From contig CAMVOY010000023.1 of the NCBI GenBank assembly GCA_947169235.1, positions 1-36,020 on the forward strand: DNA of 36,020 nt, written 5' to 3'. The stretch comes from an uncultured Lachnospiraceae bacterium. Its GTDB lineage: Bacteria; Bacillota; Clostridia; Lachnospirales; Lachnospiraceae. Position 1 is the stretch's first letter. Each line of letters starts with the position of its first letter. The notes under the pieces were generated by a model, which ran no database searches, was not told where the DNA came from, and saw only the letters and a list, made by a program, of their open reading frames with translations. A program made the position numbers and the translations under genes. Shown piece by piece: positions 1 through 36,020 of the stretch.

Positions 1-7
1 TATCCAT
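1..7 (-). CDS. First codons of a leftward gene cut by the window edge
   Basis: On the minus strand an ATG at 7..5 is followed by GAT before the sequence runs out. It is preceded by AAGGAGT with a five-base gap to the start, and by a good promoter about 100 bases upstream. This is the arrangement of a real gene start, but only two codons are visible and the product cannot be named. Confidence 0.5.
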
Positions 8-107
8 TTTTACTCCTTTCACCTTACGTGTTTTATGAAATGTATTGCAATAAATAAAAGCTTTTTTTGCATGATATAGGTAGAAAATTTTTACATGAAT
101 ACATAAT

Positions 108-137
108 ATTCTATCACACCCCCCTTCGAAAAGTCAA
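108..137 (-). promoter_or_regulatory. Promoter of the leftward gene at the window edge
   Basis: Read on the minus strand, TTGACT (137..132) and TAGAAT (113..108) are separated by 18 bases, a sigma-A type promoter. Transcription would begin near 102 and leave a leader of about 95 bases before the ATG at 7. No riboswitch or clear hairpin was recognised in the leader. Confidence 0.6.
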
Positions 138-184
138 GGAAAATCGGCGTTTTTTCAGGTTTTTTATACAAAAAATGACATATG

Positions 185-213
185 TTGACAGGCTTTTTTT
201 GATTTGTTATAAT
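185..213 (+). promoter_or_regulatory. Consensus sigma-A promoter of the ECF sigma operon
   Basis: TTGACA (185-190) and TATAAT (208-213) are separated by exactly 17 bases, a perfect match to the housekeeping consensus. It lies about 120 bases before the ECF sigma start and diverges from the promoter at 108-137. The rest of 1-331 holds no further gene; it is AT-rich intergenic DNA. Confidence 0.8.
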
Positions 214-331
214 CGTTCAATCAGAGACTATCTTAATAATGCTTTTTTAGATTTTGAGAATTTTGAGTGAAGGTGTAACTAAACCATCCCGTATTGCGGA
301 TAACAGGATAGAGGATGACAGGAGATACGAC

Positions 332-892
332 ATGAGCGATGAAGAGATCATAAGGTTATTTTTCGACAGAGATCAGCAGGCGATCAAAGAAACCTCTGAT
401 CTTTACGGAAGAAAACTGTATTCACTCTCCTTCAAGGTGGTTTATGATTCGGGAACCGCCGAGGAGTGTGTTAATGATACCTATCTTCGGGCTTGGGATA
501 ACATCCCACCGGATTCTCCTACGTCACATTTTTATCCGTATCTCGCACGGATAACGCGCTGTTTTTCAATTGACCGTTACAGACGTTTGCACGCTCAGAA
601 GCGCGGCGCAGATATCGTTTACCTGACTGATGAGATCGATTCCTGTCTGATGAGCAATGGATCCGGAGACGGTATCGTTGACCGTCTCGCGTTTTCAGAG
701 TCTATGAATCGGTTTTTGGCGGGATTAAAAAAAGACCAGCGCTGCGTGTTTATGCGCCGCTACTGGTACATGGAAGATATTAAGGATATTGCGAAGTTCT
801 ACGGGTATTCCGAGAGCAAAGTAAAGACGTTGCTGATGAGGACTCGCAATCGGCTGCGAGAGCATCTGCTTATGGATGGGATCACGGTATAG
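332..892 (+). CDS. ECF-type RNA polymerase sigma factor
   Basis: A 186-residue sigma-70 family protein of the extracytoplasmic-function group, which directs RNA polymerase to a special set of promoters. The N-terminal half (about residues 10-85) has the region 2 pattern, with EECVNDTYLRAWDNIPP and then ARITRCFSIDRYRR. The C-terminal part (about 125-180) is region 4, with the helix-turn-helix run DIAKFYGYSESKVKTLLMRTR. The ATG at 332 is chosen because GGAG lies seven bases upstream; the frame stays open further upstream without a ribosome site. The next gene encodes a small membrane protein and follows after 83 bases, the usual pairing of an ECF factor with its membrane regulator. The promoter is a housekeeping consensus, so the gene need not depend on its own product. 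The regulon cannot be told from the window. Confidence 0.88.
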   Translation: MSDEEIIRLFFDRDQQAIKETSDLYGRKLYSLSFKVVYDSGTAEECVNDTYLRAWDNIPPDSPTSHFYPYLARITRCFSIDRYRRLHAQKRGADIVYLTDEIDSCLMSNGSGDGIVDRLAFSESMNRFLAGLKKDQRCVFMRRYWYMEDIKDIAKFYGYSESKVKTLLMRTRNRLREHLLMDGITV

Positions 893-975
893 CGGCAGGG
901 AATGTACTGCGCGTGAGTACAGGTACTGTCTGCGGAAGGATGCAGCGGATGTACTGCTTGGATAGGAGGTACCAC

Positions 976-1308
976 ATGAAGGGAATTGATTTTCTGGATG
1001 GATTGAGCGATGTAGATATGAAATATGCGATCGAAGCAAATGTGCGACCGGTCAGACGCAGAGTTAAATGGCAGCACTATGCAGCACTGGCGGCCTGCTT
1101 TGCTCTGACTGTGTTCTCCGGTGCGCTGCTGATCTTCGGAAGCGGTTCCGATACTTCGTCTACCGGAACAGGCGACGGCCTGGCGAGCACCATCAGTTCC
1201 TCGAACAACCTTCTGTGGCTTGCAGCCGGCGCCGGCATCGTCGGGATGATCGTCGCGGTGATACTGATCGCCAAGGCGCCGAAGGAGCCTGCGGAACACA
1301 CGGATTAG
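976..1308 (+). CDS. Small two-helix membrane protein, probable partner of the ECF sigma factor
   Basis: This 110-residue protein starts at 976, five bases after a perfect AGGAGGT. Its N-terminus (FLDGLSDVDMKYAIEA, residues 6-21) resembles the short conserved motif at the start of many clostridial proteins encoded directly after ECF sigma factors. A basic stretch (RPVRRRVKW) precedes a membrane helix at about 35-54. A Ser/Thr/Gly-rich loop follows, then a second helix at about 79-99 and a short charged tail. Topology with both ends in the cytoplasm fits a membrane-tethered regulator that binds the sigma factor through its N-terminus. Anti-sigma function is inferred from gene order and motif only; no zinc-binding anti-sigma signature is present. 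Confidence 0.7.
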   Translation: MKGIDFLDGLSDVDMKYAIEANVRPVRRRVKWQHYAALAACFALTVFSGALLIFGSGSDTSSTGTGDGLASTISSSNNLLWLAAGAGIVGMIVAVILIAKAPKEPAEHTD

Positions 1309-1336
1309 AACGCAATGGAAGAAATACTATCAGAGT

Positions 1337-1360
1337 AAAAAAGCCCTGCCGAAGCAGAGC
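1337..1360 (-). terminator. Second terminator downstream of tuf
   Basis: On the minus strand, GCTCTGC and GCAGGGC pair around a TTCG loop (one G-U pair) and are followed directly by six T. This is a textbook rho-independent terminator about 80 bases beyond the first one, so the str operon appears to have tandem terminators. Confidence 0.75.
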
Positions 1361-1431
1361 TCGTATAGTGAAACTTAGCGAAACTTAAATCATGCCCAAT
1401 ATGGAATATATCTCATGTACCTTCACTTAAA

Positions 1432-1478
1432 CAAAAAAACAGGAATCTGAGTGCGAGCACTCGATTCCTGTTTTTGTT
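1432..1478. terminator. Bidirectional terminator between the ECF operon and tuf
   Basis: CAGGAATC (1440-1447) and GAGTGC (1449-1454) pair with GCACTC (1457-1462) and GATTCCTG (1463-1470), leaving one bulged base. A T-run follows on the plus strand and an A-run precedes it, so it can end both the rightward ECF transcript and the leftward tuf transcript. Confidence 0.85.
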
Positions 1479-1504
1479 GTTTAATCTCAGTCCGCTTATC
1501 GCGC

Positions 1505-2710
1505 TTACTCAATTATCTTAGCTACACGGCCTGATCCTACGGTACGACCACCCTCGCGGATAGCGAATGTAAGACCCTGATCCATAGCGATCGGATGGAT
1601 GAGCTCGATTGTCATCTCTACGTTATCACCAGGCATGCACATCTCTGCTGCATTACCATCGTTGTCCTTAAGGTCACTTACGACACCTGTTACGTCAGTT
1701 GTACGGAAGTAGAACTGCGGACGATAGTTAGCAAAGAACGGTGTATGACGACCACCCTCCTCTGCAGTCAGGACGTAAACCTGAGCAGTAAACTTTGTAT
1801 GGCATGTAAGTGTTCCCGGTGCTGCGAGAACCTGTCCACGCTCGATCTCGTTCTTCTGGATACCACGAAGAAGTACACCTGCGTTATCTCCGGCCTGAGC
1901 CTCATCAAGCTCTTTGTGGAACATCTCGATACCGGTAACGACAGTCTTCTTTGTCTCCTCTTTGATACCAACGATCTCAACCTCATCGTTAAGATGAAGT
2001 GTACCAGCCTCTACACGTCCTGTAGCAACGGTACCACGACCTGTGATTGAGAATACGTCCTCGACAGGCATAACGAAAGGCTTGTCAGTATCACGCTGCG
2101 GATCCGGGATGTACTCGTCGATGGTGCTCATGAGCTCCATGATCTTGTCGCCCCACTCACCGTTCGGATCCTCAAGTGCCTTAAGAGCTGAACCCTTGAT
2201 GATCGGGCATCCCTCGAAACCATACTCCTCAAGCTGCTCAGTAACCTCCATCTCGACAAGCTCGATAAGCTCGTCATCGATGTCAGGGCTGTCACACTTG
2301 TTAAGGAATACAACGATCTTCGGCACACCTACCTGACGGGAAAGAAGGATGTGCTCCTTGGTCTGAGCCATAACACCGTCAGTAGCTGCTACTACGAGTA
2401 CGGCACCGTCCATCTGTGCGGCACCTGTGATCATGTTCTTTACATAGTCGGCATGTCCAGGGCAGTCTACGTGAGCATAGTGACGCTTCTCTGTCTCATA
2501 CTCTACGTGAGCGGTTGAAATAGTGATTCCACGCTCTCTCTCCTCCGGAGCCTTATCGATATTCTCGAAATCTGTTGCCTCGTTACCTGCTACACGCTCT
2601 GAAAGAACCTTTGTGATAGCAGCGGTAAGAGTAGTCTTACCATGGTCTACGTGACCGATGGTACCGATGTTTACATGCGGCTTACTTCTGACATACTTCT
2701 CTTTAGCCAT
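1505..2710 (-). CDS. tuf: Elongation factor Tu
   Basis: EF-Tu carries aminoacyl-tRNA to the ribosomal A site as a GTP complex. All GTPase motifs are present: P-loop GHVDHGKT (residues 19-26), switch I threonine in RGITI (63), DCPGH (82-86), NKCD (137-140) and SAL (174-176). Domains 2 and 3 follow, with the conserved [13 protein letters not shown] and EGGRHTPFF stretches. At 401 residues it is slightly longer than the usual 394-397: one extra residue follows NKCD (SPDIDDE instead of the usual MVDDE form), and about five extra residues (around DLKDNDGNA) precede the conserved MPGDN in domain 3. The start has AGGAGG about ten bases upstream. It is the last gene of the str operon, but it also has its own promoter in the 109-base gap after fusA. 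Confidence 0.98.
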
Positions 2711-2775
2711 TTTTTCATTCCTCCTAGAAAAATATAAATATTGTTTTTTGTTTCCAAAATAAACTGCTATCTCAC

Positions 2776-2804
2776 ATTATATGAGATTTCACAATAAATT
2801 GCAA
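2776..2804 (-). promoter_or_regulatory. Internal promoter for tuf
   Basis: On the minus strand, TTGCAA (2804..2799) and a perfect TATAAT (2781..2776) are separated by 17 bases, between the end of fusA and the start of tuf. An ATCTCA/TGAGAT dyad (2769-2774 and 2782-2787) brackets the -10 box. This would let EF-Tu be made in excess of the upstream genes. Confidence 0.8.
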
Positions 2805-2819
2805 GCACTTTTTGTGCTA

Positions 2820-4949
2820 TCAACCATTTTTCTGTGACAGAACCTTCTCCTGTACATTTTTCGGGCACTGCTCATACTTCTCGAAGAACATTGAGTAGTT
2901 ACCACGACCCTGTGTTGATGAACGAAGCTCTGTCGCATAACCGAACATCTCTGCGAGAGGTACGAATGCGCGTACGATCTTGCCGCCGCCGACATCGTCC
3001 ATTCCCTCGATCTGTCCACGCTTAGCGTTCAGAGATCCGATGACATCACCCATGTACTCCTCAGGCATTGTCACTTCAACCTTCATGATAGGCTCGAGCA
3101 GTACAGGATTACCCTTCTGCATAGCCTCTTTGAAGGCCATTGATCCGGCGATATGGAACGCCATCTCTGATGAGTCGACCTCGTGGTATGAACCGTGGTA
3201 GCAGTTAGCATGTACACCGAGTACAGGGAATCCTGCAAGGATACCTGCCTGCATAGCCTCCTGGATACCACCGTCTACTGCCGGGATGTACTCCTTCGGA
3301 ATAGCACCACCGACTACGGTTGACTCAAACTCATATGTTGTCTCACCGTTCGGATCGATCGGTGTGAACTTCACGCAGCAGTGACCATACTGACCACGAC
3401 CACCGGACTGCTTTGCGTACTTCTCGTCGACATCCACTTCCTTTGTAAATGTCTCTTTGTAAGCAACCTGCGGTGCTCCGACGTTGGCCTCTACCTTGAA
3501 CTCTCTGAGCAGACGGTCTACGAGGACTTCCAGATGAAGCTCGCCCATTCCGGCGATGATCGTCTGACCTGTCTCTGCATTTGTATGAGCACGGAATGTA
3601 GGATCCTCCTCAGCAAGCTTTGCCAAAGCCTCACCCATCTTACCCTGGTCATTTTTAGTTTTCGGCTCGATAGCGAGCTCGATAACCGGCTCAGGGAACT
3701 CCATAGACTCAAGGATAACAGGATGCTGCTCATCACAGATGGTATCACCTGTTGATGTGGTCTTGAAACCTACAGCTGCTGCGATATCTCCTGAGTAAAC
3801 CTTGTCAAGCTCTGAACGGTTGTTGGCATGCATCTGAAGGATACGTCCAACGCGCTCTTTCTTGCCCTTGGTTGCGTTCAATACGTACGAACCGGAGTTA
3901 AGTGTTCCGGAGTATACGCGGAAGAATGCGAGTTTTCCGACAAACGGATCTGCCATGATCTTGAATGCAAGCGCTGAGAACGGCTCCTCATCTGATGAGT
4001 GACGTACACATTCGTTTCCATCCATATCAACACCTGTGATATCAGGGATATCTGTCGGTGCCGGCATGAACTCGATGACACCGTCAAGGAGTTTCTGTAC
4101 ACCCTTGTTTTTGTAAGCTGAACCGCAGAATACCGGAACTGCTGTACAAGCGATGGTGCCCTTGCGGAGTGCTGCCTTCATCTCGTCGATAGTCGGCTCC
4201 TCACCGCCATCAAGGAACTCAAGGTATTTCATCTCGAGATCCTCATCAAGCTCGGAGATCTTCTCAACGAGGTTGTCATGCCACTCCTGAGCGAGATCCT
4301 TGAGATCATCCGGAATAGGTACGATCTCAATATCCTTGCCCTCGTCATCTTTATAATAGTAAGCTTCCATCTCGAACAGGTCGATCAGTCCGATGAAATC
4401 ATCCTCTTTTCCGATCGGGATCTGAACCGGGATGGCATTTTTGCCCAAACGATCGATGATCGTCTGTACTGAGTAGAAGAAGTCAGCTCCGAGCTTGTCC
4501 ATCTTGTTGATGAACGCCATACGCGGAACGTTGTAGGTGTCAGCCTGACGCCATACATTCTCTGACTGCGGCTCTACTCCGGCCTTTGCATCAAACACAC
4601 CGACTGCTCCATCGAGGACGCGAAGTGAACGCTCTACCTCAACGGTGAAATCCACGTGTCCCGGGGTATCGATGATATTGATACGGTGCTCTTCTGCACC
4701 TGCCTTCGGTTTGTGGTGATCCTCAAGTGTCCAGTGACAGGTTGTAGCCGCTGAAGTGATCGTGATACCACGCTCCTTCTCCTGCTCCATCCAGTCCATC
4801 GTGGATGCTCCGTCATGAGTCTCACCTATTTTGTAGTTGACACCGGTATAGTAGAGGATACGCTCTGTAAGCGTAGTCTTGCCGGCATCGATATGAGCCA
4901 TGATACCAATGTTTCTGGTACGCTCAAGTGGATACTCTCTTCCAGCCAT
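2820..4949 (-). CDS. fusA: Elongation factor G
   Basis: EF-G is the ribosomal translocase GTPase; it also acts in ribosome recycling. The 709-residue protein has the P-loop AHIDAGKT (residues 17-24), the switch segment around [20 protein letters not shown] and the NKMDK specificity motif. After the G domain come domain II, the domain III-V region with GELHLEV, and the characteristic [11 protein letters not shown] segment of domain IV. Length is normal for EF-G. The start is preceded by AGGAGG, which overlaps the stop region of rpsG only 15 bases upstream, so the two are likely translationally coupled. It is the third gene of the str operon. Confidence 0.98.
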
Positions 4950-4964
4950 GACTTTATCCTCCTA

Positions 4965-5465
<501 letters not shown>

Positions 5466-5552
5466 TCATAGGTACTCGCACCAGATTTTTCTTTCAACCT
5501 TCTTTAATAATATAAAAACGTGAAAACTAATCCGGTACTTTTACTTCTCTCA

Positions 5553-5972
5553 TTACTTTGCTGCCTTTGGTCTCTTGGCACCGTACTTTGAACGGGCCTG
5601 CTTACGGTCAGCAACACCGGCTGTGTCGAGTGTTCCGCGGATGATGTGGTATCTGGTACCCGGAAGGTCCTTGACACGTCCGCCACGGATCATGACTACG
5701 CTATGCTCCTGAAGGTTGTGTCCCTCACCAGGAATGTAGCTTGTCACCTCGATGCCGTTGGAAAGACGCACTCTGGCGATCTTGCGGAGTGCTGAATTCG
5801 GTTTCTTCGGTGTAGCTGTACGTACTACGGTACATACACCACGCTTCTGCGGTGAGCTGGCCTTTACAGGCTTTTTCTTCAATGAGTTGAAGGTCGACTG
5901 CAGAGCCGGAGAGTTCGATTTCTTTGCAACCGATTTTCTTCCCTGCTTTACGAGCTGATTAAAAGTTGGCAT
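5553..5972 (-). CDS. rpsL: Small subunit ribosomal protein S12
   Basis: S12 sits at the decoding centre and affects translational accuracy. The sequence has the classic [11 protein letters not shown] loop and [10 protein letters not shown] followed by [11 protein letters not shown]; the lysines whose changes give streptomycin resistance are wild type. The ATG at 5972 is chosen because AGGAGG lies eight bases before it; a GTG nine bases upstream overlaps that ribosome site and cannot be the start. The resulting 139 residues fit Firmicute S12. It is the first gene of the str operon and is preceded by a consensus promoter at 6054-6082. Confidence 0.98.
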
Positions 5973-6053
5973 TAGTTTCACCTCCTATTCATAGATATTT
6001 CGTCGTTTTTTACGCGTCATACACAAAGAAACGCCTAAAACACGCGCTCTACC

Positions 6054-6082
6054 ATTGTAACGCATGTTTTAGGCATTGTCAA
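6054..6082 (-). promoter_or_regulatory. Promoter of the str operon with a dyad around the -10 box
   Basis: On the minus strand, a perfect TTGACA (6082..6077) and TACAAT (6059..6054) are separated by 17 bases. Transcription should begin near 6047. A 14-base inverted repeat with one mismatch (arms 6033-6046 and 6061-6074) surrounds the -10 box, with one arm inside the spacer and the other at the predicted transcript start. Confidence 0.85.
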
Positions 6083-6100
6083 CAGGTTTTTTTATTATTT

Positions 6101-6571
6101 TTACAGAATGAGTTTTATCGGATTGAAGTGAAGGAGCCATGTAAGTGCGGGGCTTTCCTTGACATATGTCGTGACATTTTTGCACCATGCTATGTCCGTA
6201 AAAGAGCTGATGACCAGAAGCGCCACCCACACGGACAGGACTCCGAAGATCAGTCCGACTACCGCACCGCCGAGGCGATTGATAGTGCGCAGCACCGGGA
6301 TATGATCCACGATGTGAAGGATCTTTGCTATCACGGTGAGCACTACGACAGCAAGGACAAGAGCCGAGAGCACCGCCACTCCCTCTCTGAGTCCGGGTTC
6401 CAGCGGCATAACCGCATAGATGAGCGGTGTCAGGATCACTGTGAGAGCTATCATCGCGATAAGTCTGATCAGCCCGTAGAGCTTCAGTAACAGGCCTCTC
6501 CTCCAGCCATCGACCGTACAGATGATAATGATGATCAGAACAATTGCTTCTATTATAAATACCGGTGCCAT
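6101..6571 (-). CDS. CvpA family membrane protein
   Basis: A 156-residue integral membrane protein with four likely helices (about residues 6-20, 28-50, 65-88 and 100-122). It has the CvpA signatures: a GWRRGLLLKLYGL-type turn after the first helix, and INRLGGAVVGLIFG before the last. The founding family member is needed for colicin V production in E. coli; the molecular role in Firmicutes is not settled, with links to envelope stability. The start has AGGGG at good spacing. It is the last gene of the run that begins with pfkA and lies 16 bases after the DUF5711 gene. Confidence 0.8.
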   Translation of the reverse strand: MAPVFIIEAIVLIIIIICTVDGWRRGLLLKLYGLIRLIAMIALTVILTPLIYAVMPLEPGLREGVAVLSALVLAVVVLTVIAKILHIVDHIPVLRTINRLGGAVVGLIFGVLSVWVALLVISSFTDIAWCKNVTTYVKESPALTWLLHFNPIKLIL

Positions 6572-6587
6572 ATCAATCCCCTTTTTA

Positions 6588-7736
6588 TTATCTTGCTTTC
6601 ATACGTATTCGTTTGATGGTCTGGTGATCCACCACGATATACTCTATCGAACGCCCTCCCGGAAAAACTCCCGAAAGCTCAACATCAAAATCACATGTAA
6701 ACTTCGGCGTCCCGTTTATCCTCATGATATCCACGTGATGAGAGGAGTTGAAATAGAGTTCCTCCCCGTAGATATTGAAATCCGTATATTCGTAGGTTAT
6801 CGGACACGTAAGGACCGTCTTTCCGTTCAAGTCATAAACGTTCAGCTCTTTGTTCTTTTGAGAGCCGTCTGTAGTGACCACCCCTATATACTTATCACTC
6901 TGCGCGATGCTCACTATCTGATTCTCGTAGCTTTGCGTTAACTCCGCCTTCGGTTCCTTCATTCCGGCGTAGACGTCGAAACCTTTTTCACGGTATATCA
7001 CCACGTGATCATTGTCGATAAAGCTTATACCTGCCACCATCTCGGTGTCATATTCCTTACCGCCGACCAGAAGATTTTTATCCTGACCCACGTCTGAAAA
7101 ATTGTAGAAGTTCACTTTCCACTTGGCCTCGTTGCCATCCACCGTCATATATGATGCCACGAGCGATGTTCCATCCGGCGAGATATCGAAATCAAGAGGG
7201 TAGCCTTCCTCACTGACATTCGACGGTATCTCGATGAGAAGCTTGTTCGTATTTGCTGATGGGTTGTAAATCTTTAACGTGTTTGAATCCGTGTCCTGCT
7301 CGAGCACGGCCGCAACACCCTGAGCTGATACCTTAGCCCGGACTATGGGATAGGTAGTCTCCATCCCGACGCCCTCATCTTTTCCATTATATATATGGAA
7401 AGAATTACCTCCGACATCTGCGGCGATGACCTGCTCTCCACATCTGTCCACCTGAGCCTGCTTCATCTCAAAACCACCATTCCAAAGCGTTTTCCCTTTG
7501 GTATCGATAAGAGATATTCCACTTTGCGAGAATTTTAGAAGATTTTTCTGAAAATATTGATATGTTACGTTATTAGAATCACTTCTCGCCGTCTCGGAAA
7601 CGACCTGATATTTTGTATAACATCTGTTATTATAAAAATACGAAAAAACAAGCAATCCTCCGATACCGAAAAAAATGATCGCGATAACGATCACCCATAG
7701 GAGTATTTTTTTTCGTTTTTCATCCAATGTAGGCAA
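6588..7736 (-). CDS. Membrane-anchored DUF5711-type beta-propeller protein
   Basis: The 382-residue protein has a basic N-terminus, one membrane helix (about residues 11-32) and a long extracytoplasmic part. That part is rich in repeated short strands with patterns such as SLIDTKGKTLW, LKIYNP and LNVYDLNGKTVL, as expected of a beta-propeller. I recognise it as resembling the DUF5711 family of clostridia; no enzymatic motif is visible and the function is unknown. The start is TTG at 7736, supported by AAGGAG seven bases upstream and by the lack of any Met near the N-terminus. It lies between recR and the cvpA gene; pairing with CvpA suggests an envelope role, which is inference. Confidence 0.72.
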   Translation of the reverse strand: MPTLDEKRKKILLWVIVIAIIFFGIGGLLVFSYFYNNRCYTKYQVVSETARSDSNNVTYQYFQKNLLKFSQSGISLIDTKGKTLWNGGFEMKQAQVDRCGEQVIAADVGGNSFHIYNGKDEGVGMETTYPIVRAKVSAQGVAAVLEQDTDSNTLKIYNPSANTNKLLIEIPSNVSEEGYPLDFDISPDGTSLVASYMTVDGNEAKWKVNFYNFSDVGQDKNLLVGGKEYDTEMVAGISFIDNDHVVIYREKGFDVYAGMKEPKAELTQSYENQIVSIAQSDKYIGVVTTDGSQKNKELNVYDLNGKTVLTCPITYEYTDFNIYGEELYFNSSHHVDIMRINGTPKFTCDFDVELSGVFPGGRSIEYIVVDHQTIKRIRMKAR

Positions 7737-7752
7737 AACTCTTCTCCTTCAT

Positions 7753-8352
7753 TTACAGATCCGTCCGTCCCTCGAGCGCGCGGAAAAGTGTCATCTCATC
7801 CACATACTCGAGCGCTCCTCCCACCGGAACGCCGCTCGCTATGCGGGTCACGCGAATACCCGCCTGCTTAACATATTTGCTTATCCACAGTGCAGTAGCC
7901 TCTCCCTCCACGGTCGAGTTGGTAGCCACGATAACCTCTTCAACATCCTCTCTGGCCAGTCTCTGCAAGAGTTCTTTCAGCTTCAGGTTCTCCGGCTGCA
8001 CTCCTACCATGGGATTGACCGCACCGTGAAGTACATGATAGACACCATCGTATTGTCCTGTTTTTTCGTATGCAACGAGATCCGCAGGCTCCTCAACCAC
8101 CATTATCAGCTTATGATTGCGTTTTTCATTGGCACAAACAGAACATATCTCTCCATCGGACAGATTGAAGCACTCCTTACACAGCCTGGTCTTCTGCTTG
8201 GCAGTAAGGATCGTCTGCGCGAGTCTGTTCACCCTGTCCTCAGGCATATTGAGGATATGAAACGCGAGCCTTCCGGCCGACTTCGGGCCGATACCCGGAA
8301 GGGCCGCCATCTCCTCGATCAGACTATTGATGGAATCACTGTAATAGTTCAT
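7753..8352 (-). CDS. recR: Recombination mediator RecR
   Basis: RecR works with RecO (and RecF) to load RecA onto single-stranded DNA covered by SSB. The 199-residue protein has the usual order: a helix-hairpin-helix near the N-terminus (LPGIGPKSAGRLA), a zinc finger with C58, C61, C70 and C73, a Toprim domain (IMVVEEPADLVAYE; about residues 83-95), and a C-terminal stretch ending in GGALEYVDEMTL. The ATG shares one base with the TGA of ybaB, and dnaX lies immediately before that; dnaX-ybaB-recR is a widely conserved order. A single DnaA-box-like nonamer at 7881-7889 lies in the coding sequence and is probably chance. Confidence 0.97.
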   Translation of the reverse strand: MNYYSDSINSLIEEMAALPGIGPKSAGRLAFHILNMPEDRVNRLAQTILTAKQKTRLCKECFNLSDGEICSVCANEKRNHKLIMVVEEPADLVAYEKTGQYDGVYHVLHGAVNPMVGVQPENLKLKELLQRLAREDVEEVIVATNSTVEGEATALWISKYVKQAGIRVTRIASGVPVGGALEYVDEMTLFRALEGRTDL

Positions 8353-8708
8353 CAGAACGGAAATCCTCCCAGATTCATACCGCCGGTCAAAGCCTCCATG
8401 GACTTTGTGCTGTCATCATCGATCTTTCTCGTAACCTCGTTTACCGCTGCCACGATCAGATCCTCGAGCATCTCAATATCATCAGGATCCACGACTTCCT
8501 CGGAGAGTTTGACCTCGAGCAGTTCTCTGGCACCTGACATCTTTACCGTCACTGCTCCGCCTCCGACACTGGCCTCGTACTCCTTTTCTTCCATCTCTTT
8601 CTGACTTTCCTGCATCTGACGCTGCATTTTCTGCGCCTGCTTCATCAGGTTGTTCATATTTCCGGGCATGCCTCCGCCGCCCGGGAATCCTCCGCCTCTT
8701 CTGGCCAT
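8352..8708 (-). CDS. YbaB/EbfC family nucleoid-associated protein
   Basis: A 118-residue DNA-binding protein of the YbaB/EbfC family, which form dimers that coat DNA. After a glycine-rich start comes a coiled, Met/Gln-rich helix ([19 protein letters not shown]), then the family core with [11 protein letters not shown] and the acidic [18 protein letters not shown]. The N-terminal glycine run ([16 protein letters not shown]) is typical of Lachnospiraceae members. GGAGG precedes the start. The stop overlaps the start of recR by one base, which suggests translational coupling. Confidence 0.94.
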
Positions 8709-8710
8709 TT

Positions 8711-10324
8711 TTATTCCTCCACTTCTATGGGTATATTTTTGATTATATCTCTCAGGTCAGTGACCGCCACACGGTCTCTGGCATTTGAAAGATCCTTTAT
8801 CACTATGTTTACATGCTTTCCGCTTACCTCTTCGATGATATTTTCCAGGGTTTCAAGGTGCTCTTTTGAGCTTTTGTAATAGTTTATGTTTATCGGATAT
8901 TTCAAACCCAGTACGAGACTCCCGGCGTCATCTACCGAAAGCACGACATCCTTCAGCGTTGCCAGCATATGACCTTTACTGTCTGCCATGATCGCCTGTT
9001 CAACGTGCTTCCACTGAGTCACGATCTCCTTTACCTCATCAGGTACGGCTTCAGGTCTGATCTTCTTCACCTGCACAGGCTGAGTGGGTACGCCCTGCGC
9101 CACATCTCCCGCTCCCGCCGGCAAACCCGGTGCCGCTACCTGATAGACCCCTGCTTCGAGCTTGTCCCTCATAAGCTCGAGGTCCCTCTCCATACCTTTC
9201 ATCCTGTCGATCAGAGAATCATAGTCTCTTTCCATCTGAGGACGGCAAAGTCTGATCAATGCTATCTCAAACTCCACTCTTCTGTTCGAGGTGTGACGCA
9301 TATCAGCCACAAGTCTGCTCATCACATGTATGTAGCGGATTATCTGCTCCTCCTCGAGTTTTTCGGCATAGCCTCTGAGTATGCTTATATTTTCATCTGA
9401 CAGGTCTACGAGTTGTTCGACATCTTTTGCAGCCTTTATGATCATGAGGTTTCTGAGATACCAGACATATTCCTTTGCAAACTGGGTGAGCTCCCTGCCC
9501 GTAGCCACCAGCTCATCCACAGTCTTGATAACCCTATCGACCTCGCCGTCGATGAGAGCCTGTGTCATCGTGTGATAAATGGTCTGATCCACACTGCCCA
9601 CGACATCAAGGACTTTATCGAAGGTAAGCTCTTCCTTAAAATAGAAGGAGATACACTCCTCCAAAAGACTCAGTGCATCTCTGAGCGCCCCATCCGCGAC
9701 TCTGGCGATGTAGTTTAATGCTCTGTCCTCCGCTACTACTCCTTCTTTATCCAGGAGCTCACGAAGCCTCGCCGTGATAGTCTCTACGGGTATGCGCTTG
9801 AAATCATACCTCTGGCACCTGGACTGTATGGTCGCTATGACCTTCTGCGGATCCGTGGTCGCCAGAATGAAACTCAGGTACTCCGGTGGTTCCTCGAGAG
9901 TTTTTAAAAGAGCGTTGAAAGCGTTTTCCGTCAGCATGTGAACCTCGTCTATGATATAGACCTTGCGTCCACCATCGATAGGCGCATAGTTCACCTCATC
10001 CACGATCTGTCTGACGTCAGCGACACCATTGTTCGAAGCACCGTCGATCTCTACCACATTCATGGAGGATCCGTCCTCGATGGATCTGCACCTCGGACAC
10101 TCTCCACACGGACCGTTCTCTGTCAGATTCTCGCAGTTCATCGCTTTCGCAAGAATCTTGGCCACGGTCGTCTTTCCGGTACCTCTGGTCCCACAGAACA
10201 GATACGCGTGACCTATACGACCCGAAGAAAGCTGATTCTTCAGAGTCGTCACGATCGCGTCCTGGCCCTTTACATCGGAAAAATCCTTCGGCCTGTATTT
10301 CCTGTATAATGCCTGATATGCCAT
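8711..10324 (-). CDS. dnaX: DNA polymerase III subunit gamma/tau
   Basis: DnaX is the ATPase of the clamp loader that places the sliding clamp on primed DNA. The 537 residues contain an AAA+ module with Walker A GTRGTGKT (45-52), zinc-finger cysteines C64, C73, C76 and C79, Walker B DEVH (126-129) and the SRC motif near 168. A helical collar follows, then a linker rich in Pro, Gly and Ala (around 395-425) and a C-terminal domain III-V region. The ribosome site is weak and lies in the end of pfkA, seven bases upstream, so expression probably depends on the pfkA transcript. No clear frameshift site for a separate gamma form was recognised. Confidence 0.97.
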
Positions 10325-10331
10325 ACTTTAC

Positions 10332-11405
10332 TTAATCTCCGAATGAGATTCCCAGACTCTTTGTCTGGCGTATTATCTCTGAATCCGGCTCAACCATCTT
10401 AAGTTTGCCTGCTACCTCTTCAAGAGGAACCGGCACGATGTTATCACCATCAAATCCTACCATGTAACCGAACTGACCCTTCATGATCAGATCAGCTGCT
10501 GCAGCTCCGAGTCTCGATGAGATCACACGGTCATACGCGCACGGGCTTCCGCCTCTCTGAGTATGACCCGGCACTGTGATACGTATCTCCTGGCCGGTGC
10601 GTTCTTCGATCTGAGCACCTATCTTGTATGATACACTCGGATACGGATTGTCCTTCAAAAGATTCTTTCTCTCTTTCTTTGTCAGAGCCGCATCCTCCTT
10701 AGATATCGCTCCCTCTGCCACGGCAAGGATGGAAAACCTCTTGCCGGCCTTGGTACGCTTCTCGATAGCTCCTACTACTTTATCTATATCGTATGGGATC
10801 TCCGGGATCAGGATAACATCCGCACCGCCTGCGATACCGGCATACAGTGTCATCCAACCTACCTTGTGTCCCATAACCTCCACGATAAACACCCGTCCAT
10901 GTGAAAAAGCCGTCGTATGGATGCAGTCTATCGCATTCGTCGCAACCTCTATCGCAGAGTGAAAACCAAATGTCAGATCCGTTCCCCATATATCATTATC
11001 GATAGTCTTCGGCAGGCCTACGACATTCAGCCCCTCTTCACGAAGCATGTTCGCACTTTTTTGAGTTCCGTTCCCTCCGAGGATCACGAGACAGTCAAGC
11101 TTAAGCTTGTTGTAGGTATCTACCATGGCTTTTACTTTGTCCATACCGTTTTCATCAGGCTTGCGCATATTTTTGAACGGCTGCCTTGATGAGCCCAGAA
11201 TAGTACCACCCTCAGTGAGAATCCCCGAAAAGTCGGATGGTGACATTTCTTTGTAGTTTCCGTACATCAGTCCCTTGTATCCTTCAAGGATACCGATGAT
11301 CTGTGTTTTAGGATCAGCGTTATAAAGCGCCTTTGCCACACCGCGCATCGTCGCATTCAACGCCTGACAGTCTCCACCACTCGTCAAAAAAGCTACTCTC
11401 TTCAT
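10332..11405 (-). CDS. pfkA: 6-phosphofructokinase (PfkA superfamily, atypical active-site motif)
   Basis: The enzyme phosphorylates fructose 6-phosphate to the 1,6-bisphosphate in glycolysis. The 357-residue protein has the N-terminal TSGGDCQALNA phosphate loop, the catalytic TIDND segment, and the substrate-binding MGHKVGW and GHTQRGGSP stretches. Two donor-site motifs are unusual: GGNGT replaces the GGDGS of classical ATP enzymes, so the metal-binding Asp is Asn; and the residue before TIDND is Lys (PKTIDND), as in PPi-type and some ATP-type long enzymes. The Gly expected for ATP use is kept, so the donor cannot be assigned with certainty. I recall this form from other Lachnospiraceae. AGGAGG precedes the start and the gene heads the run pfkA-dnaX-ybaB-recR. 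Confidence 0.93.
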   Translation of the reverse strand: MKRVAFLTSGGDCQALNATMRGVAKALYNADPKTQIIGILEGYKGLMYGNYKEMSPSDFSGILTEGGTILGSSRQPFKNMRKPDENGMDKVKAMVDTYNKLKLDCLVILGGNGTQKSANMLREEGLNVVGLPKTIDNDIWGTDLTFGFHSAIEVATNAIDCIHTTAFSHGRVFIVEVMGHKVGWMTLYAGIAGGADVILIPEIPYDIDKVVGAIEKRTKAGKRFSILAVAEGAISKEDAALTKKERKNLLKDNPYPSVSYKIGAQIEERTGQEIRITVPGHTQRGGSPCAYDRVISSRLGAAAADLIMKGQFGYMVGFDGDNIVPVPLEEVAGKLKMVEPDSEIIRQTKSLGISFGD

Positions 11406-11447
11406 AATCCTGCCTCCTATTCGTTGCTAAGCCCATAGCTAAGAGTA

Positions 11448-11476
11448 ATTATACCACAGTTAACATCATCACGCAA
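11448..11476 (-). promoter_or_regulatory. Promoter of the pfkA operon
   Basis: On the minus strand, a perfect TATAAT (11453..11448) has an upstream TG at the extended -10 position. TTGCGT (11476..11471) lies 17 bases before it. The -35 box is poor, which the extended -10 may offset. Confidence 0.7.
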
Positions 11477-11490
11477 GGGTATTTACATAT

Positions 11491-11623
11491 TAAGGAAACT
11501 GTTCAATACTCTTTTTCAGGGCCTTGCAAACGCCGGTGCGTAGGCGCCGTATCGTGGTGTCATGCACTGTTGCGTTCGGAACCGGCGAAAGCGTGCCCCG
11601 AAAAAAGTGTTGACAGTTTCTTA
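11491..11623. repeat. 133-bp imperfect inverted repeat between pfkA and rpsF
   Basis: The left end (11491-11517) and the reverse complement of the right end (11600-11623) agree at 23 of 24 positions apart from three single-base insertions. Inside, GCCGGT (11532-11537) pairs with ACCGGC (11581-11586). The core is GC-rich compared with its surroundings. The structure could be a small non-autonomous element or a large DNA palindrome. The -35 box of the rpsF promoter lies in the right arm. The 307-base gap 11406-11712 holds only this repeat, the two promoters and the rpsF leader. Confidence 0.65.
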
Positions 11624-11638
11624 TACATATGCTAAAAT
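11610..11638 (+). promoter_or_regulatory. Promoter of the rpsF-ssb-rpsR operon
   Basis: A perfect TTGACA (11610-11615) and TAAAAT (11633-11638) are separated by 17 bases. The leader is about 65 bases long and contains a small hairpin (CTTCA and TGAAG near 11666-11681). Many bacteria have an S6:S18-binding structure in this leader; I could not establish one here. Confidence 0.82.
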
Positions 11639-11712
11639 AGCCTTCCGTGATGTAATTTCCTTGCTCTTCACACAGATGAAGGGCCAGAGACCAAAAGGAG
11701 GTGCGAACAGCT

Positions 11713-12003
11713 ATGAAAAAGTATGAATTAGCTCTGGTTGTTAGTGCTAAAGTTGAAGATGAAGTGCGCGTAGCTACGGTCGAGAAGGCCAAAGAAGCTA
11801 TCACATCAGTAGGCGGACAGATCACAAACGTCGATGAGTGGGGCAAAAAGCAGCTTGCGTATGAGATCCAGAAGATGAACGAGGGATTCTACTACTTCAT
11901 CCAGTTCGATGCAGAGACCGATATTCCGGCTCAGCTCGAGCAGAGACTTCGCATTATGGACAACGTGCTGAGATACCTGGTTGTCAAAGCAGAAGAGGAC
12001 TAA
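11713..12003 (+). CDS. rpsF: Small subunit ribosomal protein S6
   Basis: S6 forms a dimer with S18 on the central domain of 16S rRNA. The 96-residue length and the conserved starting block MKKYELALVV, the GKKQLAYEI stretch and the FYYFIQFDA strand identify it. The ATG at 11713 is chosen over an in-frame GTG at 11701 because that GTG overlaps the AGGAGG ribosome site. It is the first gene of rpsF-ssb-rpsR, the order found across Firmicutes. Confidence 0.96.
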   Translation: MKKYELALVVSAKVEDEVRVATVEKAKEAITSVGGQITNVDEWGKKQLAYEIQKMNEGFYYFIQFDAETDIPAQLEQRLRIMDNVLRYLVVKAEED

Positions 12004-12072
12004 GCCGTCCGTAGTGAGACGTTTCCGTGTACTGACATCGGAGCGTAACATCAATTGAAAAGGAGGCTTACC

Positions 12073-12540
12073 ATGAATAAAGTAATCCTGATGGGTAATC
12101 TTACCCGCGACCCTGAGATAAGCTATTCTCAGAGTTCAAATCTTGCGATCGCACGTTTTTCGATCGCAGTAAACCGTCGTTTTGCAAGAGACGGTGAAGA
12201 TAACACAGATTTTTTCAACTGCACGGCTTTCGGTAAGACAGCAGAGTTTGTGGAGAAATACTTCCACAAAGGATCACGGATGCTGCTTTCAGGTCGTGTT
12301 GAGAACGATAACTATACAAACAAAAACGGGGAGAAGGTTTACAGCGTACGTGTCATCGCTGAGGACATCGAGTTTGCAGAGCGCAAGTCAGCAGATGCCT
12401 CATCATCATACGTAGCTCCGAGCGGTTCAGGCGACAATCCGATGCCGGCACCGCCAAGTCCGGACAACGCTGACAATGATGACTTCGTTCAGATTGACAG
12501 CACCGTCAAGGGCGACATCCCGTTTTTCAACAATGACTGA
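12073..12540 (+). CDS. ssb: Single-stranded DNA-binding protein
   Basis: SSB coats single-stranded DNA during replication, repair and recombination. The OB-fold covers about residues 1-105, starting [15 protein letters not shown] and including [19 protein letters not shown] Ser/Pro/Asp-rich linker follows. The C-terminal partner-binding tip is unusual: the acidic DDD before IPF is reduced to GD, and four residues (FNND) follow IPF, which normally ends the protein. The start has AGGAGG six bases upstream. With rpsF and rpsR it forms a single operon. Confidence 0.96.
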
Positions 12541-12557
12541 ACCGGGAGGTTTTGACT

Positions 12558-12821
12558 ATGGCATTTCAGAAAGAGAAGGGTGGCGCAGACAATCGTCGTC
12601 GCGCACCTCGTAGAAGAAAAAAGGTTTGTGCATTCTGCGCAGACAAAGAGTTTAAGTATGTTGATTACAAAGACACAGCAAAACTGAAGAGATTCCTCTC
12701 AGAGAGAGGCAAGATCCTTCCTCGCCGTGTCACAGGCACATGTGCAAAGCATCAGAGAGCGCTCACATCCGCTGTAAAGAGGGCTCGTCATGTGGCACTG
12801 ATGCCATACGTGATCGATTAA
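12558..12821 (+). CDS. rpsR: Small subunit ribosomal protein S18, zinc-type
   Basis: S18 pairs with S6 on the small subunit platform. The 87-residue protein has the family core [19 protein letters not shown] and [14 protein letters not shown]. The CxxC (KVCAFC) and CxxH (TCAKH) pairs suggest the zinc-binding C+ form. The ATG at 12558 is preceded by GGGAGGT at seven bases; a TTG six bases earlier lies too close to that site. A very strong hairpin follows the stop codon. Confidence 0.96.
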
Positions 12822-12952
12822 GCGTGAGGCTAAGCATAATAATAAAGGCCATGGAATGCTCGCATTCCCATGGCCTTTTTATTATGCTTAGGTGAACCAA
12901 ACGGACAACGAGGATTCCGAAGGAATCCGAGTCTGTCTGTTTGGCCTCACGC
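12822..12952. repeat. Nested palindrome that can fold as a three-way junction
   Basis: GCGTGAGGC (12822-12830) is the exact reverse complement of GCCTCACGC (12944-12952). Between them lie two hairpins: 12831-12890, directly abutting the left arm, and 12897-12944, directly abutting the right arm. Only six bases (12891-12896) join the hairpins. The result is a compact three-way junction between two converging genes. See the terminator entry for the first hairpin. Confidence 0.75.
12831..12890. terminator. Bidirectional terminator between rpsR and the histidine kinase
   Basis: A near-perfect hairpin of about 28 pairs: TAAGCATAAT (12831-12840) pairs with ATTATGCTTA (12881-12890), and the inner AAAGGCCATGG region pairs with CCATGGCCTTT around a short CTCG loop. 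The inner stem is followed by TTTTTATTAT on the plus strand and by an equivalent T-rich stretch on the minus strand. Confidence 0.85.
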
Positions 12953-13011
12953 GTCTTCTTTAGGTGCTTCACGCGTCGTCTGTCTGGTTTGGCCTCACGC
13001 GTCGTCTTTAT
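12932..13011. repeat. Direct repeats at the 3' end of the histidine kinase gene
   Basis: Two copies of a roughly 33-base segment (12932-12963 and 12979-13011) read TCTGTCTG then TTTGGCCTCACGCGTC, with a few differences. Between them a shorter third copy of TTCACGCGTCGTC occurs (12968-12980). The second long copy covers the last codons and stop of the kinase gene, so the others look like duplicated gene ends (Asp-Ala-stop). Confidence 0.7.
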
Positions 13012-15403
13012 GCACCTTATGCAATGGCAGATAATCCATCAACATCTGCTTCAGATCGGACTGCCTGATCGGCTTTGTAAGATAATCCGTAAAGCCTTCT
13101 CTCAAATAGTTCTCCTTCGCTCCGGCTACCACATTTGCCGTAAGCATGATAACCGGCGTCTCCTCGTTCGGATCATCCAGTCTTTCACGCATATGATGAA
13201 GGGTCTCGATACCATCCATCTCAGGCATACGGTGATCTAAGAATATCAGGTCATACCCCGTATTCTTCGTCATATCGAGACACTCCTGACCACCCGTCGC
13301 AGTCTCAATGTTTATCTCGGTATCCTTGAGAAGATTTTTGATTACCTTTAAGTTCGTCTCCACGTCGTCAACTACAAGGATCCTCGCATCCGGCGCGGTA
13401 AAGTTGGTCGCAGAGTGCAGTATCACCTCATCCGCACCCGTAGCATGCGGTATGAACTCGCCCATGCCCTTTTCCGATACGATCTTCTGAGGGAACTCGA
13501 TAAAGAACTCCGAACCCTCTCCGTACACGCTCTTTACCCAGATACGACCACCCATCAGCTCGACAAGCTGCTTGGATATGACCAGACCAAGTCCTGTTCC
13601 TTCGACGTTTCTGTTTCGCTTTTCATCGACACGCTGGAATGAATGGAACAGCTTTTCCTGATCCTCCGGCTTTATTCCTATACCGGTGTCCGCTACCGAA
13701 ATACGGATAAGCGCGGTCTCTATACTCGTTTTTCTCCAATGGAGCCTGATGGTTATCGAGCCTTCATTGGTGTATTTTACCGAATTAGTCAGCAGGTTCG
13801 TTATGATCTGTCTGATACGCGTCTCATCACCGAAAAGCTGCTCAGGGCAGGCCGGATCAGCCTCAACCTTAAGCTCTACATTGCGCTCCTCAGCTCTTTT
13901 TGCGATAAGATTGTAACTGTCGGTCAGCAAAAATGCCGTCCAGTACTTCACCGGCTGCAGATCTACTTTTCCGGACTCTATCTTTGAGAAGTCCAAAATG
14001 TCATTGATCAAACCGAGAAGAGTCTTGCTGGCTCCCTTGATATCGGATGCGTAAGTCTTTATCGACTCCTCGCCGGACTCCTTCAGTACCATCTCATTGA
14101 GACCTATTATGGCATTCAGCGGAGTACGAATCTCATGCGACATGTTTGCAAGAAACTCTTCTTGAAGTTTGTTCGCCTGGATCGCTTCCAAACGTTCATT
14201 TTCAGTTTTTGCCGCAACCTTGACAAGTCTTATGACCGCCATGCTCATCATAAACAAAAATCCCAAGCACAGCGACGTCGCTCCGAATCTGATAGGTCTC
14301 AGCAGATAGATAACAACCTGGGCGACACCGCCCACAACCAATCCTATCAGTCCAATAGCCACATGAATATATGACTCGATCCGTTTCTTTTTTATGTCTA
14401 TTATCGTGGTAGCCGCAAAGCACACACAACACAGCATGAGTACGACAAACACTCCCATCAGGGATTCATGCATATCAACAATATTAAACACCTGTAGCGT
14501 ACAGCATAAGACCGTAGTTACAACAGACACCGCTGACGCGATCCTGTACAAAAGACGATAACGTTCTTCCTGAACCTCATTCATATAAATGATGAACGGG
14601 AGCGGCAGCAACATCAGCGAGTAGAATGACAGGTCACCGAACACGGAAACATTCCGCCAGATTATCTGTCTGAATGGCGACTGCGAAAGTACCCAGATCC
14701 CGGCGAGAAGCTCTCCCCATCCGAGATAGATAAGATCTCCGTTTTTGCCGCTTTCTTTGTACGATATCCTGATCACGATACCGAGCACGACGCATATGAT
14801 AGCAAACAGTATCAGAAGGACACCCATGCAGAGTTCGAGGCCAAACAGCGAAAACAGCTTTATCCATATGCCGGCCTGACTTCCGTAGTACATATTTTTG
14901 ATCATACCGGAATACGCAGAGTCAGTCTTGTATTTGATGGTCAGAGTCTTGCCCTCATCTTCCGGAGCAAACTTTGCAAATACGTAATATGATGTGCTTG
15001 ATTTACCGAAGAGCCTTTTATGCTCGCTGGAATAAGATGCCCTAAGCTCTTCACCGACATATATCTTTACATCCTGTCGTGACGACTTGACGCACAGATA
15101 TCCTGCCCTGGCCAGCTTGTCCGGTACTTTGGTCTCTATGACAAAGGTCTCTCCCTTTTCGCCCGAGAGTTTCCCCGGGATATCAACGGGAATCTTCGTC
15201 CCGTCCTCGAGAACCTGACTCCACTGCGGAGTGAACTCCTCGCAGGCATATCCCACGGTATCAGTGTCCGTCGGAAGAGTCAACTCTGCCGCACACACAA
15301 CAACCAGACCGATCAGCATGAATACGGCCAATGCGATCTTGACCAGAAGCAGCTTCGGTTTTGTTTTTACTTTATTTTCGGCGTTTTCGTTTGTTTCCCT
15401 CAT
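12995..15403 (-). CDS. Membrane-bound hybrid sensor histidine kinase
   Basis: An 802-residue hybrid kinase that senses a signal at the membrane and relays phosphate internally. Order: an N-terminal membrane helix (about 20-40); an extracytoplasmic domain (about 45-180) of beta-sandwich character; a block of about seven membrane helices (about 182-395), similar in layout to 7TMR-DISM sensors; HisKA with His423 in SHEIRTPLN; an ATPase domain with N536/N540, DTGIGI (572-577) and GTGLGL (602-607); and a receiver domain with D679, D680, phospho-acceptor D723, T755 and K777. No HPt domain, response regulator or output gene is nearby, so the final phosphate acceptor must lie elsewhere. It follows ilvE by 20 bases and may share its transcript. 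The signal is unknown. Confidence 0.93.
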   Translation of the reverse strand: MRETNENAENKVKTKPKLLLVKIALAVFMLIGLVVVCAAELTLPTDTDTVGYACEEFTPQWSQVLEDGTKIPVDIPGKLSGEKGETFVIETKVPDKLARAGYLCVKSSRQDVKIYVGEELRASYSSEHKRLFGKSSTSYYVFAKFAPEDEGKTLTIKYKTDSAYSGMIKNMYYGSQAGIWIKLFSLFGLELCMGVLLILFAIICVVLGIVIRISYKESGKNGDLIYLGWGELLAGIWVLSQSPFRQIIWRNVSVFGDLSFYSLMLLPLPFIIYMNEVQEERYRLLYRIASAVSVVTTVLCCTLQVFNIVDMHESLMGVFVVLMLCCVCFAATTIIDIKKKRIESYIHVAIGLIGLVVGGVAQVVIYLLRPIRFGATSLCLGFLFMMSMAVIRLVKVAAKTENERLEAIQANKLQEEFLANMSHEIRTPLNAIIGLNEMVLKESGEESIKTYASDIKGASKTLLGLINDILDFSKIESGKVDLQPVKYWTAFLLTDSYNLIAKRAEERNVELKVEADPACPEQLFGDETRIRQIITNLLTNSVKYTNEGSITIRLHWRKTSIETALIRISVADTGIGIKPEDQEKLFHSFQRVDEKRNRNVEGTGLGLVISKQLVELMGGRIWVKSVYGEGSEFFIEFPQKIVSEKGMGEFIPHATGADEVILHSATNFTAPDARILVVDDVETNLKVIKNLLKDTEINIETATGGQECLDMTKNTGYDLIFLDHRMPEMDGIETLHHMRERLDDPNEETPVIMLTANVVAGAKENYLREGFTDYLTKPIRQSDLKQMLMDYLPLHKVHKDDA

Positions 15404-15423
15404 TATCCGTCCTTATGATAGGT

Positions 15424-16455
15424 TCAGTTTAAAGGTATCTCGTGAATCCATCCCTCAGGCGCCTCGATATGTCCCATCTGAATGCCTGTGAGTGTATCGT
15501 AAAGCTTCTTTGTGATCGGACCCATCTCCTCCATGCCACTCGGGAAGCAGATCTCATTTCCATGGTCATTTATCTTGCCGACAGGAGAGATAACCGCTGC
15601 AGTTCCGCAGAGACCACACTCTGCAAACTCTTTTACCTCTTCAAACGGAACCACACGTGTTTCAGCCTTAAGTCCTAAGTATTTTTCAGCTACATACATA
15701 AGCGAACGTCTGGTGATAGACGGCAGAATACTGTCTGACTTCGGAGTTACGACTGTATTATCCTTCGTTACGAAAAGGAAGTTAGCCCCACCGGTCTCCT
15801 CTACATTCGTACGTGTCGCTGCGTCAAGATACATGTTTTCGTCGAAGCCTTTTTCATGGGCATCTACGATCGCATGCAGACTCATGGCATAATTAAGACC
15901 GGCCTTTATATGTCCCGTTCCATGCGGTGCCGCACGGTCAAAATCACTTACGCGGATAGTTATCGGCTTCGCGCCACCCTTGAAGTACGGACCTACCGGG
16001 GTACAAAACAGACGGAACTGATACTCATCAGACGGCTTAACTCCGATAACCGGACCACTTGCGAACATATACGGACGCAGATAAAGAGTCGCGCCCGATC
16101 CATACGGCGGCACATAGTCAGCGTTTGCTGCAACGACCTTGTTCACCGCGTCAATAAATCTGTCTGCCGGGAAAGGCGGCATCTCAAGTCTCTTTGTCGT
16201 ATCGATCATACGCTCGGCATTCAGATCAGGACGGAATGTGACGATACGTCCGTCCTCCGTTGTATACGCCTTCAAACCCTCAAAACAACTCTGGGAATAC
16301 TGAAGTACTCCGGCACACTCACTCATCGTGACCGTATCATCCTCAGTCATCATACCTTCATCCCACTTGCCATCCTTGAAGTTTGACACGTAACGGGCTC
16401 TGGTCTTCCGGTATCCAAATCCGAGATTGTGCCAATCGATATTCTGCTTCTCCAT
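15424..16455 (-). CDS. ilvE: Branched-chain amino acid aminotransferase
   Basis: A PLP enzyme that moves the amino group between glutamate and the keto acids of leucine, isoleucine and valine. The 343-residue length and the sequence fit the larger, eukaryote-like (BCAT II) form. Family features include SCFEGLKAY, LYLRPYMFAS, the PLP lysine K184 in HIKAGLNYA, and E220 in EETGGANFLFV. AAGGA precedes the start. A plausible promoter (TTGTAT and TATATT) lies 50-75 bases upstream; no T-box or leader peptide is visible. The histidine kinase lies immediately downstream. Confidence 0.95.
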   Translation of the reverse strand: MEKQNIDWHNLGFGYRKTRARYVSNFKDGKWDEGMMTEDDTVTMSECAGVLQYSQSCFEGLKAYTTEDGRIVTFRPDLNAERMIDTTKRLEMPPFPADRFIDAVNKVVAANADYVPPYGSGATLYLRPYMFASGPVIGVKPSDEYQFRLFCTPVGPYFKGGAKPITIRVSDFDRAAPHGTGHIKAGLNYAMSLHAIVDAHEKGFDENMYLDAATRTNVEETGGANFLFVTKDNTVVTPKSDSILPSITRRSLMYVAEKYLGLKAETRVVPFEEVKEFAECGLCGTAAVISPVGKINDHGNEICFPSGMEEMGPITKKLYDTLTGIQMGHIEAPEGWIHEIPLN

Positions 16456-16501
16456 AGTGATTCCTTCTTTCTTTTTTAGATTTAGAAAAACAATTACCTA
16501 T

Positions 16502-16530
16502 AATATACATCATTTCTTCAAAAAATACAA
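16502..16530 (-). promoter_or_regulatory. Probable promoter of ilvE
   Basis: On the minus strand, TTGTAT (16530..16525) and TATATT (16507..16502) are separated by 17 bases, about 46 bases before the start codon. Both boxes differ from consensus, so this is a moderate call. Confidence 0.55.
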
Positions 16531-16537
16531 GGATAAG

Positions 16538-16566
16538 TTGAAAGATGCGTGATTCTGTGATATGAT
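16538..16566 (+). promoter_or_regulatory. Promoter of the CapA-like gene
   Basis: TTGAAA (16538-16543) and TATGAT (16561-16566) are separated by 17 bases, about 37 bases before the ATG. The -35 box lies only eight bases from the ilvE -35 box, so the two promoters are back to back. Confidence 0.72.
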
Positions 16567-16603
16567 AGGGTCATATTGAAGTTAACAAGGAGACTATAAA
16601 TAC

Positions 16604-17887
16604 ATGAAAAAGTTTCTGCACGTCATGCTCGTATTGCTCGGATGTGCCGCCATGGCATGTGGAGGATACCTGCTCGCAGTCCATAAAATGACTGAAAACG
16701 TAGAGCCTCCGGCACCACCCGTCGCCGCCGACACTCCTGTCGTGACCGGTCCTGCCGTAAGCGGTCCTTCGGTTGGTCCCGTATCAGACGAAGATGAGGA
16801 TCCTAACGCAGATCCCGATATCACCGACATTACCTTCGCAGCATGCGGAGATAATCTGATCAACTCCTACATTTACAATCAGGCAAAGGCTCGCGGAAAG
16901 AATGGCAAATATGACTTTTCCTTCTGCTACGATAAAGTAAAAGACTTTTTCATGAATACGGATCTGAACTGGATCAACCAGGAAACCCTGGTAACGGATA
17001 CCATCAAGCCAAGCACCTTCCCGAGGTTCTCATCTCCGGGCGATGTTGCGCGTGCTCTGTACGATGACAATTTCAGAGTATTCTCATTGGCTAACAACCA
17101 CTCATATGACCAGAAAGACGAAGGTCTCTCCGAGACCGTGAAATTCTGGAAATCCATGCCTGATGACGTGGTCACCTCAGGTATATCAGGAGTGAAAAAC
17201 GATAGTTATAAGAAGATTTCTATAAAAACTGTAAATGATGTAAAATTCGCATTTTTATCCTATACCTACGGAACAAATGGCATGTCTGTCTCGGGTAGCT
17301 CGAAATATCGCGTTATTTATCTGAATCAGACAGACACTATCAAAAAGCAAATTAAGCTCGCCAGGAAAAAGGCGGATGTCGTCATCGTCAGCTGCCACTG
17401 GGGCGATGAGGACAGACACTATGTGACGGATTCACAAAGATCCATGGCCAAAAAACTTGCCAAATGGGGCGCCGATCTCATCATCGGGACACATCCACAC
17501 GTGGTACAGACTGCCGAATGGATCAAGACAGGCGGCAGGAAGACCTTCTGCGTCTACTCTCTGGGAAACTTCATCTCCGGTCAGTCCAAGGCAGATAACC
17601 TTATAGGAACCGTACTGTCTCTGACCTTCCGGTCCGAGGAGGACATGCTCAATGACACACGCACGGTATCCATCGTTGAACCGAAACTGATACCTACAGT
17701 CACGGACTACAAGAGCGGATATCAGGACATATGTGTATACTGGCTCAAAGATTACAAAAAAAAGCAGGCCGACTCCCATGGAGTAAGATCAGTAGGCGGC
17801 TCGCAATTTGGTTATGATTACATATACGATGTGCTCAAAAACAACGTAAAGAATAAGTTCTTAGATCTTCCTAAAAAGAAAAAATAA
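16604..17887 (+). CDS. CapA-like metallophosphoesterase, membrane-anchored
   Basis: A 427-residue protein with one N-terminal membrane segment (about 5-26), a Pro/Val/Thr and acid-rich linker (about 33-72) and an extracellular CapA/PGA_cap domain. Metal-site motifs are all visible: CGDN (81-84), NQET (125-128), NNHSYD (164-169), CHWGDE (264-269), GTHPHV (295-300) and YSLGNF (318-323). CapA acts in poly-gamma-glutamate capsule formation in Bacillus, but no capB or capC lies nearby. In a clostridium such lone proteins may serve another envelope role; this is unresolved. AAGGAG lies 11 bases before the start. A hairpin terminator overlaps the stop codon. Confidence 0.85.
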   Translation: MKKFLHVMLVLLGCAAMACGGYLLAVHKMTENVEPPAPPVAADTPVVTGPAVSGPSVGPVSDEDEDPNADPDITDITFAACGDNLINSYIYNQAKARGKNGKYDFSFCYDKVKDFFMNTDLNWINQETLVTDTIKPSTFPRFSSPGDVARALYDDNFRVFSLANNHSYDQKDEGLSETVKFWKSMPDDVVTSGISGVKNDSYKKISIKTVNDVKFAFLSYTYGTNGMSVSGSSKYRVIYLNQTDTIKKQIKLARKKADVVIVSCHWGDEDRHYVTDSQRSMAKKLAKWGADLIIGTHPHVVQTAEWIKTGGRKTFCVYSLGNFISGQSKADNLIGTVLSLTFRSEEDMLNDTRTVSIVEPKLIPTVTDYKSGYQDICVYWLKDYKKKQADSHGVRSVGGSQFGYDYIYDVLKNNVKNKFLDLPKKKK

Positions 17888-17917
17888 GGCGCTAAGTCCA
17901 CAACTTAAGCGCCTTAT
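17884..17917. terminator. Bidirectional terminator between the CapA-like gene and the PurF-like gene
   Basis: ATAAGGCGCT (17884-17893) pairs with AGCGCCTTAT (17908-17917), and AAG/CTT extend it inward with one bulged base. On the minus strand a T-rich tail follows (TTTTTTCTTTTT); on the plus strand the tail is weaker. The stop codon of the CapA-like gene lies in the stem. Confidence 0.85.
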
Positions 17918-17921
17918 CATT

Positions 17922-19340
17922 TTACTCTTTTCCATCCCAACAGTAGGTACACAGTTTCTCCGGAGGGATCCCGACTGACTCCAACAGATCGTCAAGTCTG
18001 TTGTATCGTAACGATGTGAAGTTCAATTCTTTTCTGATCTCCTCTACCATCTGATCATATTTTTCAGAGTTCGGATCCGTATACTGCTTGAGTATCTCAT
18101 CGGGTACATCCGTCGTCCCCTCAAGCTTTGCTATCACTCTTCTGGTGATCAGATCCATCTCCGAACGTGATCTGGAGAAGTTCAGATATTTGCACCCATA
18201 TACGAGAGGCGGGCAGGCAGGTCTGATATGAACCTCCTTTGCACCACTCTCATACAGAAACTCGGTGGTCTCACGAAGCTGTGTGCCTCGTACGATCGAA
18301 TCATCAATGAGCAGAAGACTCTTGCCCTCGATCAGATCGTGAACCGGCAGAAGTTTCATCTTTGCTATCTGGTCACGTTTGCTTTGTATGGTCGGCATGA
18401 ATGACCTCGGCCATGTCGGAGTATATTTGATAAACGGTCTCGAGAACGGAATCCCCGACTCATTCGAATATCCGACAGCATGCGCGGTACCCGAATCCGG
18501 TACTCCCGCTACGATATCCGGCTTAACCGTATCTCTCTTTGCGAGACAGGCTCCACAGCGATATCTCATCTCCTCGACGCTTATACCCTCGTACGAGCTC
18601 GAAGGATATCCGTAGTACACCCATAAAAATGTACAGATCTTCATCTCCTCGCCCGGAGCAACCAAAGTTCTCACTCCGTCCGGCTCGATAACATCTATCT
18701 CACCGGGTCCTATTATCTTCAGATCTCTGTATCCGAGATTCCTATATGCAAAATCCTCAAACGTTATACAATATGCATCCTCTTTTTCACCGAGGAACGC
18801 AGGTGTACGACCGTACTTGTCACGTCCGATAAATATCCCCTTCGGTGTCATCACCATGAGCGTCAGTGATCCATCGATCAGATCAAGAGCGTATTTGATA
18901 CCATCTATCAGGTTTTCCTTTTGATTGATGATGGCAGCGACCAACTCCGTTGCATTTATCTCACCGCCGCTCATCTCCAGGAAATGAAGCGAGGTATTAT
19001 TAAAAATCTTCTCGACGAGCTCGTCAACATTGTTTATCTTGCTGACGGTGGTGATCGCATAGGTTCCGTGATGTGATCTGACGATCAATGGCTGCGGCTC
19101 ATAATCCGATATACAGCCTATGCCCATGAAACCGTTCATGTCATGCATGTCTTTGTCAAACTTCGTACGGAACGGTGCATTTTCTATGTTGTGGATCGCA
19201 CGGTCAAATCCATCCTCTCCGTATACGACCATTCCTCCTCGTCTGGTTCCCAGATGAGAATGATAATCCGTACCGAAAAACAGATCAAAGGTACAATCCG
19301 ACTTTCTCTTTTTCTCGACTACCCCGAAAAATCCTCCCAT
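17922..19340 (-). CDS. PurF-like amidophosphoribosyltransferase homologue without the catalytic cysteine
   Basis: PurF normally makes phosphoribosylamine from PRPP and glutamine, using an N-terminal Cys nucleophile. Here the N-terminus reads MGGFFGVV where PurF has (M)CGVFGI, so Gly stands in place of Cys. The ATG at 19340 is preferred over one at 19352, because GGAGGG lies just before it and nothing suitable precedes the other; either way no Cys is available. The PRPP loop (LLLIDDSIVRGTQ, about residues 343-354) is intact. C236, C383, C464 and C467 match the four iron-sulfur ligands of B. subtilis PurF (in ICTF, GCKY and CTYC). Such a protein could use ammonia or act as a regulator; close relatives seem common in Lachnospiraceae. 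No other purine genes are nearby. Confidence 0.85.
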   Translation of the reverse strand: MGGFFGVVEKKRKSDCTFDLFFGTDYHSHLGTRRGGMVVYGEDGFDRAIHNIENAPFRTKFDKDMHDMNGFMGIGCISDYEPQPLIVRSHHGTYAITTVSKINNVDELVEKIFNNTSLHFLEMSGGEINATELVAAIINQKENLIDGIKYALDLIDGSLTLMVMTPKGIFIGRDKYGRTPAFLGEKEDAYCITFEDFAYRNLGYRDLKIIGPGEIDVIEPDGVRTLVAPGEEMKICTFLWVYYGYPSSSYEGISVEEMRYRCGACLAKRDTVKPDIVAGVPDSGTAHAVGYSNESGIPFSRPFIKYTPTWPRSFMPTIQSKRDQIAKMKLLPVHDLIEGKSLLLIDDSIVRGTQLRETTEFLYESGAKEVHIRPACPPLVYGCKYLNFSRSRSEMDLITRRVIAKLEGTTDVPDEILKQYTDPNSEKYDQMVEEIRKELNFTSLRYNRLDDLLESVGIPPEKLCTYCWDGKE

Positions 19341-19377
19341 TTTTCCCTCCATTTCAAACTCAAATTACAGCATACTA

Positions 19378-19406
19378 ATAATAACACCTATCCGGCCCGT
19401 CCGCAA
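19378..19406 (-). promoter_or_regulatory. Probable promoter of the PurF-like gene
   Basis: On the minus strand, TTGCGG (19406..19401) and TATTAT (19383..19378) are separated by 17 bases, about 38 bases before the start codon. No PurR-type operator or purine riboswitch is recognisable. Confidence 0.6.
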
Positions 19407-19423
19407 GATTTTTTTCAAGTTTT

Positions 19424-19452
19424 TTGACATATACATAAAAATCGTATATAAT
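19424..19452 (+). promoter_or_regulatory. Consensus promoter of tmcAL
   Basis: Perfect TTGACA (19424-19429) and perfect TATAAT (19447-19452) are separated by 17 bases. It is divergent from, and 18 bases away from, the promoter of the PurF-like gene. Confidence 0.85.
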
Positions 19453-19515
19453 AGGATAAGCTGTTAATCGGAGTTAGGGGAGGAGACGCGATCACGTTTC
19501 CACACCCGGATTGGA

Positions 19516-20778
19516 ATGGTGCAAAACATGAATGTTGTCGGTATCATAGCCGAGTACAATCCTTTTCACTCGGGACATGCGTATCAGATAAGACGTGCCA
19601 GGGAAATGGCCGAAGCCGACTACGTAGTAGTCATACTCAGCGGCGATTTTGTCCAGCGGGGCGAGCCGGCTATTTTTGACAAATACTCCCGTACCCAGGA
19701 CGCTCTGGAGGGAGGCGCGGATCTGGTATTCGAGCTACCTGTGCGTTACTCTTTGTCTTCCGCGGGAGACTTCGCCTACGGAGGGATAAAGGCACTCACG
19801 GAGCTTGGTTTTGTGACTCACGTATGCTTCGGAAGCGAACAGGGTGATATAGACAGCTTTCTGAAGGTAGCCGAGACTCTGGACCGAGAGGACAAATCAA
19901 GGACTGAATTTCAGACCATCCTTGAGGAGAGACTTCGCGAGGGACTGTCATATCCCGATGCCAGAGCCAGAGCGCTGATAAACGTCATCGGTGATACGGA
20001 TATAGACGAGCCTTTCTTTTCCATGCCGAACAACATCCTCGGTATAGAATACTGTCTTGCTCTGTTAAAGATGAAAAGTCCGCTCATCCCCATGACCCTT
20101 TTGAGAGAGGGACAGGACTACCGCGATGCGACCAATCCTTCATTGAAACGTTATCCTTCATCTACGGCGATAAGGGCAGGTATCCATTCCAGCAACACAC
20201 CTCACCTGATGCTCGATGATTTCTCCGATCTGATCTGCTACTCACTCAGAAACATGATCAGAAAAGAAGGGAATCTCAAAAATCATCATCAGACCATAGA
20301 TTCGGCGAAGGATCTTTCATTGGATATATTCGGTCGGATCAAAAATGAACTCGATGCATTTACATGCACATCAGATCTTATCTCAAAGATAAAGACAAAG
20401 GCATTCACGGAGAGCAGATTAAAACGTTGTCTGCTTCAGTCCTGCCTGGGCCTCACCGAGACAGACACCTCGATGCCTTACCTGCATCTGCTGGGACTCA
20501 ACACAAAAGCAGGCCACCTGCTTCGCGAGCTCAGAGGCGCCGGTATAGATGAGCCCGGAATATACGAAGACGACGATACTCTTCACATAGTCACCCGCCT
20601 GGCGGCCGACCTTCCGAGACTATCCGAGAATGCGAGACGTCTCTACGAAGAAGACCTTTTTGCGGCGGATGTATACAGATTTGTTTTCCAGAGGAAGTAT
20701 CGCGTCACACTTCCGAATGAATACCAACAGGCGCCTGTGGTAGTCGATCGTGACAATACAGCCTACGACGCATTTTAA
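19516..20778 (+). CDS. tmcAL: tRNA(Met) cytidine acetate ligase
   Basis: TmcAL (formerly YlbM) uses acetate and ATP to form N4-acetylcytidine at the wobble base of elongator tRNA-Met. The 420-residue protein has the family opening VVGIIAEYNPFHSGH, in which the HxxH-like segment forms the nucleotide site, then SGDFVQRGEPA, FELPVRYSLSSAGDFA and the central MPNNILGIEY. ATG at 19516 or at 19528 (MNVVGI, closer to the usual family start) are both possible; neither has a close ribosome site. A strong AGGGGAGGAG lies at 19476-19485, about 30 bases upstream, with no start codon at normal distance. malQ follows after 38 bases on the same strand. Confidence 0.93.
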   Translation: MVQNMNVVGIIAEYNPFHSGHAYQIRRAREMAEADYVVVILSGDFVQRGEPAIFDKYSRTQDALEGGADLVFELPVRYSLSSAGDFAYGGIKALTELGFVTHVCFGSEQGDIDSFLKVAETLDREDKSRTEFQTILEERLREGLSYPDARARALINVIGDTDIDEPFFSMPNNILGIEYCLALLKMKSPLIPMTLLREGQDYRDATNPSLKRYPSSTAIRAGIHSSNTPHLMLDDFSDLICYSLRNMIRKEGNLKNHHQTIDSAKDLSLDIFGRIKNELDAFTCTSDLISKIKTKAFTESRLKRCLLQSCLGLTETDTSMPYLHLLGLNTKAGHLLRELRGAGIDEPGIYEDDDTLHIVTRLAADLPRLSENARRLYEEDLFAADVYRFVFQRKYRVTLPNEYQQAPVVVDRDNTAYDAF

Positions 20779-20816
20779 TAGACACTAAAAAGGAGTACGC
20801 GTAAGCGCATAGAACG

Positions 20817-22304
20817 ATGGAACGAAAAAGCGGAGTTTTGATGCCTGTATCCAGCCTCCCCTCCAAATACGGGATCGGCTGTTTTGATCAGGCTGCATAT
20901 GATTTTATAGATTGTCTCGAGAAAGCAGGACAGTCTTTTTGGCAGGTTCTACCTATGGGTCCGACCGGCTTTGGAGACTCTCCGTATCAGTCATTCTCCA
21001 CCTTTGCGGGAAACCCTTACTTTATTTCTCTGTCTGAGCTTATTAAGGACGGCTTTCTCACAAGAAAGGACTGTGAGGACAGTTCTGAAGGTATGGGGCA
21101 CCAGTTCATCCGCTATGATCTCATCTACAAAAAACGCTTTGATCTTTTGAAAAAAGCATTTTCCGCCAGCTCAATAGAGACTGACCCGAACTACAACGCT
21201 TTTGTCGGGGAGAACTCCGACTGGCTTCCCGATTACGCTCTTTTTATGGCTATCAAGGACAGTCTCGGCGGTATCAGTTATCTGCAATGGGATGATGATA
21301 TCAGAAACCGTGACCCCGAAGCCATGGTCACATATCGTAACAAACTGATGAACGAGGTAATGTTCTATCAGTTTTTGCAATACGAGTTTTTCAAACAATG
21401 GAAATCCATCAAAACATATGCAAATGAACACGGCATACAGATCATCGGAGACATCCCGATCTATGTTGCCTTGGACAGCTCGGATACATGGGCTCATCCG
21501 GAACTTTTTGATTTCGATGAAAACGGATTACCGAATCGTGTTGCAGGCTGTCCTCCGGACGCTTTTTGTGCTGACGGACAGCTGTGGGGCAACCCTCTCT
21601 ACAAATGGGACACTCACCGTGAAACCGGATACGAATGGTGGATTGGCAGGATCCGTCACGTATACGAATGGTATGATATCGTCAGGATCGATCACTTCAG
21701 AGGCTTTGACGAGTACTACGCCGTACCTTACGGCGAAAAGACCGCCCGTAACGGCGAATGGCTGTCGGGTCCGGGACTCGATCTGTTCAGAGCGGCCAAA
21801 CGTGAGTTGGGTGATTTTAAAGTTATCGCGGAGGATCTGGGCTTTTTGACGGATTCCGTAAGGAGCATGCTCTCAGACTCCGGATTCCCGGGAATGAAGG
21901 TGCTTCAGTTTGCTTTCGATACCAGAGAGGACAGCGACTATCTGCCTCACAACTACGAGAGAAACTCCGTGGTCTACACAGGGACACATGATAACGAGAC
22001 CACCTACAGCTGGTGGAAATCTCTTTCTGCTGCGGACAAAAATGTCGCCCTGCGCTACATCGGTGCGACCAGATTCACTTCACGAAAAAAACTCACCTGG
22101 CGACTGATTGAGCTCGCCGAGATGAGCGTTTCCGATCTTTGTATTATTCCGATGCAGGATTTCCTTTGCCTTGGCAGCAATGCGCGCATCAACACTCCAT
22201 CCACTATCGGGACGAACTGGATGTGGCGCATGAAAAAGGACTCCTTCACTGACAAGCTTGCAGCCAGGATATATGCGATGACCCGTCTGTACGGAAGGCT
22301 TTAG
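20817..22304 (+). CDS. malQ: 4-alpha-glucanotransferase
   Basis: A GH77 enzyme that transfers maltosyl and longer units between alpha-1,4-glucans; it supports maltodextrin and glycogen turnover. The 495-residue length is typical. Family motifs: RKSGVLMPVSSLPSKYGIG at the N-terminus, GDSPYQSFSTFAGNPYFI (53-70), the nucleophile D292 in VRIDHFRGFDE, the acid/base E339 in AEDLG and the later GTHDNETT. ATG at 20817 is fixed by a stop codon five codons upstream, yet the nearest ribosome site AAAGGAG ends 21 bases before it; a small GCG/CGC hairpin in between could shorten the distance. Its end overlaps the end of the converging lipoprotein gene. glgC and glgD lie about 7 kb away. Confidence 0.95.
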   Translation: MERKSGVLMPVSSLPSKYGIGCFDQAAYDFIDCLEKAGQSFWQVLPMGPTGFGDSPYQSFSTFAGNPYFISLSELIKDGFLTRKDCEDSSEGMGHQFIRYDLIYKKRFDLLKKAFSASSIETDPNYNAFVGENSDWLPDYALFMAIKDSLGGISYLQWDDDIRNRDPEAMVTYRNKLMNEVMFYQFLQYEFFKQWKSIKTYANEHGIQIIGDIPIYVALDSSDTWAHPELFDFDENGLPNRVAGCPPDAFCADGQLWGNPLYKWDTHRETGYEWWIGRIRHVYEWYDIVRIDHFRGFDEYYAVPYGEKTARNGEWLSGPGLDLFRAAKRELGDFKVIAEDLGFLTDSVRSMLSDSGFPGMKVLQFAFDTREDSDYLPHNYERNSVVYTGTHDNETTYSWWKSLSAADKNVALRYIGATRFTSRKKLTWRLIELAEMSVSDLCIIPMQDFLCLGSNARINTPSTIGTNWMWRMKKDSFTDKLAARIYAMTRLYGRL

Positions 22305-23329
22305 GACAACAGCGACTCGCTGACATCCACATCATATCTGCTTGCCCATTCTTCATAGGACTTCTGAAAGGCTTCCGTCTGCCTATCGGTGACAACACTG
22401 TTTCTGTACTCAGTGTTGATCTCTTCATTTGGTTTTTCCACGACCATCGCTATGTAGAATCCGTCCTGCTCCTCGATCACGGGAGACACGACGAAGCTTT
22501 TCAATGCAGTCACCTGCATCCAAAGGTTTTTCCTGCCATCAAGTGAACCTATGATGGTCTCGACCTCATCAAGATCGCTCTCCTGTCTGGCATACGCATA
22601 GAAACTCTTATTCGAAGAGGCTATCTTCTGCTGAAGCTTCTCCATACTCTGTCTGACTTTCTCCTTGTCGTCACCGGCCTTTTTAAAAAGAAGCAGGACT
22701 CTGTACGCTGTACTCTCACCCACTCCGCCTATAACATCCGATGCTCCGGTTGTCACATTGTACACCTTCTCCGCGAGACGGTTTTCCTCAAATATCGTTA
22801 TCATCTGCTGTGTGGTGATCATGGCGTCCTGTTTAGTCTTTTCATCGAGGCTTTCGCAGAGCTTTTGAGCATTGTAGTCAGCGTCTTCTTTTTCATCTGC
22901 CTCTAAAGAAATACCCAGCACCTCCGCCTGCTTGCAGATCACCTTGACCTGGATGATCATCCTGAGAACATCCTCTATGGCCTCCTGGCCGATAGTCTTG
23001 TCACTTGATGAACTCTGCTTCCATACCTGATCGCCGAGGAGCTCGTCGTACTGATTCTGCATGAAGTAGTAGTACATTTTGTACTCGGCGTAGGTTACCG
23101 GAGTCTGTCCTACGGCGATGACGGTTGAGTTCTCACTCATGGTTCCGTCCTCAACCTTGACAGCCTTCTCATGTTCCTGATCCGAATCCTCTTTTTCAGC
23201 CTGATCCTCTTTCGCAGTCTGATCGGTGTTCTGCTTTTCATCAGCACCGCATCCGACTATGTTCGTGACCATAAAAAGTAACATAAGGACAGAAATAAAT
23301 GTTCTAATCTTCCTTTTTGTACTCATCAT
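22301..23329 (-). CDS. SurA/PrsA-like lipoprotein
   Basis: A 342-residue exported lipoprotein. A basic start, a hydrophobic stretch and the lipobox IVGC (Cys27) give a type II signal, followed by an acidic Glu/Asp/Lys-rich linker (about 30-60). The rest resembles the SurA N-terminal chaperone fold (VIAVGQTPVTYAEYKMYYYFMQNQYDEL), and the C-terminal half corresponds to a divergent parvulin-type region; typical parvulin active-site residues are not clear. A role in folding secreted proteins is likely but isomerase activity is uncertain. It follows mfd by 27 bases and so is the last gene of that run. Two adjacent ATG codons can serve as start; the first is used here. The stop overlaps that of malQ. 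Confidence 0.75.
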   Translation of the reverse strand: MMSTKRKIRTFISVLMLLFMVTNIVGCGADEKQNTDQTAKEDQAEKEDSDQEHEKAVKVEDGTMSENSTVIAVGQTPVTYAEYKMYYYFMQNQYDELLGDQVWKQSSSSDKTIGQEAIEDVLRMIIQVKVICKQAEVLGISLEADEKEDADYNAQKLCESLDEKTKQDAMITTQQMITIFEENRLAEKVYNVTTGASDVIGGVGESTAYRVLLLFKKAGDDKEKVRQSMEKLQQKIASSNKSFYAYARQESDLDEVETIIGSLDGRKNLWMQVTALKSFVVSPVIEEQDGFYIAMVVEKPNEEINTEYRNSVVTDRQTEAFQKSYEEWASRYDVDVSESLLS

Positions 23330-23356
23330 AATGTCATATTCCTCTCTTTTTCCATT

Positions 23357-26300
23357 CTATTCTTCCACTAATTGTTCTAACTGTTCCAGAATCCAGTCTG
23401 CCTCAGTGAGCGCATCCTTATCCTTCCTGCAATGAAAATACGGATCCAGTCTGACCTCCTTACCCTGTCTCATCACTGTACGTTCAGGTTCAAACAAAAG
23501 CTTTCCCTTTGCATTTTTGATCAGAGCAGGTATCTTCATCGGATCGAGCTTTGCCTCGGGATAGAGAACTGCCTTAAGCTCATCTCCGTCCTCCTCCAGA
23601 CTTGTCACAAAAACCTTATGAGCTCTCGCCTTGATAAGAACGATCCTTATGAGGTTTTCGACACTCTTCGGGATCTCTCCGAATCGATCCGCAAGTTCCT
23701 CCTTCATATCGGTGGCCTCTGCATCTGTCTCGACCTCCGCTATGCGTTTATATACATCCAACTTTTGGAACTCATTCTTAATATACCCTACCGGAATGAA
23801 TGCGTCAACCTTTATCTCAACAGTTGTCTCATACTCCTCTACCGGAAGTGATTCTCCTTTCAGCCTTCTGACGGCCTTTTCAAGCATTTTGCAGTACATG
23901 TCATAGCCCACGGCAGCCATGTGGCCATGCTGTCCGGTGCCCAAAAGATTCCCGGCTCCTCTGAGCTCCAGATCCCTCATGGAGATACGAAATCCCGAAC
24001 CGAGCTCGGTGAACTCTCTGATGGCAGCAAGTCTTTTTTCAGCCACTTCCTTTAGCAGCTTATCTCTACGATACATCAAAAATGCATAGGCACCTCTGCC
24101 ACTCCTGCCGACTCTGCCTCGCAGCTGATACAACTGTGACAGTCCGAGTCTGTCCGCATCCTCGACTATGATCGTATTTACATTCGGTATATCCAGACCG
24201 CTCTCCACTATCGTGGTCGCGACCAGAACATCGATATCTCCCTCGATAAACCGATACATGGTATCCTCGAGCTCTCTCTCCGTCATCTGTCCGTGCGCGT
24301 ATCCCACCGTAGCCTCAGGCACGAGCTTTTGAATGCTGCCTGTGATGTATTCGATATTATTCACACGATTGTATATATAATACACCTGTCCGCCACGACC
24401 GATCTCTCTGATGATCGCCTCACGGACTATCTCATCGCTCCTCTCCATGACGAAGGTCTGGATCGGCATACGATCCTCCGGCGGCTCAGCCAATACACTC
24501 ATATCCCTTATCCCCACCAGACTCATATGCAAAGTCCTGGGTATCGGGGTCGCACTCAGCGTCAACACATCCACGGTATCTTTCAAAAGCTTCAGCTTTT
24601 CCTTGTGCTTTACTCCGAAACGCTGTTCCTCATCTATCACAAGAAGTCCGAGATTTTTGAACTCAACGCTTTTTCCAAGAATCTTGTGCGTTCCGATCAC
24701 CACATCGACCGTTCCCTTTTTCAGACCGGCTATGGTAGCTCTCTGCTCTGCGGGAGTTTTCAGCCTGCACAGTAGTTCTACGTTTACTCCGAACTTCTTC
24801 ATCCTCTCCAAAAATGTCGAGTAGTGCTGGCTCGCAAGTATGGTGGTCGGCACTAAAACAGCAACCTGCTTCGAATCCATTACCGCCTTAAAGGCTGCTC
24901 TTATAGCGATCTCCGTCTTTCCATAGCCGACATCTCCGCAGATCAGACGATCCATGATGCGGTCACTCTCCATGTCGGATTTTACATCCTCGATAGCGCG
25001 AAGCTGATCCTCCGTTTCCTCATACGGGAACATCTCCTCGAACTCCCGCTGCCAGACGGTATCCGCCTCGAATGCGTGACCTCTGTTTTCCCGGCGTTTT
25101 GCATATAACTCCACCAGCTCCTCGGCGATCTCCTCGACCGCCTTTTTGACTCTGGACTTCGTTTTTTTCCATTCATTCGTCCCGAGCTTGTTTATCTTGG
25201 GCGGCTTTGCATCCGCGCCGGCGTATTTTTGCAAAAGCTCCAAAGATGTCGCGGGCACATAAAGCGTGCTGCCTGCGGCATACGACACCTTCAGATAATC
25301 CTTTATCACCTGACCGGTCTCTATCTTTTCTATCCCCTGATATATCCCGAGCCCGTGCGCCTCGTGTACCACATAGTCTCCGACCTTCAGATCATTGAAG
25401 GTGTGAATAGACGCCCCGTCGTATTTTTTCTTTCTCTTTTTACGCCGTCTCGCGCCGAATATATCACTCTCCGAGAGAACGACGAATCTCTGATCCGGAT
25501 ACTCGAATCCTCTTCTGAGATTCCCCTTTGATACCATCACCTCACCGGGCAGAAGCTCATGACTCATGCTACCGTCATAAAATGAGATGATGTCATAATC
25601 GGCGAGATTGTCTACAAGCCTTTTGCCTCTGGTCTCCGATGCTGACAGTATGAGCACACGGTATTTGCCCTTGACATATCTCTTGAGATCGGATGTCAAC
25701 ATGGAAAAATCGCCGTTGTATGCGCTTCCTCCCTGGATATGAAGTCTATAGATATGCTTGACATCAAAAACTTTTTCCGTGTGATCGAGCGCCGACATAA
25801 GAATGGTTTTGTATCTTTTCAGCCTTGCGAGTACATCCTTCGCCGTATACAGGATCTCCGCCTGCTTCGGCAGGATGTAACCCTGCTCCAGCCTCATCTT
25901 CATAGCTTCAACAAACTCAGTCTCAACAGCCTTTGCTTTTTCCTTCACTCTGGTTGGCTCGTCAATATAAACAACGGTATCCAGATCACAAAAATAATCA
26001 AAAAATGACACCGGCTCCTCGATCGAAAAATAACGGATATAACTCTCGAGATTCACCATCCCGTGATAAGCCTCATATGCATCCAGAAATGACTCTATCG
26101 TTTGGGACAGTCTCGTAGCTGCTTCTTCTTTTTTTTCTTTTTTGAATGCATCAACTCTCTTTTTGCACTCACTGCGTATCCTTTGCAATCCCTCCTCGGA
26201 AACATCGGCGGAAAGCATCATCTCTGATGCCGGCGTAATATGAACACTTTCGTGATCCTCTATCGACCTCTGACTCTCGACATCCATACTTTTGATACTG

Positions 26301-26896
26301 TCGATCTCATCATCCCACAGATCGATTCGGTATGCCGTCTCTTCCGTCTCAGGGTAGATATCGAGGATCCCACCTCTGATGCAAAACTCTCCTTCACCCT
26401 CTACCTGTCCGACATTCTCGTAGCCCATCTCGACCAGAGCATCAGACAGTTTTGTCAGATCGATCCGGTCTGCCTTTTTTAAAACTATCTCGTGCTTTTT
26501 ATAATACGTATAAGGCAGGCACGCATCCATCCCTCCGTCTATCGTAGTTACGATGGTCGTGGGCGTACCCGTCTGCAGCCTGCGGATCACTGCAAGTCTC
26601 TCTCTGGTGATAGCCTGTCCATGAACATCCGCACTGAAAAATATCAAGTCCTTCGCGGGATAATACATAACCTCGCGATCATACATGCGCAGATCCTCCA
26701 TAAGCTCGCGGGCACGGATCTCGTCGTGGGTGATCACGAGGCGATAATCGCTCTTTTTCATAAGAGCGGCGATGAGTTGTGACTTTTGCGTATCTGAACA
26801 GCCGGTCATCGCGACCGGTGTATCTGCTTTCGCAATAGCGTTTTCGCAGCTAGTGAAGTCCTCTATTTCCCGTAGTGGTGCAAGTATAGTTTCCAT
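23357..26896 (-). CDS. mfd: Transcription-repair coupling factor Mfd
   Basis: Mfd removes RNA polymerase stalled at DNA damage and recruits UvrA. The 1179 residues show the full architecture: a UvrB-homology region in the first 350 residues, the RNA polymerase interaction domain (KVGDYVVHEAHGLGIYQGIE region, about 500-560), a RecG-like translocase with Walker A GDVGYGKT (654-661) and DEEQ (755-758), the SATPIPRT motif, the QLRGRVGRSGR motif VI region and the C-terminal TRCF domain. Length is normal. The start ATG has only a weak GGGAA ribosome site. It follows pth, separated by two large hairpins, and precedes a SurA-like lipoprotein, much like spoVG-pth-mfd neighbourhoods in Bacillus. Confidence 0.98.
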   Translation of the reverse strand: METILAPLREIEDFTSCENAIAKADTPVAMTGCSDTQKSQLIAALMKKSDYRLVITHDEIRARELMEDLRMYDREVMYYPAKDLIFFSADVHGQAITRERLAVIRRLQTGTPTTIVTTIDGGMDACLPYTYYKKHEIVLKKADRIDLTKLSDALVEMGYENVGQVEGEGEFCIRGGILDIYPETEETAYRIDLWDDEIDSIKSMDVESQRSIEDHESVHITPASEMMLSADVSEEGLQRIRSECKKRVDAFKKEKKEEAATRLSQTIESFLDAYEAYHGMVNLESYIRYFSIEEPVSFFDYFCDLDTVVYIDEPTRVKEKAKAVETEFVEAMKMRLEQGYILPKQAEILYTAKDVLARLKRYKTILMSALDHTEKVFDVKHIYRLHIQGGSAYNGDFSMLTSDLKRYVKGKYRVLILSASETRGKRLVDNLADYDIISFYDGSMSHELLPGEVMVSKGNLRRGFEYPDQRFVVLSESDIFGARRRKKRKKKYDGASIHTFNDLKVGDYVVHEAHGLGIYQGIEKIETGQVIKDYLKVSYAAGSTLYVPATSLELLQKYAGADAKPPKINKLGTNEWKKTKSRVKKAVEEIAEELVELYAKRRENRGHAFEADTVWQREFEEMFPYEETEDQLRAIEDVKSDMESDRIMDRLICGDVGYGKTEIAIRAAFKAVMDSKQVAVLVPTTILASQHYSTFLERMKKFGVNVELLCRLKTPAEQRATIAGLKKGTVDVVIGTHKILGKSVEFKNLGLLVIDEEQRFGVKHKEKLKLLKDTVDVLTLSATPIPRTLHMSLVGIRDMSVLAEPPEDRMPIQTFVMERSDEIVREAIIREIGRGGQVYYIYNRVNNIEYITGSIQKLVPEATVGYAHGQMTERELEDTMYRFIEGDIDVLVATTIVESGLDIPNVNTIIVEDADRLGLSQLYQLRGRVGRSGRGAYAFLMYRRDKLLKEVAEKRLAAIREFTELGSGFRISMRDLELRGAGNLLGTGQHGHMAAVGYDMYCKMLEKAVRRLKGESLPVEEYETTVEIKVDAFIPVGYIKNEFQKLDVYKRIAEVETDAEATDMKEELADRFGEIPKSVENLIRIVLIKARAHKVFVTSLEEDGDELKAVLYPEAKLDPMKIPALIKNAKGKLLFEPERTVMRQGKEVRLDPYFHCRKDKDALTEADWILEQLEQLVEE

Positions 26897-26909
26897 TATA
26901 TTCCCATCC

Positions 26910-26991
26910 GGGAGGAGCGCTATTGTTTGACAATCATTTTGACTCGCACATAAAAAGTGCTCTCAAAATGATTGCAAACGCCGCTCCTCCC
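26910..26991. repeat. Long imperfect hairpin upstream of mfd
   Basis: GGGAGGAGCG (26910-26919) pairs perfectly with CGCTCCTCCC (26982-26991). Inside, 26926-26942 pairs with 26963-26978 over 16 positions with one bulged base, and GCAC (26946-26949) pairs with GTGC (26957-26960). The element ends 13 bases before the mfd ATG. No T-run follows on the minus strand, so it is not a standard terminator. Confidence 0.8.
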
Positions 26992-27016
26992 TGTTTATAC
27001 TACTGCAGAAGTTATA

Positions 27017-27112
27017 AGCGCTCGCTGCGGAGTAACAGTTTATCGAGGTGCCTTTATCCGGCACCGAGAAAACTGTTACGGCCAAGCGCGAGCGCTATTG
27101 CACTGTTACTCC
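27017..27112. repeat. Second long hairpin overlapping the end of pth, with an alternative fold
   Basis: AGCGCTCGC (27017-27025) pairs with GCGAGCGCT (27088-27096); GTAACAGTTT (27032-27041) pairs with AAACTGTTAC (27070-27079); GGTGCC (27047-27052) pairs with GGCACC (27060-27065). In a competing fold, CGGAGTAACAGT (27028-27039) pairs perfectly with ACTGTTACTCCG (27101-27112), inside the pth coding end. The outer stem includes the pth stop codon. Confidence 0.75.
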
Positions 27113-27664
27113 GTTAACAGCGTTCATGGCTTTGTCTATTGATTCGGTCAGATAGGCGGTTACTGCCTTATCACACAGATCAAAGATGTCGCGGAACTTG
27201 GCGTCGTCTTCTTTTGAAAACCGTCCAAGGACGTGGTGAACGAGATCGCCTCCGGTGCGGTCGCCGACGCCGATACGAAGGCGGGCAAACTTCTCGCTTC
27301 CGAGATGAGCGATGATGCTCTTCAGTCCGTTGTGACCGCCGGCACTACCCTTCGCTCTGACACGGATGGTGCCGACATCAAGATTTATATCATCACATAT
27401 TATCAGTATGTCGTCATCTTCTATCTTATAATAATCTTTTAGTGCACGTACGCTTTTTCCGCTCTCATTCATATAGGTTTGAGGCTGTACTAAAAGGACG
27501 GTCTTGCCCTCGATATTACCTTTACCCGTGAGAGCAAAACCTTCCTTATTTTTTAATCTGATATCATATTTATCACAGAGATAAGTAATCATATCAAATC
27601 CGATATTATGTCTGGTCGCGGCATACTTTGTGCCGGGGTTGCCAAGCCCCACTATCATAAACAT
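27095..27664 (-). CDS. pth: Peptidyl-tRNA hydrolase
   Basis: Pth cleaves peptidyl-tRNA released from stalled ribosomes. The 189-residue length is typical. Active-site features are visible: N9 in GLGNPG, H19 in TRHNIGFD, the CDDINLDVG segment near residue 92 and N112 in GGHNGLKS. The first ATG is used; the ribosome site (AAGGGAA) is somewhat distant. It lies between spoVG and mfd, an order shared with Bacillus, where pth is also called spoVC. Confidence 0.97.
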   Translation of the reverse strand: MFMIVGLGNPGTKYAATRHNIGFDMITYLCDKYDIRLKNKEGFALTGKGNIEGKTVLLVQPQTYMNESGKSVRALKDYYKIEDDDILIICDDINLDVGTIRVRAKGSAGGHNGLKSIIAHLGSEKFARLRIGVGDRTGGDLVHHVLGRFSKEDDAKFRDIFDLCDKAVTAYLTESIDKAMNAVNGVTVQ

Positions 27665-27695
27665 TATTAATAAGTTCCCTTCGTAAAATGATAAA

Positions 27696-27730
27696 CTACC
27701 CGGTCAGTCTCCATCTCTGACCGGGTAGTA
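27696..27730. terminator. Hairpin between spoVG and pth
   Basis: CTACCCGGTCAG (27697-27708) pairs perfectly with CTGACCGGGTAG (27718-27729) around nine bases. Downstream on the minus strand the sequence is T-rich (TTTATCATTTTA) but not a clean T-run. It probably ends the glgC-glgD-spoVG transcript, perhaps with read-through into pth, which has no evident promoter of its own. Confidence 0.7.
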
Positions 27731-27741
27731 ATAATGCATTA

Positions 27742-28041
27742 CTATGCCTCTTCTGTAGTCGTGCCACCATCATCCACAGGAGCGCGCGCCTGTTCCTCCT
27801 TGTAAACTTCCAGGATTGTTTTCTCCAGGCAACTTCTCATCTCACTGTTGATCGGATGCGCAATGTCCCGATATTCACCATCCGGTGTCTTTTTACTGGG
27901 CATGGCTATAAACAAACCCTTTTCGCCCTCTATTACTTTGATGTCGTGAACTACAAAACAATCGTCAAAAGTTACAGATACGACTGCTTTCATTTTGGAT
28001 TCTTTTGTAACCATTCGAATCCTGGTATCTGTTATCTGCAT
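27742..28041 (-). CDS. spoVG: Regulatory protein SpoVG
   Basis: SpoVG is a small nucleic-acid-binding regulator; in Bacillus it affects septum formation in sporulation, and in other Firmicutes cell wall and virulence genes. The 99-residue protein has the family core: [22 protein letters not shown] and [25 protein letters not shown]. The ATG at 28041 is chosen because it matches family N-termini; a TTG 21 bases upstream is the only longer option. It begins 24 bases after glgD with no promoter between, so it appears to belong to the glycogen operon, which is an unusual placement. Confidence 0.95.
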
Positions 28042-28065
28042 ACTGTCCCCTTCCTTGATCAACCA

Positions 28066-29187
28066 TTACAGTACGTAGCGATCGTTTTTCTCCAGGATAA
28101 TGTTGATGTTGTCCGGAGTGCCTGTATAGTTGGCGTTTGCGCTAATAGTGTCATGGCTCTCAACTATGCAATTTTCAATGTAGGCATTGTCCCCAATATA
28201 CACATCATTAAGAATGATGGAATTGCGGATCACTGAATTGTTTCCTACATAGACCTCCTTAAACAGCAGGGAGTTCGATACCTCTCCGTTAATGATACAA
28301 CCACTGGCAATCAAGCTGTTCTTCACGTTTGATCCGGCGTTAAACTTCGCCGGCGGAAGGTCGTCGATCTTCGACATTACTGCCGGGTATTCATTGAAGA
28401 AGTAACGACGAATATCCTTGTCTAAGAAGTCCATATTCGTCTTGTAGTAGGAATCCACTGTTGTAATGTTGCTCCAGTAGGAATCCATCGGGTATGAGTA
28501 TATTTTTTTCAATCCCTTATAGCGGATAAATATATCCTTCACCAAATCAAATCCGTCTTCCGCTCCCGCGCGCTCGATCATCTCGATCAGCTGGCGGCGA
28601 CGTACAACATAAATACCCGTGGATACCAGAGTCTTGGATGTCACCAGAGGCTTTTCCTCAAACTCGGTGATCATCCCACTCGGATCAACCGAAACAACAC
28701 CGAAGCGGCTGGGATCATCCACTTCGCCCAAGTCCTTTGTTACAATGGTGATGTCCGCGTTCTTTTCAATATGATACTCCAAAAGCTTGTTCATATTCAT
28801 CTTGTACACGCAGTCACCGTTCGCGATGATCACATAGGGCTCATGAGAGGTTTTCAAAAAGTCCACGTTCTGTGCGATCGCGTCCGCTGTACCTCTGTAC
28901 CAATAATTATTTCCCTGTGTCTGCGTCGGTGTGAAGACAAAAAGTCCTCCCTGCTTACGACCGAAGTCCCACCACTTGGACGAATTCAAGTGCTCAGTAA
29001 GCGACTTCGAGTTGTACTGTGTGATCACGGCCACCTTGTTAATATGCGAGTTCGACATGCTGCTCAAAGCAAAGTCGATACTACGGTACGCTCCTGCAAT
29101 GGGTAGCGCCGCAGCTGCTCTGTTTCTCGTAAGCTCTTTCATTCGGCTGGAGTTACCTCCCGCCAGGATAATACCTATCGCTCTCAT
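28066..29187 (-). CDS. glgD: Glucose-1-phosphate adenylyltransferase subunit GlgD
   Basis: GlgD is the non-catalytic partner of GlgC in Firmicutes and raises the activity of the ADP-glucose pyrophosphorylase complex. The 373-residue protein has a nucleotidyltransferase fold whose first loop is altered ([13 protein letters not shown] rather than the GGQGSRL of GlgC), the [10 protein letters not shown] segment and the FEEKP segment. A left-handed beta-helix of hexapeptide-like repeats forms the C-terminus (about 285-360). Its ATG overlaps the stop of glgC by four bases, so the two are translationally coupled. spoVG follows. Confidence 0.95.
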
Positions 29188-30461
29188 AACATGTCACCTG
29201 CCTTTATCATAGTCTCGCCCCCGGCCAAAACGTTTCCGGGATAATCCTCTGCTGTAGTCTTTCCTGATATAGCAGTATTCTTGCCGATCGAAATACCATC
29301 CGGAATGATAGTATTCTCACCGACAGTGACAAGATCGAAAGCATAGACATCCGGTTTGAGCTTGTTTGTCACGCCTTCCTCGCCTGCGCCTAAGACGCAA
29401 TTCGCTCCGATCGAGGTGTTCTCCGACACGATAGCCCGGTCAAGTACCGTTCCCTTGCCAATAACTACGGAATTCATAATGATGGAATCCCGTACTATGG
29501 CTCCTTCTTCTATTATCACGTCGGAACCTATCACGGAGTTGTGTACCTCACCGTAAATCTCGCAACCATCACCTATGATCGCGCGATCTATCACGGCATC
29601 TTCCGCAACAAACTGTGGTCTGAGCCACTCATTGCGGGTGTAGATCTTCCAGAATTCTTCATAAAGATTGAATACCGGAATCAGGTCGATAAGTTCCATG
29701 TTGGACTCCCAATAAGAACCCAACGTACCTACATCCTTCCAATAGCCGTTGAACTCATATGAAAAGATGCGGTCTCCCCTATCCTTACAATATGGAAGGA
29801 TATGCTTACCAAAGTCACACCCGGGCTGATCCTTCAAACGGATCAATGCCTCCTTCAGTACCGGCCAGGAGAAGATATAGATACCCATCGAAATCAGGTT
29901 GCTTCGAGGGTGCTCCGGCTTCTCTTCGAACTCAAGTACACGATGCGTGTCATCTGTGATACATACGCCGAAACGACTCGCCTCCTCAATGGGTACAGGA
30001 ATAGTAGCCATTGTGACGTCAGCATTGTTCGCCTTGTGGAAATCAAGCATCACCTGATAATCCATCTTGTAGATGTGATCGCCGCCAAGTATCAGAACAT
30101 ATTCAGGATTGTAATACTCCATGTAATTCAAGTTCTGAAAGATTGCGTTCGCTGTACCCGTATACCATTCGCTGTTCTGACTCTTCTCATATGGCGGCAG
30201 GATCGACACACCACCTACGTTTCGATCCAGGTCCCACGGAATACCGATTCCGATGTGAGTATTCAGCTTCAATGGTTGATACTGTGTCAGCACGCCCACC
30301 GTATCAACTCCCGAGTTGATACAGTTACTCAGCGGGAAATCGATGATACGATATTTCCCTCCAAAAGCAACAGCAGGCTTTGCCACATTCGCAGTCAGGA
30401 CACCGAGTCTGGAGCCCTGTCCGCCAGCCAAAAGCATGGCTATCATTTCTTTTTTTATCAT
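29184..30461 (-). CDS. glgC: Glucose-1-phosphate adenylyltransferase GlgC
   Basis: GlgC makes ADP-glucose from ATP and glucose 1-phosphate, the committed step of glycogen synthesis. The 425-residue protein has the pyrophosphorylase loop [14 protein letters not shown], followed by [20 protein letters not shown], the WYTGTANAI segment, [10 protein letters not shown] and the sugar-phosphate-site FEEKP. Beta-helix repeats run from about 290 to the end. It starts an operon with glgD and spoVG; AGGGG precedes the ATG, and a strong promoter lies upstream. Synthase, branching enzyme and phosphorylase genes are not in the window; malQ lies about 7 kb to the left. Confidence 0.97.
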
Positions 30462-30492
30462 CTGATCACCCCTGTTGTAAAATAGTGACTTT

Positions 30493-30521
30493 ATTATAAC
30501 ACATATTTTTACAAATGTGAA
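30493..30521 (-). promoter_or_regulatory. Promoter of the glgC-glgD-spoVG operon
   Basis: On the minus strand, TTCACA (30521..30516) and a perfect TATAAT (30498..30493) are separated by 17 bases. Long A/T runs lie upstream (30520-30600), and a CATTTTT/AAAAATG dyad with a three-base centre (30554-30570) lies midway to the murC promoter. Confidence 0.82.
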
Positions 30522-30588
30522 TATTTTTTACAAAATTTTTTTTTGTTTTTTTTCATTTTTGTGAAAAATGCACAAATAAAATACGGGC

Positions 30589-30617
30589 TTGTTTTTTTTG
30601 TCAAGACTTGATAAAAT
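30589..30617 (+). promoter_or_regulatory. Promoter of murC
   Basis: TTGTTT (30589-30594) and TAAAAT (30612-30617) are separated by 17 bases, divergent from the glgC promoter. A good -10 and a partial -35 in a very T-rich stretch make this a moderate call. Confidence 0.6.
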
Positions 30618-30684
30618 AATTCATATATATATGGAGTCTCCGAAACATACGGAGCACACCATATTGTAAACGGAGGAAATAAAA

Positions 30685-32082
30685 ATGTATACAATCGATT
30701 TCAAAAAAGCAGGCGAGTCCTCTCATCCCCTGCACATCCACTTTATCGGTATCGGTGGTATCAGCATGAGCGGCTTCGCCGAGTTGCTCCACTCGATGGG
30801 TTTTGTCATCACCGGTTCCGACCGTGCAAAAAGCTCCATCACCGAGCATCTCGAGAGTCTCGGAATGACCATAGCATATGAGCAGGTAGCTGCAAACATC
30901 ACCGATGATATCGATGCTGTCGTATACACCGCTGCCATCCATCCTGACAATCCCGAATACGCCGAGTGCGTAAAAAGAGGTCTGCCGATGATGGAGAGAG
31001 CGGAGCTGATCGGACAGGTCATGAAGAATTACCAAACCGCCGTAGCCATAGCCGGCACTCATGGCAAGACGACCACAACCTCCATAGCTTCTCATATGTT
31101 CTTATCCGCAGGTCTCGATCCTACCATCTCGGTCGGAGGAATACTTCCGGTCATAGGAGGCAATATCAGGATCGGACACTCTCCGAACTTCATTACTGAA
31201 GCGTGCGAGTACACAAACAGCTTTTTGAAATTTTTCCCGACCATAGGGATCATACTTAATATAGAAGAAGATCATATGGATTTCTTCAAGGACATCGATG
31301 ATATCCGTAATTCTTTCAAACGATTCGCGGCACTGATCCCCGAGGACGGAACCCTGATCATCTGTGCTGACATCGATAACTACGAAGAGATCACAAAGGA
31401 TACCAACTGTAAGATAATATCCTTCTCCGCAACGAAGTCTGCCGACTACACAGCAAAGGATATCAGCTATGACGACCATGGCAATCCGACCTTCACTGCC
31501 GTAACGCCTGCCGGCGAGGCCGGACCGTATGCGCTGAAGGTACCGGGACTCCACAACGTCGGAAATACTCTGGCATGCATAGCTCTCGCTGATGCCATAG
31601 GTATAAATGGTGATGCGGTATCCGCCGCCCTCTCGGAGTTTAAAGGTACGGAGAGACGGTTCGAGTACAAGGGTACCACCCACGGCTTTACCATCATCGA
31701 TGACTACGCTCACCACCCGACAGAGATCAGAGCTACCTTGGAATCCGCAAAGAGATACCCCCACGAAAGGTTATGGGTCGCTTTCCAGCCGCACACATAC
31801 ACCCGAACAAAAGCGTTTTTGCCTGAGTTTGCAGATGCTCTGTCTGCAGCCGACCATGTGATCCTCGCAGATATCTACGCTGCGCGCGAAGCAGACCCCG
31901 GTGATATCTCTTCAAAAGACATCGCCGACCTCATAAATAGCCGCGGAGGAAAAGCAACGTATTTAGGCGGTTTTGAGGAAATCAAAAAATTTATTTTAAA
32001 AAATTTACTAGCCGGTGATTTGTTGATAACTATGGGCGCCGGAAACATAGTAGATATAGGAGAGGACCTTTTGGCTCAGTGA
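30685..32082 (+). CDS. murC: UDP-N-acetylmuramate--L-alanine ligase
   Basis: MurC adds L-alanine to UDP-MurNAc in the cytoplasm, the first amino acid of the peptidoglycan stem peptide. The 465-residue protein has the N-terminal UDP-binding GIGGISMSG, the ATP loop GTHGKTTT (124-131), the EACEYTNSFL segment, the NIEEDH motif, a DDYAHHPTEI segment and the C-terminal QPHTYTRT region. GGAGG lies before the ATG. A hairpin and then a run of DnaA boxes follow the stop codon; the next gene is a DnaD-like protein. Confidence 0.97.
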   Translation: MYTIDFKKAGESSHPLHIHFIGIGGISMSGFAELLHSMGFVITGSDRAKSSITEHLESLGMTIAYEQVAANITDDIDAVVYTAAIHPDNPEYAECVKRGLPMMERAELIGQVMKNYQTAVAIAGTHGKTTTTSIASHMFLSAGLDPTISVGGILPVIGGNIRIGHSPNFITEACEYTNSFLKFFPTIGIILNIEEDHMDFFKDIDDIRNSFKRFAALIPEDGTLIICADIDNYEEITKDTNCKIISFSATKSADYTAKDISYDDHGNPTFTAVTPAGEAGPYALKVPGLHNVGNTLACIALADAIGINGDAVSAALSEFKGTERRFEYKGTTHGFTIIDDYAHHPTEIRATLESAKRYPHERLWVAFQPHTYTRTKAFLPEFADALSAADHVILADIYAAREADPGDISSKDIADLINSRGGKATYLGGFEEIKKFILKNLLAGDLLITMGAGNIVDIGEDLLAQ

Positions 32083-32083
32083 C

Positions 32084-32283
32084 TTATGCACATTATCCAC
32101 CACCTTATGCACTTTTTCATCCGCAATCAGGTGGTGGATAATTTTTTGATCTTTTTTACTGTTCATAACTTTAATTCATATTATACTTGATGAGAATTCC
32201 CATTTTAAGGCACTTTCGGGATATTTTTCTACATAAATAGTCTGAGCGAAATCAGGTTGTCCACATTATGCACATTATCCACA
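32084..32283. promoter_or_regulatory. DnaA-box clusters around an AT-rich stretch
   Basis: Seven sites match the DnaA box TTATNCACA at eight or nine positions. Cluster A: 32084-32092 (perfect), 32093-32101, 32105-32113, and 32133-32141 on the minus strand. Cluster B: 32257-32265, 32266-32274 (perfect) and 32275-32283 (perfect), three in direct contact and in the same orientation. Between them lie about 115 AT-rich bases (32142-32256). This fills most of the 305-base gap between murC and the DnaD-like gene. DnaA binding is very likely; whether it serves replication start, titration or transcription control is open. Confidence 0.75.
32092..32148 (+). terminator. Terminator-like hairpin of murC, built from two DnaA boxes
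   Basis: A perfect 14-base inverted repeat (32092-32105 and 32129-32142, loop 23 bases) is followed by a run of seven T. Each arm contains a TTATCCACC near-DnaA box. It fits a rho-independent terminator for murC, although the loop is long. Confidence 0.6.
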
Positions 32284-32300
32284 ACCGTTTTCTACATAAA
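32225..32300. repeat. 13-base direct repeat flanking DnaA-box cluster B
   Basis: TTTTCTACATAAA occurs at 32225-32237 and again at 32288-32300, same orientation, start to start 63 bases. The three abutting DnaA boxes of cluster B lie between the two copies. Confidence 0.75.
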
Positions 32301-32320
32301 AAGAGCACACCCCGGGGGGT

Positions 32321-32349
32321 TTGCAACCTCTTTCACTTTGTGTTATGAT
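32321..32349 (+). promoter_or_regulatory. Promoter of the dnaD-dnaI-like operon
   Basis: TTGCAA (32321-32326) and TATGAT (32344-32349) are separated by 17 bases, 38 bases downstream of DnaA-box cluster B. Transcription should begin near 32356, which rules out a GTG at 32352 as the gene start. Confidence 0.75.
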
Positions 32350-32387
32350 ATGTGCAAATCGTTTTTATGAGGAGTGTGGATCCAAGA

Positions 32388-33506
32388 ATGGGTTTTATGA
32401 TCACCACTGACGGCACGCCGGGCAGCACCCAGGTGCCGAATGAGATATTGTTACATTATATATTGAGAGCAAATGGCGAGAACGTCAAGATCTATCTGTA
32501 CCTGCTCATGGCAAGCCAGAATCCGGGACTCACGGGTCAGGTTTCCGTTGAGACCTTAGCTGACAGACTCGATCTTACAGAACGCGATATCGTCAGATCT
32601 TTGCACTATTGGGAACGCGAAGGGCTCCTGACCCTGCTGACGGACGGCGATCACATCGTCGGTATCTCCCTTCACAATCCCGATATGGTACAGGCTGCTC
32701 CCGACACTACGCACACCTTTATCGAAACAGGTGCGCCTCATCTTCGTGTGCTTAACACGGAGCGTGATGCCAACGAGTACGAGGTACCGAAAGAACAGGC
32801 GACAAATGTGCCTGAACGTATCGAGTATACCCCGATGCAGATAGAGGCTCTGAGCAAGGATGTCGAGATGCAGCGAACTCTCTCACATATCGAGCAGGCT
32901 CTCGGTGCGCCTATCAGTCCGGCGCACATGCAGCTTGTCATGTATCTGATATGTGATCTCAGCTTTTCCGGAGATCTCATCTGCTATCTCTATGATCTGG
33001 CATCAGAGCGCAAAAAAACAAATACACGTTATATCGAAACCATCGCGATAAACTGGGCTGCAAAAGGAATACAGACTGTAGTTGACGCGAGAGCTGAGGC
33101 CTCTGACTTCGCCGGAAAGTATCGTCCGGTATCTCATGCGCTCGGCATCCACAGAGATTTTGCGCCTGCAGAAAAAGAGATCATTGATTCGTGGGATGCC
33201 TATGGTTTCTCTGATGAGATCATCACCGAGGCTTGCAAAAAAACCGTGATCCAGTCCGGCGATACAAACTTAAACTACGTATCAAAAATACTTGCCGGCT
33301 GGCATGAAAAAAATGTACACACACTTGATGACATCGCCCGCATAGACGAGGCATATCATAAATCCAGAAAAACGCGTTCTGCTTTAGCACAGAAAAAACG
33401 TTTGAATAACAACGCGTTCCAGAACTTCAAAGGCCGCGATTATACTGACGAAGATTATGAAGATATGGAACTTCAATTTCTTCAAAAGAGAAAGGGAACA
33501 CCATGA
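32388..33506 (+). CDS. DnaD-like primosome protein
   Basis: DnaD-type proteins bridge DnaA and the helicase loader at replication start in Firmicutes. The 372-residue protein has an N-terminal winged-helix region (ILLHYILRANGENVKIYLYLL, then SVETLADRLDLTERDIVRSLHYWEREGLL) and two DnaB_2-type helical modules. The first lies around PISPAHMQLVMYLI to INWAAKGIQT, the second from APAEKEIIDSWDAYGF to YVSKILAGWHEKN. The ATG at 32388 is used because the predicted transcript starts near 32356; AGGAG lies 13 bases before it. A second ATG three codons on is possible. The stop overlaps the start of the DnaI-like gene by four bases. Confidence 0.88.
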   Translation: MGFMITTDGTPGSTQVPNEILLHYILRANGENVKIYLYLLMASQNPGLTGQVSVETLADRLDLTERDIVRSLHYWEREGLLTLLTDGDHIVGISLHNPDMVQAAPDTTHTFIETGAPHLRVLNTERDANEYEVPKEQATNVPERIEYTPMQIEALSKDVEMQRTLSHIEQALGAPISPAHMQLVMYLICDLSFSGDLICYLYDLASERKKTNTRYIETIAINWAAKGIQTVVDARAEASDFAGKYRPVSHALGIHRDFAPAEKEIIDSWDAYGFSDEIITEACKKTVIQSGDTNLNYVSKILAGWHEKNVHTLDDIARIDEAYHKSRKTRSALAQKKRLNNNAFQNFKGRDYTDEDYEDMELQFLQKRKGTP

Positions 33507-34486
33507 ACCTCACGAACAGTCAATATGACCGTCTGATGGCCCGATATTCCGAGCGCAGACAGCGTGCTTCGGCAGGGCTCGATGAAAGACGTATCAAGGT
33601 ATACGCAGACATACCTGAGTTACGCGAGCTGGAGGCCAGGGCGCGTCACCTTTCATATGAATACGTAAAAAACCATGCAAAGAACACTGCTCTTTCCTCA
33701 AAAGAATTTGAGGAGAGGATGGAAGGCCTGAAGTCGGAACGCCTGATGCTGTTAAAGTCACATGGATTCGACGAGGACTATCTCGAGCCTAAATATGTGT
33801 GTCCCGACTGCAAGGATACCGGCTACATAGGCAATGAGAAATGCCACTGTCTGAAGAAGCAGGCTATAGAGTTATTCTACTCTCAGTCAGGTCTGAGTGA
33901 CGTGATCAAAGAGGAATCTTTTGATAAGTTTGATCTTTCTCTTTACCCGGAGGATATGACTGATCCTCTGACCGGGATGACCTCCCGCGCGATCATGAAG
34001 GATGTATATGATTCCTGCATGTGTTTTGTAAAGACCTTTGACGATGAGTTTGACAATCTCCTTCTCTACGGAGACACCGGCATCGGCAAGACATTTTTAT
34101 CACACTGCATTGCGGGCGAACTCCTCGCTGAAGGACACTCCGTTTTGTACCTGGATGCGATAAGATTTTTTGAGATACTGGAAGCAAGACAGTTTGACAA
34201 AGAATTAAACTATCAGGAAAAAAGCTCGATGTTTTCTTATCTTACCGAATGCGAGCTGCTGATAGTCGATGACCTCGGGACCGAGCTTACGAACAGCTTT
34301 ACGACAGTTCAGCTCTATCATGTTATCGAGAGACGACTGATGAACCGCCTGCAAACGATCATCACCACAAACCTGTCGATACAGGATATGAACGAGATAT
34401 ATTCTGAGAGGATCTTTTCCAGGATCGCAAAGAACTATCAGATGCTCAGACTGATCGGTGACGATATACGCCTGAAAAAATTATAG
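33503..34486 (+). CDS. DnaI/DnaC-like helicase loader ATPase
   Basis: Loaders of this family place the replicative helicase on DNA opened by DnaA. The 327-residue protein has a helical N-terminus (about 1-95), a zinc finger with C100, C103, C114 and C116, and an AAA+ domain with Walker A GDTGIGKT (190-197) and Walker B LLIVDDLG (252-259). The ITTNLS sensor 1 region and the ERIFSRI arginine-finger region follow. The zinc finger plus AAA+ order fits DnaI. Transposon IstB proteins share the fold, but no transposase is nearby and the gene is coupled (ATGA overlap) to the DnaD-like gene, which supports a replication role. Confidence 0.92.
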   Translation: MNLTNSQYDRLMARYSERRQRASAGLDERRIKVYADIPELRELEARARHLSYEYVKNHAKNTALSSKEFEERMEGLKSERLMLLKSHGFDEDYLEPKYVCPDCKDTGYIGNEKCHCLKKQAIELFYSQSGLSDVIKEESFDKFDLSLYPEDMTDPLTGMTSRAIMKDVYDSCMCFVKTFDDEFDNLLLYGDTGIGKTFLSHCIAGELLAEGHSVLYLDAIRFFEILEARQFDKELNYQEKSSMFSYLTECELLIVDDLGTELTNSFTTVQLYHVIERRLMNRLQTIITTNLSIQDMNEIYSERIFSRIAKNYQMLRLIGDDIRLKKL

Positions 34487-34539
34487 GCGCGATCGTTTGC
34501 GATAGATACAGATAACACTATATCAGATGGGAGAAAAAA

Positions 34540-35712
34540 ATGCCAACACAAAAAGAACTAAACAAGAGTATTCCTTACGGAGACCTGGCGATCATTCCTT
34601 TGGAAAGCAGCCGCGCTATCGGTGAAAAAGTAGACAGATACATTTCCGATTGGCGTCGTGAGGCTGCCATGGATCCGACTCAGCAGATTCACTTCACAAA
34701 CTACAAAAAGAATTCTTATATCATCGATGCCAAATGTCCGAGATTCGGATCAGGCGAAGCAAAGGGAATCATAAATGAGTCTGTCAGAGGAAAGGATATA
34801 TTCCTTCTTGTCGATGTTTGTAACCACAGCCTTTCATACAAGGTATGCGGTCAGATAAATCACATGTCACCCGATGATCACTATCAGGATCTGAAGCGTA
34901 TGATCTCCGCGATAGGAGGAAAAGCGAGAAGACTTTCGGTCATCATGCCATTTTTATACGAGGGAAGACAGCACAGAAGAACTACGAGAGAGTCTCTCGA
35001 CTGCGCATTCGCTCTGCAGGAGCTCGTGAGCATGGGTGTTGAGAACATCATAACATTTGACGCTCATGACCCGAGAGTGCAGAACGCGATCCCGCTTAAC
35101 AGTTTCGAGACGGTTCAGCCTACATATCAGTTTATCAAGGCTTTGCTCGCAAACGTAGAAGATATAAAAATGGATGCCGATCACATGATGATCATCTCAC
35201 CTGACGAGGGTGCCATGGGACGTGCGATCTACTTTGGAAACGTCATCGGAGTCGATGTGGGAACATTCTACAAAAGAAGAGATTACACAAAGATAGTTGA
35301 CGGCCGAAATCCGATAGTGGCTCATGAGTTCCTCGGCTCGTCGGTAGAAGGTAAGGATGTCGTGGTGATCGACGATATGATCTCCTCCGGAGAGAGTATG
35401 ATAGACGTTGCCACAGAGCTCAAGCGTCGCAAGGCCGGCAGAATATTTGTTGCTTCTACCTTTGGTCTTTTCACCAATGGAATGAAGGTGTTTGACGAGG
35501 CTTATGAAAAAGGGCTTATCGATCGCGTTATGACCACGAACCTGGTATATCAGGATCCGGAAGTTCTCAAACGCGAATACTATATCAATGTAGATATGAG
35601 CAAATATATCGCATTGCTCATCGATACGCTCAACCATGACTACTCCATCTCAGAGTACCTGGATCCGACGGATCGTATCGAACGTGCCCTCAAGAAATAC
35701 GGGCAGAAATGA
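34540..35712 (+). CDS. Long atypical ribose-phosphate pyrophosphokinase
   Basis: PRPP synthetase makes PRPP from ribose 5-phosphate and ATP. The 390-residue protein is about 75 residues longer than the usual 315. Prs features are present but altered: the flexible-loop region is EGRQHRR (141-147), the metal segment FDAHD (173-177), the SPDEGAMGRA segment (220-229; usual SPDHGG) and the PRPP loop VVVIDDMISSGES (274-286; usual DDMIDTGGT). The N-terminal extension and a longer C-terminus make up the extra length. It is a divergent Prs; strict Prs activity is likely but unproven. GGGAG lies ten bases before the ATG, and 53 bases separate it from the DnaI-like gene. Confidence 0.82.
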   Translation: MPTQKELNKSIPYGDLAIIPLESSRAIGEKVDRYISDWRREAAMDPTQQIHFTNYKKNSYIIDAKCPRFGSGEAKGIINESVRGKDIFLLVDVCNHSLSYKVCGQINHMSPDDHYQDLKRMISAIGGKARRLSVIMPFLYEGRQHRRTTRESLDCAFALQELVSMGVENIITFDAHDPRVQNAIPLNSFETVQPTYQFIKALLANVEDIKMDADHMMIISPDEGAMGRAIYFGNVIGVDVGTFYKRRDYTKIVDGRNPIVAHEFLGSSVEGKDVVVIDDMISSGESMIDVATELKRRKAGRIFVASTFGLFTNGMKVFDEAYEKGLIDRVMTTNLVYQDPEVLKREYYINVDMSKYIALLIDTLNHDYSISEYLDPTDRIERALKKYGQK

Positions 35713-35728
35713 TCAGCTTATCAGAGTG

Positions 35729-35758
35729 GGTTATTTTTACAATCTTAAAAATAATACC
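35729..35758. repeat. AT-rich hairpin downstream of prs
   Basis: TATTTTT (35732-35738) pairs with AAAAATA (35747-35753), extended by GGT/ACC with an internal mismatch. It starts 16 bases after the prs stop. No T-run follows, so termination is uncertain. Confidence 0.5.
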
Positions 35759-35780
35759 TCTTTTGATAACATACCTTCAC

Positions 35781-35814
35781 AAGGAACTCCATCACGTAAG
35801 TGATGGAGTTCCTG
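35781..35814. repeat. Perfect 14-pair hairpin with GTAA loop
   Basis: AGGAACTCCATCAC (35782-35795) pairs with GTGATGGAGTTCCT (35800-35813) around GTAA, a GNRA-type tetraloop if transcribed rightward. Its right arm merges with the left flank of the first tandem unit that follows. Confidence 0.8.
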
Positions 35815-35980
35815 TCGTTTAGACGCTTTGCGTCTAAACTCCACGGATTTAAAGCTCCACGGATTTAAAAAACGTCTAAGCTCCCTCACTATAGCTTTAC
35901 GAATCTAAATACTGTGGAGTTCCTGTCGCTTATATGCTTCGCATATAAGCTCCACGGATTTAAAGCTCCACGGCTTTTTT
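35804..35980. repeat. Two tandem structured units with compensatory changes; the second looks like a terminator
   Basis: Unit 1 (35804-35862) and unit 2 (35914-35973) share TGGAGTTCCTGTCG on the left and a 23-base block on the right starting TCCACGG. Between these, ten-base stems differ: GTTTAGACGC/GCGTCTAAAC in unit 1 and GCTTATATGC/GCATATAAGC in unit 2. An outer (G)TGGAG/CTCCA(C) pairing closes each unit. Unit 2 is followed by CTTTTTT. A degenerate fragment lies between them (about 35871-35883). The gap 35713-36020 contains no gene; 35981-36020 shows nothing recognisable. Confidence 0.8.
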
Positions 35981-36020
35981 ATCCATCTGTCGGGTCGGTG
36001 TCTACATCACCGCCGCCGCC

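Follow-up and report, generated by a model that had tools for sequence, protein, structure and literature searches.

In Bacillus subtilis, DnaA activates or represses its target promoters (PMC4447404, in the parts drawn on here), and boxes lie beside the promoters of sda, ywlC, ywcI, yydA, trmE and others, an arrangement repeated at the locus described below, which likewise belongs to a Firmicute. B. subtilis also carries clusters of DnaA boxes away from oriC (PMC5295017, PMC13220808), and the E. coli datA and DARS loci lie outside the origin (PMC5295017); both resemble the present locus in this respect, as far as the sections consulted extend. In Caulobacter, the dnaB helicase gene is named as a DnaA target (PMC8203912, sections consulted), so that there, as here, boxes precede a gene of the helicase stage. 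For E. coli, a preference of DnaA for tandem boxes separated by a gap of 2–3 bp has been described (PMC11317965, excerpted).

The window, by which we mean the whole stretch of 36,020 nucleotides that was analysed, is a complete contig of the draft genome of an uncultured Lachnospiraceae bacterium. It carries an array of DnaA boxes between murC and a dnaD-dnaI operon for helicase loading. With a probability of about three in four, this spacer constitutes a DnaA-controlled promoter region of the loader operon, a view that derives from sequence and its comparison among relatives. A sequence-only reading had listed such an operator among its options, and it is the one best supported by the conserved position and strand of the boxes and, above all, by their helical phasing to the promoter. 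To our knowledge, the coupling of loader supply to initiation has been little studied in Firmicutes beyond B. subtilis, and a search by titles and the opening lines of abstracts, conducted mostly outside the subscription literature, found no papers describing DnaA boxes ahead of dnaD. If the loader operon has a conserved DnaA operator, loader supply and initiation are connected by a link that can be tested. The way in which the spacing has evolved is sequence-level evidence that a bacterial initiator makes a phase-dependent contact at a promoter.

The DnaA boxes are real and occur at a density far above chance. All seven that had been claimed are present, including three exact matches, and an eighth, A5, can be added (Table 1). 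Eight boxes fall in the richest 200 bp of the window, against at most four in 200 first-order Markov windows with the composition of the window. Exact boxes number 86 (39 + 47) in the 2.37 Mb genome, against 54 for the reversed pattern, and inspection of the genome-wide match list revealed no second place with three exact boxes within 200 bp. The AT-rich core was also correctly recognised; it extends over 115 bp and ranks in the top 1.1% of the 115-bp stretches of the window. Cluster B comprises three abutting boxes on the dnaD strand with a gap of 0 bp. Tandem boxes accompanied by AT-rich DNA, as found in an oriC, are present in the murC-dnaD spacer, and so are several strong boxes outside oriC, as found in titration or timing clusters.

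Table 1. Features of the murC-dnaD region and of the second box site; positions refer to the window unless a genome or locus is named
Feature	Position	Strand	Remarks
murC (UDP-N-acetylmuramate ligase)	30685..32082	+	Pfam Mur ligase domains
Box A1, TTATGCACA (exact)	32084..32092	+	1 base past murC stop; position kept in genus alignment
Predicted murC intrinsic terminator, ATTATCCACCACCT / AGGTGGTGGATAAT hairpin and T-run	32092..32157	+	inverted repeat, covarying arms
Box A2, TTATCCACC	32093..32101	+	5' arm of predicted murC terminator
Box A3, TTATGCACT	32105..32113	+	12 bp after A2; genus alignment
Box A4, TTATCCACC	32133..32141	-	3' arm of predicted murC terminator
AT-rich stretch separating clusters A and B	32142..32256		71% A+T
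Box A5, TTATGAACA (1 mismatch)	32160..32168	-	TTATTCACA here in many same-genus loci
TTTTTCTACATAAATAGTC	32224..32242	+	genus-conserved element in AT-rich core; TTTTCTACATAAA repeat
Box B1, TTGTCCACA	32257..32265	+	
Box B2, TTATGCACA (exact)	32266..32274	+	
Box B3, TTATCCACA (exact)	32275..32283	+	ends 60 bp before dnaD -10
TTTTCTACATAAAAAG, second copy of conserved element	32288..32303	+	genus alignment; just past cluster B
-35-like TTGCAA, predicted dnaD promoter	32321..32326	+	similar element at same place in genus
Extended -10, TGTTATGAT, predicted dnaD promoter	32341..32349	+	
dnaD-like gene	32352..33506	+	PF07261, TIGR01446
dnaI/dnaC-like helicase loader ATPase	33503..34486	+	NF005304
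Second element, family genomes	L323-L341, about 2430-2600 of each turned locus		
Second element, window's genome	G000:C36:13906-14034		sequence model, E = 2.7e-5

The genes next to the boxes are those expected from the earlier description, a DnaD-like gene followed by a DnaI/DnaC-like one. The dnaD frame opens at GTG 32352, and the start that agrees with relatives in the alignment is ATG 32388. Several further elements occupy the spacer. Similar copies of the TTTTCTACATAAA element occur in the AT-rich core and after cluster B across the genus, and the element could be a DnaA-trio remnant or the site of another factor. A genus-conserved TTCTAC element lies between cluster B and the predicted dnaD promoter, and a GC-rich inverted repeat, CACACCCCGGGGGGTTTG, is found at 32298-32337, between cluster B and the -35; other inverted repeats were seen by eye at this place in some other genera. 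No Rfam match was found within 31500-32700.

The hairpin of cluster A is, judged from its sequence, an intrinsic murC terminator containing DnaA boxes. A hairpin with a T-run was found in 69 of 104 sequences by the rule used, and its arms change together, since base pairs beyond the box average 5.75 within species against 1.47 when arms from different species are combined. Cluster A had been described as four boxes; all four are present, but those at 32093 and 32133 are arms of this one inverted repeat and A2 and A4 are therefore not independent sites, so that a count treating all cluster A boxes as independent was rejected. The TTATCAACA match at 32021, at the end of murC, was excluded from the array as a conserved coding motif of that gene. 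Both this match and the covarying terminator arms would suit an explanation in which the boxes are not DnaA sites but by-products of coding sequence or the murC terminator. We consider this very improbable: A1, A5 and cluster B lie outside the stem, A3 is in its loop, and a terminator has no need of tandem boxes. Moreover, murC is followed by only eight scattered boxes in total within 600 bp downstream in the 17 genomes of other Clostridia families in which its end could be parsed; two of these are exact, one of them directly after murC in L309.

The check for boxes between murC and dnaD in related genomes, suggested by the sequence-only reading, recovered the array. At least four boxes occur in all 23 same-genus loci, contig-edge cases and the window's own locus included; the search covered 25 same-genus genomes, two of which yielded no DnaD match. 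In the usual geometry of the genus, cluster A consists of a box, a box at +9, a box at +12, an inverted box at +28 and another inverted box at about +28, and cluster B of two or three abutting boxes about 100 bp past cluster A, with individual boxes absent in places. Among 80 additional family genomes (79 other genera and one more of the window's genus), a murC match was located upstream of dnaD in all 80, within the stretch fetched, and murC ended at most 548 bp from the first dnaD ATG in 79. Spacers could be parsed in 77, the count omitting G045 and G050, which lack the murC end motif, and G125, where the operon was not parsed. Spacers of 60 bp or more (n=69) contain 5.12 boxes on average with one mismatch allowed; the mean is 0.49 after dinucleotide shuffling and 0.29 for stretches of dnaD of the same length. 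At least three boxes are present in 61 of these 69 and fewer than three in eight; the other eight of the 77 are shorter than 60 bp, and six of them have no box; some genera can therefore do without the cluster. Named records bear labels such as Lachnospiraceae, Eubacterium, Roseburia and Anaerostipes, and the array was found in Anaerostipes too.

Beyond the family, the array was sought in 20 other Clostridia families, each represented by a single genome, the choice being made among 118 searched. None had murC upstream of dnaD within the approximately 1.5 kb fetched, and none carried the array in the 800 bp upstream of dnaD, where 11 had no box and nine had one to four scattered boxes, none exact; nor was it found in the 600 bp downstream of murC for the 17 of 20 ends that were parsed. 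Tracking of the array with murC alone or with dnaD alone finds no support in these 20 families. Sixteen other families of the order were also searched and seven loci inspected: in L027, L029, L030 and L032 murC is on the locus and the array precedes dnaD, L031 and L033 have murC and fewer boxes, and L028 ends at a contig edge. In L027, murC ends about 1.3 kb away while the boxes are still just upstream of dnaD, which hints that the boxes travel with dnaD.

Two box clusters flanking an AT-rich core recall a replication origin, and a chromosomal or back-up origin away from dnaA had been put forward. It would also account for the paucity of boxes upstream of dnaA in the genus (0-3 within 700 bp, 14 loci) and for the GC skew of the window itself, which fades near 32 kb. 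The skew of longer contigs contradicts this proposal, which we regard as hardly credible: it switches at dnaA and keeps its sign across murC-dnaD. The sign changes at dnaA, in 5-kb bins, in all six dnaA contigs (five of the window's genus, one of another family) and is equal on both sides of dnaD in all four long dnaD contigs of 92, 129, 135 and 213 kb (three of the window's genus, one of another family). Examination of four same-genus relatives placed the cumulative minimum 1550-1701 bp past the dnaA start, within the dnaA-dnaN spacer or close to it; the value is 1830 for G031 and -144 for the short dnaA contig of the window's genome, a separate contig on which dnaA is divergent from rnpA and followed by dnaN. 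No skew switch matching the fading near 32 kb was seen in the close relative G011 (DnaD 95% and DnaA 98% identical), and the local dip is consistent with genes at that place whose transcription opposes the prevailing skew. The genomes compared are mostly drafts; in seven with both genes on one contig, with contig C1 of G125 treated as circular, dnaI lies approximately 137-666 kb from dnaA, and the loader operon, judged by strand, opposes the replication fork in six and is co-oriented with it in one. In an eighth genome, G127, dnaA and dnaI are on different contigs.

Box numbers upstream of dnaA differ between groups. With one mismatch allowed, the 700 bp counted contain 0-3 boxes in the 14 loci of the window's genus, the loci of other families contain 7-14 in ten cases and none in L064, and five loci from other genera of the family contain 9, 5, 6, 0 and 1. 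These counts cover dnaA loci L036-L050, L051-L064 and L266-L272, with the truncated loci L041, L053, L061 and L063 omitted. In the DnaA proteins of the same genus (L036-L048), N replaces D before the HTT/HST motif of the DNA-binding domain in 13 of 15 sequences, while D is present in all nine other-family sequences of the alignment; we take this residue to be equivalent to E. coli D433. The boxes keep the usual consensus.

Many genera of the family carry a second DnaA-box element (Table 1), formed by tandem TTATCCACATTATCCACA, preceded in most cases by additional boxes at distances of 12 and 53 bp and followed about 45 bp further on by a GAACnnACGTTTTGT-like stretch. An hpf-like gene (ribosome hibernation) follows it in 12 of 20 fetched sites and other genes elsewhere, the assignment resting on Pfam for one site and on BLAST grouping for the rest. 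One of the sites, L342, is an oriC. The element lies approximately 39-84 kb from dnaA in four genomes and 985 kb from it in G076.

Whole-turn spacing with a varying number of turns is a mark of protein contact on one face of the helix, and such spacing is found between cluster B and the dnaD promoter. Sixty-eight spacers were entered, leaving aside G095, G045, G050, G125 and the eight shorter than 60 bp; both a box and a TG-extended -10 were recognised in 58, of which 31 had at least two abutting boxes. In these 31 genera, the spacing between the last box and the -10 has a period of 10.0 with R = 0.87, or R = 0.76 (p = 0.006) when every distance is counted once. Genera share ancestry, and their counts overstate independence. 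In 30 genera the distances fall at 48-49 (6), 58-60 (5), 68-70 (14), 78-79 (4) and 90 (1) bp, with R = 0.93 at 10.1 bp; this set drops G079, for which the distance is 115 bp if the -10 search passes the first dnaD ATG by 30 bp and otherwise 69. The distances from cluster B to the ATG (R = 0.29) and from the -10 to the ATG (R = 0.22) lack the period, and 5000 permuted pairings gave R of at most 0.59. A further control, the first A box to the -10, was not flat, with R = 0.27 at 10.0 and 0.53 at 11.0 (p = 0.002).

Within the window's genus, where a looser -10 rule was used than for the 30 genera, cluster B is 59-60 bp from the -10 in 23 of 25 measured loci and exactly 49 bp in the other two. Among eleven sister pairs on the tree, this distance differs by 0-1 bp in five, by 9-11 bp in four, by 21 bp in one and by 46 bp in one, which is the pair with the 115-bp case. 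A prediction of phasing, fixed before new data were obtained, held by rule in eight of ten new genera (P = 0.0016 if independent) and in seven of ten when only the listed ranges were accepted (P = 0.011); the ten are those with tandem boxes among 18 new genera that were the best matches to one DnaD (L195) and are not fully independent. One of the eight successes, at 188 bp, is probably due to chance, and the failures were at 87 and 133 bp.

The spatial relation of boxes and promoter is thus conserved, though it weakens under another definition of the pair. When the last abutting pair is required to have at most one mismatch in both boxes, R falls to 0.67 for 44 loci and is 0.71 for the 37 loci under 100 bp, and p = 0.14 when every distance is counted once; with all last boxes, single ones included (52 loci, 40-95 bp), R = 0.56. 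In compact spacers, for example those of L185, L201, L208, L238 and L390, the last single box is located 52-54 bp upstream of the -10, a shift of about half a turn from the main 49/59 grid, and where these spacers have an abutting pair it lies at 66-67 bp.

Orientation and phasing also bear on whether the site serves as a DnaA sink or timing site, in which the boxes would hold DnaA and delay initiation at oriC, with the nearby promoter incidental. B. subtilis initiates early once six of its clusters are removed, as described in the portions consulted of PMC5295017 and PMC13220808, the boxes of the present array are numerous, the operon is remote from dnaA in the seven genomes described above, and the second tandem-box site is conserved in the family, all of which would suit a sink. 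The 120 genomes examined contain 150 exact tandem pairs, of which 76, spread over 52 genomes, lie within 3 kb upstream of dnaI, and all 76 are on the dnaD strand. A sink needs neither this placement on one strand nor the whole-turn promoter spacing that is observed. As the primary role, a sink appears unlikely to us, and it may be a side effect on top of an operator.

For the operator, the whole-turn phasing points to contact between DnaA and RNA polymerase and hence to DnaA control of the loader operon. From the sequence comparisons we infer DnaA binding, polymerase contact, use of the promoter and the sign of regulation as follows. DnaA would bind cluster B, whose three boxes abut and share a strand, and, from there, touch RNA polymerase at the promoter 60 bp downstream, and this contact would need cluster B and the promoter on a fixed face of the helix. 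The target promoter would combine a strong extended -10 with a weak -35, the best -35 match reaching 3.33 of 6 in spacers across genera against 2.47 at control positions. By our estimate, box B3 would lie about 77 bp before the expected transcript start, a position like that of activators which contact the polymerase from upstream, CRP being a known example. Because of this position, activation appears more plausible than repression, and a weak -35, a strong extended -10 and a cluster placed upstream would suit it, so that control is probably by activation. Cluster A sits in and around the predicted murC terminator, which would cut the loader operon off from murC and leave it to its own promoter, and DnaA bound to cluster A may also act as a roadblock, take part in a loop or serve as a further sink for DnaA.

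The same operator could act with the opposite sign. DnaA on cluster B, whether by itself or in a loop with cluster A, would then repress the dnaD operon, and high DnaA would mean less loader synthesis. Direct effects of DnaA named in the consulted part of PMC4447404 for B. subtilis are repression except at sda, and the distance from A to B is somewhat periodic, with R = 0.64 at 11.0. Set against this, cluster B lies upstream of the -35 and not over the promoter, the weak -35 suits an activated promoter, and R for the A-to-B distance is only 0.22 at 10.0 and 0.39 at 10.5. Repression therefore seems to us possible though doubtful. For the fuller proposal of direct activation through a helix-face contact with RNA polymerase across the Lachnospiraceae, we consider the case evenly balanced; it would form a feed-forward loop in which loader supply is tied to DnaA, retained in most genera seen while the spacing changed repeatedly by whole turns.

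The B. subtilis target regions named in the sections consulted of PMC4447404 do not include dnaB-dnaI or dnaD, and helical phasing to the promoter, seen here, is not mentioned there. The removal of six clusters in B. subtilis has a joint effect on timing, whereas here one cluster is tied to one operon through strand and spacing; the B. subtilis clusters are reportedly oriC-proximal (Okumura 2012). The bipartite oriC of Clostridia likewise has two box clusters and an AT-rich part and lies at rpmH-dnaA-dnaN rather than murC-dnaD (PMC7561715, as excerpted), with which the skew in the window's genus agrees. The E. coli datA and DARS loci act on the nucleotide of DnaA with IHF or Fis, and a promoter spacing rule is not mentioned for them in the consulted part of PMC5295017. 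In Caulobacter, which belongs to another phylum, the target is dnaB, in contrast to the loader operon here, and the portion of PMC8203912 consulted mentions no spacing rule. Finally, tandem pairs are shared with the double boxes of E. coli, and A2-A3 has the 3-bp gap preferred in that bacterium, while the boxes of cluster B differ from the 2–3 bp arrangement in that they abut directly.
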